Source: Anaerofustis stercorihominis DSM 17244 (lineage in GTDB: Bacteria > Bacillota > Clostridia > Eubacteriales > Anaerofustaceae). Taken from it: a stretch of 64,000 nt of DNA. The position numbers and the translations under genes are program-made. Below, one piece after another: positions 1 to 64,000 of this stretch. The notes beneath the pieces are model-generated. The model did no database searches, was not told the DNA's origin, and saw nothing but the letters and a program-made list of their open reading frames with translations. Positions within the stretch are counted from its first letter, which is position 1, and each line of letters starts with the position of its first letter. Location: assembly GCF_000154825.1 (NCBI RefSeq), contig NZ_DS560015.1, positions 583,052 through 647,051 on the forward strand, read 5' to 3'.

Positions 1-1374
1 CCTCGTATCGTCCTGATCCTGAAGCAATGACAGTGCCACACCCGAAGTTACGTTCTTCGGATTGTAAGAGTTCCTGCTCATCTCGCTCACTCCGCTGAGT
101 GTAATAAAGAGTTCTTCCGTTGCTTTCTCGTCGCTGAGTATAGTCGAAGGAAGTGCGGGCGTCCTAAGATATGACGGTTCTTCGCTTCCCTGTCTTCTCG
201 GTATCACAGCCCCCGGAGCAAGCCCCATATCAATGACGTCATCTTCGTCGATACTCCCCTTTTCGTATGTTATCTGTCCTATTGCCACCCTGTTCAAATA
301 TTCCTGCTTCCTGTTCTTGATGTTATTAAATCTTCTCTGAAGAGGTATGAGCCTGTTTATTATACTCTCTCCGAAAAATTCTCCGTAATCGAGAGATTTC
401 TGAATTACAAAGGGAAGTTCTCTTTCTCCGTCTTCTGCGTTTATATAAGGCAGGTCTCCCATATGAAGCACATTATCTTTTGTACAAACTATATATCTGC
501 CTTTGGGATATCGATTTGTGGGCTTTTCGAAGTAGGATATGACCTCTGCGCTCAAATCGATATTTTTGCTGCTTTCGCTGTAACCGTGACCTTTGCTTCC
601 GAGACCTCCCACGTTCGTTTTCGATTTGGAATAAGACACTACGTTGTTTTCATATCCCTCTACGGTAATATTGAACATATTTTCTATCTCTTTCACGCTC
701 ATCACTTTATACCATATGGCATAGTCTAAACTCTCAATGTCTTTCGCATATACATTTGAAGGGAAAAAATCAAAAGGAGATATAATTTCATAATTTATAC
801 CTCCTTCTTTTATTGCTACATTTATTTTCTCTTTTTTATCGCTGTTTTCTTTTACAACATACTGTTCTTTATAACCTATGGTCTTTCCTTTATTTTTATC
901 CCAAAATACTCCCCATATGGCGCTTCCCGTCTTCTCCGCCCATATATTCGCCTGCTTTTGAAGTTTCTTCATCTCCAAGTCTTCTTCTATGCTCTCAAGT
1001 ATTTTTTTGCATACCTTGCTGGATTTGACATCGTCCTTGGAATTCGTGGCGGGTCTTACGTTCATAAGAACTTTAAGCTTTGATAACTTTGCAAGCCTCG
1101 TATCGTATATGGGAGCTATCTGATTGAACACTTCTCTCTCCTGCCACCACTGCACATTATCCACCTCCATTATTCCTCCGCTTACAGAATCGATGTATGA
1201 ATACTGATCTCCCTGAAGAAAGTTTATGGCAAGCCTCCACTTCAGTTCATACGGAAGTCTTTCTCTCCTTTTTTTCTCCAGCAAATCGAATATAAATGAA
1301 CATATTTCGTGCTCGTCGTACTTTGCTTCTTTTTTGTCTTTAATGACCGCTTCTTCTTTTTTTATATACTTCAT
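1..1374 (-). CDS. phage portal-like protein (partial, cut by left edge)
   Basis: 458 codons are visible from an ATG preceded by AAAGGAGG; the C-terminus lies beyond base 1. It resembles portal proteins of short-tailed (P22/podovirus-like) phages, which form the ring at the capsid vertex through which DNA is packed. Seen: a charged helical N-terminus, a motif VQWWQEREVFNQI at about residues 74-86, a following basic segment with NVRP, aromatic/acidic mid-protein strands, and a late motif GVALSLLQDQDD of the kind found near the stem of such portals. It starts 13 bases after the tail-fibre gene stop, so the two are probably one operon read leftwards. No terminase or capsid gene lies in the window; these could be outside. 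The portal assignment rests on motif resemblance, not a search. Confidence 0.65.
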   Translation of the reverse strand, partial: MKYIKKEEAVIKDKKEAKYDEHEICSFIFDLLEKKRRERLPYELKWRLAINFLQGDQYSYIDSVSGGIMEVDNVQWWQEREVFNQIAPIYDTRLAKLSKLKVLMNVRPATNSKDDVKSSKVCKKILESIEEDLEMKKLQKQANIWAEKTGSAIWGVFWDKNKGKTIGYKEQYVVKENSDKKEKINVAIKEGGINYEIISPFDFFPSNVYAKDIESLDYAIWYKVMSVKEIENMFNITVEGYENNVVSYSKSKTNVGGLGSKGHGYSESSKNIDLSAEVISYFEKPTNRYPKGRYIVCTKDNVLHMGDLPYINAEDGERELPFVIQKSLDYGEFFGESIINRLIPLQRRFNNIKNRKQEYLNRVAIGQITYEKGSIDEDDVIDMGLAPGAVIPRRQGSEEPSYLRTPALPSTILSDEKATEELFITLSGVSEMSRNSYNPKNVTSGVALSLLQDQDDTR

Positions 1375-1386
1375 TATTTCCTCCTT

Positions 1387-2826
1387 TTAATATCCTACGC
1401 TAAGTTCTATTTCATTTTCATCCCAAAGTAATTCCGATGAGCTTGAATTCGGTACATAATAATTCTTCTCGGGAATGTTATATAGTTTGTCTTTGGTATC
1501 GGCTACTACTGCACTGTCTTTGAATTTAACGTTTGTCAGTGTTCTCAAATCATCTCCAGCACCCCCTATTTTTATATGGCTGTTCCCGTCAGTCTTATGA
1601 ATGTATAAATCATTCAATAATGTAACAGAGGGAGTTTTTATCATATTTATATACCCGGGATAAATAAACCTTACATGATCGTTTGAACCGCTTATAATGA
1701 CATTCTCGGGTAATGTAAGCCTTTGATAATATCTTTTGCACCTTAAAAGCTCCAAACTTTCGTTTACATCCACATAATCAGTCTTAAATTCTCCCGCTTC
1801 CATTTTGATGTTATAAAGCTTAAAACTCGGCAAAACATTTTCTTTAAATGTTATTTGCAGTTCAAATATAATATCGTTTCGTAACACTCCGAAATTGATT
1901 TGGAAATTTGTATTATCACTATTATTTAAAGTTCCCAACAACATATTATTTATATATAACTCGATAGAAAGAATATTTTCAAATTCTCCGTTTACTGAAA
2001 CATTGAACCTTTTCATTTCCGCACCTTTACTATATCCTATCTCGCTTGCCTTGACAGTTTGTCTTATTTTGAATATGTCATACTTACTTACATTATTTAG
2101 TCCGTCAACCGAGAACCCACCATTAGCCTCTCTTGAAACAGACATGGGTATATTAAGTTCATTTATAAAAGCCCACCTGTCGAATATAATTTTTGCTTCA
2201 CCGTCGGATAGGATATTCATAGGAAAATCCATATCATCGTATCTTTGATGTACTTTAAAAGCTGTGTTATGAAGAAGGTTATTCCCATATAACCCGGGCT
2301 TATTCAAAATATCCTCCCAGCCTCTGTCAAGCTGTCCGCCCGAACCGTGGGAATGCTCAGCGGGAGGGAATACCTCAGGTTTTTCATTTATATCCGCCCA
2401 ACCTACGCTTACTTCCCCCGAAACATGAGTATGTCTGCTCGGGTGCCAGCTCTCGGGCTTGCCTGTAACGCTGTCCCAAGAAATGGTATAGTCACTTCCC
2501 GACAAATCATGAGTATGCTCCTTAAAAGCAAAGGGGTTGTTTTCCAGTAAATCATAGGGAGTAAACTCTATATCCTTTTGTTTGCCTACATATACATAGC
2601 CGTCTCCTAAATTTTCTGCATAATATATGTATCCTTTCCTGTTCTTCTCTTCGTTTTCTTCCAAATATATATCATCGTCTAAAATGATATACGCTTCCTT
2701 ATCCTGCATTGTCCTGATACTTGGGATATGGGAAAAACTCTTTACAAGCCCCGTATCTACATTCTTATCGATAATAGACTTAAGGGTATCGTCAAGCATT
2801 TCATATCCTATTTTATTGACTTTCAA
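1387..2826 (-). CDS. phage tail-fibre-like protein with HxH repeats
   Basis: 479 residues. The start is TTG, supported by GGAGGTGA five bases upstream. Residues 100-180 carry three tail-fibre type repeats: W(D/A/E)xxxxKP at 117-124, 143-150 and 170-177, paired with His-x-His motifs at 104-106, 132-134 and 158-160. Such HxH motifs bind metal ions along the trimer axis in long phage fibres. After residue 180 the sequence looks beta-rich with a carbohydrate-binding jelly-roll flavour (NLLHNTAFKVHQRYDD onward), a typical receptor-binding tip. It lies directly upstream of the portal-like gene, an odd order for a phage, where fibres normally come after head and tail genes. The leader has its own promoter and a terminator-like hairpin. 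Confidence 0.7.
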   Translation of the reverse strand: MKVNKIGYEMLDDTLKSIIDKNVDTGLVKSFSHIPSIRTMQDKEAYIILDDDIYLEENEEKNRKGYIYYAENLGDGYVYVGKQKDIEFTPYDLLENNPFAFKEHTHDLSGSDYTISWDSVTGKPESWHPSRHTHVSGEVSVGWADINEKPEVFPPAEHSHGSGGQLDRGWEDILNKPGLYGNNLLHNTAFKVHQRYDDMDFPMNILSDGEAKIIFDRWAFINELNIPMSVSREANGGFSVDGLNNVSKYDIFKIRQTVKASEIGYSKGAEMKRFNVSVNGEFENILSIELYINNMLLGTLNNSDNTNFQINFGVLRNDIIFELQITFKENVLPSFKLYNIKMEAGEFKTDYVDVNESLELLRCKRYYQRLTLPENVIISGSNDHVRFIYPGYINMIKTPSVTLLNDLYIHKTDGNSHIKIGGAGDDLRTLTNVKFKDSAVVADTKDKLYNIPEKNYYVPNSSSSELLWDENEIELSVGY

Positions 2827-2840
2827 TTTATCACCTCCGT

Positions 2841-2877
2841 AAAAAAATAAAGTCCCCCCGCTTTTCGGGAAAACTTT
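2841..2877 (-). terminator. intrinsic terminator/attenuator in leader of tail-fibre gene
   Basis: On the minus strand an 11-bp stem (AAGTTTTCCCG with its partner, several G-U pairs, loop about 5 nt) is followed by a U-rich tract. The tail-fibre ribosome site begins within about 5 bases of the U-tract, leaving no room for a promoter in between. It is either the terminator of the immA-like gene or a leader attenuator. Confidence 0.7.
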
Positions 2878-2883
2878 ACTTTA

Positions 2884-2912
2884 ATAGTATATTACTTTTT
2901 TGATTTATTCAA
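2884..2912 (-). promoter_or_regulatory. putative sigma-A promoter of tail-fibre gene
   Basis: TTGAAT, 17-bp spacer, TACTAT on the minus strand. The predicted start of transcription (near 2877) coincides with the first base of the leader hairpin. The sequence after the -10 (TAAAGTAAAG) nearly matches that of the phage-like gene at 26.97 kb. Confidence 0.5.
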
Positions 2913-2932
2913 TGACGGATATTTAAACTATT

Positions 2933-3487
2933 TTAAACATCTTCGCTCATTATTTTTCTTTCGTGCCTTCTGCTCTTTTCAAAATATTTCTTTCTCTTCA
3001 TGGTAAAATCCACCGTAACACCGAAAGCCTCGCTGGCGTCATACGGATTGAAACCGCCGTACATCAGAAAAGAATTATCGTAGAACTCTTCGAATAAATC
3101 ATCGGGCATCAGAAAATACAATGAAAATGCATCGGCTTGAGCTTCTTCCTTATTAAGAGGGATATCTTCGCTTTCAAGCTGATTTATGCTGTGACAGAAG
3201 AGATGTCCCGCCTCATGAGCCAAAGCCTCTCTCCTTTTCTTTGTCTCGTCAGCCAAAGTGGAGTTCTTATTTAAATATTCATTATCTTCCATTTTGGTAT
3301 TGCCGACGATCAGCAAATTTCCGATAACGCATGATTTATCGCAGTCATCGAAAAATTTCAGTTTATAATTCAAATCCTCAAATATTTCTTCAAACTTCTC
3401 AAAGGTCACGGGATATGTATCAACAAAATATTCACTTCTTACTTTTTCAGCCTTTTCGTACATGTTTTCGTATAAATATTTGGTCAT
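2933..3487 (-). CDS. ImmA/IrrE family metallopeptidase
   Basis: 184 residues with the zinc-peptidase motif HEAGH at 91-95 and a downstream acidic ligand region (EEAQADAF, about 114-121), the layout of ImmA/IrrE proteins. Family members cleave phage- or ICE-type XRE repressors and so control excision or stress genes. I start it at the ATG at 3487, which has TAGGAGAA 5 bases upstream; a longer TTG reading would begin inside the upstream terminator stem. No repressor gene lies next to it here; the nearest phage-like genes (fibre, portal) follow on the same strand. It may regulate those genes, but that is inference from position only. Confidence 0.8.
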   Translation of the reverse strand: MTKYLYENMYEKAEKVRSEYFVDTYPVTFEKFEEIFEDLNYKLKFFDDCDKSCVIGNLLIVGNTKMEDNEYLNKNSTLADETKKRREALAHEAGHLFCHSINQLESEDIPLNKEEAQADAFSLYFLMPDDLFEEFYDNSFLMYGGFNPYDASEAFGVTVDFTMKRKKYFEKSRRHERKIMSEDV

Positions 3488-3500
3488 ATGTTCTCCTACT

Positions 3501-3527
3501 AAAAAAAGCCTCAAAAGAGGCTTTTTT
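3501..3527 (-). terminator. intrinsic terminator (bidirectional)
   Basis: Near-perfect hairpin AAAAAAGCCTC / GAGGCTTTTTT with a 4-nt loop, after the DUF1858 gene. The immA-like ribosome site follows within about 8 bases. A weak promoter (TTGGTA, 17, TATTTA; 3532-3560) would start transcription at the hairpin. Confidence 0.85.
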
Positions 3528-3530
3528 AAA

Positions 3531-3722
3531 TTAAATATTTTCGTTTAAATCGTCTACCAAATCGTCAACATTGATTCCGTGTGCATTGGCACCTTCTTCC
3601 AATGTTTCAAATCTTGCAGCCATACATCCGATACATCCCATACCGTAAGCCTGAAATACGGAAACGGCCTGAGGATATTTATTTACGATATCCATGATAC
3701 CCATATCTTTTGTGATTTGCAT
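3531..3722 (-). CDS. DUF1858 redox-disulfide domain protein
   Basis: 63 residues, a stand-alone DUF1858 (hybrid-cluster-protein-associated disulfide) domain. It shows the family plan: MGIMDIVNKYP at the N-terminus, then a CxxC pair at C30 and C33 in GMGCIGC, followed by ARFETLEEGANAHGI. Members of this family occur in anaerobes, often near redox or nitrosative-stress enzymes, and are thought to act through the disulfide; no direct function is proven. The ATG has GGAGGTAAAAATA in front. It follows the bactofilin gene by 25 bases on the same strand and is closed by a strong terminator, so the two probably form one transcript. Confidence 0.85.
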   Translation of the reverse strand: MQITKDMGIMDIVNKYPQAVSVFQAYGMGCIGCMAARFETLEEGANAHGINVDDLVDDLNENI

Positions 3723-3747
3723 TATTTTTACCTCCGTTATATATCTG

Positions 3748-4186
3748 TTATTCCTGTGCTTGCTTTATATTTTCTTCTTCATTACCGGCAAGAGCTTCGC
3801 TTAACTGTTCTTCTTCTTTAAGCTCGGTTGATTTTATCTTGCACCCTCCGATAAAAATAGCACCTTCGTCTATGATGATATTATCAACATAAACGTCTCC
3901 GGTTAGTTTACCCGTAGAAAGGATTTTTAATTGTTCACAAGTAACAATTCCTTCAACAGTACCTATTATATGAACATTTTTAGCATTTATATTTCCTGAT
4001 ATGAATGCATTCCTGCCGACTATTATATTTCCGGACAAATTTACATTACCCTTTAAGTTACCTTCGTATCTTACGTTTCCGCCTGAAGCAAGGTCGCCTA
4101 TAAAAGTAATATCACTACCTACAATAGTATCTATTTGTTCATAATTAACTCTTTTATTAGATACCTGAAGTTTTGTTTTTTGCCAT
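3748..4186 (-). CDS. bactofilin, 5' end frameshifted as read
   Basis: Bactofilins are polymer-forming cytoskeletal proteins built from a right-handed beta-helix. The repeating pattern is clear (GNLKGNVNLSGNIIVGR, then GTVEGIVTCEQLKI, GKLTGDVYV). The best start is ATG at 4186 with GAGAGG 8 bases upstream, but that frame stops after nine codons. Removing one A from the A6 run (T6 at 4176-4181 on the plus strand) gives MAKTKLQVSNKRVNYEQIDT joined in frame to the whole family domain, about 145 residues. The 439-base length confirms one extra base. Without the shift, only a TTG start at 4038, with no ribosome site and no first strands, is left. It may be a real mutation, a slippage-controlled gene or a sequencing error. 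Confidence 0.8.
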
Positions 4187-4238
4187 TATATATACCTCTC
4201 TTTATAGATAATTTAATCTATTCTTTAACCAGTACTTA

Positions 4239-4268
4239 ATTATACACCAGACGAAAAATAAATTACAA
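4239..4268 (-). promoter_or_regulatory. putative sigma-A promoter of bactofilin gene
   Basis: TTGTAA, 18-bp spacer, TATAAT on the minus strand, 53 bases upstream of the ATG at 4186. Confidence 0.5.
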
Positions 4269-4294
4269 AGAAAAAAAGCCGAGTAGTTTGTTTT

Positions 4295-4322
4295 TTGTTA
4301 GATTTTTATACTTTTTTATGAT
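4295..4322 (+). promoter_or_regulatory. putative sigma-A promoter of PII-like gene
   Basis: TTGTTA, 16-bp spacer, TATGAT, 36 bases upstream of the ATG at 4359; it is divergent from the bactofilin promoter. Confidence 0.5.
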
Positions 4323-4358
4323 AAACTAATTATATATAAGTTATCTTGGAGGTAAATT

Positions 4359-4712
4359 ATGCACGCTTTATTTTTAGTTTTAAACGATACGTATTTGATC
4401 GACGACGTTCATGAGATATTATCGAAGTGCGAAGTCGGCGGAACTTTTTTTAATTCTACGGGGCTTGGGAAAGTCGAGATGAATTACGACAATTCGGACA
4501 GCCATACATTTACTTCGGTAAGAAAAATGCTGGCGGGAGACAAGCCTAAAAACATAACTGTGATGTCTATCATAAAAAGCGAAGACAAGCTTGACGAAGT
4601 AACTATTGAGATAATGAAATTACTGGATAATATCGAAGAAAAGGGTGTAGGTTTCATGTTCGTGCTTCCCGTAAGCTATATCTACGGTTATAAGGGAAAG
4701 GACCTTAAATAA
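4359..4712 (+). CDS. PII-like (GlnB-fold) small protein
   Basis: 117 residues. The N-terminus (MHALFLVLNDTYLIDDVHEI) followed by a Gly/Thr turn (GGTFFNSTGLGKVEM) matches PII-like proteins of Firmicutes that keep the ferredoxin-like GlnB fold but lack the uridylylated T-loop tyrosine region of true PII. These usually act as small ligand-binding trimers; the ligand here is unknown. The C-terminal strand (VGFMFVLPVSYIYGYKG) is typical. ATG with GGAGGTAAATT just upstream. The next gene starts 5 bases after the stop, so the two are co-transcribed. Confidence 0.6.
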   Translation: MHALFLVLNDTYLIDDVHEILSKCEVGGTFFNSTGLGKVEMNYDNSDSHTFTSVRKMLAGDKPKNITVMSIIKSEDKLDEVTIEIMKLLDNIEEKGVGFMFVLPVSYIYGYKGKDLK

Positions 4713-4717
4713 GAAAT

Positions 4718-5182
4718 ATGAAGCCGAATATTAAAAAATATCTCCCTTTTATTATTATAGGGATAGTTTTAGTTTTATTCTTACTTATTACTCCCGGATT
4801 TTCAAAAAAGATCATGCTCAATTCCGTAATGGAAAATCAAGTTTTGAATAAAGAAATCACAAAAGTCGAATATATAAGTTACGAAGATAAACCGTTCATG
4901 TCCGTAGTAAAAGAAAAAAGAGAGATAAACGGTAAAGACAGTACTGCCGCAAAGTTTATAAAAAACATGGGAAATTATAAGATCAAAGTATTATCGAACA
5001 AAGATTATACAAAGGAGATTTTCTATGTTCATTTTAAGGACGGCTCAAAACTGATATGCTATATAGATAAAGCCGAGTCCAAAATAGGAGTCGACAGCGG
5101 TAAAGTATGGATAAAAGATATAAAAGCGGATAATATCATTAAAGAAATGAAAGAAGTCCAGCTTGTTAAAGAAGTTAAGTAA
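4718..5182 (+). CDS. membrane-anchored hypothetical protein
   Basis: 154 residues, not recognised. One N-terminal hydrophobic segment (about residues 9-27, LPFIIIGIVLVLFLLI) after a basic start suggests a signal anchor with the soluble part outside. The soluble part is lysine-rich, with alternating beta strands (FYVHFKDGSKLICYI) and no cysteine pair or metal motif. The ribosome site is weak, so translation may be coupled to the PII-like gene 5 bases upstream. A GGGGC/GCCCC repeat hairpin starts 3 bases after the stop and probably ends the transcript. Confidence 0.6.
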   Translation: MKPNIKKYLPFIIIGIVLVLFLLITPGFSKKIMLNSVMENQVLNKEITKVEYISYEDKPFMSVVKEKREINGKDSTAAKFIKNMGNYKIKVLSNKDYTKEIFYVHFKDGSKLICYIDKAESKIGVDSGKVWIKDIKADNIIKEMKEVQLVKEVK

Positions 5183-5185
5183 TAT

Positions 5186-5350
5186 AAGGGGCGCTGCCCC
5201 TTACACCCCGGCACTTTTTAAAAGATTAAAAAGTACCAAAAAATCTCCGCTTAAGCCGCGGAGGCTTTAGCGACTGGATTTTCTCTGAAAATCTACCCGA
5301 TTTTCAGGAAACAGTCGCTGCCCCGACCCTTTAAAAACAAAGTTTTAAAT
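5186..5350 (+). repeat. modular palindromic intergenic element (copy 1)
   Basis: Starts with AAGGGGC-gct-GCCCCTT, then ACCCCG, a hairpin of the AGATTAAAAAGT type, CTCCGC/GCGGAG, and a long imperfect hairpin around ACTGGATTTTC. The same modules recur at about 25.9, 40.2, 46.4, 50.7, 51.4, 52.6, 56.0, 61.7 and 62.2 kb. Confidence 0.75.
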
Positions 5351-5811
5351 TTTATTAAAGTAAAACCTTCGATACATTGCTTGGAAAAATATAATAACTA
5401 TCAAGAATAAACTTTCATTTTAATAGAATAGCTGATAATCAGCCCCTTTATGTAAAAGGGGCATTTTTTATATAATAACTCTCTGCAATGCTCAGCAATA
5501 CTTAAAAAATAATTATACAATTTAAAATTCTTTTTAAATTGTAATTAAATCTTATGTCCGTCTAAAAAAGAGAAAAATAATTCCATTAGGTGATAAATTA
5601 GATTTTTGTTGAAGAGATCTTTAACTAACGATAAAAATAACAACCAAACATATTTTACCTATATATGTATGTTTTTCGGGAATACTGCACCCGAAAGCTC
5701 TAAAATCTATTACTTAGATGACAACTCTATAATTTCAATTTGTTCAGAAAAAATGAACAGGATATAAAAGATAAAATCCCTTATAGGTTTATTTCTTTAA
5801 AACAAAATATT
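5351..5811. other. gene-free AT-rich stretch
   Basis: Nothing firm is seen. A GGGGC-free hairpin near 5437-5470 (AGCCCCTTT / AAAGGGGC, then a T-run) looks like a rightward terminator, and a 53-codon TTG reading at 5606-5767 lacks a ribosome site. Confidence 0.5.
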
Positions 5812-5920
5812 TACCCCTATACAAAAATGTTAATACCTCTTATCAAAAATGATAGTACCCCCTTATAAAAAATGATAAAGATAATAATATAATAATAAAA
5901 ATATAAAATAATATATATCA
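5812..5920. repeat. iteron-like cluster I: three 22-bp repeats plus AT-rich tail
   Basis: Units begin at 5812, 5834 and 5856, exactly 22 bases apart, consensus TACCyCyTATnAAAAATGnT. An AT-only tail (ATAATAATATAATAATAAAA and onward) follows from 5881. Confidence 0.8.
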
Positions 5921-5966
5921 TAATAAAAGGATTTATATTTAAAACTCATTTATTAAAAAATAACAT

Positions 5967-6072
5967 ATACCCCCTATTAAAAATTGTGATACCCCCACTC
6001 AAAATTTGGAGTCCCCCCATCAAAAATTGTGGAGATAATAATATAAGATTAATAATATAAAATAATATATCT
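5967..6072. repeat. iteron-like cluster II: three 22-bp repeats plus AT-rich tail
   Basis: Units begin at 5967, 5989 and 6011, again exactly 22 apart (TACCCCC, TACCCCC, TCCCCCC), each followed by AAAAtTTG. The tail at 6034-6072 matches those of clusters I and III. Confidence 0.8.
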
Positions 6073-6255
6073 ATGAAGAACAGCGTAGCATGAAAATACC
6101 TCATACTCATTGAACTGCCCGTTAAAAATAGTTAAGTACCAAAAAAAAATATTTAAAGATAATATTATAAAGAAATAAATGAATTGAATATATTTAAAAG
6201 AAGCATTTGATATAAAATCAAAAACATATTTATAGAATAAACAATGATACTTTTG

Positions 6256-6345
6256 TACCTATGGAAAAAAATTACTATACCCCTAGTAAAAAATTACCAG
6301 GATAATAATATAATAATAAAAATATAAAATAATATATCTATAAAG
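6256..6345. repeat. iteron-like cluster III: two 22-bp repeats plus AT-rich tail
   Basis: Units at 6256 and 6278 (TACCTATGG, TACCCCTAG), then a tail at 6302-6345 nearly identical to that of cluster I. A further degenerate unit may lie near 6136. Confidence 0.75.
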
Positions 6346-6755
6346 AAAGTCATAGACTTAAAATGCTTATCTTAAATATAAAAGGATATTTTAATATATT
6401 TTCAGTCGATTTCTTAAAAATCAATTTATTTACTTTTTTGATTTTCATACCTAAATAATAAGCTTAATAATAAGCATACGATTTATTCTTTAAGCAATAA
6501 TTTTTGTCAAATTTTAATAAAATAAACTTTTTTTAAAAAAAACGATAAATTTATTATCAAAATTTAATATTATTATAATCCTGATATAATAATTTATATT
6601 TAGTATATGTTAAATACCGTCAGTAAAATATCCTTAAAACAGTGAGTATTATCACTTATAAGACAGATTTTGCTTTTCTTTTGACTCAAAATTGACTTGC
6701 TTATTTAAAATATCCTTTTTTTTACAAATATATGTAAACAAAAGCCTTTTAAATC
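6346..6755. other. gene-free AT-rich stretch upstream of tig
   Basis: Long A and T runs; no reading frame with a ribosome site and no clear repeat is seen before the tig promoter. Confidence 0.5.
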
Positions 6756-6783
6756 TTGAATTTCTGATTAATTATGATATAAT
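6756..6783 (+). promoter_or_regulatory. putative sigma-A promoter of tig-clpP-clpX
   Basis: TTGAAT, 16-bp spacer, TATAAT, 42 bases upstream of the tig ATG. No CtsR-type heptamer repeat or CIRCE element is seen around it. Confidence 0.65.
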
Positions 6784-6825
6784 ACTATTTTGAGTTAGAA
6801 TGGGACTTAGGAGGTAAAAATATAA

Positions 6826-8151
6826 ATGAGTTCAATATTAGATAAGAAAGAAAACAACGTGGCAACAATCACAATAACGGTTACCGCAGAAGATTTTAGC
6901 AAGGCCCTTGATGCTGCATACAAAAAAAACAGAGGTAAGTTCAACATCGATGGTTTCAGAAAAGGAAAAGCCCCAAGAAGAATTATTGAAAACAGATACG
7001 GCGAAGGCGTATTCTTTGAAGATGCATTAGACGAAGCATTCCCTTCAGAATACGAAAAAGCCATTGAAGAACATAATTTAAAACCTGTAAACATGCCTGC
7101 AATGACAAAATTAGACAGCATAAGTAAAGAAGAAGGTGCTACATTTACTATTGAAGTTGAATTGGAACCTGAATTCGAACTTGGCGAATACAAAGGTATA
7201 GAAATCTACTCTACAGAGTATGAAGCTACAGACAAAGACGTAGAAGACGAACTTGAAAGAGTAAGAGAACAAAACGCAAGACTTATAAGCGTTGAAGATA
7301 CCGAAGCTAAAGACGGCGATACTGTTATCATCGACTTTGACGGTTATGTCGGAGATGAACCTTTCGAAGGCGGAAAAGGCGAAAACTATCCGTTGGTACT
7401 AGGAAGCAATTCGTTCATCCCGGGATTTGAAGATCAGCTTGTAGGTAAAAAAGCGGGAGAAGAAACAGATGTCAACGTTACTTTCCCCGAAGAATACCAT
7501 GCTGCCGAACTTGCGGGAAAAGACAGCGTATTCAAAGTAAAAATTCATGAAGTAAAAGCTAAAGAACTTCCTGAACTTGATGATGATTTCGCAGCTGACA
7601 TAAGCGAATTCGATACTTTGGACGAATACAAAGAAAGCCTAAAGAAAACTATCAAAGAACAAAGAGAAAACAATCTTAAAGGCGCTGCTATCAACACTAT
7701 TATCGAAGAAGTATGCAAGAATACCGAAATCGACATACCTAAATGTATGATAGACAGAAAGACTGAAGACGTTAAGGCTCAATTCGAACAGCAAATAATG
7801 CAAAGCGGAATCGACCCTAAAACTTACTATGAAATAATGAAACAGCAAAACGACGGCAAAAACGAAGCTGATTTCGATGCACTGTTCGTTGAACAAGCAG
7901 AACATGATGTAAAACAAGACTTGGTATTAAATAAATTAATGGAAGTTGAAAGCTTTGATGTAAGTGACGAAGAAAAAGAAGCGGAATATGAAAACTTCGC
8001 AAAAGCTTACAACCAAAAGGTTGAAGACTTCAAGAAAGTCCTTGACGAAGCTACAGAAAATTACATCGAAAACTTCATCAAACAAAGAAAACTTTTCGAT
8101 TTCCTAATTGAAAATGCTAAGGTTAAAGAAGAAGAAAAAGAAGAAAAATAA
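6826..8151 (+). CDS. tig: trigger factor (ribosome-bound chaperone/PPIase)
   Basis: 441 residues, the normal family length. Trigger factor binds the ribosome exit tunnel and shields nascent chains. The ribosome-docking signature GFRKGKAP lies at residues 43-50. The FKBP-like prolyl isomerase domain follows at about 150-245 ([15 protein letters not shown], then [12 protein letters not shown]). The long helical C-terminal arms end in a Lys/Glu-rich tail. The ATG has GGAGGTAAAAATATAA in front. It is first in the operon tig-clpP-clpX, which links folding of new proteins with Clp proteolysis; clpP starts 23 bases after the stop. Confidence 0.97.
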
Positions 8152-8174
8152 ACCTAAATTCGGAGGTAATTTTT

Positions 8175-8756
8175 ATGCCATTAATCCCAATGGTAGTAGA
8201 AAATGAAGGAAGAGCTGAACGCTCTTACGATATCTACTCTCGTTTACTTAAAGACAGGATAATATTTCTCTCAGGAGAAATAAACGACGACGTTGCTAAT
8301 TTAGTGGTAGCGGAAATGCTATTTTTAGAGTCACAGAATAGCGAAAAAGATATACAGTTATATATAAATTCCCCGGGCGGAAGCGTTACTGCGGGAATGG
8401 CTATATATGACACAATGAATTATATCAAATGCGATGTATCGACTATTTGTATCGGTATGGCAGCATCCATGGGAGCATTCTTACTCGCATGCGGTGAAAA
8501 GGGCAAGAGGATTGCTCTGCCAAGCAGTGAAATAATGATACATCAGCCCCTGGGAGGTTTTCAGGGACAAAGCAGCGATGTGGAAATACACGCAAAAAGA
8601 CTCTTAAAGACAAGAGAAGATATTAATAAAATACTTAGTAAAAGAACGGGAAAAACACTTAAAACTATCGAAAAAGATACTGACAGAGATAACTTTATGT
8701 CTGCTAAAGAGGCTATGGAATACGGGCTTATAGATAAAGTTATCGAAAAAAGATAA
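8175..8756 (+). CDS. clpP: ATP-dependent Clp protease, proteolytic subunit
   Basis: 193 residues, full length. ClpP forms the 14-mer serine-protease barrel that degrades substrates unfolded by ClpX. The triad is intact: S98 in GMAASMGA, H123 in MIHQPLGG, and D172. The SPGGSVTAG oxyanion region is present. ATG with GGAGGTAATTTTT upstream. It lies between tig and clpX on the same strand with short gaps, the standard bacterial order. Confidence 0.98.
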
Positions 8757-8775
8757 ATAAGAAAGGAGCTATTAT

Positions 8776-10038
8776 ATGAGTGACGAAAACAAAACTTACG
8801 AAGAGCAGAATCATTGTTCATTTTGCGGAAAAAGCCAATCCGAAGTAAAAAGTTTGGTAGCGGGACCGGGAGTATTTATTTGTAACGAATGTATTGCACT
8901 TTGTAACGAAATGTTCAACGAAACATTTTACGATGATGACAATAACGAATTTGTTAATGATTTAGCTCCAAATCTTAATGATGTAGAAAAACCTAATAAA
9001 ATCAAAGAATTATTGGATGAATATGTAATCGGCCAGGACGATGCTAAAAAGACTTTAGCCGTTGCGGTTTATAATCACTATAAAAGGATAAACGTAGCAG
9101 AAAACAGTGATGATAAAGATTCGGATGTAGAATTACAAAAAAGCAATATCTTACTAACGGGACCGACGGGAAGCGGTAAAACACTGCTGGCTTCCACACT
9201 GGCAAGGATATTAAAAGTACCTTTTGCAATTGCGGACGCTACGGCACTTACCGAAGCGGGATATGTGGGTGAAGACGTTGAAAACATCTTACTGAGACTT
9301 ATCCAGGCGGCGGATTATAACGTAGAGCTTGCACAAAAAGGGATAATATATATCGACGAAATCGATAAGATTGCCAGAAAAAGCGAAAACACATCTATTA
9401 CGAGAGATGTAAGCGGTGAAGGTGTTCAGCAGGCACTCCTTAAAATACTTGAAGGAACCACTGCCAACGTTCCCCCTCAGGGCGGAAGAAAACATCCTCA
9501 TCAGGACTTCATTCAAATAGATACCAAAGATATATTATTTATCTGCGGAGGAGCTTTCGACGGTTTGGACGAAGTTGTAAAGAAAAGACTTGGAACTCAT
9601 TCAATGGGCTTCGGCAACGATATTACCGGAGTCAAAGATAAATCCACCGACGATTTATTCAAACTTGCACAGCCTCAGGACTTCGTGAAATACGGTCTTA
9701 TCCCCGAGCTTGTGGGAAGACTTCCTATAAGTGCTTCACTTAAGAAGCTTGATGAAAAGGCTCTTGTTAATATTTTGACAAAACCTAAAAATGCTTTAAT
9801 AAAACAATATAAATATCTGCTCAGCTTAGATGATGTGGATCTTCATTTTGACAAAGAAGCTGTTAACTTAATAGCAAAGGAAACCGTCAAGAGAGAGACC
9901 GGAGCGAGAGGACTTAGAAGTATCCTCGAAGACATCATGCTGGATGTTATGTATGAAGCACCAAGCAGAGAAGATGTAAAAGAACTTACCGTAACCAAAG
10001 AAATGGTAAAAGAAGCTTTTGATAAAAAAGTTCAGTAA
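8776..10038 (+). CDS. clpX: ATP-dependent Clp protease, ATPase subunit ClpX
   Basis: 420 residues. ClpX is the AAA+ unfoldase that feeds ClpP. The N-terminal zinc finger has C14, C17, C36 and C39. Walker A GPTGSGKT lies at 129-136 and Walker B IIYIDEID at about 190-197. The pore-2 RKH loop (GGRKHPH) and the sensor/C-domain ([11 protein letters not shown]) are present. Start ATG with AAAGGAGC upstream, 19 bases after clpP. A strong terminator follows the stop. In many Clostridia lon and engB come next; here they lie 20 kb away. Confidence 0.98.
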
Positions 10039-10039
10039 T

Positions 10040-10068
10040 AAAAAAGGACATGATTTATGTCCTTTTTA
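10040..10068 (+). terminator. intrinsic terminator after clpX
   Basis: AAAAAGGACAT / ATGTCCTTTTT stem with a 5-nt loop and a T-run, directly after the clpX stop. Confidence 0.9.
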
Positions 10069-10073
10069 TTTTG

Positions 10074-10102
10074 TTTACATTTAATAAAAAAATAGTTATA
10101 AT
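10074..10102 (+). promoter_or_regulatory. putative sigma-A promoter of the rRNA methyltransferase gene
   Basis: TTTACA, 17-bp spacer, TATAAT. Transcription would start near 10109, downstream of the first possible ATG (10106), which supports the start at 10130. Confidence 0.7.
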
Positions 10103-10129
10103 GAGATGAGTAAATCAAAGAGGAAAGCC

Positions 10130-10864
10130 ATGATAACATCAAAGACGAATAAAATAATAAAACTTGTAAAGAGTCTGGAAAAAAAGAAATACCAGGATAA
10201 ATACGGACTTTATGTCCTTGAAGGGATAAAATTCGTAAAGGACGCGGTTATAAATAAAAATCATATAATCAAATATATAATAACCACCGAGGAATACACC
10301 GAAGATTATGATGATGCTTTGGAAGTGGATAATGAAATATTCAAATACATATCTTCCACAAAGACCCCTCAGGGAGTGCTTGCGGTATTAGAAACGAAAT
10401 ACTGTGATATAAATGATATAAATAAAAACGATAACATATTATATTTGGATACGGTCCAAGACCCCGAAAACGTGGGAGGGCTTATAAGGAGCAGTGTCTG
10501 TACGGATTTTGACGCAGTAATATTGAACTCTTCAGCATCCCCTTTCCTTTCAAAAGCAGTGAGAGCAAGTGCGGGAAGCATAATAAACACTAAAATAATC
10601 TTGGATGAAGATTATAAAATTTTAAAAACATTAAAAGAAAAAGGATTTGATATAATAGCTTCCACATTGAACGGAAAAGAAGATATAACGCTTAACAAAA
10701 AAAACAATGTTTTGATCGTGGGGAACGAAGGTAACGGTATAAGCGACGAATGTTTGAAATACGCCACAAAAGAAGTAAAGATCCCCATGAGCGGAAAATG
10801 CGAATCCCTGAATGCAAACGTCAGCGGTTCCATATTGATGTACAAAATATATGGTTTTCTGTAA
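10130..10864 (+). CDS. TrmH/SpoU-family RNA 2'-O-methyltransferase (YsgA-like)
   Basis: 244 residues. SPOUT-fold enzymes methylate ribose in rRNA or tRNA using S-adenosylmethionine bound in a C-terminal knot. Seen: an N-terminal substrate-binding domain (MITSKTNKIIKLVKSL to LEGIKFV), motif 1 DTVQDPENVGGLIRS with the catalytic Asn/Arg, motif 2 IVGNEGNGIS, and motif 3 IPMSGKCESLNANVS. The start is the ATG at 10130 with AGAGGAAA upstream. Homologues usually sit just before pheS-pheT, often after ktrB-ktrA; here pheST is 8 kb away on the other strand. The exact target base is unknown. Confidence 0.88.
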   Translation: MITSKTNKIIKLVKSLEKKKYQDKYGLYVLEGIKFVKDAVINKNHIIKYIITTEEYTEDYDDALEVDNEIFKYISSTKTPQGVLAVLETKYCDINDINKNDNILYLDTVQDPENVGGLIRSSVCTDFDAVILNSSASPFLSKAVRASAGSIINTKIILDEDYKILKTLKEKGFDIIASTLNGKEDITLNKKNNVLIVGNEGNGISDECLKYATKEVKIPMSGKCESLNANVSGSILMYKIYGFL

Positions 10865-10871
10865 ATTTTAA

Positions 10872-10898
10872 CCAAAAAGAGTCATAGGCTCTTTTTTT
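10872..10898 (+). terminator. intrinsic terminator after the methyltransferase gene
   Basis: AAAAAGAG / CTCTTTTTTT short stem with a T-run. Confidence 0.8.
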
Positions 10899-10899
10899 A

Positions 10900-10928
10900 T
10901 TGTAAATATTTGTCGAATATTGTATAAT
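10900..10928 (+). promoter_or_regulatory. putative sigma-A promoter of the first glucosaminidase gene
   Basis: TTGTAA, 17-bp spacer, TATAAT, 37 bases upstream of the ATG at 10966; GGAGGAACG is the ribosome site. Confidence 0.7.
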
Positions 10929-10965
10929 TTAGTAAATATAGCCTTTTGGAGGAACGAAACGAAAT

Positions 10966-13395
10966 ATGAAATCATTCAAGAAAATAAGCCTAATACTCAT
11001 AATCCTATTTATCACATCCATATCCGGAAGCGTTTTTGCCGAAGACATGAATATGGACATAACTTACGATATACCAAGTCAGGCTAACGAATCCGATTTA
11101 ACAAAAGAAGAAAAAAGTATGGACAGAGAGTCTTACTCCGAAGAAGCCGCAAAAGAAGAAAACACTTCTGAAACGGAAAACTTAAAGTCATCCAGATCCG
11201 CAGCAGTCAAGTCTTTGGGTACTTTTACGGTTTCTTACGCATATGCAGCCAAAGCAAAATCAAGCGATAAATACGCAACAAAAGTATCTTTTACAGACCT
11301 TAAAGGATATTCAAAATTTGATGATGCTTATTCTTCCATGAACAGTTATTATACCAAATATAAAAATGCGGGAGATACTACAAAAGCCTACGGACTATGT
11401 ATAAGAAATACTTCCGGTAAAATCATAGCAATGAAACTCGGACGTGCCTATGCAACTCCAAGCGGTGCAACAATGAATATTGCAAGTACATATGTAACAA
11501 AAAATCATGAATTATTTTACTATAGCGCTAAAGCAAATTCTTCCACAAACTCAAGTGTAAATGTTGGGATCAGCGGTGCAAAGGGATATGTATCTTCTGC
11601 TAATTTAACTCTTGTACCTCATACACTGATATCACAAATGTATAAATCCGCATCAAGCAGTACTAAAAAATATAGCGTCGGATATTATTCAAAAAACTCA
11701 AGCGGAGAACTTATTCATACTTATAAAACTCTTACAAATTCAAGCACTTCTACATATTTTGAAAGCGGCGAATACGTTGGAAATACTTACAGTATGGTAG
11801 TAGACAAAGCTCCTTCTTTTATGAAAACGGGAACAAAATACTACAGCATGGACGGAGTCAATTTTTATACAAATTCTTATTTATCATCATCAACCAAAGC
11901 GGGAACTCATTATCCATACTTCAAATATCTTCCTTACAGGACTAAAAGCAATTATTCCGCTTCACAATTTGACAGCAGGATAAAAAACTATTCAAGTTCC
12001 AGCGTTTTGAGGGGGACCGGTAAATATTTGGTTTCTGCGCAAAATACATATGGAATAAATGCTCTTCTTGAGTTGTCTTTTGCAAATTTAGAGAGTGCAT
12101 ACGGAACAAGCGGTTATGCCATATCAAGAAAGAATTTATTCGGTATAGCGGCTACGGATTCCAATCCTGATGGAGCTTCTTATTTTAAATCTGCGGGAGA
12201 TTGTATAACAAGGCATGCAGGAAGATATCTGTCCCAAGGATACTTCGATACAAAAACCGATTCAAGATACTTCGGGACTTGTCCGGGAGATAAAAATATA
12301 GGTGTAGCGGTAAAATATGCATCGGATCCATATCACGGAGAAAAAATCAGCGGTATCGCCTATACTCAGGATAAATATATGGGCTCGAAAGACTACGGCA
12401 AATATACCATAGGTAAAACGACTACTGCGGCATATGTATATCAAAAAGCTTCGACATCAAGTAAAAAACTATACAGGCTCGGAACAAAAGGAGGTTCTTC
12501 TCCTGTAGGTATAACGGTCGCTATAATCGGAACAAGCGGGAATTATTATAAAGTTCAAAGCGATATGGGGATAGTTAACTCTGAAGCAAGCTGCTATAAT
12601 AAATATAACTTTACAAACTCGGTCGGATATATACCTAAAAGCCAAATAACTATTATAAGAAAAGGAAGTAACTCCATTTCATCATCAGGCGGCTCAACTT
12701 CATCGAGCACTTCAAATACAACAAAAGTATCAGTAACATCTGCATCAGCGAGACCATATACAAGCTATGGCTTTACTCCGGGATATAAAAATTATTTAAG
12801 AGTAAAAGGAAAATTCGCTACAAACGTAAAGGGAGCATCTGCACAGCTTCGTATATATGATTCTAAAAATAGACTTGTGGCAAAATTGAGCAAAACAAAA
12901 AAAACAACCAAAACTACAATAGGAACATTTTTTTGGGACGGAAAGGCAACAAAAGGAAATACTGCCGGATATAAAACCGGAGCGTATGTAAAAAGAAGCT
13001 CCAAAGGAACACCTTATAAATTTAAGCTGTTAATCACAGTAAATGGGAAAACCGCGCAAACAAAATTATACACAACAAAGATTTATTCCAAAGCGACGAA
13101 ATTACTGACGGATATTTCAAAACCAACTATAAAACGAAAAAGCAAAACAACGCTTTCTATGAAACCAAACAGACCGGGAACCAGTTATATAAGTATATAT
13201 AATTCAAAAGGAAAACTAGTTTTTAGTAAAAAGTTCTACTATCAAAAAGCAAACAGAAAATTATCGGTTTCATTTAAGGGCTATGGTAATTACGGAAAAT
13301 ACAACAAAAAACTACTTGCCAAAGGAAAGTATACAGTTAAATTCATACATGGAAGTTATACTTATAAATATCCTAAAAAATTAGTATTAAAATAA
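10966..13395 (+). CDS. secreted glucosaminidase (GH73-like) autolysin, paralogue A
   Basis: 809 residues, exported: a Lys-rich start, a hydrophobic core and a VFAE cleavage site at about residue 26. An acidic linker and a region with SYAYAAKAKSS lead to the GH73-like endo-beta-N-acetylglucosaminidase domain, about residues 350-480. The expected catalytic Glu is E376 in LSFANLESAYGTSGYA. This domain cuts peptidoglycan glycan strands, usually for daughter-cell separation. It is followed by an SH3-like segment (GTSGNYYKVQSDMG, GYIPKSQ). The C-terminus has two beta-sandwich repeats rich in Lys/Ser, one with a FlgD-type FFWDGKATKGN motif, probably for wall binding. A close paralogue follows in tandem. 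Confidence 0.85.
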   Translation: MKSFKKISLILIILFITSISGSVFAEDMNMDITYDIPSQANESDLTKEEKSMDRESYSEEAAKEENTSETENLKSSRSAAVKSLGTFTVSYAYAAKAKSSDKYATKVSFTDLKGYSKFDDAYSSMNSYYTKYKNAGDTTKAYGLCIRNTSGKIIAMKLGRAYATPSGATMNIASTYVTKNHELFYYSAKANSSTNSSVNVGISGAKGYVSSANLTLVPHTLISQMYKSASSSTKKYSVGYYSKNSSGELIHTYKTLTNSSTSTYFESGEYVGNTYSMVVDKAPSFMKTGTKYYSMDGVNFYTNSYLSSSTKAGTHYPYFKYLPYRTKSNYSASQFDSRIKNYSSSSVLRGTGKYLVSAQNTYGINALLELSFANLESAYGTSGYAISRKNLFGIAATDSNPDGASYFKSAGDCITRHAGRYLSQGYFDTKTDSRYFGTCPGDKNIGVAVKYASDPYHGEKISGIAYTQDKYMGSKDYGKYTIGKTTTAAYVYQKASTSSKKLYRLGTKGGSSPVGITVAIIGTSGNYYKVQSDMGIVNSEASCYNKYNFTNSVGYIPKSQITIIRKGSNSISSSGGSTSSSTSNTTKVSVTSASARPYTSYGFTPGYKNYLRVKGKFATNVKGASAQLRIYDSKNRLVAKLSKTKKTTKTTIGTFFWDGKATKGNTAGYKTGAYVKRSSKGTPYKFKLLITVNGKTAQTKLYTTKIYSKATKLLTDISKPTIKRKSKTTLSMKPNRPGTSYISIYNSKGKLVFSKKFYYQKANRKLSVSFKGYGNYGKYNKKLLAKGKYTVKFIHGSYTYKYPKKLVLK

Positions 13396-13422
13396 AAAGA
13401 CACTATTAAGTGTCTTTTTTTT
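13394..13422 (+). terminator. intrinsic terminator between the two glucosaminidase genes
   Basis: AAAAGACACT / AGTGTCTTTTTTTT stem-loop directly after the stop, so each paralogue is a separate transcript. Confidence 0.88.
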
Positions 13423-13509
13423 ACATTTCTGCCAATTTTATCTTAATGCTAAAAATGCTATTTGAAATAGTATAATTTTATGGATAAAAAATCTTAAGGA
13501 GAAATTTTT

Positions 13510-15885
13510 ATGAATACAGGTAAAAGAATAATTTGGGTTTTACTGTTATTTCTTATCCCATCATTTAATATAAGTGCAAATAATATATACACTATTGAAA
13601 TCCCCGATTTCGTAAAAAACGAAGCAAAAGACGAAAGCAAATATAAAGGGGACGAACTGCCGAAGGAGTATTTAAATAATAAGGATAAAAATACAAAAGC
13701 AGTAAATAAAAATTTTTATGTTGCCTATGCTTATGCCGCAAAAGACAAGTCCGAAGACAAGTACCCTACCCTAGTCAAATTCAATAAATTAAAGACATTC
13801 AGTACATTTGAAAGTGCAAAAAACTCAATGAATACTTTGTATACGGAGTATAAAAATAAGAACTCCGTCGAATATACAAAAAAAGCAAATGGACTTGTTA
13901 TTTTAAACGACAGAGAAAAAATAATCGATATGAAGCTGGGGAAAGCTTATATTTCGGTAAATTCGACCATTATCTCACTGGATAAAAATCACGGTTCTTC
14001 CGCACCATACATACCCACTAATCATGAGGTATTTTACTACGGTGCGGAGAATAAAAACGACCTTACATCTTCTGCATGTAAAATAGGTATAAGCGGTATG
14101 ACCAATTATACGTCTTCCGATAACCTTACATTTATACCAGAAGCAGTCCTAAGCGATACATACCTATCAGCTTCTAGCTCCCAAAAGAAGTACACTACGG
14201 GATATTACTACGTAAATACTAACAGGGATCTTTATCACTATGTATCCATACTCACCGACCCGAGTGTATCAGAGAAATATGAAAACGGTGAAAAATCAAC
14301 GCTCCAAAGTTTTATCGTAGATAAGGCTCCTTCATTTATGAAGACGGATACCAAGTATTACAGTATGGACGGTGTGAACTTTTATACTTCTAAATATTTA
14401 AGTTCTTCTTCTAAAATCGGTACCCACTATCCTTACTTTACTTATCTTTCCTACAGGACAAAAACGAACTATACAAAAGAGGATTTAAATAATAGGATAA
14501 ATACTTATCCGAGTAATACAAAACTTAAAAATCAAGGAAGTACGCTCATAGACGTTCAAAATAAATATGGGATAAATGCCCTTATGGAATTGTCTTTCGC
14601 AAATTTGGAAAGCGGATACGGCACCAGCAGTTATGCTATAAACAAAAATAATCTGTTCGGGATTGCGGCATACGATGAAACTCCCGACAATGCATATTCA
14701 TTCGAAAGTCCGAAGAAATGTATAGAAGAACATGCCTACAGACATTTAAGCAGGGCTTATTTCGATGCGAATTCCGATTTCAGATATTACGGTCCTTCTC
14801 CGGGAAATAAAAAAATAGGTGTGAACGTAAAATATGCTTCCGATCCATATCACGGAGAAAAAATAGGAGGGATTGCCTACACACAAGATAAAAACATGGG
14901 AAGCAAAGATTATGAAAAATATACTATAGGTATAACCAATAAAACTGCAAACGTCATGGAGAAACCCTCATCGGGAAGCAAAGTATTTTACAAATTATCC
15001 AACAAGAACCTAAACGAACCCGTGGGTATCCCCGTAGTCATACTGGGAACAAGCGGAGATTATTATAAAGTCCAAAGCGATATGGGAGTTAAAAGCGGAA
15101 ATGTTCATTTTGAGAACTTATATGATCATAACGGCTCGGTGGGATATATCCCCAAAAGCAGTATAGATATAGTAAGAAAAGGAAAATCATCCGTTCCCGC
15201 CGATACAGCGGATAAGCTTACGATTTCATCCATAAAGATAAGTCCTTCCCCAAGTTACGGTTTTACTCCAGGATATGGAAACAATCTAAAAGTCGAAGGA
15301 AAAATATATTCCAACAAAAAGAATGCTAAGCTTGAACTGCAGGTATACAACACAAAAAAACAATTAGTCGCAAAGAAAAGCATTACCAAGCAAAAGACGG
15401 GAACCACATCAGAAAAGATTTTCTGGGACGGAAAAGCAACTAAAGGAAATAAAGCGGGATACAAAACGGGAAGTTACGTTAAAAGAAGTTCATCGGGAAC
15501 GAAATATATGGTTAAACTCCTTCTTTCAACCTCATCGAAGAGCGTAAAATCAAAGGAATATAACATAAAAGTATATAGTAAAGCCACAAAATTAAATACC
15601 AACATTACAAAAACGGCGATAAAGAGAAAAGCATCCACCACATTATCCATGAAACCAAATAGACCCGGAACAAGCTACATAAGGATATATGACTCAAAAA
15701 ACAGTCTCGTATTCAATCAGGCATTTTATTATAAAAAAGCAAATACAAAACAAAGCACGGTTTTTAAAGGCTACGGCAATAACGGCAAATACAATAAAAA
15801 GCTCCTTTCAAAAGGGAAATACACAGTGAAATTCATCCACGGGAGCTACAGTTACAAGTACCCTAAAAAAATCACGTTAAAGTAG
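13510..15885 (+). CDS. secreted glucosaminidase (GH73-like) autolysin, paralogue B
   Basis: 791 residues with the same layout as its neighbour: signal peptide (LLLFLIPSFNISAN), a YAYAAKDKSEDKYP segment, a glucosaminidase domain with the expected catalytic Glu E367 in LSFANLESGYGTSSYA, an SH3-like segment (GTSGDYYKVQSDMG) and two C-terminal beta domains (FWDGKATKGNKAGYKTG). The catalytic and SH3-like parts are closely alike in the two proteins. The first 75 residues and the Ser/Thr linker differ most, as expected for an old tandem duplication. ATG with AAGGAG upstream; its own terminator follows. Perhaps one is used in growth and the other in another phase, but nothing in the sequence shows this. 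Confidence 0.85.
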   Translation: MNTGKRIIWVLLLFLIPSFNISANNIYTIEIPDFVKNEAKDESKYKGDELPKEYLNNKDKNTKAVNKNFYVAYAYAAKDKSEDKYPTLVKFNKLKTFSTFESAKNSMNTLYTEYKNKNSVEYTKKANGLVILNDREKIIDMKLGKAYISVNSTIISLDKNHGSSAPYIPTNHEVFYYGAENKNDLTSSACKIGISGMTNYTSSDNLTFIPEAVLSDTYLSASSSQKKYTTGYYYVNTNRDLYHYVSILTDPSVSEKYENGEKSTLQSFIVDKAPSFMKTDTKYYSMDGVNFYTSKYLSSSSKIGTHYPYFTYLSYRTKTNYTKEDLNNRINTYPSNTKLKNQGSTLIDVQNKYGINALMELSFANLESGYGTSSYAINKNNLFGIAAYDETPDNAYSFESPKKCIEEHAYRHLSRAYFDANSDFRYYGPSPGNKKIGVNVKYASDPYHGEKIGGIAYTQDKNMGSKDYEKYTIGITNKTANVMEKPSSGSKVFYKLSNKNLNEPVGIPVVILGTSGDYYKVQSDMGVKSGNVHFENLYDHNGSVGYIPKSSIDIVRKGKSSVPADTADKLTISSIKISPSPSYGFTPGYGNNLKVEGKIYSNKKNAKLELQVYNTKKQLVAKKSITKQKTGTTSEKIFWDGKATKGNKAGYKTGSYVKRSSSGTKYMVKLLLSTSSKSVKSKEYNIKVYSKATKLNTNITKTAIKRKASTTLSMKPNRPGTSYIRIYDSKNSLVFNQAFYYKKANTKQSTVFKGYGNNGKYNKKLLSKGKYTVKFIHGSYSYKYPKKITLK

Positions 15886-15903
15886 AAAAAAGTAATTATT
15901 TTT

Positions 15904-15936
15904 AGAAAGTGTACGAAATCAGTACACTTTCTTTTT
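15904..15936 (+). terminator. intrinsic terminator after glucosaminidase B
   Basis: AGAAAGTGTAC / GTACACTTTCT, an 11-bp perfect stem with a T-run. Confidence 0.92.
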
Positions 15937-16005
15937 GAGTTGATATATAATGATATATAAGAATAAAAGGAGACTGCAGTCATTACTGCAAAAATATCAA
16001 AAAAT

Positions 16006-18114
16006 ATGGAATACGATGAAATATGCTCGCTTATAATTAATGAAATGGACAATTTGATATATATAAGTGATGTGGATAAATACGAACTTATCTATATGAA
16101 TAAGACTGCGAGAGAAAGCTTTAATATAGATGAAAAAGAAGACTACCGAGGAAAGAAATGTTACAAAGTTTTAAGAGGACTTGATTCTCCATGTGAATTC
16201 TGCACAAATAAGCTTATAAACGAAGATTCTTTTTATACTTGGGAAAGTTTCAATCCCCTGCTGGGAGAATATTTTATAGTTAGAGATAAAGTCGTAAATA
16301 TAGACGGCAAAAAAGCAAGGCTTGAAATAGCAACGGATATAACTCAGAAAGAAAGCGAAAAAAGAAAGCTTGAGTATGAAATCTATAAAGAAGAAACTAT
16401 CGTAAACTGTGCAAGGACACTTTCGGGAGACAGGAACATACAAGCTGCCATAGACAAGCTTCTTGAAATAGTATGCGGATTTTATAACGGTAGCCGCGCA
16501 TATATATTTGAAATAGATTATGAAAACAAAGTTTTTTCAAATACTTATGAATACTGCACAAAAAACGTTACCGAAGAAATAGATAACCTTCAAAACCTCC
16601 CCATAACCCTTATAGACGATTGGCTGTATCAATTTAACAAAGAAGGAGAATTCTATATTTCTGCCCTCGGAGAAAAATATGATAAAAATTCTCCTGCATA
16701 TAAAATCTTGTCAAGTCAGGGAATAGACAGCTTGATTGCAGCCCCCCTCATCAAGGACGGACAAATAACGGGATTTCTCGGGGTAGACGATCCGAAAAAA
16801 AATATAAACGACCTTACCCTTATAAAGACACTGACTTATTTTATAATGAACGACATCGATAAGGAAAAACTTCTTAATACGCTGAATAAAATGAGTTACT
16901 ACGATGCCCTTACAGACCTTGGGAACAGAAATCATTATATAAATGTAGTTGAACATTTCAATGAAAACCCTCCCGAAAATATTGGGATAGTCTATATTGA
17001 CGTAAACGGACTTAAACTTATAAATGACAGCTACGGACACGACTACGGCGATATACTTTTAAAACAAACCGCAGAATTACTTAAAAAGGTGTATGATAAG
17101 CATATATTCAGAGTAGGCGGAGACGAATTCGTAGCTCTTTGTCCAAACATTGAAAAACATGAATTTGAAAAATCAGTCAGCCGTTTAAGACATTTACTGA
17201 AAAAAGAAGAAGAAATAAATATTTCTATCGGTGCGGTATGGGACAAAGGGAAAACAGAGCTTGAAAAACTCATAAAAAATGCCGATAACCTAATGTATCT
17301 GGAAAAGCAGTCTTATTATAAATCAAACTTGGTAAAAGAACACAATTACCGCTCGGAAGTATCGAAGAAGCTTATAAGAGAAATAGCAAATAATAAATTT
17401 ACTGTTCTGCTTCAGCCTCAAATAGAAACTTCCACGGGAAAGATCTCGGGTGCCGAAGCTTTGGTAAGGAAAATAGATGATGACGGAAACCTTATAACTC
17501 CCGACAAATTCATATCTTCCTACGAAGCAAAGAATATAATAAGACATGTAGACTTATTCGTTCTTGAAAGCGTATGTAAGATACTGGATAAATGGAGAAG
17601 TGAAAACAAACCCTTAATTGCGATAAGCATAAATCTATCCAGGGTTACGGTAATGGAGTATAATATAATAGATAAAATATGCGCTATATGCGACCATTAC
17701 GATATACCTCATAACTTTATAAATATAGAAGTGACCGAGAGCATATCAAAGATGAGCGACGCCGTACTGTTTGAAATAATAGAAAGATTAAGGAAAGAGG
17801 GCTTTACGATTTCTCTGGACGATTTCGGATCCGATTACTCAAACTTATCCATACTCACGAAAATAGAGTTCGATAACTTGAAGATAGATAAAAGCATAAT
17901 CGATAATATCAACAATAACCCCAATGCAAGGATAATCATAGAACACGTTATAGATATGTGCAAGCACATAGAAAAGACAAAAACCGTTGCGGAAGGTGTG
18001 GAAACGAAAGAACAATTCGACATGCTGGAAAATTATAAATGCGATTTTATTCAAGGTTATTATTTTTCAAAGCCTATAACCGTGGAAGAATTCGAAAATA
18101 AATATATGGATTAA
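16006..18114 (+). CDS. PAS-GAF-GGDEF-EAL cyclic-di-GMP protein
   Basis: 702 residues, no membrane segment. An N-terminal PAS-like domain (1-125) carries a cysteine motif SPCEFCTN. A GAF-like domain follows (about 130-285). The GGDEF diguanylate cyclase domain has an intact GGDEF at 371-375 but no RxxD inhibitory site 5 residues upstream. The EAL phosphodiesterase domain has E484-A485-L486, LDDFG and AEGVET, all intact. Both synthesis and breakdown of c-di-GMP are therefore possible, with PAS/GAF input choosing. The start is uncertain: the only clear AAGGAG lies about 35 bases before the ATG, with a small palindrome TGCAGT-CATT-ACTGCA in between, so an ATT start near 15980 is conceivable. Confidence 0.9.
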   Translation: MEYDEICSLIINEMDNLIYISDVDKYELIYMNKTARESFNIDEKEDYRGKKCYKVLRGLDSPCEFCTNKLINEDSFYTWESFNPLLGEYFIVRDKVVNIDGKKARLEIATDITQKESEKRKLEYEIYKEETIVNCARTLSGDRNIQAAIDKLLEIVCGFYNGSRAYIFEIDYENKVFSNTYEYCTKNVTEEIDNLQNLPITLIDDWLYQFNKEGEFYISALGEKYDKNSPAYKILSSQGIDSLIAAPLIKDGQITGFLGVDDPKKNINDLTLIKTLTYFIMNDIDKEKLLNTLNKMSYYDALTDLGNRNHYINVVEHFNENPPENIGIVYIDVNGLKLINDSYGHDYGDILLKQTAELLKKVYDKHIFRVGGDEFVALCPNIEKHEFEKSVSRLRHLLKKEEEINISIGAVWDKGKTELEKLIKNADNLMYLEKQSYYKSNLVKEHNYRSEVSKKLIREIANNKFTVLLQPQIETSTGKISGAEALVRKIDDDGNLITPDKFISSYEAKNIIRHVDLFVLESVCKILDKWRSENKPLIAISINLSRVTVMEYNIIDKICAICDHYDIPHNFINIEVTESISKMSDAVLFEIIERLRKEGFTISLDDFGSDYSNLSILTKIEFDNLKIDKSIIDNINNNPNARIIIEHVIDMCKHIEKTKTVAEGVETKEQFDMLENYKCDFIQGYYFSKPITVEEFENKYMD

Positions 18115-18116
18115 AA

Positions 18117-18142
18117 AAAGGTACTTATTAAGTACCTTTTTT
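18117..18142. terminator. bidirectional terminator between the GGDEF-EAL gene and pheT
   Basis: AAAAGGTACTT / AAGTACCTTTTTT, symmetrical with A and T runs on both sides; it serves the convergent genes. Confidence 0.9.
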
Positions 18143-18152
18143 ATTACTTTGA

Positions 18153-20537
18153 TTATCTCAATTTTGCATTTAGATTTTCATCGAGAGCTTTTACTATTTT
18201 AGAGAAAGTAACATCTATTTCCTCGTCTGTAAGAGTCCTGTCTTCTGCTCTGAAGTTAAGCGCCGCAGCGACAGATTTCTTGCCTTCACCTACCTGTTCT
18301 CCCGTGAATACATCAAACACTTCGGCTTTTACAAGATATTTGCCCCCCGCTTTTTTGATTTCGTCAATGATTTCTCCCGCATAGACATCTTCATCCACGA
18401 CTACCGCGATATCTCTTTCAAGTGCGGGGAATTTAGGGAATTCCTTGAATACGACTTCCTTATCGTAAAGTTCGATTATGGTCTTGACATCAAGCTCCGC
18501 AACCACGACATCTTCCTTGAGATTGTATTTTTTTAACAGTACGGGATGAACATTTCCTATATATCCGATTATCTTATCATCTATACATACATAAGCACTT
18601 CTTGAAGGGTGAAGCATATTTTCTTCGGCTTTGATGAATTTCACACCCTTTATCCTAAACTTATTGAATAAGTATTCAACGATACCTTTTATTTCAAAGA
18701 AATCGGTATTGTATTTACCTATCACAAGATGTTCCTTTTGAAGAGGAAGTCCAAGCTCATCAAATTTATCGTTGAAGAATACATTTCCTACTTCAAACAA
18801 CACCCTTTCTTTATTCTTTCTGGAATAGTTGAAAGAAAGTGCTTCAAGGATACTTACCATCATGCTCGTTCTCATATATCCGGTGTCTTCTCCGAGAGGA
18901 TTTATTACCTTTAAATATTTGCTCCTAATATCATTTTCATCAAAACCCAGTTCATCAAGTTTTTCTTTTGATGTGAATGTATAAGTAAGGGTTTCAAGAG
19001 CCCCTGCGGCAACGAGAGCGTCCTTAAGAGCGTTTTTATCCCTGTAATAGGTATTCTTCTCACTTATATAATTCGAGCTTTCCATGAGCGTACTAGGGAG
19101 GTTGTTATATCCGTACATCCTCGCGATATCTTCTATGACATCTTCTTTGATATTCACGTCATCTCTAAGAAGCGGAGCGGTTATACTTATCATGTCTCCC
19201 TTTAGTTTAGGTTCAAAATTCAGTAAATCAAGAAGCTTAACTTGTTCTTCTGCGGAAATTTCACTACCGAGAAGTTTGTTTACATCATTATAATCTATAT
19301 CCATTTTGACATGTTCTTTTTCGTAGAAGTTTTCATCGATAAGACCTTCCACAAGTTCGCAGGCTCCTATTTCAACGAGCAGTGAAGCCGCTCTGTCGAT
19401 TGCATATCTTGTAATCAAAGGATTTATACCCTTTTCGTAGTGTGCAGAAGCTTCGCTTCTGAGCCCGAACTTTCTCGAAGTCCTTCTGATAGAGTTCTTA
19501 CCAAAATTAGCAGATTCTATTACGATATTCTTCGTATCGTCATCAACTACGGAATTAGCCGCACCCATTACCCCCGCAACACATACTCCCCTGTTTTCGT
19601 CATTGATAAGGAGCATTTTATCGTCCAGTTCTCTTTCGATATTATCGAGAGTTACCATGGTTTCCCCGTTTTTTGCGGTATCCACGATTATCTTATGTCC
19701 CTCCAATTTATCGTAATCGAACATATGAAGAGGCTGACCGAGCTCAAGCATAACGTAGTTTGAAACGTCTACTATATTTGAAATAGGTCTTATACCGCAC
19801 ACCATAAGTCTTTTTTGCATCCAAAGAGGAGAAGGTTCTACTTTCTTTACTCTAAGAAGTCTTGCACAGTAACGCTTGCATAAATCCGTGTTTTTTACTT
19901 CAACGCTCAATTTATCATTTATATCATTACTTTTATCTTCTATTTTGAAGTCGGGCATGATGAACTTTTCGCCCATGGTCGCCCCCGCTTCATAAGCCAT
20001 TCCGAGGATAGAGTTACAGTCCTGTCTGTTGTTTGTAAGCTCGAAGTCGATAACGTACTCATCAAGCCCCAAAGCTTCTTTTGCATCTATACCTATAGGT
20101 ACATCACTTGAAAATATATATATCCCGTCTTCCATATTCTTTGGGATAATGCTTGAACTCATTCCAAGCTCCTGTCCAGAACAAAGCATACCGAAGGACT
20201 CTACTCCTCTAAGCTTCGCTTTTTTAAGCTTGGTCCCGTCGGGAAGTTTTGCACCTACTTTTGCAAAAGGAACTATATCCCCTTCACTTACGTTGTTTGC
20301 ACCCGTTACGACTTGGTATTCCTCTTTACCGTCAAACATGGTACATATTATAAGTTTTTGTGCATTTTCATGAGGAGTTATCTTATTGATTTTCGCCGTT
20401 ACGACATTTTCTATCCCTTCCCCGAGATAAGTGACGGTTTCCACCATTGAACCGCTCATGGTCATCATATCTGCGAATTCTTTTATATCTTTATCTATAT
20501 TTACATATTCTTTAAGCCAATTTATTGGTACTAACAT
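18153..20537 (-). CDS. pheT: phenylalanyl-tRNA synthetase beta subunit
   Basis: 794 residues, the usual bacterial length. With PheS it forms the alpha2-beta2 enzyme that charges tRNA-Phe. Domains in order: B1/B8 core with an EMAP/tRNA-binding fold (about 40-150, VVTAKINKITPHENAQKL), B3/B4 editing domain (LTNNRQDCNSILGMAYEAG, about 165 on), B5 DNA-binding-like, catalytic-like B6/B7 and the C-terminal anticodon-binding fold (KFPALERDIAVVVDE). ATG preceded by GGAGGATAGAGA. It starts 12 bases after the pheS stop. No T-box leader is seen; the operon continues upstream into the malic enzyme gene. Confidence 0.97.
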   Translation of the reverse strand: MLVPINWLKEYVNIDKDIKEFADMMTMSGSMVETVTYLGEGIENVVTAKINKITPHENAQKLIICTMFDGKEEYQVVTGANNVSEGDIVPFAKVGAKLPDGTKLKKAKLRGVESFGMLCSGQELGMSSSIIPKNMEDGIYIFSSDVPIGIDAKEALGLDEYVIDFELTNNRQDCNSILGMAYEAGATMGEKFIMPDFKIEDKSNDINDKLSVEVKNTDLCKRYCARLLRVKKVEPSPLWMQKRLMVCGIRPISNIVDVSNYVMLELGQPLHMFDYDKLEGHKIIVDTAKNGETMVTLDNIERELDDKMLLINDENRGVCVAGVMGAANSVVDDDTKNIVIESANFGKNSIRRTSRKFGLRSEASAHYEKGINPLITRYAIDRAASLLVEIGACELVEGLIDENFYEKEHVKMDIDYNDVNKLLGSEISAEEQVKLLDLLNFEPKLKGDMISITAPLLRDDVNIKEDVIEDIARMYGYNNLPSTLMESSNYISEKNTYYRDKNALKDALVAAGALETLTYTFTSKEKLDELGFDENDIRSKYLKVINPLGEDTGYMRTSMMVSILEALSFNYSRKNKERVLFEVGNVFFNDKFDELGLPLQKEHLVIGKYNTDFFEIKGIVEYLFNKFRIKGVKFIKAEENMLHPSRSAYVCIDDKIIGYIGNVHPVLLKKYNLKEDVVVAELDVKTIIELYDKEVVFKEFPKFPALERDIAVVVDEDVYAGEIIDEIKKAGGKYLVKAEVFDVFTGEQVGEGKKSVAAALNFRAEDRTLTDEEIDVTFSKIVKALDENLNAKLR

Positions 20538-20549
20538 TCTCTATCCTCC

Positions 20550-21569
20550 TTAAAATTGAGTCAATAACTCGGTGTCGTTTCCAAATAACAGTCTTAAGTC
20601 CTTGATACCGTACTTAAGTGTGGTCATCCTGTCAAGCCCTAAACCAAAGGCAAAACCGCTGTAAACTTCAGGGTCTATCCCGCAGGCTCTTAAAACGTTT
20701 GGATGAACCATACCGCAGCCTAAGATTTCTATATATCCCGAGCCTTTACATACATTACAGCCCTTGCCTTTACATACTACGCATGTCGCGTCCATTTCCG
20801 CACTTGGCTCGGTAAAGTAGAATTGATGAGGTCTGAACCTTGTCTTTGTGTCTTCGCCGTAGAGCTTCTTGACTACGTATTCCAAAGTCCCCTTAAGGTC
20901 TGCCATAGTGATACCCTTATCTACTATAAGCCCTTCAAGCTGATGGAACAAAGGAGAATGAGTGGCGTCGATTTCGTCTGTTCTGTATACTTTTCCCGGA
21001 GCTATTACCTTGATAGGAAGCTCTTGGTCTTTCATAGCTCTTATCTGTACGGGAGAAGTCTGAGTCCTAAGACAGTTGCCCCCTTCAACGTAGAAAGTAT
21101 CGCTTTCGTCTCTTGATGAATGGTCAAGAGGTACGTTCAAGTTATCGAAGTTATATTTTACAAGCTCCACTTCCGGACCTTCCGCAACGCTGAAACCGAG
21201 AGATTCGAATATCTCCTGAAGTTCTCCTATAACGTGATATAAAGGATGATGATGTCCCGTTAAGACTTCCTTGCCGGGAAGAGTTATATCTATTTTATCC
21301 CTCTTTAATTTTTCTTCCATGAGCTTATCTTCAATAGAAGATTTCATCTTGTTCAGTTCTTCTTCTATATCTGCCCTTACTTCGTTTGCAAGCTTACCTA
21401 TAATAGGTCTTTCTTCCTTGCTTAGTCCTCCCATTCCTCTTAGGATAGAAGTAAGCTTCCCTTTCTTGCCGAGAAATTCTATCCTGAAGTTTTCCAAATC
21501 TTCCAAAGCATTCAGATTTTGTATTTTTTCTTTAGCTTCTTCGCTGATATTCAATAATTGGTTTTTCAC
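20550..21569 (-). CDS. pheS: phenylalanyl-tRNA synthetase alpha subunit
   Basis: 339 residues, the normal length; the catalytic subunit of PheRS. An N-terminal coiled coil (to about residue 90) binds tRNA. Class II motif 2 region [12 protein letters not shown] and motif 3 [18 protein letters not shown] are present. The start is GTG, fixed by AGGAGGGTAAA just upstream. The gene follows the malic enzyme gene by 25 bases and precedes pheT by 12. In related genomes pheS usually follows an rRNA methyltransferase gene, so its present neighbour is unusual. Confidence 0.97.
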
Positions 21570-21594
21570 TTTACCCTCCTGAGATAATACTGAT

Positions 21595-22770
21595 TTATTT
21601 GATATTTTTTACTATATTTTCTTTTACCGCTTCATCGTAAACGGCTTTTGCCACAACAGACGCAACATCTTTATCCAAAGCGGACGGAAGGATATTATGT
21701 TCATTCAAGTCCTCTTCTTTAATAAAGTTTGCTATTGCATGAGTAGCCGCTACTTTCATTCCCTCGCTTATCTTAGTTGCATAAGCGTCAAGAGCTCCCC
21801 TAAAGATACCCGGGAATGCCAAAACATTGTTGACTTGATTTTCAAAGTCACTTCTTCCCGTTCCGACAACCCTTGCACCTCCGCTTTTAGCCACGTCGGG
21901 CATGATTTCAGGGGTAGGATTTGCCATGGCGAAAATCACGGCGTCACCGTTCATGCTCTCCACCATTTCTTTATCCACAAGGTTACCCTTGGAAACACCG
22001 ATGAATACATCGGCATTTTTTATAACATCTTTAAGTGTTCCCTCTTCCTTATTCGGATTTGTAATCTTACTCAGTTCCTTTTGAACGTAGTTGTTATCTT
22101 TATCTTCTTTTACCACTCCGTTTATACCGCATACGATAACGTTCTTTGCTCCCAGATTTATAAGCATTTTTGTTATCGCATATCCCGCTGAACCGTCTCC
22201 GTTTACCACGATTTTTATTTTATCTATATCTTTCTTTACTATTTTAAGCGAGTTTATTATACCCGCTCCCACAACTATGGCAGTCCCGTGCTGGTCGTCA
22301 TGAAATACGGGGATATCCAGCTCGTCCTTGAGCCTTTCTTCCACTTCCACACACCTCGGTGCGGAAATATCTTCAAGGTTTATCCCTCCGAACACGGGAG
22401 ATATGAGTTTAACTGTCTTTACTATATCCTCTACGTCAGTAGAATCTATACATATAGGAAAGGCATCAACATCACCGAATTCCTTGAATAAAATGGCTTT
22501 GCCTTCCATTACAGGGATAGAAGCCTTTGCTCCTATATCCCCAAGCCCCAAAACGGCACTTCCGTCGCTTACCACACCCACCAAGTTCTTCTTTGCGGTG
22601 TACTTATATACATTATCCTCATTTTCATGTATCTTTACACAAGGCTCGGCAACGCCGGGAGTATAAAGTAGCGATAGATCTTCGCTTGTCTTTACTTCCT
22701 TTTTGCTTACTACTTCTATTTTGCCGCTTAAATCTTCATGCAGTTTAAGTGATTTTTCTTTTACATCCAT
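21595..22770 (-). CDS. NAD(P)-dependent malic enzyme
   Basis: 391 residues, the short bacterial form. It oxidatively decarboxylates malate to pyruvate. Seen: [12 protein letters not shown] with the catalytic Tyr, [21 protein letters not shown]-type substrate region with the catalytic Lys, metal-binding NLEDISAP and FHDDQHGTA, and a Rossmann nucleotide motif VNGDGSAG. The cofactor cannot be told from the sequence with confidence. It is the middle gene of a run of five minus-strand genes (two MoeA-like genes upstream, pheST downstream), spaced 10-25 bases apart, though their functions do not obviously connect. Confidence 0.93.
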
Positions 22771-22780
22771 ATTACGCTTA

Positions 22781-24613
22781 TTACCTTTCTATTCTCGATA
22801 TCTTACCTAAATTTTCAGTGTCATAATCTTCGGACAAAAATCCTTTCAGACTTTCATCCGTAAATATACTTTGTATCATATCTATCAAAGCCTTATCCTC
22901 ACAGTTTATTATAAAATCATTTTCCTTTACTATTATAGGGATAAATTTTATACTCTTATGATTTTTAACTTCTCTCTCACTGATAAAACATATATCTATT
23001 TTATCCTCAAGAAGTGCCGACAGCAAGACTTTTTCGTTCTTATATACATTTTCTCCGAAACCTTTTATATCGCCGTGATTTATATTCTTTGCCTTTAAGA
23101 GTCCTTCCAAAGATGACCTTGAAAAAGTATTCTTCGGTAAATTCCCTATCTTTACGTCTTTACTCACCAAATCCGTAACGGAAACTATTTCAAGATACTT
23201 TTTATTTGTGGCAAATCCATACCTCTCGCTGGCACCCTCTATTATCACTTTCCCCTTATTCAATTCCTCTTTAAAGTAATCGAATTTATTCTCAAAGTCT
23301 TTTAGGAAGTATTCCCTGCTTTCGATATAGCTTTCCGCCAAAGACTTATCCTGTGAAAGCACAAGGCTTATTTCACTTCTTTTATTTTCGGAGAAGTTTG
23401 AAAGACTTGTATTAAAATGATTTTTCCTGCCTGTGAAAAGTATGTTCTTATTTATGTCTTTCCTGTCTTTTAAAAGGTGTATTTCCAAACTTTCCCCTCT
23501 GTTTAAAAGTGTCTGTTTTTCCTTTGATATAAAGTATCCGTCCGCCTTTAAATAATCCGCTGCCGAGTTTACTTCATATATTGGAAGTGCATAATAATTT
23601 TCGTTATATAAAAATAAATTCACAAACACAAAATCCTTACAGTAAGGACTTGAGGGCGTATCGCTTAAAAGCGCAGCATATAAAGTCTTATCCTTTTTTG
23701 TATCGGTCACTGAAAGCTTTGAAATAAGTCTCGATACAAAACGGTCATATATCATAATGGCGGAGATGTTATCCCCGGGGATACCGAATACCAATGCGTT
23801 TTCTATTTTCCCGAGAACAAAACCACTCCCCGGATTTATCCTCACTCCTCTGAAATAAACTCTGCCGAGTTTAGACATGGTATCGAATGTATAGTCGTTA
23901 TTACCTTCCCCCGTCTTACCAAGTATCAAAACCGCATCGGAGGACATAGCCGCTGACTTTATGACCCTTTCAAAGTCCCTTTTATCTTCTTTTAAGGGAT
24001 CCGATATATTTAAATCAACTCTTTCCAAGTTCATTTTTCCTTTTAAGATGATCGAATCGTTATCCGAAGTTTTATTTCTTCTGTCACTCACCATATCTAT
24101 CGTAGGGATCATGCTTACTCTCGGTTTTCTGTAGACTTTGACTTTTTTTATACCCGAAGCAATGAGTACTCCCGCCTCTTCGCCGTTTATCAAGGTATCT
24201 TTATGATATAAAAAGCTTCCTTTTAAAGTATCTTCGCCCTTATATTTTATATTCTCGAACATAGACGGATAGTAATTCAAATACAAAGAATATTCTTTAT
24301 GAATGACTTTTTTCTTATCTATCACCGCATTGTATTTATCTTCTACCCTATCCCCTTTGTTCACTTTTTTATAATCATCTATCTTTAATAAAGCACCTTT
24401 TTTACTTAAGTCCTTTATGTTTATACTTACTCCGTCTTTAAGTGCATAATTGAAGCTCGGAACATCTTCCTTTATATATAAATCTTCGCTTAATACCCTT
24501 CCCTTTACATCAAAAACAGATACCTCTTCGCTTTCCAAGCAAGGCATGCCGTTTAACAGTTCGTCAAATAATTCATTCAGTTGTTCAAAAGATATGTCCT
24601 TTAGATATTCCAT
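22781..24613 (-). CDS. degenerate MoeA-like domain fused to a PBP-like domain
   Basis: 610 residues from the ATG at 24613 (AAAGGAAATAAA in front; the TTG six codons earlier overlaps the preceding gene). Residues 1-330 follow the MoeA plan but with altered motifs: DGVSI where MoeA has DGYAV, IPTIDMVSD where it has the TGDEL-type motif, and a retained IPGDNISAI near the GNP motif. The C-terminal half (about 380-610) resembles the substrate-binding-like (PBP/LysR-type) domain found fused to some MoeA proteins. MoeA inserts molybdenum into molybdopterin; the loss of usual catalytic residues makes that activity doubtful. No other molybdopterin gene is in the window. Confidence 0.65.
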   Translation of the reverse strand: MEYLKDISFEQLNELFDELLNGMPCLESEEVSVFDVKGRVLSEDLYIKEDVPSFNYALKDGVSINIKDLSKKGALLKIDDYKKVNKGDRVEDKYNAVIDKKKVIHKEYSLYLNYYPSMFENIKYKGEDTLKGSFLYHKDTLINGEEAGVLIASGIKKVKVYRKPRVSMIPTIDMVSDRRNKTSDNDSIILKGKMNLERVDLNISDPLKEDKRDFERVIKSAAMSSDAVLILGKTGEGNNDYTFDTMSKLGRVYFRGVRINPGSGFVLGKIENALVFGIPGDNISAIMIYDRFVSRLISKLSVTDTKKDKTLYAALLSDTPSSPYCKDFVFVNLFLYNENYYALPIYEVNSAADYLKADGYFISKEKQTLLNRGESLEIHLLKDRKDINKNILFTGRKNHFNTSLSNFSENKRSEISLVLSQDKSLAESYIESREYFLKDFENKFDYFKEELNKGKVIIEGASERYGFATNKKYLEIVSVTDLVSKDVKIGNLPKNTFSRSSLEGLLKAKNINHGDIKGFGENVYKNEKVLLSALLEDKIDICFISEREVKNHKSIKFIPIIVKENDFIINCEDKALIDMIQSIFTDESLKGFLSEDYDTENLGKISRIER

Positions 24614-24623
24614 TTTATTTCCT

Positions 24624-25787
24624 TTACACAAGAGTTACTTTTACGCCTTCGTCTTTCTTTATCTCGTCTTTGTCTTTAGGTATAAGTATATATCCGTCTG
24701 TATTACTTAGAAATTCGCTCAACAGACTATCGTCTTCTATTATTTCAAAATAATACCCGTCATCTCTCTTTTCAAGTATTACAGGTTTGTATTCATTTAT
24801 ACCTTTCTTGGAAGGAACGTTATAAATGCTTCTCGCCTTTATGTAAGGTTCATTTTCTTCTATATTTAAAAATCCGTCTATTACGGGTCTTACGAATACA
24901 TTATAAAGTAAATATACATCTTTGGGATTTCCGTTTAAAAAGAATACAGGGGTATGATCATAATTCATTATCAAAGTATCTTCTCCCGGAGAAACCAGTA
25001 TCTCATCCGAGTAAACTTTATTTTCCCCAAAAGCCTCTTTATAATCAAAAGAAGAACTTACCGTAACGATAACAATATCGCATTCATCGCAAGCCTTTTC
25101 AAGCACCTTTGCCGAACTCTTCTTATCCACTATCCCGTAAGGAATATTGATCACATTCTTGTTTTCAAGTTCTGCCGATAATATATATGAATTCAAATCT
25201 ATATCTTTATCCTTTTCGGGAGTCCTTACGACAGTTATATCTTCCCCGAAAGAAATGACACCGACTTTTATTTTCTTATAGACTTCCACCATGAATTCGT
25301 TAAGGCTTGCAAGAAGACCTATATTAAGAGGATTTAATTTCGTATCTTTCTTTAAGACCACGTCCCCGCTTTTTATCTTTGAGCCTTTGAACGAAACACC
25401 GTGCCCCTTTGCGATTTCTCTGTTTACCGAAATGACAGCATCTTTTTCTTTTACATATTCTATATCGATAACGCAGTCGGCACCCTTTGGAAGAGCCTCC
25501 CCGCTTATAACATATTTTGCTTCATTATCATTTATTTGCTCTTTACCCGATATATCGAGATTTATGGGATCATAGTAGTCCGCACCGTAAAGACTTTCAT
25601 GATTTAGGGCGTATCCTTCGATTTCCGCTCTGTCAAAGCTCGGGATATTCACTTTGGAAACTATATCCGATGCCAAAACATGATTTAAGCTGTCTTCTAT
25701 CATAACTATATGAGAACTTTTTTCCCTATTTTCAAAGTCCTTTTTTATTTTATTCAAAACATCATTCACACTGTCGGCTTTAATCAT
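24624..25787 (-). CDS. degenerate MoeA-like protein
   Basis: 387 residues, close to the standard MoeA length of about 400. The domain order fits MoeA (SFDRAEIEGYAL near residue 50, SGEALPKGADCVI, KVGVISFGEDI, FFLNGNPKDVY, then the beta-barrel C-terminus). Key positions differ: the Asp of the DGYAV motif is Glu (EGYAL), and the usual TGDE(L) is FGED. The ATG has GGGAGAAAAAG upstream. It precedes the second MoeA-like gene by 10 bases and heads a five-gene minus-strand run. It is probably a MoeA paralogue; whether it still makes cofactor is open. Confidence 0.65.
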   Translation of the reverse strand: MIKADSVNDVLNKIKKDFENREKSSHIVMIEDSLNHVLASDIVSKVNIPSFDRAEIEGYALNHESLYGADYYDPINLDISGKEQINDNEAKYVISGEALPKGADCVIDIEYVKEKDAVISVNREIAKGHGVSFKGSKIKSGDVVLKKDTKLNPLNIGLLASLNEFMVEVYKKIKVGVISFGEDITVVRTPEKDKDIDLNSYILSAELENKNVINIPYGIVDKKSSAKVLEKACDECDIVIVTVSSSFDYKEAFGENKVYSDEILVSPGEDTLIMNYDHTPVFFLNGNPKDVYLLYNVFVRPVIDGFLNIEENEPYIKARSIYNVPSKKGINEYKPVILEKRDDGYYFEIIEDDSLLSEFLSNTDGYILIPKDKDEIKKDEGVKVTLV

Positions 25788-26034
25788 CTTTTTCTCCCAA
25801 TTTAAGTTAAAATATACACTTTTTTACAAAAAATCATATTAAAAAATTATAGCATAATCCCCTTTTAATTACAACATTGAGAGGGGTTTCTTTTATAAAG
25901 AAACAAAGCTCTCAGGGGCTCTGCCCCTAAAACCCCGCAAAGTTTTTTCCTAAGCGAAAAAATTTTGAGAAAAACGCTTCCGCTGCGCGGTGCTAAGAGC
26001 TTCGCTAAAAAAGATATTAAACTTACGATAGATA

Positions 26035-26187
26035 TTCACCCGCATATTACCTGAAAAAGCTATTAGATTTAATCGGAGATAACGCTTTATATATAAGGGG
26101 CGGGTAACGACTGGTTATCATATAAAATCCTATTTTTATTTGAAGAATTCAAATGCTTTCATGTTGTCACCTTAACGGCTTTTAACG
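26035..26187 (+). repeat. direct repeat, first copy (about 150 bp)
   Basis: From TTCACCCGCATATTACC to CGGCTTTTAACG. It is almost identical to 26333-26483, including AACGACTGGTTATC and GCTTTCATGTTGTCACC. Confidence 0.85.
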
Positions 26188-26332
26188 TGACTGCATTTTC
26201 TCAGAAAATCTACTCGATTTTTCGGGAACAGTCACTACCCTTAAGTATTAAAACAAGATTTTCAATATTTTAGTTCAGTCCGCCGCACAGCTTATAAACC
26301 TTCGTGGAATAATACTAAACTTAGCTAAGTCA

Positions 26333-26483
26333 TTTACCCGCATATTACCTGAAAAAGCTATTAGCTTTAATCGGAGATAGCGCTTTATATAAAGAGCGGG
26401 TAACGACTGGTTATCATATAAAATCCTATTTTTATTTGAAGAATTTAAATGCTTTCATGTTGTCACCGTGACGGCTTTTAACG
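26333..26483 (+). repeat. direct repeat, second copy (about 150 bp)
   Basis: Matches 26035-26187 at an offset of about 297 with a few substitutions and small indels. Confidence 0.85.
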
Positions 26484-26873
26484 CTTCTCGATGACTGTTT
26501 GCTATTTAGAAGAAATAAGCATATTTTATTTATAAAATATGTTCAGTCGTTAGACTGATTAACAACATGAGCAAATTTACTTTAGTGATATTTACGAATT
26601 ATTGAGAGACCCCGCATTTCTTGGAATAGAAGTTATCCTACCCCAATTTACATTAAAAGTTTTATATTATATTAGAGATAATAGCTTTTTCAGGTAAATA
26701 GCGGGTGAATGACATCAGTAAGTTAAAGATCTCTTTTGCCGAAGGCTTTAGCACCACGCAGTGGAAGAATTTTTCTCGAAGTTTTTTTCTTCGGAAAAAA
26801 CTTCGTGGGGTTTTTAAGGGGAGAAACCCCTTCTATGTTTCTTTCTTAACAAAAAGAAAACAAAAACTCTTCA

Positions 26874-26902
26874 TTGAAGAAGCGAAAAGTTCAAAGTATA
26901 AT
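26874..26902 (+). promoter_or_regulatory. putative sigma-A promoter of the phage nozzle-like gene
   Basis: TTGAAG, 17-bp spacer, TATAAT; the predicted transcription start is near 26909, at the first base of the leader hairpin. Confidence 0.65.
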
Positions 26903-26909
26903 TAAAGTT

Positions 26910-26942
26910 AAGATAATTTCTTTAGGGAAATTATCTTTTTTT
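26910..26942 (+). terminator. leader hairpin with U-tract (attenuator-like)
   Basis: AGATAATTTC / GAAATTATCT, a perfect stem with a TTTAGG-type loop followed by a T-run, placed between the promoter and the ribosome site of the gene at 26971. Confidence 0.75.
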
Positions 26943-26970
26943 ATATATATTCAAGAAAGAAGGTGAAGAA

Positions 26971-29472
26971 GTGGAAAAAGAATATTTAATAAAGAATTTC
27001 GAAGGCGGGCTCAACGATACACTGGCTCCCATATATCTTGAGGACAACTGCCTTAGTGAGTGTCAGAATGCAAACTTATCTTTTGACGGAGGGATAGGAA
27101 AAAGGTCGGGGACGGATATATATCTCCATAGGCTCCTCAAAGATAAAAATTTTGCGGATGACAGTGAAGATGAGCTGATCGAACTAAAAGACGTAAGGTT
27201 CATATTCGCAAAAGAAGTCATGATAAACGGATACAACAGGATTTTCTTTATAGCAAGATATGTCATACCAAAGGAAAGTCTTCCGGATAAATATTATTAC
27301 TTGAACGTGTCAAATTATTACTTCGGTTATATCTACGCGGATAAAGATTTTGATGTTGAACTGGAAATAGAAGAATTCAAACCATGTCTGATAAAACAGA
27401 ATGAAATGGTTCATTTCTACGATAAATTTTACAGGGCCATTACCGATAATTACATAATAGGAAAAAAAGTAAAAAGAAAAGACAATGACGGGAAATGGAG
27501 CATGGATCATACGGATGATATGGAGGGATACTGCTACGAAGTGTACGACACCACGGGAGAAAAAGACTCTCACGGAGAATACATCATAGACGAAACAAAG
27601 CCAGACTTTTCAAACGAAAAAAAGTGGGAAGAATTCTACGATAATCCCATTCATCCGCTGAAAGAGGAAAGAGGATACTATATATTCGCAAGGGATTATG
27701 AACTTATCAATAAGGACATATCCGATATAAGTTTCGCTCAGACGGAAAAAGGATTATATTTTTCATTCAACGGAAAGTTCTACAGGATATCGGGGTTTGA
27801 CTTTACCAGTGACGAGGGTATCAAATATATCGTAAAGAACAGTATAGTTAAGGTAAATCATGAAGAATCAAGCGAGAGTGTTTACGGGAAATATTATTTA
27901 AGCTTAAAGGAGCAGAAGCTTATAAATCTTATTACCGCGAACTATAACGATACTTCGCTATGGAAAGAAATAAATATCGACAAGTACAGAAGCGAAGTCC
28001 CTATGGGTATCGGAGATTATGACTATACTTATCTAGACGGTACCGTAAACAAAATATATATGGGAGAAGTCATTCTGGCTCCGAGATATTATAAAAAATA
28101 CGATTCTGCCTCTAAAAAGAACATATGGGCAAAAGATACTTCAAAGCTGTTCAGGTATAGAGCGAAAAGGGATATAATGGGATTTGACAGCGACGGAAAT
28201 CAGATATCTTTCGGTTTATCAAACCTCAAATACTACGACACTTCCCTATTCGACAACATCTCAAACAGGGCAACAAAATACGACGAGGACGGAGACGGAG
28301 AAACCGACGACAATATATCCCTGGACGAGGTTCAAAAATGTACGATGATGATATACCACCCTTACAGCAAGAGGATATTCGCCGCAGGGCATCCCAAAGA
28401 CAAAAAGGCGGTCTTTTACTCTGACCCGGGCGAATTCAACGTGTTCAGAAGAAGCTCAACGCTCTATCCAGCAAGCACCATAGGAAATGTCACCGCAATG
28501 ACGGTAATAAAAAAATATCTATGTGTCAGCTACGAACAAGGCTGGTACATATTCAGCGGAGGTAAGGAAGAATACCTTGACGAATTCGTATGGCAGCCCC
28601 TTTCACTCCCCTACGGAGCTTTGAACAACAAATGCGTAATATCCACCCCCTGCTCTTTTACATTCTTTACAGGAAACAAAATAATAGAAGTAAACGACCG
28701 GATATTTGCGGATATAGGCTCTTTGGAAGCACTTAGCATTTATACCAAAATCATAAGCGACGGCAAAGTAAATACCTCTCTTAGCAATATAAAAAACAAA
28801 AAACTCTCTGCCATGGCGTTTAATAACGGTAAAGTATATTTGGCTTTCAATGACGATAACGAACTGGACTATGCCAATAAACTCATGGAATACGATTTTG
28901 AAAAGTCAACGGGATTTAATATAAACACAGGACTCGTTATTTATTATCTGTTCAATAAAAACAGTAAGCTTTTTATAGGAAGCAAAAACTATATAATTGA
29001 AACGGATATATTTAATAAAGAAAACTCCAGAGGACTGAGCGACTTTGACCCAATCAAAAATAAAAGGGTACCCATAGAATTCAAAGTCGTATCAAAACCA
29101 TACGATTTATCGGAATTTTATAAATACAAACACCTAAAAAGAATAATGCCCATATATCTTCAGAATTATGACATGGAAGGCGAAAGCAATTTAAACATAA
29201 AAATAACCGGAGAAGACACAAAAGAAATAAGTCTTGACTTAAATTTATCGGATAGTTTGATTTGGGGAAGAAAATGGGGTAATATTTGGGGATTTTCTGA
29301 TATAATGTATAAGTACATAGAAACAGATCTTACAAGTATAAACTTCAAATTCTCACTTTATCATAATTCCTTCGACGATATGATGATACTCCTCGGTTTC
29401 GGGTTTATTTATGAAACACTTAAAAGCGAAGTCGGATATTGTGCGGGAGATGAGCAAAAGCTCATGATATAA
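26971..29472 (+). CDS. phage structural protein, tail nozzle/knob-like
   Basis: 833 residues from a GTG start with AGAAGGTGA upstream. The first 50 residues (NFEGGLNDTLAPIYLEDN, ECQNANLSFDGGIGKRSG) follow the pattern of podovirus nozzle/stabilisation proteins, in which a chain begins with F.GG.N, then a LxDN...NxxL..GG...R.G strand. Later parts are beta-rich with Tyr/Asp and repeated SGGKEEY / LPYGALNN segments, as in beta-propeller tail proteins. No signal peptide. It stands alone between a repeat element and lon, 24 kb from the portal- and fibre-like genes. It is long, intact and has its own promoter, so it is not an obvious decaying remnant. Confidence 0.6.
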   Translation: MEKEYLIKNFEGGLNDTLAPIYLEDNCLSECQNANLSFDGGIGKRSGTDIYLHRLLKDKNFADDSEDELIELKDVRFIFAKEVMINGYNRIFFIARYVIPKESLPDKYYYLNVSNYYFGYIYADKDFDVELEIEEFKPCLIKQNEMVHFYDKFYRAITDNYIIGKKVKRKDNDGKWSMDHTDDMEGYCYEVYDTTGEKDSHGEYIIDETKPDFSNEKKWEEFYDNPIHPLKEERGYYIFARDYELINKDISDISFAQTEKGLYFSFNGKFYRISGFDFTSDEGIKYIVKNSIVKVNHEESSESVYGKYYLSLKEQKLINLITANYNDTSLWKEINIDKYRSEVPMGIGDYDYTYLDGTVNKIYMGEVILAPRYYKKYDSASKKNIWAKDTSKLFRYRAKRDIMGFDSDGNQISFGLSNLKYYDTSLFDNISNRATKYDEDGDGETDDNISLDEVQKCTMMIYHPYSKRIFAAGHPKDKKAVFYSDPGEFNVFRRSSTLYPASTIGNVTAMTVIKKYLCVSYEQGWYIFSGGKEEYLDEFVWQPLSLPYGALNNKCVISTPCSFTFFTGNKIIEVNDRIFADIGSLEALSIYTKIISDGKVNTSLSNIKNKKLSAMAFNNGKVYLAFNDDNELDYANKLMEYDFEKSTGFNINTGLVIYYLFNKNSKLFIGSKNYIIETDIFNKENSRGLSDFDPIKNKRVPIEFKVVSKPYDLSEFYKYKHLKRIMPIYLQNYDMEGESNLNIKITGEDTKEISLDLNLSDSLIWGRKWGNIWGFSDIMYKYIETDLTSINFKFSLYHNSFDDMMILLGFGFIYETLKSEVGYCAGDEQKLMI

Positions 29473-29523
29473 GAAAATATTCCTATTCTTACAGATATTA
29501 CATAAGAAATATTCTATTTTTTA

Positions 29524-29552
29524 TTGCAATAAAGTTTTAATAAATATATAAT
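29524..29552 (+). promoter_or_regulatory. putative sigma-A promoter of lon-engB
   Basis: TTGCAA, 17-bp spacer, TATAAT; it leaves a leader of about 155 bases with an inverted repeat ATAATTACC / GGTAATTAT (29613-29652). Confidence 0.6.
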
Positions 29553-29713
29553 GACAAGTAGAATTTTATCATAGTTTATCGGATATTAGGATAAAATCAT
29601 GTTCGTTGTATTATAATTACCATTACACGGATATATCGTAAGAGGTAATTATAGAATAGTATGCGTTATACTATATATTATTTTACTATAAAAAAATTAA
29701 GAGAGGTACGAAA

Positions 29714-32068
29714 TTGGCTAATATTCAAAACATAATGGATACATATACCAGCAACATGGAAAATTTGACTTTACCTGCCATTGCGACGAGGGATTTATCG
29801 TTAATAACAGGAATGAACGCTAATTTTGATGTGGCGAGAAGTGCTTCTTTAATGGCACTGGAAGAAAGTGTAAAAGAAGAAAGCATGATAATCCTTATCG
29901 CGCAAAGAGATTCGGATAAAGACGAAATCGAAATCGAAAATTTAAGAGAAGTCGGAGTTTTGGCAAAGATAACAAACCTTATCAGACTTCCATATAATGC
30001 TATCAAAGTTTCAATAAAAGTCTTAAACCGTGTTAAGATAAATAAATATGAACAGCACGACCCATATTTGGTTGCAAGCGGAGATATAATAAATTATTCA
30101 AACGATAATCTAACGGATAAAGAAGTGGCAATGACCAATGTATTAAAAGAAAAATTCTCGGAATTTTCTTCTTTAAAAATGACGGGAAATGACTTTGAAA
30201 TACTTTCATTTTTAAATAACATCAAAAATCCAAACGAACTTATCGACATGATGCTTCCGCCCCTTGGCGTGGAATTTGATAAATTCCAGGATATCCTTTG
30301 CATTTTAGACAGCGAAGAAAGATACAAAGAAGTATATAAGATAATCGAAAACAGGATAGTTGTCCTATCCCTTGAAAACGAGATAGAACAGGATGTCAAA
30401 GAAAAAATGGAAAAACTTCAAAAAGAAGTTTATCTAAGAGAAAAAATAGAGATTTTGCAGGAAAAACTTCAGGACTCCGACGGGAGCGGTGCAGGCAGTA
30501 ACTATTTGGAAAAACTTGAAAAACTTCCCATAAAAGAAGAATTCAAGGAAAAAATAGAAAAAGAAATCGATAGGCTCAAACTCATCCCCGTAGGTTCAAG
30601 CGAAGCCGGGGTGATACAGACTTATATCGAAACCATACTCGACTTACCTTGGGAAAAAGAAGAAAAACCCGACATCAATCTAAAAGAAGCACAGAAGATA
30701 CTCGATGAAGACCACTACGGCTTAAAAGAAGTAAAAGAAAGGATAATCGAATACTTATCCGTACTTAAACTTACCGATACCTTGAAAGGACCTATAATTT
30801 GTTTGGTCGGACCTCCGGGGGTCGGAAAAACTTCCATAGCAAAGGCGATAGCAAAGGCTTCGGACAGAAAATTCGTAAGGCTTTCCGTAGGCGGAACCAG
30901 AGACGAAGCGGAGATAACAGGTCACAGAAGGACATATATCGGAGCTATGCCGGGCAGGATAATAACGGGGATTGCTCAGGCAAAAAGCAACACTCCCCTA
31001 TTTTTGCTTGATGAAATAGACAAGATAGGTTCCGACTTTAAAGGGGACCCTGCAAGTGCATTACTGGAAGTACTTGACCCGGAACAAAATTCAAATTTCT
31101 CCGACCACTATCTCGAAATCCCATTTGATTTATCGGAAGTATTATTCGTGGCGACCGCGAATAACATAGCTACTATACCTCCTGCACTTTTAGACAGGAT
31201 GGAAGTTATAGAGATACCGGGATATCTTCCAAAGGAAAAAGTGGAAATCGCAAAAAGACACCTTATCAAAAAAGAAATGGAAGAGCATGGGCTTACAAAA
31301 GAAAACCTTTCTTTCACCACGGCAGCTCTTACTAAAATCGTTACGGATTATACCTTAGAATCCGGAGTAAGACAGCTTGAAAGACTAATCGCCAAGATAT
31401 GCAGGAAATGCGCTAAGAAAATCGTAGCTGATGAAGAAGGTAAAATCGAAGTTACAGTGAAAAACCTCCATGAATTTTTAGGTAAAGAACTCCTTACTTT
31501 CGACAAGCAGGGAAATAAAAAACATGTGGGAAAAGTAACGGGACTTGCTTATACCAGCTACGGCGGAGATACTTTGAAAATAGAAGCGGTCATAACCGAC
31601 GGTAAAGGTCATATCGAGCTTACGGGAAGCCTCGGTGATGTAATGCAGGAATCTGCAAAGACAGCTCTTACATATGTAAGGACTATCGTTGACAAGCTGA
31701 AAGTAGATAAAGATTTCTATGAAAAGAAAGACATACATATCCATGTTCCCGAAGGGGCGACACCGAAGGACGGTCCGAGTGCGGGGATAACCCTTGCAAC
31801 GGCGATAATTTCCGCCCTTACAAAAATGTCGGTACCGGAAGATATCGCCATGACCGGCGAAATAACACTGTCGGGAGATGTGCTTCCTATAGGAGGACTC
31901 AGAGAAAAACTTCTTGCGGCATCAAGAGCAAGAGTAAAGAAAGTGCTTATTCCAAAAGAAAATATCAAGGACCTTGAAGAAGTTCCCGATGATATAAAAG
32001 ATACTTTGGAAATAGTACCTGTAAAACACATGATGGATGTATATAAAATAATATTCAAAGAGGACTGA
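29714..32068 (+). CDS. lon: ATP-dependent Lon protease (LonA type)
   Basis: 784 residues. Lon is a cytosolic AAA+ serine protease that degrades damaged and regulatory proteins as a hexamer. Domains in order: N-terminal substrate-binding LAN domain (to about 200), coiled coil (about 225-270), ATPase with Walker A GPPGVGKT at 366-373 and Walker B FLLDEIDK, and the C-terminal protease with S689 in KDGPSAGI and K732 in REKLLAA as the Ser-Lys dyad. The start is TTG with GAGAGGTACG upstream. engB starts 2 bases after the stop, the same pairing as in many Firmicutes. Confidence 0.96.
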
Positions 32069-32070
32069 AA

Positions 32071-32652
32071 ATGATTATAAGAAGCGCCGAAATACTTACA
32101 AGCGCCGCAAAGTTCAACCAGCTGCCTCCCGAGGACAAGCTGGAGATAGTACTTATCGGAAAATCCAATGTCGGCAAATCCAGCTTTATAAATAACTTAC
32201 TGAACAGAAAATCTTTAGCCAGGACAAGTTCCGTTCCGGGAAAGACCAGAACTGCGAATTACTATATAATAAACAATGAATTTTATATAGTCGATATGCC
32301 GGGCTACGGGTATGCTAAAGTATCCAAAAGCGAGAAAGCGACTTTCTCCAATATAATAACCGATTATTTAAAGAAGAGGAATGCGGATTTTATAGTATTC
32401 TTCCTTGTGGATATAAGGCATAAACCAAGCGAAAACGACATAAAGATGTATAACGAGATACTGGATAATGATATATACCCTGTCGTGGTTTTGACAAAAG
32501 CGGATAAGATAAGTAAAAACAAAAGAAAACAAAATATAGACCTCATAAAAAAGACTCTCGGCTTGGATGAAGACGATAAGGTGATAATTTTCTCTACCGA
32601 GGAAAAACTGGGAAGAGATGAAGTATGGGATTTTATTGAAGGATTTATTTAA
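32071..32652 (+). CDS. engB: ribosome-biogenesis GTPase EngB/YsxC
   Basis: 193 residues, a typical length. EngB is an essential GTPase needed for assembly of the large ribosomal subunit. G1 GKSNVGKSS (about residues 31-39), the G2 Thr region (SSVPGKTRT), G3 DMPGYG, G4 TKADK and G5 FSTEE are intact. ATG with AGAGGACTG upstream, 2 bases after lon, so translation is probably coupled. Confidence 0.97.
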
Positions 32653-32680
32653 AAGGACTGCCAAAAGGCGGTTCTTTTTT
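32652..32680 (+). terminator. intrinsic terminator after engB
   Basis: AAAGGACTGCC-aaaa-GGCGGTTCTTT with a T-run. Confidence 0.88.
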
Positions 32681-32683
32681 AAT

Positions 32684-33030
32684 TATTAGAAATTCAGTGG
32701 AATTATATAGACTGTCACCCTCAAAAACTTTGGTAAGTTCCTTTTCTGCACTCAACTTCATTTTGACTATCGAAAATTTCTTAAGAAGTGTTACCGAATT
32801 TTGTTATATATCAAGTAACATGATATGCTTCATATCTAAAATCAACCTTTATAACTAAATCAAAGTGAAATGATAAAAGACTTTAAATTTCAGCAGTCAA
32901 ATAAACCTTTAAACTTTCTAAATCATTCATTCAATTATATTAAAAAAATCAGTTTCCTAAAATGATAAAAATACTTATAACTGCAATAAACTATTAAAAA
33001 AATCTATAAGTAAGGACTTTATTCGCAAAC
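32684..33030. other. gene-free stretch between convergent genes
   Basis: AT-rich; no reading frame with a ribosome site, repeat module or strong hairpin is seen. Confidence 0.5.
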
Positions 33031-33067
33031 AAAAAGAGCCTTAAACAAATCATGTTTATCGGCTCCT
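33031..33067 (-). terminator. intrinsic terminator after hybrid kinase 1
   Basis: On the minus strand GGAGCC...GGCTC with an inner AAACA/TGTTT pairing, then TTTTT. Confidence 0.75.
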
Positions 33068-33087
33068 TATAATAAAATAAATTAAAT

Positions 33088-35874
33088 TTAACCCATCCAT
33101 CTTTGAAGGACTTTTATCAAATGTTTTACATTGATAGGTTTCGCAACATGTTCGTTCATGCCTACGCTTCTGGCTTTTCCTACATCGGTTGCGAAGGCAT
33201 TTGCGGTAAGTGCGATGATAGGAACGGTCTTTGCGTCTACCCTGTTAAGCGAACGTATATCCTTTGTCGCATCGTAACCGTTCATAACCGGCATTTGTAT
33301 ATCCATGAGTATTGCCCCGTAATCACCTACGGCTGACGCTTCGAACATTTCGACCGCTCGCTTTCCGTTCTCAACTGAGTCCACTTCTATCCCTTCCATT
33401 TGAAGGAGTTCTATTGCTATCTCACGATTCAAATCATTGTCTTCGGCAAGCAGTACTTTCTTATTCGACAGGTCTGCATCATTTTTTTCTTCGTATTCCG
33501 AAGATATAAGATTACTGTGAGTACAGAACAGCTGAAGTACATGAAGCATTTTTGATTTAAATAAAGGCTTACTCAAGAATGCGTCCGCTCCCGCTTCAAG
33601 GAATTCTTCCTCTATCTCGGAATAATCGTAAGCTGATATTATAATGATGGGAACATCATCCCCCAAATTTTTCCTTATGGCTTTTAATGTTTCAAGTCCG
33701 TCCATTTCGGGCATTTTCCAGTCTAATATGACCGCAAAGAAATCGTCTCTTCTTTCATGAGCATTTATGACGCTTAGTATGGCTTCCTGCCCCGAAAGTA
33801 CCCAGTACCCTCTCATACCCAGTTCATCGAGAAGTGCACTCGCGTTTTCGCATACTATCTGGTCATCATCGACTACCAGTACGGGAAGACCTACGAGCTC
33901 TTCATCACACATTTCTTCTTCGTTTTGTATCTCCATTGGAACCGAAACGACAAATTTACTTCCGACACCGAGAGTACTTTGAACTTCTATGATCCCGTTC
34001 ATCATACGTACGATATTATCCGTTATCGCCATCCCGAGCCCCGTACCCTGTATCTTGCTTATACGAGAATCTTCCGCACGGGAGAAAGGCTCGAATATAT
34101 GAGGGATAAAATCCTCCGCCATACCTATGCCGTTATCTATGAATATAAATTCATACTGACCTAAATTATCTATCGCAGAAGACAGTTCATTTATCCTGAA
34201 AGTGATAGTTCCGCCCTCGGGAGTATATTTTATCGCATTTGACATCAAATTCAAAAGCACCTGCTGAAGCCTGTCACCGTCTGCGATCACTTTTTCATGT
34301 CTGACTCTGCCTACACTCATCTTAAGCTGCTGATTTTTCTCTGCCACCAAGGGTTTACAAATATCCGCTACATTTTCCACAAGCTCCGAAAGGTCTATCT
34401 TTTCAAGCATTAAATTGATTTTACCGCTTTCGATTTTCGACATATCCAAAACTTCGTTTATAAGACTTAAAAGATGTTTGCTTGATATGTTTATTTTATT
34501 TAGACAGTCCCGGACTTTATCCGGCTCATTTGTATTCATCTTAGCAATAGCAGCCATTCCCATTATAGCGTTCATAGGAGTACGTATATCATGGGACATG
34601 GAAGATAAGAAATTCGTCTTTGCTTCATTGGCGACTTTCGCCGTTTGATAAGCGTCCTCCAATGCAATACGCTGTCTTTCCTGCTCCATACGTTCCTCTG
34701 TCACGTCCATTCCGAGGCTGTAGAAAGAAGGTATCCCGTCCCAGCTGTCTTTTTCGGATACGTAACATAGGGTCATTGTCAGATTCTTGATACTTCCGTC
34801 GGAGCGGATAATCCTTATCTCGGTAACGGTGCTGCCATTTGTTTCTTTTAATTCATCCAAAACGGGAATGATTTTTTTATAATCATCGGGATGAACATAT
34901 CCGCATTTGGATTTTAATTTGGTTTCGAATTCTTCTTCGCTGTAACCTATAAGGTTTAAAAAGTCCGCACCGTACCAAAGGATAGTTTCATAATCCCTTG
35001 CATCAAGCCTTACAAAACCTCCGGGAAGGGTCCTTAAGATAACTTCCCTCTCTTTATCTTTCTTTGCAAGCTTATACTCCGTACTGTACATATCATATGA
35101 AAGCTCTAGCCTTGCTCTTCTGCCCTCCCAGTTTATGATACGATTTTTTATCATAAACGTACGTTCCAGCACAGGGTTATCGAATTCCCATTCATAAAAC
35201 TCTTTGTCGTTTATAATATCATTGGTGCAGAAAGGACAAGGGGAAGTCCTTCCCTGTATCACTTCATAACATTTTCTGCCTACCATACTCGAAGCAGGCT
35301 GTTTCAATGTCTCACATGCGGTCCTGTTCAAATACAGCAGTTCGTAGTTATCCATATCACTTATATAGATATTGCCCGCATATTCCTCCATCATAAATTC
35401 AAAGCTATTTGCCTTTTCCCTGCATACTTTGGCGGTCTTCTTATATTTATCCACCATATCCGTTACATCAGAAAAAACAGCATATACAATAGGTACATCA
35501 TGCTCTTCGCTTTCTGTTACGGTCGCTGTAATGCGGAACCATTTGAAACCTTTATCCTTTAAAGGAAGACGGACAGTAACCTGTACCGATGCTTCCCCTT
35601 TTTCATAATTAGATAATAAATTCCCACTTAAAACAGTAAAATCTTTGGGGTAATCTTTGTAATAATGATACAAATCCCCAAAGATAGATTCAAACTCTTT
35701 TTTTGTATAATTTATATTCTTATAAAAATCATCGTTAGCCCAAATAACAGTTAAATTTTGATCTAACTTAAAATTCAATATACTTATATTCATTATATTC
35801 GACAGCACATCCTTTTCTCCTCCCACATTCAGAGGATTTTTATTCCACGGACCGAATTCATGCTGGTTTTCCAT
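33088..35874 (-). CDS. hybrid sensor histidine kinase (3 PAS, HisKA, HATPase, 2 REC)
   Basis: 928 residues, no membrane segment, so a cytosolic sensor. Order: PAS (about 20-140), a second PAS-like domain with the cysteine motif SPCPFCTN (about 155-265), a third PAS (about 280-395), HisKA with H428 in SHDIRTPMNAI, HATPase (DNGIGMAEDFI, GTGLGMAI), REC1 with the phosphoacceptor Asp in ILDWKMPEMDG, and REC2 with Asp in LMDIQMPVMNG. The second PAS closely resembles the N-terminus of the GGDEF-EAL protein at 16.0 kb. ATG with AGGGAGAAACG upstream. No output regulator is adjacent; the signal and partner are unknown. Confidence 0.92.
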   Translation of the reverse strand: MENQHEFGPWNKNPLNVGGEKDVLSNIMNISILNFKLDQNLTVIWANDDFYKNINYTKKEFESIFGDLYHYYKDYPKDFTVLSGNLLSNYEKGEASVQVTVRLPLKDKGFKWFRITATVTESEEHDVPIVYAVFSDVTDMVDKYKKTAKVCREKANSFEFMMEEYAGNIYISDMDNYELLYLNRTACETLKQPASSMVGRKCYEVIQGRTSPCPFCTNDIINDKEFYEWEFDNPVLERTFMIKNRIINWEGRRARLELSYDMYSTEYKLAKKDKEREVILRTLPGGFVRLDARDYETILWYGADFLNLIGYSEEEFETKLKSKCGYVHPDDYKKIIPVLDELKETNGSTVTEIRIIRSDGSIKNLTMTLCYVSEKDSWDGIPSFYSLGMDVTEERMEQERQRIALEDAYQTAKVANEAKTNFLSSMSHDIRTPMNAIMGMAAIAKMNTNEPDKVRDCLNKINISSKHLLSLINEVLDMSKIESGKINLMLEKIDLSELVENVADICKPLVAEKNQQLKMSVGRVRHEKVIADGDRLQQVLLNLMSNAIKYTPEGGTITFRINELSSAIDNLGQYEFIFIDNGIGMAEDFIPHIFEPFSRAEDSRISKIQGTGLGMAITDNIVRMMNGIIEVQSTLGVGSKFVVSVPMEIQNEEEMCDEELVGLPVLVVDDDQIVCENASALLDELGMRGYWVLSGQEAILSVINAHERRDDFFAVILDWKMPEMDGLETLKAIRKNLGDDVPIIIISAYDYSEIEEEFLEAGADAFLSKPLFKSKMLHVLQLFCTHSNLISSEYEEKNDADLSNKKVLLAEDNDLNREIAIELLQMEGIEVDSVENGKRAVEMFEASAVGDYGAILMDIQMPVMNGYDATKDIRSLNRVDAKTVPIIALTANAFATDVGKARSVGMNEHVAKPINVKHLIKVLQRWMG

Positions 35875-36030
35875 ATCGTTTCTCCCTTATTGTTTAATAC
35901 CTTACAGCAAAATACGACAAATTATATATGTGTATATTATATATTCATTTGGCTTTAATATCAAGGATAATCGTTTTATTCCGAAGTATTTAAAATTTAA
36001 TTATGATTGATATAAGAATATTTAAAACAA

Positions 36031-36058
36031 ATAAAAAAAGATGATGATTTCATCTTTC
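36031..36058 (-). terminator. intrinsic terminator after hybrid kinase 2
   Basis: AAAGATGA / TCATCTTTTTTT stem-loop on the minus strand. Confidence 0.8.
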
Positions 36059-36059
36059 T

Positions 36060-37835
36060 TTATTTAAATATTTGTTTGTAAATCGTTTTATAAAGTATAT
36101 CCGGCTCTATAGGTTTTGCGAGGTGTTCGTCCATTCCCGCATCTATGGAGCATTTTATATCTTCCGCAAAAGCATTTGCCGTCATTGCGATCACAGGTAT
36201 ACTTTTGCAGTCCTCTTTATTCGATTCCCTTATCTTCTTACAAGCCTCAAGCCCGTTCATAACGGGCATTTGTATATCCATAAGCACCGCATCGTAATGG
36301 TAAGGTTCCTTATTTAAGTACATATCGACGCCGATTTTCCCGTTTTCGGCACACTCTGCATAAATACCTTTTTGTTCCAGCAATGTCTTTGCTATCATCA
36401 GATTGAGTTCATTATCTTCGAAAATGAGTATCCTCTTACCTTTGAGTTTATTTAAGTCAAACTCTGTTTTCTCTTCTTTATCTTCCATATCCTTAACTAT
36501 ATCCACTTCCAGCTCAACCGTAACGCTCGTGCCCTTCCCCGGTTCGCTCTCTATATATATCCTGCCGTTCATAAGCTCAACTATCTTATATACTATGGAA
36601 AGCCCCAACCCCGTACCTTCGGAAGTATCCCCTGCCTTTTCCTGAGTAAAAGGTTCAAAAGCATGAGCTAAAAATTCTTTGCTCATTCCTATTCCCGTAT
36701 CCCTAACGATAAAACGCTTCTTTATTTTATCATCATCTTTGGACAGGTGTTCTATTATCAAATCTATCTTTCCCCCTTTCGGAGTGAATTTAACGGAATT
36801 TGAAAGAAGATTTAAAAATATCTGATTGAAGCGAAGCCTGTCAAGCATGACACATTTTATATCCACCTCTTTGCATACTATATCAAAATCTATATCATTT
36901 TCACTGCACTGCTCTTTTATGATGCTGTTTACAGTATCCAAAAACTCGGATAAAGTATAAGGCTCGGGATGAAGCTCCATTTTATCGCTTTCGATTTTGG
37001 ACATATCCAAAACATCGTTTATAAGAGACAACAAATATTTTCCCGACTGATTTATCTTATTTAAATAATCATTTACTTCTTCTCTTGGGATATCATCATT
37101 CAAAGCCAAATAAGAAGAACCTATTATCCCGTTCAGTGGTGTTCTCAAATCGTGACTCATCCTTGAGAGGAATTCGGATTTTGCGGAATTTGCACTTTTT
37201 TCTTCATTGAGTTTCGCTTTAAGGCTTTCCTGTTCCAAAATAGAATTCATATATGCTTTATAAGCCTGACGCTGTTTGTCAAAAAGTTCCATATATTTTC
37301 CATGAAGATTATTGGCAAGAAGATATGCGGTAATATTGATGATCACGACCTGAAGATAATAATAAAAAGGAATATCCTTCGCATATAAACATGCACATAC
37401 ATTCACTATTATCGAAACCAAATAAATAAATCTCAAATCGTTCTTTTTAAGTATGGGAGCACATATCAAAACCCCTGCAAGGACAACGCAGTTCAGAGGG
37501 ATTAGAGACATTGAAGCATCTCTGTATAAAAACGGGAAAACTCCGATTACAAGAATGCTCCAAAACAGTTTATATATAAATGATATATTTTTAAAAGACG
37601 AATTCCTTTTTATGACCAAAATAAGTATCAGGAATATGACCGCAGACAGTGATAACAAAAACGTACCGCCCCATAAAATACGCTGGACGTAAAACTGCGG
37701 ATTAAATAAATTAATGATTTGGAAAAAAAGTATACATACGCATACAGAAGCTATCCTCTTTAGATTTATCTTTTCGATTTGGTCATCTGAAAAATTTTCC
37801 AATTTTTCATCACCCTTAAAGTCATTATTTCCCAT
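36060..37835 (-). CDS. membrane hybrid sensor histidine kinase (HisKA, HATPase, REC)
   Basis: 591 residues. Residues 30-180 hold about six hydrophobic helices with very short loops, so the input is probably sensed in the membrane. A short coiled coil leads to HisKA with H228 in SHDLRTPLNGI, HATPase (RDTGIGMSKEF, GTGLGLSIV) and one C-terminal REC with the acceptor Asp in VLMDIQMPVMNG. ATG preceded by AAGGGAAAAAA at a rather long distance. It is transcribed in the same direction as the larger hybrid kinase but separated by a terminator, so it is a separate unit. No cognate regulator is adjacent. Confidence 0.92.
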   Translation of the reverse strand: MGNNDFKGDEKLENFSDDQIEKINLKRIASVCVCILFFQIINLFNPQFYVQRILWGGTFLLSLSAVIFLILILVIKRNSSFKNISFIYKLFWSILVIGVFPFLYRDASMSLIPLNCVVLAGVLICAPILKKNDLRFIYLVSIIVNVCACLYAKDIPFYYYLQVVIINITAYLLANNLHGKYMELFDKQRQAYKAYMNSILEQESLKAKLNEEKSANSAKSEFLSRMSHDLRTPLNGIIGSSYLALNDDIPREEVNDYLNKINQSGKYLLSLINDVLDMSKIESDKMELHPEPYTLSEFLDTVNSIIKEQCSENDIDFDIVCKEVDIKCVMLDRLRFNQIFLNLLSNSVKFTPKGGKIDLIIEHLSKDDDKIKKRFIVRDTGIGMSKEFLAHAFEPFTQEKAGDTSEGTGLGLSIVYKIVELMNGRIYIESEPGKGTSVTVELEVDIVKDMEDKEEKTEFDLNKLKGKRILIFEDNELNLMIAKTLLEQKGIYAECAENGKIGVDMYLNKEPYHYDAVLMDIQMPVMNGLEACKKIRESNKEDCKSIPVIAMTANAFAEDIKCSIDAGMDEHLAKPIEPDILYKTIYKQIFK

Positions 37836-38021
37836 TTTTGATTTTTTCCCTTAGCTATTTAATAAAATTAATTAAATAAGTATACCATATTATAGTAATA
37901 AGCTCAAATAAAACAGCCTTTAATATACGCTTATTCAAATATACGATACATCATTTATTTTGAGCTAAAATGTATGAAAAACGGCTTGAAAACTTACTTG
38001 AAAATTATTTTCAAATAATGG

Positions 38022-38050
38022 TTTCATTTCTATTGATTGTCTGATATAAT
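38022..38050 (+). promoter_or_regulatory. putative sigma-A promoter of ktrB-ktrA
   Basis: TTTCAT, 17-bp spacer, TATAAT, 84 bases upstream of the start codon. Confidence 0.5.
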
Positions 38051-38097
38051 TCTCAAATAAGGTATAAAAATAATATTAAGATTTTAAAAGGACTTTA

Positions 38098-38117
38098 TAT
38101 AAACAAAATTGTTTATA
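38098..38117. promoter_or_regulatory. palindromic operator-like site before ktrB
   Basis: TATAAACAA-aa-TTGTTTATA, 9-bp perfect arms around a 2-bp centre, 16 bases upstream of the ATG. It could be an operator or a hairpin that affects translation. Confidence 0.5.
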
Positions 38118-38133
38118 ATGGGTAAATGATTAA

Positions 38134-39480
38134 ATGGAAAGTAAATTAAAGCTTAAATTATCTTACACACAAATAATTGCACTTGGATTTTTCCTGACAA
38201 TTTTAGTAGGCGGTATACTATTGACGCTGCCTATATCATCACGAAGCGGAGAGTTTACTCCGTTTTTAAATTCTATTTTTACAGCAACATCCGCAACATG
38301 CGTGACGGGGCTTGTAGTCTTTGACACATACACTCACTGGTCGATTTTCGGACAAATAGTTATAATATGTTTGATACAAATAGGCGGTATAGGTTTTATG
38401 ACCATTATCACCATGTTTTCTATATTCCTAAAGCGTCAGATCGGACTTCACGAAAGAAGGCTATTGATGCAGTCCGCGGGAAGCATGCAGCTCAGCGGAG
38501 TGGTTAAGCTCATACTTCGTATAGTAAAGGGAACGATATTATTCGAAGGTCTTGGAGCGATACTACTGTCAATAAGATTTATTCCCGAAATGGGATTTAA
38601 GGTAGGTATATATAACGCCGTCTTCCATGCCATATCTGCATTCTGTAATGCGGGATTTGACTTGATGGGAAGATTTAAACAGTTCTCTTCCCTAACTAGA
38701 TATTCCGATGACATAATAGTGAATATCACCATAATGTCGCTTATAGTCATAGGCGGTATCGGGTTCTTGGTATGGAGCGATATAATAAAAAACAAATGGC
38801 ATGTAAGAAGATATGAACTTCATTCAAAAATAGTCATATCCGCTTCGGCTATACTTATATTCGGCGCGGCAGTCTTATTCTTCTTATTCGAAACCAAAAA
38901 CGGAGTGCTCGTTCACTCTTCAATGAAAGAAAGTATATTAGCGTCACTGTTCCAGGCTGTAACGCCGAGGACCGCAGGTTTTAACACTGTAGACTGGGCA
39001 AGTATCACACAAGGGACCTCAATATTTACGATAGTTTTAATGCTTATCGGCGGAAGTCCGGGCTCGACCGCAGGGGGTATGAAAACCACTACCTTGGTAG
39101 TTTTGGTTATGAGTGCGGTGGCTTCTTCAAGACATAAAAACAGCATAACCATATTTAAAAGACGTCTTGACAACGATACGGTCAAACAGGCAAGCGCGGT
39201 ATTCACATTATATTTTATCGGATTTTTAATAGGAAGCTTACTCCTATGCTACTTTGAGAACCTCCCTGCAGTATCCATAATGTTTGAAGTATCTTCGGCA
39301 ATAGGTACCGTAGGCTCCTCAATGGGTATAACCACTACACTGTGCGCCGCTTCAAAATGCGTCATAATCGCACTGATGTATGCGGGCAGAGTCGGAGCAC
39401 TTACACTTATGTTAACACTTGCAGCAAAGAAAAAATGTGCGCCTGTCGAAAGACCGGCAGAAAAAATACTAATAGGATAG
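38134..39480 (+). CDS. ktrB: Trk/Ktr potassium uptake, membrane subunit
   Basis: 448 residues, the KtrB/TrkH length. It forms the K+ pore from four M1-P-M2 repeats. Selectivity-filter loops are visible: SATCVTGLVVFDT, AISAFCNAGFDLMG, TPRTAGFNTVDW and SAIGTVGSSMGITT. The GGSPGSTAGGMKT segment marks the flexible M2C3 gate. The ribosome site is weak (GGGTAAATG). ktrA follows 25 bases later. Homologues usually lie beside the rRNA methyltransferase-pheST group, here found 15-25 kb away. Confidence 0.94.
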   Translation: MESKLKLKLSYTQIIALGFFLTILVGGILLTLPISSRSGEFTPFLNSIFTATSATCVTGLVVFDTYTHWSIFGQIVIICLIQIGGIGFMTIITMFSIFLKRQIGLHERRLLMQSAGSMQLSGVVKLILRIVKGTILFEGLGAILLSIRFIPEMGFKVGIYNAVFHAISAFCNAGFDLMGRFKQFSSLTRYSDDIIVNITIMSLIVIGGIGFLVWSDIIKNKWHVRRYELHSKIVISASAILIFGAAVLFFLFETKNGVLVHSSMKESILASLFQAVTPRTAGFNTVDWASITQGTSIFTIVLMLIGGSPGSTAGGMKTTTLVVLVMSAVASSRHKNSITIFKRRLDNDTVKQASAVFTLYFIGFLIGSLLLCYFENLPAVSIMFEVSSAIGTVGSSMGITTTLCAASKCVIIALMYAGRVGALTLMLTLAAKKKCAPVERPAEKILIG

Positions 39481-39505
39481 TTTACAACAGAAAGGATATA
39501 TTAAT

Positions 39506-40156
39506 ATGAAATCAGTACTTGTAATAGGAATGGGACGTTTCGGAAAGCATTTATCAAAGAAAATGCAGGAGTTAGGAAACGACGTAATGATAATAGATAA
39601 AGACGAGGAACTTATTTCGGAATTTGCTTCGGACTTCACGGACTCACAAATCGGAGACTGCAGAGTGGAAGGTGTATTACAGTCCCTCGGGATAAATAAT
39701 TTCGATATTTGTTTCGTGGCCATCGGAGAGGACTTTCAGGCTTCCCTTGAAATCACTGCACTGCTTAAAGACTTGAATGCGAAATGGGTAGTAACAAAGG
39801 CGAGAAGCGATATTCAAAAGAAATTACTAAAAAGGATAGGTGCGGACGAGGTAGTATATCCGGAAAGAGATACTGCGGAAAAGCTCGCCATAAGATATAA
39901 TGCTAAGAACATATTCGATTATATACAGCTGACCCCGGAATACTCCATTTACGAAATACCTATAATGGATCTATGGGTGGGAAAGAACATGTCCGACCTT
40001 GGAATAAGAAAAAAATACAAAGTCAACATAATCGCAATCAAAAACGAAAATATATTAGACCCTATGCCTTCTCCGAACTATGTGTTCAGAGAAAACGACC
40101 ATATAATCGTTATAGGCAAATCTTCCGATGTATTCAAACTTACATCACTAACATAA
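39506..40156 (+). CDS. ktrA: Trk/Ktr potassium uptake, RCK regulatory subunit
   Basis: 216 residues: an N-terminal RCK Rossmann domain (VLVIGMGRFGKHL at residues 4-16, binding ATP/ADP or NAD) and a C-terminal RCK_C domain (about 140-216, GKNMSDLGIRKKYKVN). It gates the KtrB channel from the cytosol. In Firmicutes, RCK_C domains of this kind often bind c-di-AMP; the sequence alone cannot confirm it here. ATG with AGAAAGGATAT upstream. A large palindromic element begins 4 bases after the stop. Confidence 0.94.
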   Translation: MKSVLVIGMGRFGKHLSKKMQELGNDVMIIDKDEELISEFASDFTDSQIGDCRVEGVLQSLGINNFDICFVAIGEDFQASLEITALLKDLNAKWVVTKARSDIQKKLLKRIGADEVVYPERDTAEKLAIRYNAKNIFDYIQLTPEYSIYEIPIMDLWVGKNMSDLGIRKKYKVNIIAIKNENILDPMPSPNYVFRENDHIIVIGKSSDVFKLTSLT

Positions 40157-40159
40157 ACA

Positions 40160-40489
40160 CTAGGGGCACCGCCCCTTTCACCCCGCCATTTTTTGCTTGT
40201 CCAAAAAATGGATAAAACGACCCCGCTGGGCGCGGAGCCTAAGCCTTCGGCAAAAGAGATCTTTAACTTACGATATTCATTCACCCGCTATTTACCTAAA
40301 AAAGTTATTAACATTAAAGTAAGACACTATGTTCAATGCCAATGGGGTGGGAAAGCGACTGTTTCACAAAATGCGGGCAGCATTTTGTAGAAAATCCAGT
40401 CGTTTTAAGCCTCCGCGGCTTGAGCGGAGATTTTTTGGCACTTTTTAATCTTTTAAAAAGTGCCGGGGTTTTAGGGGCAGAGCCCCTAG
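40160..40489. repeat. palindromic element flanked by CTAGGGGC / GCCCCTAG (copy 3)
   Basis: 330 bp. The left end CTAGGGGC-acc-GCCCCT then ACCCCGCC; the right end is its reverse, ending in GCCCCTAG. Inside are a GCCTTCGGCAAAAGA module, CACCCGCTATTTACCT, the hairpin CACAAAATGCGGGCAGCATTTTGT and CCGCGG. The right end overlaps the yvcK stop codon. Confidence 0.85.
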
Positions 40490-41454
40490 GTATTTTTTAA
40501 ATAATCCACCAAAACCTCACTGTTATGTCTCATGACCCCGTTTATCTCTCTCGCAAGGTCAAGACCGGTGAATTTATAAAGACTTTTCATCTCATCGGTT
40601 ATGTTGGCTTCAACTACATCTGCATGTTTTTTCTTATATCTTTTTATTACGTCTTCGTCCAAAACCGTAGTACTGTAAATCACTTCATCAAATATCTTAC
40701 ATCCTCTGGGGATATGTTTATCTATTTCCGTAACATGCTTCCATACATCAAATCCGTCCGTTTCTCCATGCTGGGTCATTATATTCGCCACAAAATACTT
40801 CTTAGCTTTTTTATTCTTATCTATGGCATAAGGTATATCTTTGATAAGCAAATTCGGTATTATGGAAGTATAAAGACTTCCCGGACTTAAAATGATTATA
40901 TCAGCATTCTCTATTTTTTCCACCGCATAGTCATTAACTTTCGCATCACTAGGAGTCATGAATACTTTTTTTATCTTGGAACGCATTTTAACGGCCTGCT
41001 TCGGTATCTTGGACTCTCCGTTCACGACCGCAGTGTTATCAAGGAGTGCACAAAGAGTTATATCATCATTCTTCGATACCGCAACGACTTCTCCCTTTAT
41101 TGCCAAAACATCGCTTATATCCTTTATCGCCTTTGGGAAACTTTCGCTTATTTCATTAAGTGCCGCCAAAAATAAGTTCCCGAAGGAATGTTTCTTTAAC
41201 GCTCCTTTTGTAAAACGATATTCCATAAGCTCCGTCATGGTAGATTCGTCTTCGGCGAGCGCCGTTATACAGTTACGGATATCCCCAACTGCCAAAATGC
41301 CCAGGTCTTTTCTCAGTTTACCCGTGCTTCCTCCGTCATCGGAAACGGTAACTATAGCGGTTATGTTGTCGGTATGCTTTTTAAATTCCTTTAAAAGAAC
41401 ACTGTTTCCCGTTCCCCCGCCGATTATGACGATATTTTTATCTTTGAATTTCAT
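40486..41454 (-). CDS. yvcK: YvcK/CofD-like gluconeogenesis factor
   Basis: 322 residues. YvcK binds UDP-GlcNAc and is needed for growth on gluconeogenic carbon sources and for normal cell-wall synthesis. Seen: the N-terminal GGGTGNSVLL nucleotide loop, VSDDGGSTGKLRKDL, and GDIRNCITALAED, all typical. ATG with AGGTGATTTT upstream, 12 bases after rapZ. The usual third gene of this operon, whiA, is missing; instead the stop codon TAG is formed by the end of a palindromic element, so the natural C-terminus may have been altered by that insertion. Confidence 0.95.
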   Translation of the reverse strand: MKFKDKNIVIIGGGTGNSVLLKEFKKHTDNITAIVTVSDDGGSTGKLRKDLGILAVGDIRNCITALAEDESTMTELMEYRFTKGALKKHSFGNLFLAALNEISESFPKAIKDISDVLAIKGEVVAVSKNDDITLCALLDNTAVVNGESKIPKQAVKMRSKIKKVFMTPSDAKVNDYAVEKIENADIIILSPGSLYTSIIPNLLIKDIPYAIDKNKKAKKYFVANIMTQHGETDGFDVWKHVTEIDKHIPRGCKIFDEVIYSTTVLDEDVIKRYKKKHADVVEANITDEMKSLYKFTGLDLAREINGVMRHNSEVLVDYLKNT

Positions 41455-41466
41455 AAAATCACCTGC

Positions 41467-42336
41467 TTAATACTGATAGTTATCTTTGCTTATATCTCTG
41501 TGCTCTTCCGTAACGATATATCCTTTTTCTTCTATCCTCTTAGCCAGTTCGCTCGCTATTGCGACAGAACGGTGTCTTCCCCCTGTACAGCCTATCCCTA
41601 TTACAAGCTGAGCCTTTCCTTCTTTAATATAATATGGGATAGTAAAGGCGATTATGTCCTCCAGCTTATCCATGAATTCTTTGCTTTCATCAAAGGAAAA
41701 CACATAATCCGATACTTCCTGATTTTTCCCAGTAAGAGGCTTCAACTCTTTTACATAAAAAGGATTCGGAAGGAACCTTACATCATAGACTATATCCGCA
41801 TCGTGCAGTATACCGTATTTAAATCCAAACGAACTTATATTGATACTGAATTCGGAAGATATATCACCGGTCTTCCCGTAACAGTCATGAAGTATTTTTT
41901 CGAAGTCCCTCTCTAAAAGCTTGGAAGTATCTATTATAAGGTCTGCCCTCTTCTTTACCTCTTCCATTGATTTTCTTTCTTTTTTTATGGCAACTTCTAT
42001 CCTGTCATTTCCCGATATAAGATGTTTCCTTCTATTCTTTTTATACCTTGAAATAAGTACGTCATCGTCTGCATCGATATATAAAACGTCCGCACCTCTT
42101 TCATTCTTTAAGCTGTCTAAAATTTCATCTATATCATCGAAGAAAGCACTCCCCCTCACATCCAAAACTATTGCTATATTCTCTGTTTTTGGTTCGCTCT
42201 TATCCAAAAGTTCGATGAATGTATCTATGAGTTTCGGCGGAAGATTATCCACGCAGTAAAACCCTCTGTCCTGAAAAAATCTTAAAGCCACACTTTTTCC
42301 CGCAGCAAGCATTCCCGCAACAACAATGATTTTCAT
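41467..42336 (-). CDS. rapZ: RapZ-family nucleotide-binding protein
   Basis: 289 residues from the ATG at 42336 (AAGGAGAAAATAT in front; seven codons shorter than the longest reading). Walker A is GMLAAGKS at 8-15, where many homologues have GMSGAGKS. The C-terminal signature IGIGCTGGRHRSVAIA is intact. In E. coli RapZ controls glmS through small RNAs; in Gram-positives the role is less clear but also tied to cell-wall precursor supply. It heads the rapZ-yvcK operon. Confidence 0.95.
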   Translation of the reverse strand: MKIIVVAGMLAAGKSVALRFFQDRGFYCVDNLPPKLIDTFIELLDKSEPKTENIAIVLDVRGSAFFDDIDEILDSLKNERGADVLYIDADDDVLISRYKKNRRKHLISGNDRIEVAIKKERKSMEEVKKRADLIIDTSKLLERDFEKILHDCYGKTGDISSEFSINISSFGFKYGILHDADIVYDVRFLPNPFYVKELKPLTGKNQEVSDYVFSFDESKEFMDKLEDIIAFTIPYYIKEGKAQLVIGIGCTGGRHRSVAIASELAKRIEEKGYIVTEEHRDISKDNYQY

Positions 42337-42600
42337 ATATTTTCTCCTTATGTTCAAAAGTCATATCCGTAATTTATAAAGTAATTATACTACGTCAAAT
42401 GAAAAAAAGCAAAAAGGATAAGCGGTAATAAATTCTATATACATATTGATTTTAATAAAAAAACAAGTTAAATCATACAAAATCCCAATTTATCTAATTA
42501 AAACGAAAACAATTAATAAATTTTTAATTGATATATCACCGTTATTTCATATTTATGTGGTAGGTTAAAGGTAATAAAAACATTTTTCGACAAATTATTT

Positions 42601-42636
42601 AAGAGGCATAAAAAGAGGCATAAAAAGAGGCATAAA
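42601..42636 (+). repeat. triple 12-bp tandem repeat carrying Shine-Dalgarno cores
   Basis: AAGAGGCATAAA three times, beginning at 42601, 42613 and 42625. Each unit holds an AAGAGG ribosome-site core; only the last is well spaced from the ATG at 42638. Confidence 0.9.
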
Positions 42637-42637
42637 A

Positions 42638-42778
42638 ATGAAAGAGGTTATTGATTTTATTATGAAAGGACTGGATATTTCATATATTTACGAAGACGTT
42701 ATCGTCCTCGTTTGTATTTTATTGTCTCTTATTTTGATAATAGTTTTTATTAAGAAGTTTATAAAGAGTTTTAAATGA
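42638..42778 (+). CDS. 46-residue single-membrane-segment peptide
   Basis: Not recognised. ATG with AAGAGG 8 bases upstream, in a 640-bp space otherwise free of genes. A short amphipathic start (MKEVIDFIMKGLDISY) leads to a hydrophobic helix (VIVLVCILLSLILIIVF) and a basic tail (IKKFIKSFK), the build of small membrane stress peptides or type I toxins. No terminator is clear downstream. The strong local ribosome-site repeat and the helix-plus-lysine tail argue for a real gene; length alone cannot prove it. Confidence 0.55.
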   Translation: MKEVIDFIMKGLDISYIYEDVIVLVCILLSLILIIVFIKKFIKSFK

Positions 42779-42981
42779 TAGAAAGGCGCTTATTTATAGC
42801 TTTACAAATATTGTCTTATTTGTGAACCTATATGAAAGCACCACATTAAAAAGTTGATTTAATATCATTATTATATAATATAGGAAAGATTACATGATTT
42901 CTTCTTTATTATTATTTTATCTTATTCATTTGATTTCCAAACAAAATATTATATTTAAACGAGCCGAACAGATAACGTATT

Positions 42982-43920
42982 TTATAGGTTTTCATCAATA
43001 AAATTCAAAATATTTTCATGAAGCTGTTTTAGTGCAGTTTCTTCAACAGGATAGTGGCTACCGTCCTGCAAAATACTTATTTTCATATCCGCTTTTTTTA
43101 TCCTATCCAAGAAAGGTTTACTCAAACATAAAGGCGTCCATTTATCTTTCTCCGGCTGAGTCAGTAAAATCGGACAGATATCAAAGTCTTCGGGAGATAT
43201 TTCCGGTTCATACTGCATATAAGAATAAATAAACTTCATCGGAACTTTGTTACCTGCGGAGGAGCTATCTTTAAGTAATTCCTTCAGACACTATTCATTA
43301 TTACACAGAGCGGACATCTTTGAACAAACCGACATTTTCATCTTTAATCCGCCAAATCCCAGCTTTACCGACATTCCCGCAAGAGGAGTCCCAAGGTATG
43401 CCCAAAAAGCATTGTTCGTAGTTGCTCGTCTAACTTCTTTACTTTTTTGGTCGAGAAAAGTCATACCTATGATACCTTTGATGTTGTGATTTTTGCAGGC
43501 AATATGATATGTTTCCATACCTCCCGCGGAAAGCCCGTAAAGGGAAATAGGACGGTCATCTTTTTTCAGTTCATGATTTATATAATCACTTCCAAGCTCT
43601 ACCCAGTCTTCATAACCGATCACCGTATTTTTATTTACTTTTGTAACGCCGTATAAGGGCATATCTATTGCGATAACTTCATATCCGTCTATTGCAAGAG
43701 GTCTGCCGATTATCGTAGACATCTGACGACCGTTGGTACCAACACCATGAAATAAGATTATCTTGGCCTTTGCATCTTTATTCCTGAATGTATCCAAATG
43801 CACATCGTTTCCTCTCCAGTCCCAATGTTCTTCCTTAGGTAAAGGCTCTTCGTTAAAATGATATTCTTTTGGAAGAAAAGACATTATTTTTTCCCAATTA
43901 TCTTGATTTGTATAGTTCAT
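42982..43920 (-). pseudogene. alpha/beta hydrolase interrupted by an in-frame TAG
   Basis: The reading starts at ATG 43920 (AAGAGGTGTAAAT upstream) and, ignoring one TAG at 43291-43293, continues in the same frame to 42982, about 312 codons. The first part carries the oxyanion HG (FHGVGTNGR) and nucleophile elbow GLSAGG. The part after the stop carries the expected acid (TQPEKDKWTP) and His (DGSHYP) of the catalytic triad. The truncated product would lack both and should be inactive. TAG is a normal stop elsewhere in the window (ktrB, yvcK), so this is most simply a nonsense mutation. A site matching the neighbouring ArsR gene's palindrome lies at its promoter. Confidence 0.8.
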
Positions 43921-43939
43921 ATTTACACCTCTTGATTTT

Positions 43940-43955
43940 ATAAGTTTAAACATAT
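43940..43955. promoter_or_regulatory. probable ArsR-family operator at the hydrolase promoter
   Basis: ATAAGTTTAAACATAT, 15 of 16 bases identical to the palindrome upstream of the arsR-like gene. Confidence 0.65.
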
Positions 43956-44000
43956 AAACTTAATATCCGTTATAAAACGCCACCTAAGTGACGCTTTATT

Positions 44001-44312
44001 TTATTTCATTTGTTCTATATCCGTCTCGATTGAATCCGTTAATTTTTTTAAAAGCATTAACGCAGGTTTTAAATTTACTCTGTAATACCTCTCCTTGCCG
44101 TCTTGCCTGACCGTGACCAAATCAGCATCCAATAATAACTTCAAATGATGAGAAACAGCCGGGCGGGATAAAGAAAGTTTGTCTGTAAGCACAGTAACGC
44201 TTAATTCCCGATTATCAAATAAAAGCTGAGTTATTTCCTGGCGCCTCTTGTCCTGAAGCATTGAGAATATGGGAGCACATTTCTCCATATATTCCATTGT
44301 TTGTTTACTCAT
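44001..44312 (-). CDS. ArsR-family winged-helix regulator
   Basis: 103 residues. The helix-turn-helix is clear (LSVTVLTDKLSLSRPAVSHHLKLL, DNA-recognition helix in SRPAVSHHL), followed by the beta wing (VTVRQDGKERYYRVN). No CxC metal site is present, so it is probably not a classical metal sensor. It lies 80 bases upstream of the hydrolase gene on the same strand. Both promoters carry the ATATGTTTAAACATAT palindrome, so it probably represses itself and the hydrolase. Confidence 0.85.
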   Translation of the reverse strand: MSKQTMEYMEKCAPIFSMLQDKRRQEITQLLFDNRELSVTVLTDKLSLSRPAVSHHLKLLLDADLVTVRQDGKERYYRVNLKPALMLLKKLTDSIETDIEQMK

Positions 44313-44335
44313 AAATTTCTCCCCAATATCATGTT

Positions 44336-44353
44336 TATATGTTTAAACATATA
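44336..44353. promoter_or_regulatory. palindromic operator of the ArsR-family gene
   Basis: TATATGTTTAAACATATA, a perfect 18-bp palindrome 24 bases before the start codon. Confidence 0.7.
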
Positions 44354-44507
44354 TTACTATTTTTTCTAATATATTTCAATACTTAATATAATAAATTTTA
44401 AATAACTACAGATTTATTAACTATAATCAGATAAAAATGGACTATAAAGTGAAAAGGACTAAAAAATGCTTTTAACATTTTTTATTTTACTTGGATTACA
44501 TTCAAAA

Positions 44508-44533
44508 ATAAAAAAGGTATGTAAAACATACCT
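44508..44533 (-). terminator. intrinsic terminator after the chromate-transporter genes
   Basis: AGGTATGT / ACATACCTTTTTT on the minus strand. Confidence 0.85.
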
Positions 44534-44541
44534 CCGATATT

Positions 44542-45096
44542 CTATATTACCCCCGCCAGCGGACCGTAAAACAAATATCCCAAAAATCCGGATATTATAA
44601 TAAGGACAATGGGGTGCATTTCTTTGAATTTAAGCTTTAATAAGAGCACTACAGCTAAAATCATCAGCCCCGTATAGTTGGTAAGCTTTCCCTTCAATAT
44701 GAATACAGAAGCAAAAATCGTCATTGCCGATGCGGCTATGGTCCCGACGACAGCCGGTCTAAGCCCCGCAAGCACCGCCTGCACATATTTGTTATCCTGA
44801 AAATTAAAGAAAAATTTACTTATCAGGATTATTATTATAAATGAGGGCAAAACCACACCCAGCGTGGCACTGAACGCCCCGATGAGGCTGCTGTGGTCGA
44901 AGCCTATGAAGGTAGCTATATTTATCGCAAAAGGTCCCGGAGTGGATTCGCTTATGCCTATAAAGTCGATGATCTCTCCGACTGTCGCCCAGCCGTGTGA
45001 AAGGACTTCGGTCTTTATAAGAGGTATCATTGCATAACCCCCGCCGAAAGTGAACAGTCCTATTTTAAAGAAGACAATAAATAATTCCATTACCAT
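44542..45096 (-). CDS. chrA: chromate transporter, short-chain CHR half 2
   Basis: 184 residues with a single CHR domain of about six hydrophobic helices. Signatures FKIGLFTFGGGYAMIPLI and ISESTPGPFAINIATFIG are typical. Short-chain CHR proteins work in pairs of opposite topology to move chromate (perhaps sulfate) across the membrane. The start ATG overlaps the stop of the first half (TAATG), so translation is coupled and a 1:1 ratio is expected. Confidence 0.92.
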   Translation of the reverse strand: MVMELFIVFFKIGLFTFGGGYAMIPLIKTEVLSHGWATVGEIIDFIGISESTPGPFAINIATFIGFDHSSLIGAFSATLGVVLPSFIIIILISKFFFNFQDNKYVQAVLAGLRPAVVGTIAASAMTIFASVFILKGKLTNYTGLMILAVVLLLKLKFKEMHPIVLIIISGFLGYLFYGPLAGVI

Positions 45097-45650
45097 TACA
45101 TATCCCCTCCCTTGATGATATTAAACCCATGAAATATCACTCCGAGAAGTGCGCATGCGATAAGGACATAAATGACGTTTATACTTGTAAATGCGGTTAT
45201 GAGAAGTGAAGCAAAAAGCAGTATCATATTGAAATAATCCTTCTTTATGGGTTTTCCCAGCTTTAAAGCCGCTTCCAAAATCAGCACGATAACTCCCGCC
45301 TTTACTCCCGCAAATACGTTATTAACGATGATATTATCTTTGAACATATTAAAAATAATAGAAACTCCGATTATTATAAAAAAAGAAGGGACGACAACTC
45401 CGAGGGTGGCGAGGACTGAACCCCATACCCCTCCGATTTTATATCCCACGAATGTGGCACAATTGATTGCAAGAGGTCCCGGGGTACTTTGAGATATCGC
45501 CGTTATATCCAGCATCTCGTTTTCGTCTATCCATTTTTTCTTCTCCACGACTTCTTTTTGAAGCAGGGGTATCATTGCATAACCTCCGCCGAAGGTAAAA
45601 GCTCCGATGTTGGCGAAGGTAATAAATAAATCCAAGTCTTTGTTTTTCAA
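45096..45650 (-). CDS. chrA: chromate transporter, short-chain CHR half 1
   Basis: 184 residues, single CHR domain with ITFANIGAFTFGGGYAMIPLL and ISQSTPGPLAINCATFVG. It is the paralogue and partner of the half encoded just downstream. No chromate regulator is adjacent, although an ArsR-type gene lies beyond the end of the operon. Confidence 0.92.
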   Translation of the reverse strand: MKNKDLDLFITFANIGAFTFGGGYAMIPLLQKEVVEKKKWIDENEMLDITAISQSTPGPLAINCATFVGYKIGGVWGSVLATLGVVVPSFFIIIGVSIIFNMFKDNIIVNNVFAGVKAGVIVLILEAALKLGKPIKKDYFNMILLFASLLITAFTSINVIYVLIACALLGVIFHGFNIIKGGDM

Positions 45651-46084
45651 GTTCTTCTCCCCATATTAATTAAATCAATAAAATAGATTGGTTTTAACCT
45701 ATTTATAATAAATTTTATTCTTGATATTTTTGACCTTTGATATGATGTATATACCCTATATCAAATAACTTAATGCTCTTTATCATAAGTCAATCAATAT
45801 CTTTACAACACCATAAATACGTTTTTGATATTATACCATAAACTGCCATATTTACCCTCATATATAAGAAAATTTACTTTTCTTTTACACTGATATATAT
45901 ACGTATCACTTATATATACTTCTTGATTTTTATTCTTCAAGGCTCGAAATATTTTTAACTTAATAAACTTATATATAACAAAAAAATCCCGCCCCATATT
46001 ATTTAAACATAAGGCGGGATAACTTTAATTGAAATAAAAACTTTATATTTATTAAAAGATAATAACTCTTTCGAAACATTATAA
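45651..46084. other. gene-free stretch with a minus-strand terminator
   Basis: Contains ATCCCGCC / GGCGGGAT followed by TTTTTTT on the minus strand (45985-46020). It could end transcripts reading through from the two-component operon. A 64-codon minus-strand reading at 45803-45997 overlaps this hairpin and looks spurious. Confidence 0.5.
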
Positions 46085-46485
46085 CTATCGTTAAGAGCGG
46101 TTTTTTATCCGTTATGTGACTGACTCAAAACTCCAAAGGAGTTTTGAAAATTTTATCTTTGGTTAAGCTTTCACTGAACAAAGTTCAGAGGTCAGCATGA
46201 TTTCTTTGGTTTGATGAAGCGAATACCGTTTATGGTAATTTGCGAATGTACATAAAACCATACTAAAATCCTGCTAAATCAAATTTACTCATGTTATTCG
46301 GGCTAATGCTTGAATAACTTTTGTTAAATTTATCTGCTCTGATAAACAGTGAATAGTCAAATCCGACCGCCTTAAAGCTTTCGCTGCGAATGAATGGTAT
46401 CCTTTAATCCAAAAATTCGGACAAGGAAAATTTTGGCGGATTGCAGGGGCAACCTCTGCATTTGAGGTAAGGGGCAAAGCCCCTA
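46085..46485. repeat. palindromic element (copy 4, divergent)
   Basis: Contains CAAAACTCC-aaa-GGAGTTTTG, a CTGAACAAAGTTCAG hairpin, the AACATGAG module (also at 26.56 and 51.21 kb) and a right end AAGGGGC-aaa-GCCCCTAA. That end supplies the TAG stop of the kinase gene at 46483. Confidence 0.65.
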
Positions 46486-48618
46486 ATTGTTTGTATTTTT
46501 ACGAAATACGATTATAGCTTTAAACAGATCCCCGTCTATATCGATCTTGAAACTTCCGCCCTGTGCTTCAACGTAGCTTTTTACTATTGCAAGACCTATG
46601 CCGCTTCCGCTTTCATGTCTTGACTTATCTCCTCTTACAAACCTTTCGACTATCTCTTCGCTGGTAAAGTTCATCTGAGAGGCTGAAATATTCTTTATTT
46701 CCACCATGACATCTTCTTCGCTTTCTATTATATCTATATATACTCTTGTGGAAGGAAGAGCATACTTTGCCACGTTATTAAACAGATTTTCAAATATCCT
46801 GTAGGTCTTGTCTCCGTCAAGCATCAGCGCTATTTCACTGTTTGCCGACGTCATTATCATTTCAAGTCCTCTGGAATTAAGTACTTCAAAACATTCGTCT
46901 TTTGTCTGTTCTATCAATTGTATAAGATTTAGTTCCATTAAATCCAAATTGATATTCCCGCTGTTTACTTTGCTTACCTCAAACAAATCTTCTATCAGCG
47001 TACTTAATCTATCGATGTACTGATTTAAAGTCTCGGTGTACTCTTTTCTTGTTTCTTCGTCAATACTATCCTGCTGTAACAGCTCAACATAGTTCTTTAT
47101 CCCGGTGAGAGGAGTCTTTAAATCGTGAGAAACGTTGCTTATAAGTTCGGTCCTCATATTCTGAGACTTGGTTTCTTCCCTTACCGCTTCTTCAAATCCG
47201 GTTTTGATATTCCTAAATTCATCTTTTAAGGAATTGAATACACCCACATCCTCGGTTATCTCATCGTTAAAGTTCCCTTTTGCCAAGTTTTCCACAGACA
47301 CGAGCAAAACATCGTAATCCGCTTTTATCTTGTCGACTTTTTCTTTTACCCATAAGTATGAAACGACAGCATATATAATGGCGAGGAATATACCAAACCA
47401 CCAAAGACATATCATTATAAGTATCACCAATGTATTTATAAGGGCATATTTCATTATCGTCCTATTTATATTATCGGATAAATCCACATTGCCGAGTTTA
47501 TTGATACCCCCTTTGATATTCCTGCATAAATCGCCTATCAAAGTGTCGTCCCTCAGAAAACGCCAGATACCGTCAACTACTATATATTTTACGTCATAAC
47601 AGCCTATGCCGATAACAAGGAAAGTCAAAGCCCATATTACCATATTGCATAGGACAACTATAAAGTTAGCAAAAGTAAATCCCAATGTATCGACAAGATT
47701 TAAGAACACCCCATTTATGGTATATCCCGATACTATCAAGCATCCCATACACCCAAGAGTTATGGCAGTCGCTGTAAAGCCTATATTGATTTCTCCTCTG
47801 AGTTTTCTGAATGAAGAAAAAGGAGTTACTTCGTCTTCTATGCTCTTAGGGTAAAATAGTATAAATAATGCGATTATAAAACTTCCGAACATCAATGCCG
47901 CCGCAGAAAAAGCATTATAATTTTCCCAGCTGTTTAAGTAATAATAAACCATGCCCCCGTTATCTTTTACATTTTTGGGAACAGAGTAAGCTATAGATAC
48001 GTTATCGGGAGTATTTATTTTTATCTGATCCTGAGGAACGCTGACGCCGTTAATATAAAATCTGTCACTTCCGTCTTCCCCTCCGGAATAACCGACATCA
48101 AGAGAATTTTCAAAGAAAGACATAAAGTCAAACCCGTCATAATCACCTTTATATAAAGATTCTATATCCTTAAGTTCCCCTTTTGCATCGTAATATAGAG
48201 TACCGTAGAATATACTCTTATTCTTTACATCTTTATCAAATATGTTATTCTTTAGATATTTACTCTTAACCGTCTTCTTTGTTTTTGTATTCTTTATTTC
48301 ATATAAAAAATTACTGTCATTTTCAAGCACATTAAGAGAACTTGACATATTTTCTTCAAGATTTTCCGTCAGCTGTTCCCTGATGTCTTTCGGTACATCT
48401 TTGCCGAAAGACAGGATTTGATAGCTCGGATCAGCTTCTTTTGCCTTGGCAAGGGTAAAATATTTCATTTCACTGTTTAAATGATTTATTATAATATTTT
48501 CGTTATGATTGAATTTTCCCTCTACATTATCGTATAAACTTACCACCATACCGCTTAAGAATATGATGAGCGCCATAAATGATATAAAAAACGTCCGCTT
48601 CTTATTTATTTTGTTCAT
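46483..48618 (-). CDS. membrane sensor histidine kinase
   Basis: 711 residues from the ATG at 48618 (AGGTGA five bases upstream; a GTG three codons earlier is adjacent to the regulator stop). One N-terminal membrane helix, an outside domain of about 200 residues, then about five further helices (roughly 240-430), then HisKA with H498 in SNVSHDLKTPLTGI and a HATPase domain (FNNVAKYA, GSGIGLAIV). The layout resembles kinases next to VanR-like regulators that respond to envelope stress. The adjacent upstream regulator is surely its partner. The TAG stop lies in the first bases of a palindromic element. Confidence 0.93.
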   Translation of the reverse strand: MNKINKKRTFFISFMALIIFLSGMVVSLYDNVEGKFNHNENIIINHLNSEMKYFTLAKAKEADPSYQILSFGKDVPKDIREQLTENLEENMSSSLNVLENDSNFLYEIKNTKTKKTVKSKYLKNNIFDKDVKNKSIFYGTLYYDAKGELKDIESLYKGDYDGFDFMSFFENSLDVGYSGGEDGSDRFYINGVSVPQDQIKINTPDNVSIAYSVPKNVKDNGGMVYYYLNSWENYNAFSAAALMFGSFIIALFILFYPKSIEDEVTPFSSFRKLRGEINIGFTATAITLGCMGCLIVSGYTINGVFLNLVDTLGFTFANFIVVLCNMVIWALTFLVIGIGCYDVKYIVVDGIWRFLRDDTLIGDLCRNIKGGINKLGNVDLSDNINRTIMKYALINTLVILIMICLWWFGIFLAIIYAVVSYLWVKEKVDKIKADYDVLLVSVENLAKGNFNDEITEDVGVFNSLKDEFRNIKTGFEEAVREETKSQNMRTELISNVSHDLKTPLTGIKNYVELLQQDSIDEETRKEYTETLNQYIDRLSTLIEDLFEVSKVNSGNINLDLMELNLIQLIEQTKDECFEVLNSRGLEMIMTSANSEIALMLDGDKTYRIFENLFNNVAKYALPSTRVYIDIIESEEDVMVEIKNISASQMNFTSEEIVERFVRGDKSRHESGSGIGLAIVKSYVEAQGGSFKIDIDGDLFKAIIVFRKNTNN

Positions 48619-48627
48619 TTTATTCAC

Positions 48628-49338
48628 CTACATCTTTTCCATTTTATACCCTATCCCCCATACTACTTTTATATAGTGAGGTTTCTTGGGATTTACTTCT
48701 ATCTTTTCTCTCAGTTTTCTTATATGGACCATTATGGTCTCTGTATTTATCGCCTTTTCATTCCATACCTGTTCATAAATCTGCTCGGAAGAGTACACCC
48801 TTCCCGGAGTCTTTATAAGTAACCTTAATATCTGATATTCCTTTGCGGTAAGCTTTACTTTGTTACCGTCAACAGTCACTTCTTTTGTGTCATCGTCAAG
48901 TTCGAGACCTCCAACGACATATCTGTTGGAATTTTCCTCTTCTTTTATAGAACTATGTTTAAGATTTAAAATCTGATCATATCTTCTTATTTGAGAATTT
49001 ACCCTTGCGATAAGCTCCATTGAAGCAAAAGGCTTTGTGACATAATCGTCCGCACCTATATTAAGCCCCGTTATCTTATCTATATCTTCGGATTTGGCAC
49101 TTAAGAATATAACGGGTATATCGTAAGTTTCTCTTAGTCTCATCGTCATTGTGATACCGTCCATTACGGGCATCATTATATCGACTATGGCAAGATGTAT
49201 ATCTTCCCTATTCAAAACCTCCAAGCCTTCTTTTCCGTTTTCGGCTTCGAATACGTTATATCCCTGATTATTCAAATAAATCTTAATGGCATCTCTTATG
49301 CCTTTTTCGTCTTCAACTATCAATATATTATGCTGCAT
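48628..49338 (-). CDS. OmpR/PhoB-family response regulator
   Basis: 236 residues. N-terminal receiver with the acidic pair VEDE, acceptor Asp in AIVDIMMPVMDG, Thr/Ser in FLSAKS and Lys in YVTKPF; C-terminal winged helix (LTAKEYQILRLLIKTPGRV, then IMVHIRKLREKI). It is most like VanR-type regulators. ATG with AAAGAGGAC upstream. The sensor kinase starts within 10 bases of its stop, so the two form one operon. Confidence 0.95.
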   Translation of the reverse strand: MQHNILIVEDEKGIRDAIKIYLNNQGYNVFEAENGKEGLEVLNREDIHLAIVDIMMPVMDGITMTMRLRETYDIPVIFLSAKSEDIDKITGLNIGADDYVTKPFASMELIARVNSQIRRYDQILNLKHSSIKEEENSNRYVVGGLELDDDTKEVTVDGNKVKLTAKEYQILRLLIKTPGRVYSSEQIYEQVWNEKAINTETIMVHIRKLREKIEVNPKKPHYIKVVWGIGYKMEKM

Positions 49339-49386
49339 TTAAAAGTCCTCTTTTCATATAATTACCTCTATTCTATAATAATCTTA

Positions 49387-50040
49387 TCAGCAATTGGAAG
49401 AACTATTTAACTTTTTATAGTAAAAAAATCCTGCTGTCACTATAATGACAGTTATGATCCCTATTATACCTGCAAGTATATACTGCTGATTTTTTATTGA
49501 ACCCGTTATAAAAGTGGAAGTGACGATACTCGGTATCCTTCCGATCGTAGTGATAGCAAGCCATTTATACAGCCTTACATTTGTAAGAGATACGAGATAA
49601 GTCATTACGTCTTTGGGAGTACCGGGGATTAGGAATAAAACAAATACCCAGTAAAGACCTTTTTTCTTCTCGAAAGTCTTTTTCACTTCTTCTACTTTCT
49701 CTTCTTTGAACATCATGGTTATTATCTTATTGCCGAAAATCTTTACCAGATAATAAACGATTATCGTTCCTATAAAAGAACCGACCATACATACTGCCGT
49801 CCCCCAAAGGGAACCGAACATATACCCCGCCGCAAGCTCCAAAGGTTCACCGGGTATGAAAGCGATGAATATCTGTATCGTTATAAGAGATATCATCAAA
49901 AGTTCTTTAAGTCCGTGAGGCAGATTTGAAATCCACTTTATTATTTTTTCCAGGTCAAGGCTCAATATCACTCCCAAACCTATAAGCGTGATGAGTGCAA
50001 TGACCGACGCTATTATTATCGTTTTTTTCTTGTTTTTCAT
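49387..50040 (-). CDS. TVP38/TMEM64 (VTT-domain) membrane protein
   Basis: 217 residues with about six hydrophobic helices. The VTT/DedA-like core is visible: FIPGEPLELAAGYMFGS, GSFIGTIIVYYLVK, and LFLIPGTPKDVMTYLVSLT with the paired Pro-Gly motifs. Family members are thought to scramble or carry lipids; in bacteria some affect selenite or undecaprenyl phosphate handling. It follows the two-component pair by about 50 bases upstream in the same direction and precedes it in transcription, so it may belong to the same regulon. Confidence 0.85.
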   Translation of the reverse strand: MKNKKKTIIIASVIALITLIGLGVILSLDLEKIIKWISNLPHGLKELLMISLITIQIFIAFIPGEPLELAAGYMFGSLWGTAVCMVGSFIGTIIVYYLVKIFGNKIITMMFKEEKVEEVKKTFEKKKGLYWVFVLFLIPGTPKDVMTYLVSLTNVRLYKWLAITTIGRIPSIVTSTFITGSIKNQQYILAGIIGIITVIIVTAGFFYYKKLNSSSNC

Positions 50041-50044
50041 TTTT

Positions 50045-50647
50045 CTATACCGGTTCGTATATATCGCTTAAATATGAATAGCCGAGATCATCTTTATTAT
50101 ATAATCTGCTTAGCTCATATACATTCCCTTCAAATTCTAAATCAAAATCTTTCATTGCTGAAAGTTCATAAGGACGGATATGTTTCGGAGATTTAAAAAT
50201 ATCTATAACTCCGTTACTGCTTAGAAGTTCGCTAACGAATTCGGAGCAGAATTTATGATATTTTCTGTTAAGAGTAATATTTCCGTTACATAACATTACA
50301 CCTAAAATATCATATTTATAATCAAGTCTTTCCTCATACATTTTAGACAAATGGTTCGATATACTTTCATACTGACTTTCATTTATTTCTATAGATACGA
50401 TTTTTATTTTAATATCCTGATTTTTTTCATACAATCCTTTAAAAGGACTTTCTTTTGTAAATCTGGCGGGAAGCATGAAGTTTGGATTTCTTCTGCCGAA
50501 GGCATAAAAAGTATCGAAAGTATCGTCCAAAGAAATCGCCACATGAGTGTAATCTTCCTTTGTCCTTTTATATATCGCTTTGGAAAGAAGCGTATTCGAT
50601 CTTGAAAACATAAGATAAATTTTATAAGTTTTGTCTTTTCTGTCCAT
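50045..50647 (-). CDS. YiiX/NlpC-P60-like papain-fold hydrolase
   Basis: 200 residues, no signal peptide. The pattern YTHVAISLDDTFDTFYAFGRR, followed after about 90 residues by KFCSEFVSELL, fits the permuted NlpC/P60 (YiiX/YebB) plan, with His in THVAI and the nucleophile Cys in FCSEF. Such proteins may cut lipids or peptides; the substrate is unknown. ATG with GAGGTGATGATATG upstream. It heads the run towards the VTT protein, 4 bases away. Confidence 0.65.
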   Translation of the reverse strand: MDRKDKTYKIYLMFSRSNTLLSKAIYKRTKEDYTHVAISLDDTFDTFYAFGRRNPNFMLPARFTKESPFKGLYEKNQDIKIKIVSIEINESQYESISNHLSKMYEERLDYKYDILGVMLCNGNITLNRKYHKFCSEFVSELLSSNGVIDIFKSPKHIRPYELSAMKDFDLEFEGNVYELSRLYNKDDLGYSYLSDIYEPV

Positions 50648-50736
50648 ATCATCACCTCGATTTTTGTTTATTATAAAAATCGTTTCTTATTAAAAATAGT
50701 ATAAAAATCTTAATAATTTCTAAAATTTATGATTAA

Positions 50737-50930
50737 GGGCTGTCTGCCCTTATAAACCCATTGTAAGGGACTCCGTCCCCTAAGAACCCTGCCCTTTTTT
50801 GTCCGAAGAAACAAAAAAGGGGTAAAAATTCTTCCGCTCAAGCCGCGGAGGCTTAGCATTCGGCAAAAAGGATATTAAACTTACTGAAGTCATTCACCCG
50901 CATATTACCTAAACGAGTTATTTACTTATT
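50737..50930. repeat. palindromic element (copy 5), left-type
   Basis: AAGGGC-tgtct-GCCCTT, GGGACTCCGTCCC, CCCTTTTTTGTCC / GAACAAAAAAGGGG, CCGCGG, then CACCCGCATATTACCT. It is nearly identical to 55969-56150 and, like it, lies directly before a type I TA-like module. Confidence 0.8.
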
Positions 50931-51001
50931 AGCAAATGAAAGCTTTCAAATTATAAAAATGATATAACAAATTTTCGTCACATATAAAATAATTAGAATT
51001 G

Positions 51002-51030
51002 TTGACAATAATGAAATTAAAGAATATAAT
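51002..51030 (+). promoter_or_regulatory. promoter of plus-strand small RNA, module 1
   Basis: Perfect consensus TTGACA, 17-bp spacer, TATAAT. Confidence 0.85.
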
Positions 51031-51036
51031 ATAAAC

Positions 51037-51128
51037 AAAGAAGGAGCCGTAGAGATGAAGGTAGCTTCCTCAGACAATTAAGTTATAAAATAACTATCCT
51101 GATTCGGCGTTAGGGTAGTTATTTTTTT
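51037..51128 (+). ncRNA. candidate antitoxin RNA, module 1
   Basis: Predicted about 92 nt, from the consensus promoter to the terminator AATAACTATCCT / GGGTAGTTATTTTTTT (51089-51128). Its 5' part has AAGGAGCCGTAGAGATG, with a mini-frame MKVASSDN and a GGAGCC/GGCTTCC-like hairpin also kept in module 2. Its 3' end overlaps the convergent toxin-like mRNA. Confidence 0.6.
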
Positions 51129-51254
51129 GACTATTCTAAGAATTCTTTAGAATTCTTATTGAATTTTAATTTATTAAAATTCAAGTATGTGTTTACACAT
51201 ATTAGAATAACATGAGCAGATTCGCTTTAGCGATATTTGCGAATATAACCTATT

Positions 51255-51290
51255 TTATAGTTTATATACTTCTTTTAAAGTTATTTTCAT
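51255..51290 (-). pseudogene. toxin-like peptide, module 1 (degenerate, 11 codons)
   Basis: ATG with a strong GGAGGTGGTGCTT site. It reads only MKITLKEVYKL before TAA, whereas module 2 encodes 27 hydrophobic residues. The sequence after the stop contains the dispersed AACATGAG repeat module, so insertion or decay probably destroyed the coding part while promoter, leader hairpin (51300-51338) and terminator were kept. Confidence 0.55.
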
Positions 51291-51373
51291 AAGCACCACC
51301 TCCTATGTATTTTCAGCTTACGCTGAATATAAATGGAGAAAACCACCCGCACCTTATTCTACGGCTCGGTATT

Positions 51374-51402
51374 ATTATATACCACTTCGAATATTTGTTC
51401 AA
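51374..51402 (-). promoter_or_regulatory. promoter of toxin-like mRNA, module 1
   Basis: TTGAAC, 17-bp spacer, TATAAT on the minus strand; identical boxes and spacing in module 2. Confidence 0.85.
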
Positions 51403-51435
51403 TATTTATGGCGAAAGTGGTCACTTTCTGTTCAC

Positions 51436-51560
51436 AATAGTATATAAGGGGTTCCACCCCTTTCACCCCGCGAAGTTTTTTCCGAAGCGAAAAAATTTCG
51501 AGAAAAACGCTTCCACTGCGTGGAGCTAAAGCCTTCGGCAAAAGGGATATTAAACTTATT
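51436..51560. repeat. palindromic element (copy 6), left-type
   Basis: AAGGGG-ttcca-CCCCTT, ACCCCGCGAAGTTTTTTCCG, then CACTGCGTGG and GCCTTCGGCAAAAG. It starts about 35 bases beyond the toxin promoter. Confidence 0.75.
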
Positions 51561-51609
51561 TTAATCTTTCATATCCATATTAACTAAAAGAATAATATTC
51601 ATAAATAAA

Positions 51610-51632
51610 AAAACACCCTTTAGGAGTGTTTT
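51610..51632 (-). terminator. intrinsic terminator after the DUF6809-like gene
   Basis: AAACACTCC / GGTGTTTTTTT on the minus strand. Confidence 0.7.
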
Positions 51633-51906
51633 ATTTATCTTCTTCAAGTATATCCTTCATCATCTTTGCTCCAAGTTTAAAACCCACAATAAAATAATGA
51701 GAACAGTTAGCTAAATTATAATCAAGCCACTTTTTAGTCAATTCTTCAAATTCTTCCTCTTTTTCCTTTGATAAATCTTGACTGAAACTATTTTCATTTT
51801 TGAATAGAAGACTTCCTTTTAATAATACTTCATCGCTTAATTCGCTTTTGATATCCATAGGTTCTATATTCCCATAAAATAAATCTTCCAATACACCTTT
51901 TTTCAT
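51631..51906 (-). CDS. DUF6809-like small protein
   Basis: 91 residues. The N-terminus LEDLFYGNIEPMD and C-terminus FIVGFKLGAKMMKDIL match the pattern of DUF6809-type helical proteins common in clostridial mobile and accessory regions (family recalled, not searched). The middle is acidic and helical (KEKEEEFEELTKKW). No catalytic motif. ATG with AAAGGAGTAAGA upstream. It follows the XRE regulator gene on the same strand, with a perfect 22-bp palindromic hairpin between them. Confidence 0.65.
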   Translation of the reverse strand: MKKGVLEDLFYGNIEPMDIKSELSDEVLLKGSLLFKNENSFSQDLSKEKEEEFEELTKKWLDYNLANCSHYFIVGFKLGAKMMKDILEEDK

Positions 51907-51930
51907 TTCTTACTCCTTTTAAATTTAAAA

Positions 51931-51952
51931 AGTGCTAAATTAATTTAGCACT
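51931..51952 (-). terminator. palindromic terminator between the XRE and DUF6809-like genes
   Basis: AGTGCTAAAT-TA-ATTTAGCACT with TTTTT after it on the minus strand. It overlaps the XRE stop codon, and the next ribosome site is about 15 bases away. Confidence 0.75.
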
Positions 51953-52304
51953 ATACATATTCTAAAGTTTCTTCTAAATCCAGCTTTTTTAAATAATTCA
52001 AATTTTTGACTAAAACTTGTCTTTCCTCAATAGTGCAGTCCTTAAAAAGTAAATCTATTTCTCTTACAGTAATAAACATAGACCTTTTGCCTAAATCCAA
52101 ATCTAATAATTCATCTAAACTTATGTTTAAAATATTTGCGATATTTACTATAGTTTGTAGTGATACTTTTGTACTTCCGTTTTCAATATGACTCAAATGG
52201 CTTACGGATAAATCCACATATTCGGCAAGAGTTTCTTGTGTTATTCCTTGTTTTTTTCTTTGTTGTTTTAATTTTTCTCCTAACATAAGATAGTCTATTT
52301 TCAT
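51951..52304 (-). CDS. XRE-family transcriptional regulator
   Basis: 117 residues. The N-terminal helix-turn-helix of the Cro/CI type is clear (LKQQRKKQGITQETLAEYVDLSVSHLSHIENGSTKVSLQTIVNIA, in overlapping parts; recognition helix VSHLSHIENG). The C-terminal 50 residues are helical and may dimerise. ATG at 52304. With the DUF6809-like gene it forms a small two-gene unit inside the repeat-rich 50.7-56.8 kb region. Its target is not evident. Confidence 0.85.
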   Translation of the reverse strand: MKIDYLMLGEKLKQQRKKQGITQETLAEYVDLSVSHLSHIENGSTKVSLQTIVNIANILNISLDELLDLDLGKRSMFITVREIDLLFKDCTIEERQVLVKNLNYLKKLDLEETLEYV

Positions 52305-52540
52305 TCACTGCACCATGTTTTTTGTTTATATTTTATTTAAATTGGTTTCTTAAATACAGAGTTTTAAACCGCTCAACTTTGCTTAGTTTTTTGGATTGTG
52401 TGGCAAGGAAAATATGACAAAACGGCTTATACAAAGGAATTTAAGGGATTTTTGAACCTGCTGATACTATAAATTATATATGAAATTAAAAATCATATGA
52501 CATTCACAAAATGTCATACATTAAAAAAGTAAGTTTTTAT

Positions 52541-52735
52541 GGGGGCGGGACAGCGGTTCTTTCACAAAATGCGGGCAGCATTTTGTAGAAAATCGAACCG
52601 CGTTAAAGCCGTCACGGCGATTGAGTGAAAGCATTTTATCGAATATTTTTTGCTTTGGAAAAATATTCGCAGGGTTCCTAAGGGACGGAGTCCCTTACAC
52701 CGGGTTGTAGGGTGGAACCCTACAGAGTTTAATAT
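52541..52735. repeat. palindromic element (copy 7), right-type
   Basis: TTCACAAAATGCGGGCAGCA hairpin, AAATATTTTTTGCTTTGGAAAAATATT, then GGGACGGAGTCCC and TAGGGTGGAACCCTA. Confidence 0.75.
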
Positions 52736-52866
52736 AAGCAATAACATTCATAAAAATTTTAAACTAAAAGAATTTTCAACATTATAATTTTAAATAATGT
52801 AAATTAAAAAATCTTATTAAAAATCAAAAATATTTATTAAAACAGTATACATTAGTATATTTTTTC

Positions 52867-52898
52867 TTCCTCCGTAAAAAATACTAAAAAAGGAGGAA
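52867..52898 (+). promoter_or_regulatory. hairpin closing the rubrerythrin ribosome site
   Basis: TTCCTCC (52867-52873) is the exact complement of the Shine-Dalgarno GGAGGAA (52892-52898), with an 18-nt loop; the ATG follows 3 bases later. Confidence 0.6.
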
Positions 52899-52901
52899 AA
52901 A

Positions 52902-53486
52902 ATGGAATTTAAAAATAGTCAAACAGTTAAAAACTTAATGAGCTCTTTTGTAGGTGAAAGCGGTGTTTATCAAAGATATTCTTACTATGCAAAAAGAGCA
53001 AACAAAGATGGATTTAAATACATCGAAGATATTTTCAACGAAACTGCATTAAACGAACTTTATCATGCCAAAAGATTTATGTTCCTTATAAACAAAGAAT
53101 TACCGGGAGAAAAAATCATGGTGGATCAAGCAGACTACCCTGTTTTCTACGGAACTACTTTGGAAAACTTAAAATCAGCGGCTCTCGGTGAATACGAAGA
53201 AGCATATGAAATATATCCTACATTCGCAAACACTGCGAGAGAAGAAGGTTTCAAGGAAGTTGCAACATATTTCGACTTGATTTCGGATGTTGAAAAATTC
53301 CACCACAAAAGATATGACACATTGGCACAAGAAGTTGAAAGAGGTTATTTCCACAGAGAAGGCGACTGCGACTGGATCTGTCTAAAATGCGGTCATCATC
53401 ACAAAGGACCAAACCCTCCTAAAGTTTGTCCTATCTGTGACCATTCCGAAGCATACTTCAAACCGATTTGTCCTTCAGGCAACTAA
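52902..53486 (+). CDS. rubrerythrin
   Basis: 194 residues. Rubrerythrin reduces hydrogen peroxide in anaerobes using a di-iron site fed by a rubredoxin-like iron. The N-terminal four-helix ferritin-like domain has the expected Glu/His ligands (GESGVYQRYSYYAKRA, NETALNELYHAKRF, EYEEAYEIYP, DVEKFHHKRY). The C-terminal rubredoxin-like domain has CDWICLKCGHHHKG and CPIC. It stands alone, with its own promoter region and terminator. The 5' leader can hide the ribosome site in a hairpin, so translation may be regulated. Confidence 0.95.
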   Translation: MEFKNSQTVKNLMSSFVGESGVYQRYSYYAKRANKDGFKYIEDIFNETALNELYHAKRFMFLINKELPGEKIMVDQADYPVFYGTTLENLKSAALGEYEEAYEIYPTFANTAREEGFKEVATYFDLISDVEKFHHKRYDTLAQEVERGYFHREGDCDWICLKCGHHHKGPNPPKVCPICDHSEAYFKPICPSGN

Positions 53487-53511
53487 AAAAAGTGCATTAA
53501 GCACTTTTTTT
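53486..53511 (+). terminator. intrinsic terminator after rubrerythrin
   Basis: AAAAAGTGC-attaa-GCACTTTTTT. Confidence 0.88.
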
Positions 53512-53699
53512 ATTGTCTCTATTTAATATGATTTGACATCTATATTTATTTAATGATAAATATCAATGATTTTTAAATATAAATACATTTTGATTTCTTA
53601 AAATACTATAATTTAAAACCATATATAATTTACTTGATTACCGAAATTTAACACAAAATTAAACTTTTAAAATTATCATTAATATATCATAATTTTAGC

Positions 53700-54503
53700 T
53701 TATCCCTCATTTTCCATCTCTTCAAGGATTTCATTATATACACTGCTCAGTATCTCTTCACTGTAACCTTTGGCATAAAAGAACGGAAACACTTTATATT
53801 TTACCTTTTCAAGCTCTTCGCCTTTATTTATGTATTTATAAAAACGTTTCTTTATCTTTTCCTTTAATTTTGTATTTTCGCTGATATTCTCGTCTTCGCT
53901 TATTATATCGTCAATTACGGAATTTACAAGCTTATAATCGTAACCTTTCCTAACGGCACTGTTTATTATTTTATCTCTCTTCTCCCTGTAAAAAAGCTCA
54001 CTGTGCTTTTTGTCCTGCTTTGATATGAACTCGCTTAAATTTTCTGTTTCTTCTTCCATACTAAAGCACATCTCCACAGTCTTAAGCACCAAGGAAACAT
54101 CTATCCCCTTCTTTATAAGGTCATTCTTTATTTTATTTCTCCCGATAAGAGAAGCGGATTTACTTCTCGTAAAGTTTTCTATATAATCTTCGTCATTTAC
54201 ATACTTAAGCTCCAAAAGCCTGTTTAAAACATCATTTATCACTATATCGGGAAAGTGTTTCTTACCTAGATAATCAAGGATTTCCCCTTCGCACCTCATG
54301 GCATAAGAAAGGTAATTGAGAGCCATATTAAGAGCAGTATCGTATAAATCGTCGTAGCTTTCTTTTATTAGCTCGTCGATATCAACTTCATCTTCCAATT
54401 TAAGTTTATTTATGATTTTTTTCTCCAGACGAAGTACTTTTTCATCGTTTATCGTTACGTTATATTCTCTTTTTGTCTTCGTTATTTTTGTTATTACGTC
54501 CAC
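53700..54503 (-). CDS. recX: RecX-family regulator of recombination
   Basis: 267 residues from a GTG start (AAAGGTAATAAA upstream). RecX binds inside RecA filaments and limits their activity. The three-helix repeats are visible: NYLSYAMRCEGEILDYLGKK, LLELKYVNDEDYIENF, NKIKNDLIKKGID, and later repeats ending FPFFYAKGYSEEILSSV. The extra N-terminal domain and length are normal for clostridial RecX. recA is not in the window. It follows mtnN by about 40 bases, probably in one transcript. Confidence 0.88.
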   Translation of the reverse strand: MDVITKITKTKREYNVTINDEKVLRLEKKIINKLKLEDEVDIDELIKESYDDLYDTALNMALNYLSYAMRCEGEILDYLGKKHFPDIVINDVLNRLLELKYVNDEDYIENFTRSKSASLIGRNKIKNDLIKKGIDVSLVLKTVEMCFSMEEETENLSEFISKQDKKHSELFYREKRDKIINSAVRKGYDYKLVNSVIDDIISEDENISENTKLKEKIKKRFYKYINKGEELEKVKYKVFPFFYAKGYSEEILSSVYNEILEEMENEG

Positions 54504-54543
54504 TTTATTACCTTTCTTTTTTATATTTAATGGGCTTAGTCCC

Positions 54544-55230
54544 TTACATTTTCTTTAAAACAGCAATCAGCAATTTCGCACAATTATCACTGGCTTTTCT
54601 AAGGTTTTCTTTAAAGTCCGTACTGGCTCCCTCATCTGCACTGTCGCTTATACCTCTTATCCCGGCAAATGAGATATCATTTATATGACATACCTGAGCG
54701 AGAGAAGCTGTCTCCATATCCGTACAGTATCCGTCGAAAGTCTTTATAAGATACTCTTTATCTTTATTATTTGAAACGAATTTATCCGCAGTCAGTATAT
54801 TCCCGAAATATACACCAAAATCAAAATCATACTTGATATCCTCTGCGATTTCATTGAAAGCTTTGTTCTGAACGAAATATGTAACGTCTATATCGGGAAC
54901 ACATCCGACTTCATAACCGAGCTGAGTAACGTCCATATCGCTTTGAACGGTCTTTGTTGATAAAACCACGTCCCCCACTTCGATACCCGTTTTCAGTCCA
55001 CCAGCAACTCCGCAGTTGATCAGAAGATCGGGAGCAAAATTGTCGATTAGTTTTTGAGCAGTACAAGCCATTGCAACCTTTCCCGTAAGGCATTTTACGG
55101 CAACGACTTTTTTATCATCGATATTACCTATGAAGTATCTGCTTCCCTTTATATCCTCTTCTTTTAAATCTTTCATTTCTTTTTTTATCAAATATAATTC
55201 TTCGTCCATAGACGCTATTATCCCTATCAT
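54544..55230 (-). CDS. mtnN: 5'-methylthioadenosine/S-adenosylhomocysteine nucleosidase
   Basis: 228 residues, the normal length. It splits adenine from methylthioadenosine and S-adenosylhomocysteine for methyl-cycle recycling and, in some species, AI-2 formation. Seen: IGIIASMDEELYLIKKEM with the catalytic Glu, INCGVAGGLKTGIEVGDVV, the substrate-binding METASLAQVC and the catalytic Asp in ISDSADEGA. ATG at 55230; recX follows. Confidence 0.95.
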   Translation of the reverse strand: MIGIIASMDEELYLIKKEMKDLKEEDIKGSRYFIGNIDDKKVVAVKCLTGKVAMACTAQKLIDNFAPDLLINCGVAGGLKTGIEVGDVVLSTKTVQSDMDVTQLGYEVGCVPDIDVTYFVQNKAFNEIAEDIKYDFDFGVYFGNILTADKFVSNNKDKEYLIKTFDGYCTDMETASLAQVCHINDISFAGIRGISDSADEGASTDFKENLRKASDNCAKLLIAVLKKM

Positions 55231-55349
55231 AATAATCTCCTTTTATATATATTTTAAAGTTAATAAATAATTAAATCTATTATTAATTAAATCTTAATGT
55301 CCTAATATTATACTACATTTAAAGCAAATGTAAAATTAAAATATTTTTC

Positions 55350-55377
55350 TTTACTTTATGAAATAAAGTAGTATACT
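55350..55377 (+). promoter_or_regulatory. putative sigma-A promoter of the DUF2179 gene
   Basis: TTTACT, 16-bp spacer, TATACT, 33 bases upstream of the start codon. Confidence 0.55.
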
Positions 55378-55409
55378 ACAGGTAACAATATAAGTAAGAG
55401 GTGCAAAAA

Positions 55410-55967
55410 ATGGATTTTTTAATGAGTTTTTTAACCAAGACGGGACCTATTGTTTATATGACAATATTCTTTCTCAAAGTACTGGAAATTTCCCTTGATA
55501 CACTGCGTATAGTACTTATCAACAAAGGACAGAAAGAGCTTGGAAGTTTGGTAGGGTTCATCGTTATCTTACTTTGGATATTTGTAGCTTCAAGCGTACT
55601 CTCAAGCCTAAGCGAAGATTTGTGGAAGGCTCTTTTTTACGCTCTCGGATACAGCGTAGGGATCTACGTGGGGATAGTGATAGAAAAGAAGATCGCTCTC
55701 GGATATGTAAGTATGGAAATCAACGTGAGAGGGACTGAGGGAGAAAACCTTGCAAATATTTTAAGAGAAAACAACTTCGGTGTTACTATAATGAAAGGCG
55801 AAGGATTTAATCACACAAGATATATCCTTAAACTTCACGTAAACAGAAAAAGAGTGGAAGAAGCCAGAGAAATCGCTTACAACGTCGTACCGGACAGCGT
55901 GGTTACCATAAACGATATCGTAACGATAGAAGGCGGATATATGTACGGTGTCAGGAGGAGGAGATAA
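55410..55967 (+). CDS. UPF0316/DUF2179 membrane protein
   Basis: 185 residues from the ATG at 55410 (AGAGGTG upstream; a longer GTG reading starts inside that site). Three hydrophobic helices in the first 90 residues (VYMTIFFLKVLEISLDTLRI, LVGFIVILLWIFVASSVL, LFYALGYSVGIYVGIVI) are followed by a soluble DUF2179 domain (VTIMKGEGFNHTRYILKLHV) of about 90 residues. DUF2179 domains in YitT-like proteins resemble small-ligand sensors; no function is proven. A palindromic repeat starts directly after the stop. Confidence 0.9.
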   Translation: MDFLMSFLTKTGPIVYMTIFFLKVLEISLDTLRIVLINKGQKELGSLVGFIVILLWIFVASSVLSSLSEDLWKALFYALGYSVGIYVGIVIEKKIALGYVSMEINVRGTEGENLANILRENNFGVTIMKGEGFNHTRYILKLHVNRKRVEEAREIAYNVVPDSVVTINDIVTIEGGYMYGVRRRR

Positions 55968-55968
55968 G

Positions 55969-56280
55969 CAGTTAAGGGCTGTCCGCCCTTAAAAACCCAT
56001 TGTAACGGACTCCGTCCCTTAAGAACCCTGCCCTTTTTTGTCCGAAGAAACAAAAAAGGGATAAAAATTCTTCCGCTCAAGCCGCAGTGGCTTAGCCTTC
56101 GGCAAAAAGGATATTAAACTTAATAAGTCATTCATCCGCAAATCACCTAAATGAGTTATTACTTTTAATAGAATTTAAAACTTTTTTTAAGGCTTAAATC
56201 AGTAAATTTCAAAATAAAGGATTTCGCTAATAGGGATATTAAACTTAGTGAAGTCATTCACCCGCATATTACCTAAAAGA
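55969..56280. repeat. palindromic element (copy 8), left-type
   Basis: AAGGGC-tgtcc-GCCCTT, CCCTTTTTTGTCC / GAACAAAAAAGGG, CTCAAGCCGCAGTGGC, then two rounds of the ATTAAACTTA...CATTCACCCGC module. It precedes type I TA-like module 2. Confidence 0.8.
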
Positions 56281-56370
56281 GATGTTTACTTATTATTAAA
56301 TTATAAACCTAAAAGAAAATACAAAGAATGATATAGCAAATTTTCGTCACTTTTAAATTAGTTAGAATTG

Positions 56371-56399
56371 TTGACAATAATGAAATTAAAGAATATAAT
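56371..56399 (+). promoter_or_regulatory. promoter of plus-strand small RNA, module 2
   Basis: Perfect consensus TTGACA, 17-bp spacer, TATAAT; spacer nearly identical to module 1. Confidence 0.85.
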
Positions 56400-56405
56400 A
56401 TAAAT

Positions 56406-56500
56406 AAAGAAGGAGCCATAGAGATGAAGGTGGCTTCCTAAGATAGTTTTTTATTCAATAATAACTACTCAGGTCGCAACTGGGTAGTTATTTTAATTTT
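56406..56500 (+). ncRNA. candidate antitoxin RNA, module 2
   Basis: Predicted about 95 nt, ending at AATAACTACTCAG / CTGGGTAGTTATT plus a T-rich run (56460-56500). The stem differs from module 1 by paired changes, so it is kept by selection on structure. The 5' AAGGAGCCATAGAGATG and MKVAS mini-frame are kept. Confidence 0.6.
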
Positions 56501-56509
56501 TCTTATTTT

Positions 56510-56593
56510 TTAAATAAAGAAACTTAAAATAGCGGCGGCTATCTCAAATAGTAGTATAAGTACTTTTATTATCAGTACGTAATCTATCTTCAT
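56510..56593 (-). CDS. 27-residue hydrophobic toxin-like peptide, module 2
   Basis: ATG with the strong site GGGGGTGGTG. The peptide starts MKIDYVLIIKVLILLF and ends EIAAAILSFFI: one membrane-spanning helix with a charged Lys/Asp start and a central Glu, like type I toxins (Fst, TxpA, BsrG classes) but not clearly a member of any. The mRNA starts at a consensus promoter (56657-56685, minus). Its leader hairpin 56602-56622 (CCCCTTT / AAAGAGG on the plus strand) covers the ribosome site. Its 3' end crosses the terminator of the convergent small RNA, giving about 40 nt of antisense overlap. Toxicity is inferred, not shown. Confidence 0.65.
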   Translation of the reverse strand: MKIDYVLIIKVLILLFEIAAAILSFFI

Positions 56594-56656
56594 AGCACCA
56601 CCCCCTTTATGTAGTAAAGAGGAAACCACCCGCACCTTATTCTACGGCTCGGTATT

Positions 56657-56685
56657 ATTATATACTACCTCGAATGTTTGTTCAA
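56657..56685 (-). promoter_or_regulatory. promoter of toxin-like mRNA, module 2
   Basis: TTGAAC, 17-bp spacer, TATAAT on the minus strand. Confidence 0.85.
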
Positions 56686-56770
56686 TATTTATGGCAAAAG
56701 TGGTCACTTTTGAGTCACATGTAAAATTTCCGAGTAAAATGATTTACAAAAAATATAACTTTAAATATCT

Positions 56771-56800
56771 AAAAAAGTCCTCGGAAATTTCCGAGGACTT
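56771..56800 (-). terminator. intrinsic terminator after the frameshifted membrane-protein gene
   Basis: AAGTCCTCGG-aaattt-CCGAGGACTTTTTT, a 10-bp perfect stem, directly after the stop codon. Confidence 0.9.
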
Positions 56801-57213
56801 TTATTTATTCGATTTTCGTTCTTTTATTTTATATATTACAGCAATAATACCCAGTATCGGTCCGGCAATTCCGTAAAAATAAAATATTTTATGAAATGCA
56901 GACGGAAAGACTATACTGTCTCTATAAAACATAGTTACAAAAACTATAACTCCGAGAATTAAATTTGATATATTTATAAAAAATATTTATCATTACTTTT
57001 GACGGCTGCTGTCAAACTGATACCGAAACAAATCAAATAGATAATAAACATAAATATGGGAGATAAATCAATGACACCGCCGTAACCGACCGATTCTCCG
57101 CCGAGAGAAAACAGACAGGTATCATACATATCCATACCATAATATTCCATATATAAATCAAATAAAAACATTATAAAGGATAACCATCCCAGAGTTATTA
57201 AAAATCTTTTCAT
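56801..57213 (-). pseudogene. four-helix membrane protein split by a homopolymer frameshift
   Basis: The first frame starts at ATG 57213 (GAGGGAAATTAT upstream; MKRFLITLGWLSFIMFLFDL) and stops at 56974 after NDKYFL. Adding one base to the T6 run (A6 at 56978-56983 on the plus strand) joins it to a downstream frame (NDKYFFINISNLILGVIVFV) that ends at 56801, right before a strong terminator. The joined product has about 137 residues and four hydrophobic helices. The continuation has no start codon or ribosome site of its own, so the two parts belong together. The family was not recognised. Mutation, phase variation or read error are all possible. Confidence 0.7.
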
Positions 57214-57239
57214 ATAATTTCCCTCATGCAAAATATAAA

Positions 57240-57734
57240 TCACATTATATCATTCCTGTAAAGACAAAACTTATAATCAAACATACCTGCCGTTTTTAAT
57301 TTTTTCTTTTTGAATCCTATGTCCAAAAGACTCTTTACCATATAAGAATTGCTGTTAAGTTCGTCCTGTGACATAATATAATTAATAAACTTGGCTTTGG
57401 GATACTTTTCAAATAATTTTTTATATAATTTTGCTTCGTAGCCGTACCCCATATACTGAGTAAAAATATCTATTTTATCTATTTGTATAAATTGTCTTTG
57501 TAAAATCCCCTTTTTAAGAGTATAAAAACTTATGATACCTATGAAAGAATCATAATCATCCATTATTTTATATGTGCTGATAACTTCTTCCCAGTCATTT
57601 AAAGAAATTTCACTTAAATTATTTGTAACATCATTTATTTCATCATTCCAATATTCAAGTGAGCTTGATAAAATCAAACTTCCTTCTATACTTTCGGTAA
57701 GCTCTTCCAAACTTCTTATCAGTTCAAACTTCAA
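57240..57734 (-). CDS. GNAT-like acetyltransferase domain protein
   Basis: 164 residues from a TTG start with AGGGTGA 6 bases upstream. The central pattern FIQIDKIDIFTQYMGYGYEAKLYKKLFEKYP resembles GNAT motif A in split form (beta strand, then a (Q/R)xxGxG-like turn and helix, here YMGYGYE), and the end (SYMVKSLLDIGFKKKKLK) resembles motif B. The match is loose; it may be a GNAT-fold protein without activity. It sits between the M50 peptidase (12 bases upstream) and the frameshifted membrane protein (27 bases), probably one operon. Confidence 0.5.
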   Translation of the reverse strand: MKFELIRSLEELTESIEGSLILSSSLEYWNDEINDVTNNLSEISLNDWEEVISTYKIMDDYDSFIGIISFYTLKKGILQRQFIQIDKIDIFTQYMGYGYEAKLYKKLFEKYPKAKFINYIMSQDELNSNSYMVKSLLDIGFKKKKLKTAGMFDYKFCLYRNDIM

Positions 57735-57746
57735 GATAATTCACCC

Positions 57747-59288
57747 TTATTTATCTTCTTTTACAATCCCTCTTTCAACCGCCTTATCATGTGCGGCATG
57801 AAGAAGCTCTATCTCCCCTTCCAGTTCCGTTTCGTAAGGATAAGAAGAAGATATCCTCTTAAACGCATCAATCTGTTCTTTAGCTTTATATTCGTCCTCA
57901 TTATAAAGAAGTTCATAAGCATAAAGCTGTCTTCTTCTGGATACATAGTTGTTCTTCGTAGTTTCTATATATCTCTTAAGGTCATCATTCATGAGCCTGT
58001 CTATTTCATACTTGTCACATTCTCCCATAAGCTCTAAAAACAAAAGTTCACATCTAAGCTCACTTTTATGAACGCTAAGCATATCCGTCAAGTTATCAAG
58101 GGAATATAAAATCAGTTCCTTTGCTTTATCGAATTCTTTCTTGTCTACCAGATAATTACATTTTAAAGTCACCATAGCACTTACGAGAGGGTTTAGATAA
58201 TCCGCTCTTTCATCCACATCAAAAAGGCTTTCGTCCATATCTTTAAGCCTGATTCCTTTTGTAAGGAGTCCGTTTATTTTAAGCTGAGAATAAAATGCTT
58301 TCTTCGAATTGATATCTTCATCCAAATATAACGCATTTGCTCCGTCGTTCGCAATCCCGCCTATTTTTCTGGGAATCCCGTTTAACAGACCAAAGTATAA
58401 GCTTAGTCCGACTCCCATAATAAGCCCTTCCGATAAGAATATCACATAAGGAAGCATTATATACGAAATAAGACATATCCCGCCGAAAATGAAGTTCATT
58501 ATAACTCCGCCAAGTGAATACAAAAAGTTTGGGAAATCATATTTATCATCTTTCACATCGGGAGGTATCATCAGACACTGTCCGCCCGTACCGGGGATAT
58601 GATATCTTTTATAAGTCATTTTGCCGTTGTTCTTAACGAACATCATATTGCCGATCCTAAAGGAAGCAAACTCGTATCCGCTGAGTTTACCGAAGATAAA
58701 ATGACCGCCCTCGTGTATTATTATTGATACATAAGAAAGTATACTCGCCCACACAATAAAGAAAAGAAGGCTTTCAAATCCATGGAATACATCCCAGCCT
58801 TTTAGGAATACCAATGCTACGATTACCGAGAGTATCAAAAGCATTACCATGTTGGGAAGCATATCGTATTTGCCTCCGCCCACGTCCATGCTTTTATTTT
58901 GATTATTGTTTTGTTTTGACGTATTTAAACCATTTTGGTTATCATTGTTTTCGCCCCTGTCGATTCCTTCAATATCCGATTTATAATAATTCTCTTCGTT
59001 CTCATCATAATCGGAAATGCTATCCTCTTCTTCAGCTGAATAATCCTTATTATCGTTTAAGAAATGACCTTTGTTTTCCTCATAAGAGTCACTTATATCA
59101 TCAGGTTTACTATCATCAATATTTTCATTCACTTCTTTGTTTAATCCTTCGTTAAAGTCTTTCCCGCCAAAGAGCAGAGCATCTTTTGCTATATCGCTTT
59201 CTTTGTTTAATATCTTCTCGTCGTCCGTCAAATAAGGCATAAGGAAATCATCGAATGATTTTAATCCCTTTTTATCATTATCTTTCAT
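57747..59288 (-). CDS. M50-type (site-2-protease-like) membrane metallopeptidase
   Basis: 513 residues from the ATG at 59288 (ACGGTGATTAT upstream; 20 codons shorter than the longest reading). Residues 1-140 are an acidic, Asn/Asp-rich cytosolic stretch. About six hydrophobic helices follow (about 148-330) with the zinc motif HEGGH in SIIIHEGGHFIFGKLSGYE and a later NDGANAL segment that could give the third ligand. The last 180 residues are helical, TPR-like. Such enzymes cut proteins within the membrane or act in export of peptides; the substrate is unknown. Confidence 0.75.
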   Translation of the reverse strand: MKDNDKKGLKSFDDFLMPYLTDDEKILNKESDIAKDALLFGGKDFNEGLNKEVNENIDDSKPDDISDSYEENKGHFLNDNKDYSAEEEDSISDYDENEENYYKSDIEGIDRGENNDNQNGLNTSKQNNNQNKSMDVGGGKYDMLPNMVMLLILSVIVALVFLKGWDVFHGFESLLFFIVWASILSYVSIIIHEGGHFIFGKLSGYEFASFRIGNMMFVKNNGKMTYKRYHIPGTGGQCLMIPPDVKDDKYDFPNFLYSLGGVIMNFIFGGICLISYIMLPYVIFLSEGLIMGVGLSLYFGLLNGIPRKIGGIANDGANALYLDEDINSKKAFYSQLKINGLLTKGIRLKDMDESLFDVDERADYLNPLVSAMVTLKCNYLVDKKEFDKAKELILYSLDNLTDMLSVHKSELRCELLFLELMGECDKYEIDRLMNDDLKRYIETTKNNYVSRRRQLYAYELLYNEDEYKAKEQIDAFKRISSSYPYETELEGEIELLHAAHDKAVERGIVKEDK

Positions 59289-59348
59289 ATAATCACCGTT
59301 TCTTAAAATACTTGCTACTATATTAACATAATAGTTATTTATTATCAA

Positions 59349-60551
59349 ATTATAAAAAGTTTCACCCTACACCGATATTTGAGCTAACGTGATAAGTCTA
59401 AAAAGTTTTAAATAATTAAAGTGATTTATAGTGATTTACAAATTATCATGATGGAATTTACTGCATTGAATAACTGCGAAATCATATTATTAAATCGATA
59501 GTAATATATCAAGTTTAATAATCATACCACGAAGGCTAAGTATACGCGTGTAGAGAGTCTATCTATACATTTTATTGCTGACCTAAAATCCCCTATGGGA
59601 TTTTGAAATATATTTAAAATTTAAAACTTGACTGTGTCAAAATAAAAGTAAACAGGATTTTATTATGTAGTAAAACAAATAAGCCTAAGGGACATTTATT
59701 AATAAAAAGCAACTTAAAAATCACAATTATTACTTTTAAAATTCAATTCAAATCAACTGTTAAATAATTTCTTCTTAAACTTAAATTCCGAGCATATTTA
59801 AATCTAATATATATTCTTCAAAATATTAAGCAGAGGAAATCATACTTTAGATTTTTATGATGATTTGTACCAATAAAATCGAAAGATTACTTTTTAAAAG
59901 ATTTTATAATCATTTAAATATTTCTAATATGATTTAACAAAAAGTAAAATTAATAAAATTTATTATAATTACCATGATAATTCTATGACTCACTCCTTAA
60001 ATACAAACAAATGAATAAAGTAATGTTCTATATTTGTTAAAGAATATATCAATAAAAATCAACAGTTAAAATTATTCCTAAAACTTGAACTAATAAGATT
60101 TTTGAGATAGATTTCATTTGATTGACTGATACAAAAATAAGTTTCCATTTATCATTTTTTACTATTTTCATTTAATTATTTCATTAAGTATTATAGAATA
60201 TTGCAAGAAATAACAGCGGATACAAACACTATCAATAAATATAAAAAAGTTATTACTATACTTCCTCTAATAAACAGCTGTTCTGCATTTTGAAAGATGA
60301 AAAGATATCTTAATAAGAAGAACTGTAAGACACTATAGAATTTATAATCATATATCAAATACGTTTTGTGATATAATTAATCTATAATATCAAATGACTT
60401 TTAGACTGTATATAACCATGGTTTACTACGATTTTAATAAATAAAATCTACTATTTATTCATGCAAAAGCCTTTTTACATGCTGCAAAAGGTATTTGATA
60501 GACTTTAAATATCACTATAGCTATCATAGAATAAAAAAAGGAGAATAGCTA
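59349..60551. other. 1.2-kb gene-free AT-rich stretch
   Basis: No frame with a ribosome site. At 59520-59640 there is a decayed repeat copy (CTAAAATCCCC-tat-GGGATTTTG) like the one at 46.12 kb. At 60353-60375 an inverted repeat ATATCA...TGATAT overlaps a TATAAT, a possible operator/promoter for the XRE gene, leaving a leader of about 165 bases. Confidence 0.5.
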
Positions 60552-60884
60552 ATGAACTTAAGCGAGAAATTGACGATGATAAGAAAGAAAGAGGGATACT
60601 CTCAGGAAGAAGCCGCAGAAAAACTTAATGTGACCAGACAGACCATTTCAAACTGGGAAACGGGACAGACTTCACCAAGCATAGAACAGTCCATATCCAT
60701 AGCAAAACTATATAAAATAAGTCTTGATGAACTTACCGATAACGATATAAGGAATGTCATCGAAAACAAAGTATCCAATACGGAAAAGATAGCCGGATAT
60801 ATGATGTTATATATAAAGTTTATTGCGGCGGTTTTGGTAGTGCTTGTGATTATCGGTATCTCATGTGCTATATTTATCAAATAA
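60552..60884 (+). CDS. XRE-family regulator with C-terminal membrane helix
   Basis: 110 residues. The N-terminal Cro/CI-type helix-turn-helix (YSQEEAAEKLNVTRQTISNWETG, in which the recognition helix is TRQTISNWE) occupies residues 5-60. A single hydrophobic helix at about 87-108 (FIAAVLVVLVIIGISCAIFI) would tether it to the membrane. Such membrane-bound regulators occur widely in Firmicutes, with unknown signals. ATG with AAAAGGAGAATAG upstream; a GGGGC/GCCCC terminator follows. Confidence 0.88.
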   Translation: MNLSEKLTMIRKKEGYSQEEAAEKLNVTRQTISNWETGQTSPSIEQSISIAKLYKISLDELTDNDIRNVIENKVSNTEKIAGYMMLYIKFIAAVLVVLVIIGISCAIFIK

Positions 60885-60889
60885 TCAAA

Positions 60890-60912
60890 ATAAAAGGGGC
60901 TAAGCCCCTTTA
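60890..60912 (+). terminator. GGGGC/GCCCC terminator-like hairpin
   Basis: AAAGGGGC-taa-GCCCCTTT directly after the XRE-TM gene; it resembles the end module of the palindromic elements standing alone. Confidence 0.75.
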
Positions 60913-61072
60913 ACCATTTTAAAGAACAATTTAAGTAACTCATTCAATCAATTCTTAACTAAAGTAATATAAATATATTTTTCTTTATATTATCATAAAT
61001 TTATTTTTTCTAAATATATTAAAATAGCTTGATTTAATAAATAATTCTATAACTTTAATCAATGATAAATAA

Positions 61073-61101
61073 TAAAAAAGCACAGCCAAGCCATGCTTTT
61101 A
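61073..61101 (-). terminator. intrinsic terminator after the YgjV-like gene
   Basis: AAAGCATGGC / GCTGTGCTTTTTT on the minus strand. Confidence 0.8.
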
Positions 61102-61120
61102 AAAATCTTTCCTATATCTT

Positions 61121-61687
61121 TTATATTTTATCCGACGCATAATCAAAATCATCAAAAGTGATATTTTCTTTTATCTCTTCCATAGATACTTCACTGTCTC
61201 TATGTTTTATTATTGATATGGTATTTATGATAAGTGTAGTTGAATCCGACAGTGCCGTCGAAAAATCGAGTATCGAAAAGGAATAAACTATCCACATAAA
61301 AAGATTAGCCCATATACTGTATCTCGTTTCCTTTACCCCTTTTACATAATAACTGCAAAGAGTATACTGTACGGTCGCGATAATAGGTATGAGACCGATA
61401 AAGCCTCTGTTATTGACTGCTACTCCCAAGGTCACCGATAAAATAAGGAATACAATCATTACATTCTTCGTAAATTTATCCTTTGAAACAATAAAGTTCC
61501 TTACAGAAGAAATGAGAAGTGCGGCAATACCCGCATAAGAAGCAAAGAACCACGACGCTATACCGAGCAGAAAGGAATTAAAAAACTGAAGCATGAACAC
61601 TCTGCTTCTGTCGTTTACTATACAGCTCGATATCATAAAAAGAGCCGCAATGAATGATATTATATTGCCTATGATTATGTTGTTCAT
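61121..61687 (-). CDS. YgjV-like inner-membrane protein
   Basis: 188 residues with five to six hydrophobic helices, each pair joined by short loops (IIIGNIISFIAALFMISSC, FFNSFLLGIASWFFASYAG, VRNFIV, GLIPIIATVQYTLCSY, IWANLFMWIVYSFSI). The plan and the length fit the YgjV family of bacterial inner-membrane proteins, whose function is not known. A 30-residue acidic tail follows the last helix. ATG with AAAGGAAAAAATA upstream. A palindromic element begins about 20 bases upstream of the gene. Confidence 0.7.
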   Translation of the reverse strand: MNNIIIGNIISFIAALFMISSCIVNDRSRVFMLQFFNSFLLGIASWFFASYAGIAALLISSVRNFIVSKDKFTKNVMIVFLILSVTLGVAVNNRGFIGLIPIIATVQYTLCSYYVKGVKETRYSIWANLFMWIVYSFSILDFSTALSDSTTLIINTISIIKHRDSEVSMEEIKENITFDDFDYASDKI

Positions 61688-61708
61688 TATTTTTTCCTTT
61701 CTTTTTTA

Positions 61709-62345
61709 AGAAACAAACATTCAAGGGACTCCGTCCCTTATACCCTGCAAAGTTTTTTCCAAAGAAAAAAAACTTTGAGAAAAATTCTTCCACTGCGTGG
61801 TGCTTAGCCTTCGGCAAAAAAGATCTTTAACTTATTGAAGTCATTCATCCGCTATTTGCCTAAAAAATTTCTTAAATTAAATTTAAGAAAATATATTTCA
61901 TGTAAACATAGTGGTATTAAAGTAGGATTAATTAAAGAAAATTGCAAATTTAAGTATAGAAAAACACTAAATAACATGATTTTTAGGGAACAGTCACTTC
62001 TCCCCTCCCAATAAATAAAAGTTTTATCTTTTATAATTGAATACACCTTTATATATTTGGCAAGGTAAATTCTCTTCCAAGGAATACTTATCTGCCCGAG
62101 ATTTTTGAAACAATCGCCAATCTTTCATATACTATAAAAGTTATTAGTTTAATTAACTAAACCCCATAATAAAAGTAAAACTTCTACTACGGGGTTGGGG
62201 TATAGACTGTTCCAAAATTTTCGGGCAGAAAATTTTAGGAAATTCAGTCTATTAAAGCCTCCGCGGCTCCCGCGGAAGCGTTTTTCTCAAAATTTTTTCG
62301 CTTTGGAAAAAACTTTGCGGGGTTTTAGGGGCAGAGCCCCTTATA
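61709..62345. repeat. palindromic inverted-repeat element (copy 9, about 640 bp)
   Basis: Left end GGGACTCCGTCCC, ACCCTGCAAAGTTTTTTCC, CACTGCGTGG, GCCTTCGGCAAAAA, CATCCGCTATTTGCC. The right end is the reverse set: GGAAAAAACTTTGCGGGGT then AGGGGC-aga-GCCCCTT, ending three bases before the typA stop. The inner 62158-62260 part has CCGCGG and the AAAATTTTCGGGCAGAAAAT hairpin. No coding inside. Confidence 0.75.
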
Positions 62346-62347
62346 TT

Positions 62348-64000
62348 TTATTTACCTTGTTGTTTTTTTCTGTTTTCCGCTTTTATCCTGTCTTGTTTAT
62401 TCAAGTATTCTTTTCTTACTCTTAAATGATTTGGTGTTACTTCCAACAGTTCGTCGTCATTTATGAATTCGAGGTACTGTTCCAAACTAAGCTGTCTGTG
62501 AGGAGTAAGTCTTAAAGTTTCGTCGCTTCCGGAAGCACGCATATTCGTTACCTGCTTACGCTTACATACGTTTACCGTCATATCGTCGGGTCTTGCATTT
62601 TCTCCGACTACCATTCCTTCGTAAACCGTAGTGTTTGGTCCTATGAATAAAGAACCTCTTTCCTGAGCGTTGTAAAGTCCGTAAGTAATGCTTTCTCCCG
62701 GTTCGCTTGCTATAAGAGAACCTCTGCTCCTTCCTTCGAAGTCGCCTTTGTATGGCATATATTTTTCAAAGTTTGAATTTATTACCGCAGTTCCCTTTGT
62801 CGCAGTCATAAGTTCACTTCTGTATCCTATAAGTCCGCGGGACGGTATCATGAACTCAAGTCTTGTATAGCTGTCGCTTGATTTGTTCATATTCAAAAGC
62901 TCACCTTTTCTGTTGGCACAGCTTTCGATTACCGTTCCAGTATGGTCGTCATGTACGTCGATAACAAGCCTTTCGAAAGGTTCACACTTAACTCCGTCGA
63001 TAACCTTTGTGATTACGGTCGGTTTTGAAACCATGAATTCATATCCTTCTCTACGCATGTTTTCTATCAGTATAGATAAATGAAGTTCCCCTCTACCCGA
63101 TACTTTGAAAGTATCCGCACTATCCGTAGGTTTTACTTCAAGAGAAATATTGGATAAAAGCTCTCTGAACAGTCTGTTTCTGAGATGTCTGCTTGTTACG
63201 TATTTTCCGTCCATTCCAGCCAAAGGAGAAGTGTTTACGGAAAAATTCATGGAAAGTACGGGTTTGTCGATTTCAACGAAAGGCATTGCTTCCACGCCCT
63301 CTGCGGAACCTATGGTTTCACCTATATTTATATCTGCAATACCCGCGATACAAATAATTTCGCCCGCACTTGCACTCTTGCAAGGTACTTTGTTAAGTCC
63401 TTCGTAAGTATAAAGCTGAGAAATCTTACCCTTTGATATTTCCCCCTCTTTTCTCGCTATTGTCACGCTTTCGTTTGTCGATACACTTCCTCTTTCTATC
63501 TTACCGATAGCAAGTCTTCCTGTGTATTCGTCGTATTCGATATTTGATACAAGGAACTGAAAATCCCCTTCTTCATCTCCCACAGGACAAGGTATTTCAT
63601 CTTTGATAGCCTTAAAAAGTACTCCCATACCCTCTGCTTGTCTCTGAGGAGTTTCGCTTGCCCAGCCTTGTTTAGCGGAAGCAAAAAGTATTTTTGAATC
63701 AAGATAGCTTTCATCCGCTTCAAGGTCTATGAAAAGTTCAAGTACGTCGTCAGCGATTTTTTCCGGAGTGGAATTTTCTCTGTCGACTTTGTTTATAACG
63801 ATGATAACAGGCAGGTTTTGTTCCAAAGCTTTCTTTAAAACAAATCTCGTCTGAGGCATACATCCTTCGAATGCATCCGCAAGGAGGATTACCCCGTTTA
63901 CAAGGGATAAACTTCTTTCCACTTCCCCGCCGAAATCGGCATGTCCCGGAGTATCTACGATATTAATTTTGATATCGTCGTAGTATACAGATGTGTTTTT
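62348..64000 (-). CDS. typA: translational GTPase TypA/BipA (partial, cut by right edge)
   Basis: 551 codons are visible; the first part, with the G1 P-loop, lies beyond base 64000. TypA is an EF-G-like GTPase that binds ribosomes and helps in subunit assembly and stress or cold growth. Seen: G3 region [18 protein letters not shown]4 NKVD, G5 ASAKQGWAS, domain 2 ([14 protein letters not shown]), the domain III/V signatures ([38 protein letters not shown]) and the TypA-specific C-terminal domain ([21 protein letters not shown], in two parts). The C-terminal tail is Lys/Gln-rich. Confidence 0.96.

Follow-up and report, generated by a model that had tools for sequence, protein, structure and literature searches.

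Iteron clusters resembling phage initiator origins upstream of tig in Anaerofustis stercorihominis: a candidate decoy for phage replication

The intergenic region upstream of tig in Anaerofustis stercorihominis DSM 17244 carries three clusters in tandem that appear to be non-coding copies of the origin segment found in HTH_36-type phage replication initiator genes. We analyzed this region within a stretch of 64,000 nucleotides of the chromosome (hereafter called the window; contig NZ_DS560015.1, positions 583,052 to 647,051), and all coordinates refer to this stretch unless another record is named. The function that we predict for the copies, at a little under an even chance, is that of a decoy or ectopic origin that would bind the initiator of infecting phages and in this way be a natural form of the PER effect known from lactococcal phages.

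Architecture of the array

The intergenic region at 5183-6825, flanked by a small plus-strand gene and tig, carries three clusters of direct repeats with eight units, all read on the plus strand. Clusters 1 (5812..5878; 22-23-bp iterons at 5812, 5834, and 5856) and 2 (5968..6033; iterons at 5968, 5990, and 6012) have three units each, while cluster 3 (6256..6299) has two, at 6256 and 6278, of which the former (TACCTATGG...) is degenerate and a poor fit to the consensus. Each unit is composed of the box TACCCC, an arm of 4-6 variable bases, the box AAAAAT, and a second arm of about 5 variable bases, and the units recur with a period of about 22 bp. A cluster model returns these clusters with E-values of 2.1e-20, 5.5e-25, and 5.1e-14, respectively, but was itself built from them. 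Every cluster is followed by about 40 bp that open with GATAATAAT and are otherwise nearly all A/T (plus strand, 5880..5919, 6034..6074, and 6301..6340); the A/T runs after GAT measure about 36-38 bp, and there is one G within that of cluster 2. The tail of cluster 1 is the counterpart of a linker in the initiators (Rep) of phages and a presumed unwinding element, and the segment 6299-6329 at the tail of cluster 3 is identical in a congener recorded as Anaerofustis stercorihominis DSM 28733 (NZ_JANJZK010000016.1).

A preliminary description of this DNA, made from its letters alone, had spoken of exact 22-bp repeats that are each time followed by the same 40-bp tail of only A and T. Its eight units in three clusters and an A/T-rich tail for each of them hold up well, but the similarity is 89% for neighboring units as paired by repeat finding and 65-74% for whole clusters, the tails are similar rather than identical, and the boxes of cluster 2 begin one base later than had been claimed. 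Using a fixed box rule (at most 1 mismatch per 6-base box, with pairs defined by a spacing of 21-24 bp), the region 5000-7000 was found to contain 7 units and 4 correctly spaced pairs, compared to a mean of 0.98 units (maximum 6) and at most 1 pair in 500 first-order Markov sequences of the same region. A possible fourth, decayed cluster at 6117..6172 (plus strand) is weak and not significant (cluster model 4.2 bits, E 3.4), and a tail-like copy at 6145-6180 belongs to repeat family D2.

The arms of the units are complementary, with 45 pairs compared to a shuffle mean of 31.5 in a fixed register (P 4e-4) and 43 compared to 35.1 in the best register (P 0.02). An RNA hairpin was considered and rejected as the reading of this complementarity, since the phage context described below accounts for such arms as dyad iterons, and the 4 matches that Rfam listed for 5000-7000 were all far under their gathering scores. 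Two further elements of the region are separate from the iterons. A non-coding block at 6506..6620, to which no strand is assigned, sits between the array and the tig promoter and is 88% identical in DSM 28733. The segment 5180-5350 is an interspersed non-coding repeat present at no fewer than 22 places in this genome and at least 10 places in DSM 28733 (E <=1e-8), and at none in a third congener at the same threshold (40 candidates scored per genome).

Relatives in phages and in the host genome

By sequence, the closest relatives of the array that we found appear to be arrays within HTH_36-type phage replication initiator genes. The two-unit pattern occurs in 49 stretches of viral contigs, of which 38 lie inside frames that measure at least 130 aa from stop to stop, with the array mostly near the middle of the frame, and 11 do not. 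A later match, L214, is a 248-aa frame that contains the array followed by AAAGATAATAATATAA, with the same junction as in cluster 1. Among the resulting 39 frames, 35 matched PHROG 270 ("replication initiation protein") and 32 matched Pfam HTH_36, though these frames are not independent of each other because 17 of the 39 fall into one group with 81-100% identity to its first member. Several viral arrays comprise three units with perfect dyad arms like CCGAC-AAAAAT-GTCGG, and within an array the arms agree between units in L092, L096, and L121 but not in the L070 group. Since the arms differ between phages, they probably set the specificity of the initiator. At the protein level, DKNV is an example of the peptides that phage units can encode, and an Asn/Lys-rich linker is encoded by the A/T tail. 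The cluster model also matched phage arrays outside its build (E 1.7e-11 for L214, 4.6e-11 for L064/L108, and 1.5e-9 for L111), all of which had been fetched with patterns derived from the array.

In another record (G067/L075), an array with 81% identity to cluster 2 over about 130 bp lies next to a disrupted HTH_36 reading frame. Relatives of the L075 initiator were found in 0 of 67 genomes (in a search without positive control) and, among viral contigs, in the same record only. Phage records yielded no match by DNA similarity, and we did not find a phage of this host whose arms match. Two frames from a genome of the same family (L182 and L190 in G009) are HTH_36 frames with other dyad repeats (GTGTAAAAACTACAC; GTCAAAAATTTTGAC) at the same place and with A/T-rich linkers, too, i.e., they have the same design with different arms.

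The phage HTH_36 initiator frames that contain such arrays are the kind of Rep gene with the same repeats for which the preliminary description had proposed to search. Its iteron-type origin is accordingly right in kind, as one of phage-initiator type, but does not resemble a plasmid or chromosomal origin. A plasmid origin would have a linked rep gene, which is missing here, and 72,556 plasmid records gave 3 weak matches, none of them an annotated plasmid rep; the sole array-like one falls within an HTH gene in a Monoglobus record, as part of a module read as phage-like. A chromosomal origin (oriC) is unlikely, too, with no GC-skew flip and no DnaA box in 5183-6825 at up to 1 mismatch. Across 391 Clostridia genomes, the motif ACCCC-n-GACAAAAATGTC was found in one, at a single site without array, and many of the 63 stretches obtained in a further scan look like chance coding matches or other types of arrays. 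Some Bacteroidales contigs (L132, L134, L160, L163, and L176) have TTACCCC...GGGAAAAATTTG sites outside long frames, in two genomes on more than one contig.

Within the host genome, when up to 3 mismatches were allowed, a two-unit pattern of 20 bases was found at this locus (5 pairs) and at one other place, read as coding. Because this search found the array at a single locus, it does not look like part of a generic intergenic family scattered over the genome, which is what the preliminary description had named as evidence against its reading. No frame of at least 80 aa overlaps 5812-6345, so the array is not inside an open initiator gene. Searching the whole genome for HTH_36 revealed no phage-like initiator and only three matches, which are read as regulators of the GntR, MarR, and SorC type; the earlier remark that no initiator gene is nearby can thus be extended to the whole genome for HTH_36 initiators, the one family searched. 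The neighboring frames did not match rep families, and there is no linked Rep gene as an iteron plasmid would have.

Traces of such a gene were sought with a Rep profile made from 35 phage initiator frames (257 positions; L214 and L075 included). At its positions 111-169, i.e., the iterons and the linker, this profile matched the translated intergenic region of DSM 28733 with E 1.8e-8 and the window with E 0.05, which is not significant, and these linker matches could owe something to A/T-rich composition. Matches that extend outside 111-169 (from 78 or 100) had domain E-values of 10 and 5.7, and the profile members L214 and L075 match at 10-239 and from position 4 on, respectively. Among the best 80 rows of a tblastn search with 15 phage initiators against 5000-6900, there were short iteron matches and no HTH match. 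These results would be explained most simply if the clusters derive from the part of initiator genes that contains the origin, the rest of which genes is gone or unrecognizable.

Divergence between congeners and competing explanations

In DSM 28733, the region upstream of tig has the same three clusters with their order unchanged, and the array would for this reason most simply be older than the split of the two species. The exact two-unit pattern was detected in 2 of 67 genomes of the same genus and order, namely that of the window and that of DSM 28733. A looser DNA search gave matches in 13 of 61 genomes, much of which is apparently A/T-rich chance; those inspected were DSM 28733 and two places in the third congener. 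The latter is without the array upstream of tig and has a gene there that is read as LysR-type.

Over aligned columns, clusters 1 to 3 are 0.75, 0.89, and 0.82 identical between the window and DSM 28733 (with 65 of 90 columns aligned for cluster 3), while the larger spacers are 0.54-0.58, the 39-bp spacer 0.67, and the segment 6621-6705 0.62 identical. Spacer lengths differ, with about 180 bp between clusters 2 and 3 in the window versus about 25-30 bp in DSM 28733. The tig genes are 95.2% identical, and the divergence at fourfold sites is 0.18-0.30 for the first four genes and 0.42-0.51 for the next two. Purifying selection on the clusters was dropped as an explanation because elsewhere on this contig four intergenic stretches show identities of 0.82-0.96 between the two species, which leaves the clusters no better conserved than background. 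Between the two species, 84 of 96 positions in the TACCCC and AAAAAT boxes are unchanged versus 44 of 79 in the arms (P 2.7e-6), in an alignment of units that was made by hand on the boxes and therefore favors them. When the background is set at 0.82, the smallest value among the four intergenic stretches compared outside the tig upstream region, the boxes do not rise above it (P 0.10), whereas the arms, in this same hand alignment, fall below it (P 6e-8). In our reading, the clusters seem to diverge at about the background rate and the spacers to have been replaced or scrambled, and it is the arms but not the boxes that would have changed faster.

If the initiator of an infecting phage recognizes these iterons, it would bind the chromosomal clusters, open their A/T tails, and recruit helicase and replisome to them, and this titration of Rep together with the wasted initiation would delay or abort phage replication. 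Such a decoy is supported by the resemblance to phage origins, the absence of recognizable Rep-coding parts, and a position and order that are common to two species, while the binding of Rep, the opening of the tails, and any effect on a phage are things that we only infer. Judged by sequence resemblance, the locus gives the host a phage origin in non-coding form, as in PER. In the accessible text of a study on lambda, ectopic origins on a plasmid of 20-40 copies arrest the phage, origin variants with a damaged A/T arm that still bind O also work, and the authors consider that O binding alone may suffice (PMC4488673). Similarly, the origins of TP901-1 and Tuc2009, which are located inside the initiator gene, are described as conferring PER in trans (PMC8965321).

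Several observations speak against a decoy. The dose is low, with one locus of three clusters per genome compared to the 20-40-copy plasmid used for lambda and a PER of phi Sfi21 that is described as copy-number dependent (PMC6356513). Conservation of the clusters between species does not seem to go beyond background. Because the arms vary between units within each chromosomal cluster, Rep may bind these sites poorly. Finally, phage portal and tail-fibre-like genes are found just left of the array, as one would predict for a relic. The more far-reaching idea that the bacterium captured phage origins and retains them on its chromosome as an antiviral decoy without genes, with arms that diversify faster than the DNA around them because they track changing phages, we consider rather unlikely.

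Ranking close behind the decoy, and fitting nearly equally well, is a view akin to the relic of an integrated replicon in the preliminary description, namely that the clusters are what is left of one or more prophage initiator genes, with coding parts decayed or deleted, the origin duplicated via recombination between repeats, and no present function; we hold this to be quite possible though short of probable. It agrees with a cluster identity between species that is not above the contig background, with arms that are partly broken, with the possible decayed fourth cluster (weak as it is), and with the similar array beside a broken HTH_36 frame in L075. It would also account for a phage portal (PF16510; L203:11480-13426), a tail-fibre-like frame (1387-2826), and a phage-type (IrrE-type) metalloprotease (2933-3514) about 2.3-6.4 kb to the left of the array, all on the minus strand, but a bactofilin gene and two small genes separate these from the array. 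Furthermore, a relic does not readily explain why both species keep the origin part in three clusters with no HTH or C-terminal coding recognized around it, why the order of clusters was kept while spacers were replaced or scrambled, or why boxes change less than arms. The minus-strand phage-like genes themselves adjoin topA- and dprA-like genes and could be a prophage remnant or a minimal element.

We regard it as improbable that the repeats are an operator array, i.e., that a chromosomal regulator (perhaps a domesticated initiator) binds them and controls tig or an unseen transcript. The spacing by whole helical turns would suit cooperative binding, and such an array can be an operator because cyanobacterial look-alikes, 22-bp TACCCC arrays, precede frames read as nifB or other nif genes. 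However, tig has a promoter-like sequence of its own at 6756-6783, a similar one is kept in the third congener that is without the array, the HTH_36 matches of the host are read as GntR, MarR, and SorC types, and neither the A/T tails nor the residual match to the Rep linker would be expected of an operator. As for the cyanobacterial arrays, non-coding repeats of the form TACCCC...AAAAATACTAG or similar with the 22-bp period are located upstream of frames read as NifB in L117, L142, L145, L154, L165, and L174 and are present at other cyanobacterial loci as well; we assume that they probably are CnfR-type operators. Conserved elements upstream of nifB are thought to bind CnfR, according to the accessible text of one source (PMC8510180).

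An origin acting in cis for a phage satellite or a cryptic element, which would replicate with the initiator of a helper phage in trans, would explain an origin without initiator and the nearby open portal, tail-fibre-like, and metalloprotease frames, but is very improbable given the ordinary genes in between and the absence of the conserved non-coding block, searched by the exact pattern of its core near 6550, from viral contigs (0 matches).

Comparison with known systems

Phage origins and PER are already known, and the principle of PER is an old one. To our knowledge, anti-phage defence has been catalogued almost wholly as protein systems, and we are not aware of a published case in which a chromosome naturally carries a gene-less set of phage origins that is common to two species. 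Among the matches listed in a search of open-access papers, none described natural chromosomal origin decoys, and none of those listed for Anaerofustis and phage looked relevant. If chromosomes do keep non-coding origin decoys, a class of defence would escape surveys that rely on protein families. The locus is a small and clean test case for this idea, with its three clusters and the phage initiators L214, L064, and L111, and the TACCCC/AAAAAT array provides a handle on origins embedded in initiator genes.

The iterons of lambda are dyads. As in a phage origin, the array at tig combines direct repeats at whole helical turns that match phage iterons with an adjacent A/T segment. In lambda, the O gene contains four repeats of 19 bp and an A/T stretch of 40 bp (PMC4488673), and the replisome organizers ORF13 of TP901-1 and Rep2009 of Tuc2009 have direct repeats within their genes (PMC8965321), as far as the accessible text of these sources goes. 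The array at tig shares with them the direct repeats of about 20 bp and, with lambda, the A/T segment that follows the repeats (PMC4488673, PMC8965321), but differs in having no gene, three tandem origin segments, and arms that are unequal between units.

Like PER of lactococcal phages, including the 302-bp non-coding element of phi Sfi21, the locus would present an origin in a host where the phage is absent (PMC8965321, PMC6356513). Unlike PER, which these sources, in the text available, describe as coming from cloned or prophage copies and as copy-number dependent, it is chromosomal and common to two species. In the PLE satellite of Vibrio cholerae, an iteron origin has similarly been the arena of an arms race between phage and satellite (PMC8263062), but PLE is described as having its own RepA and as excising (PMC8263062, PMC7145576), and nothing comparable was seen in the window. 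The cyanobacterial CnfR-type nif operators are alike in their TACCCC arrays at about 22 bp and unlike the array at tig in having ACTAG-like bases between units, no A/T tail, and nif-like frames downstream, and we take this resemblance to be convergent.
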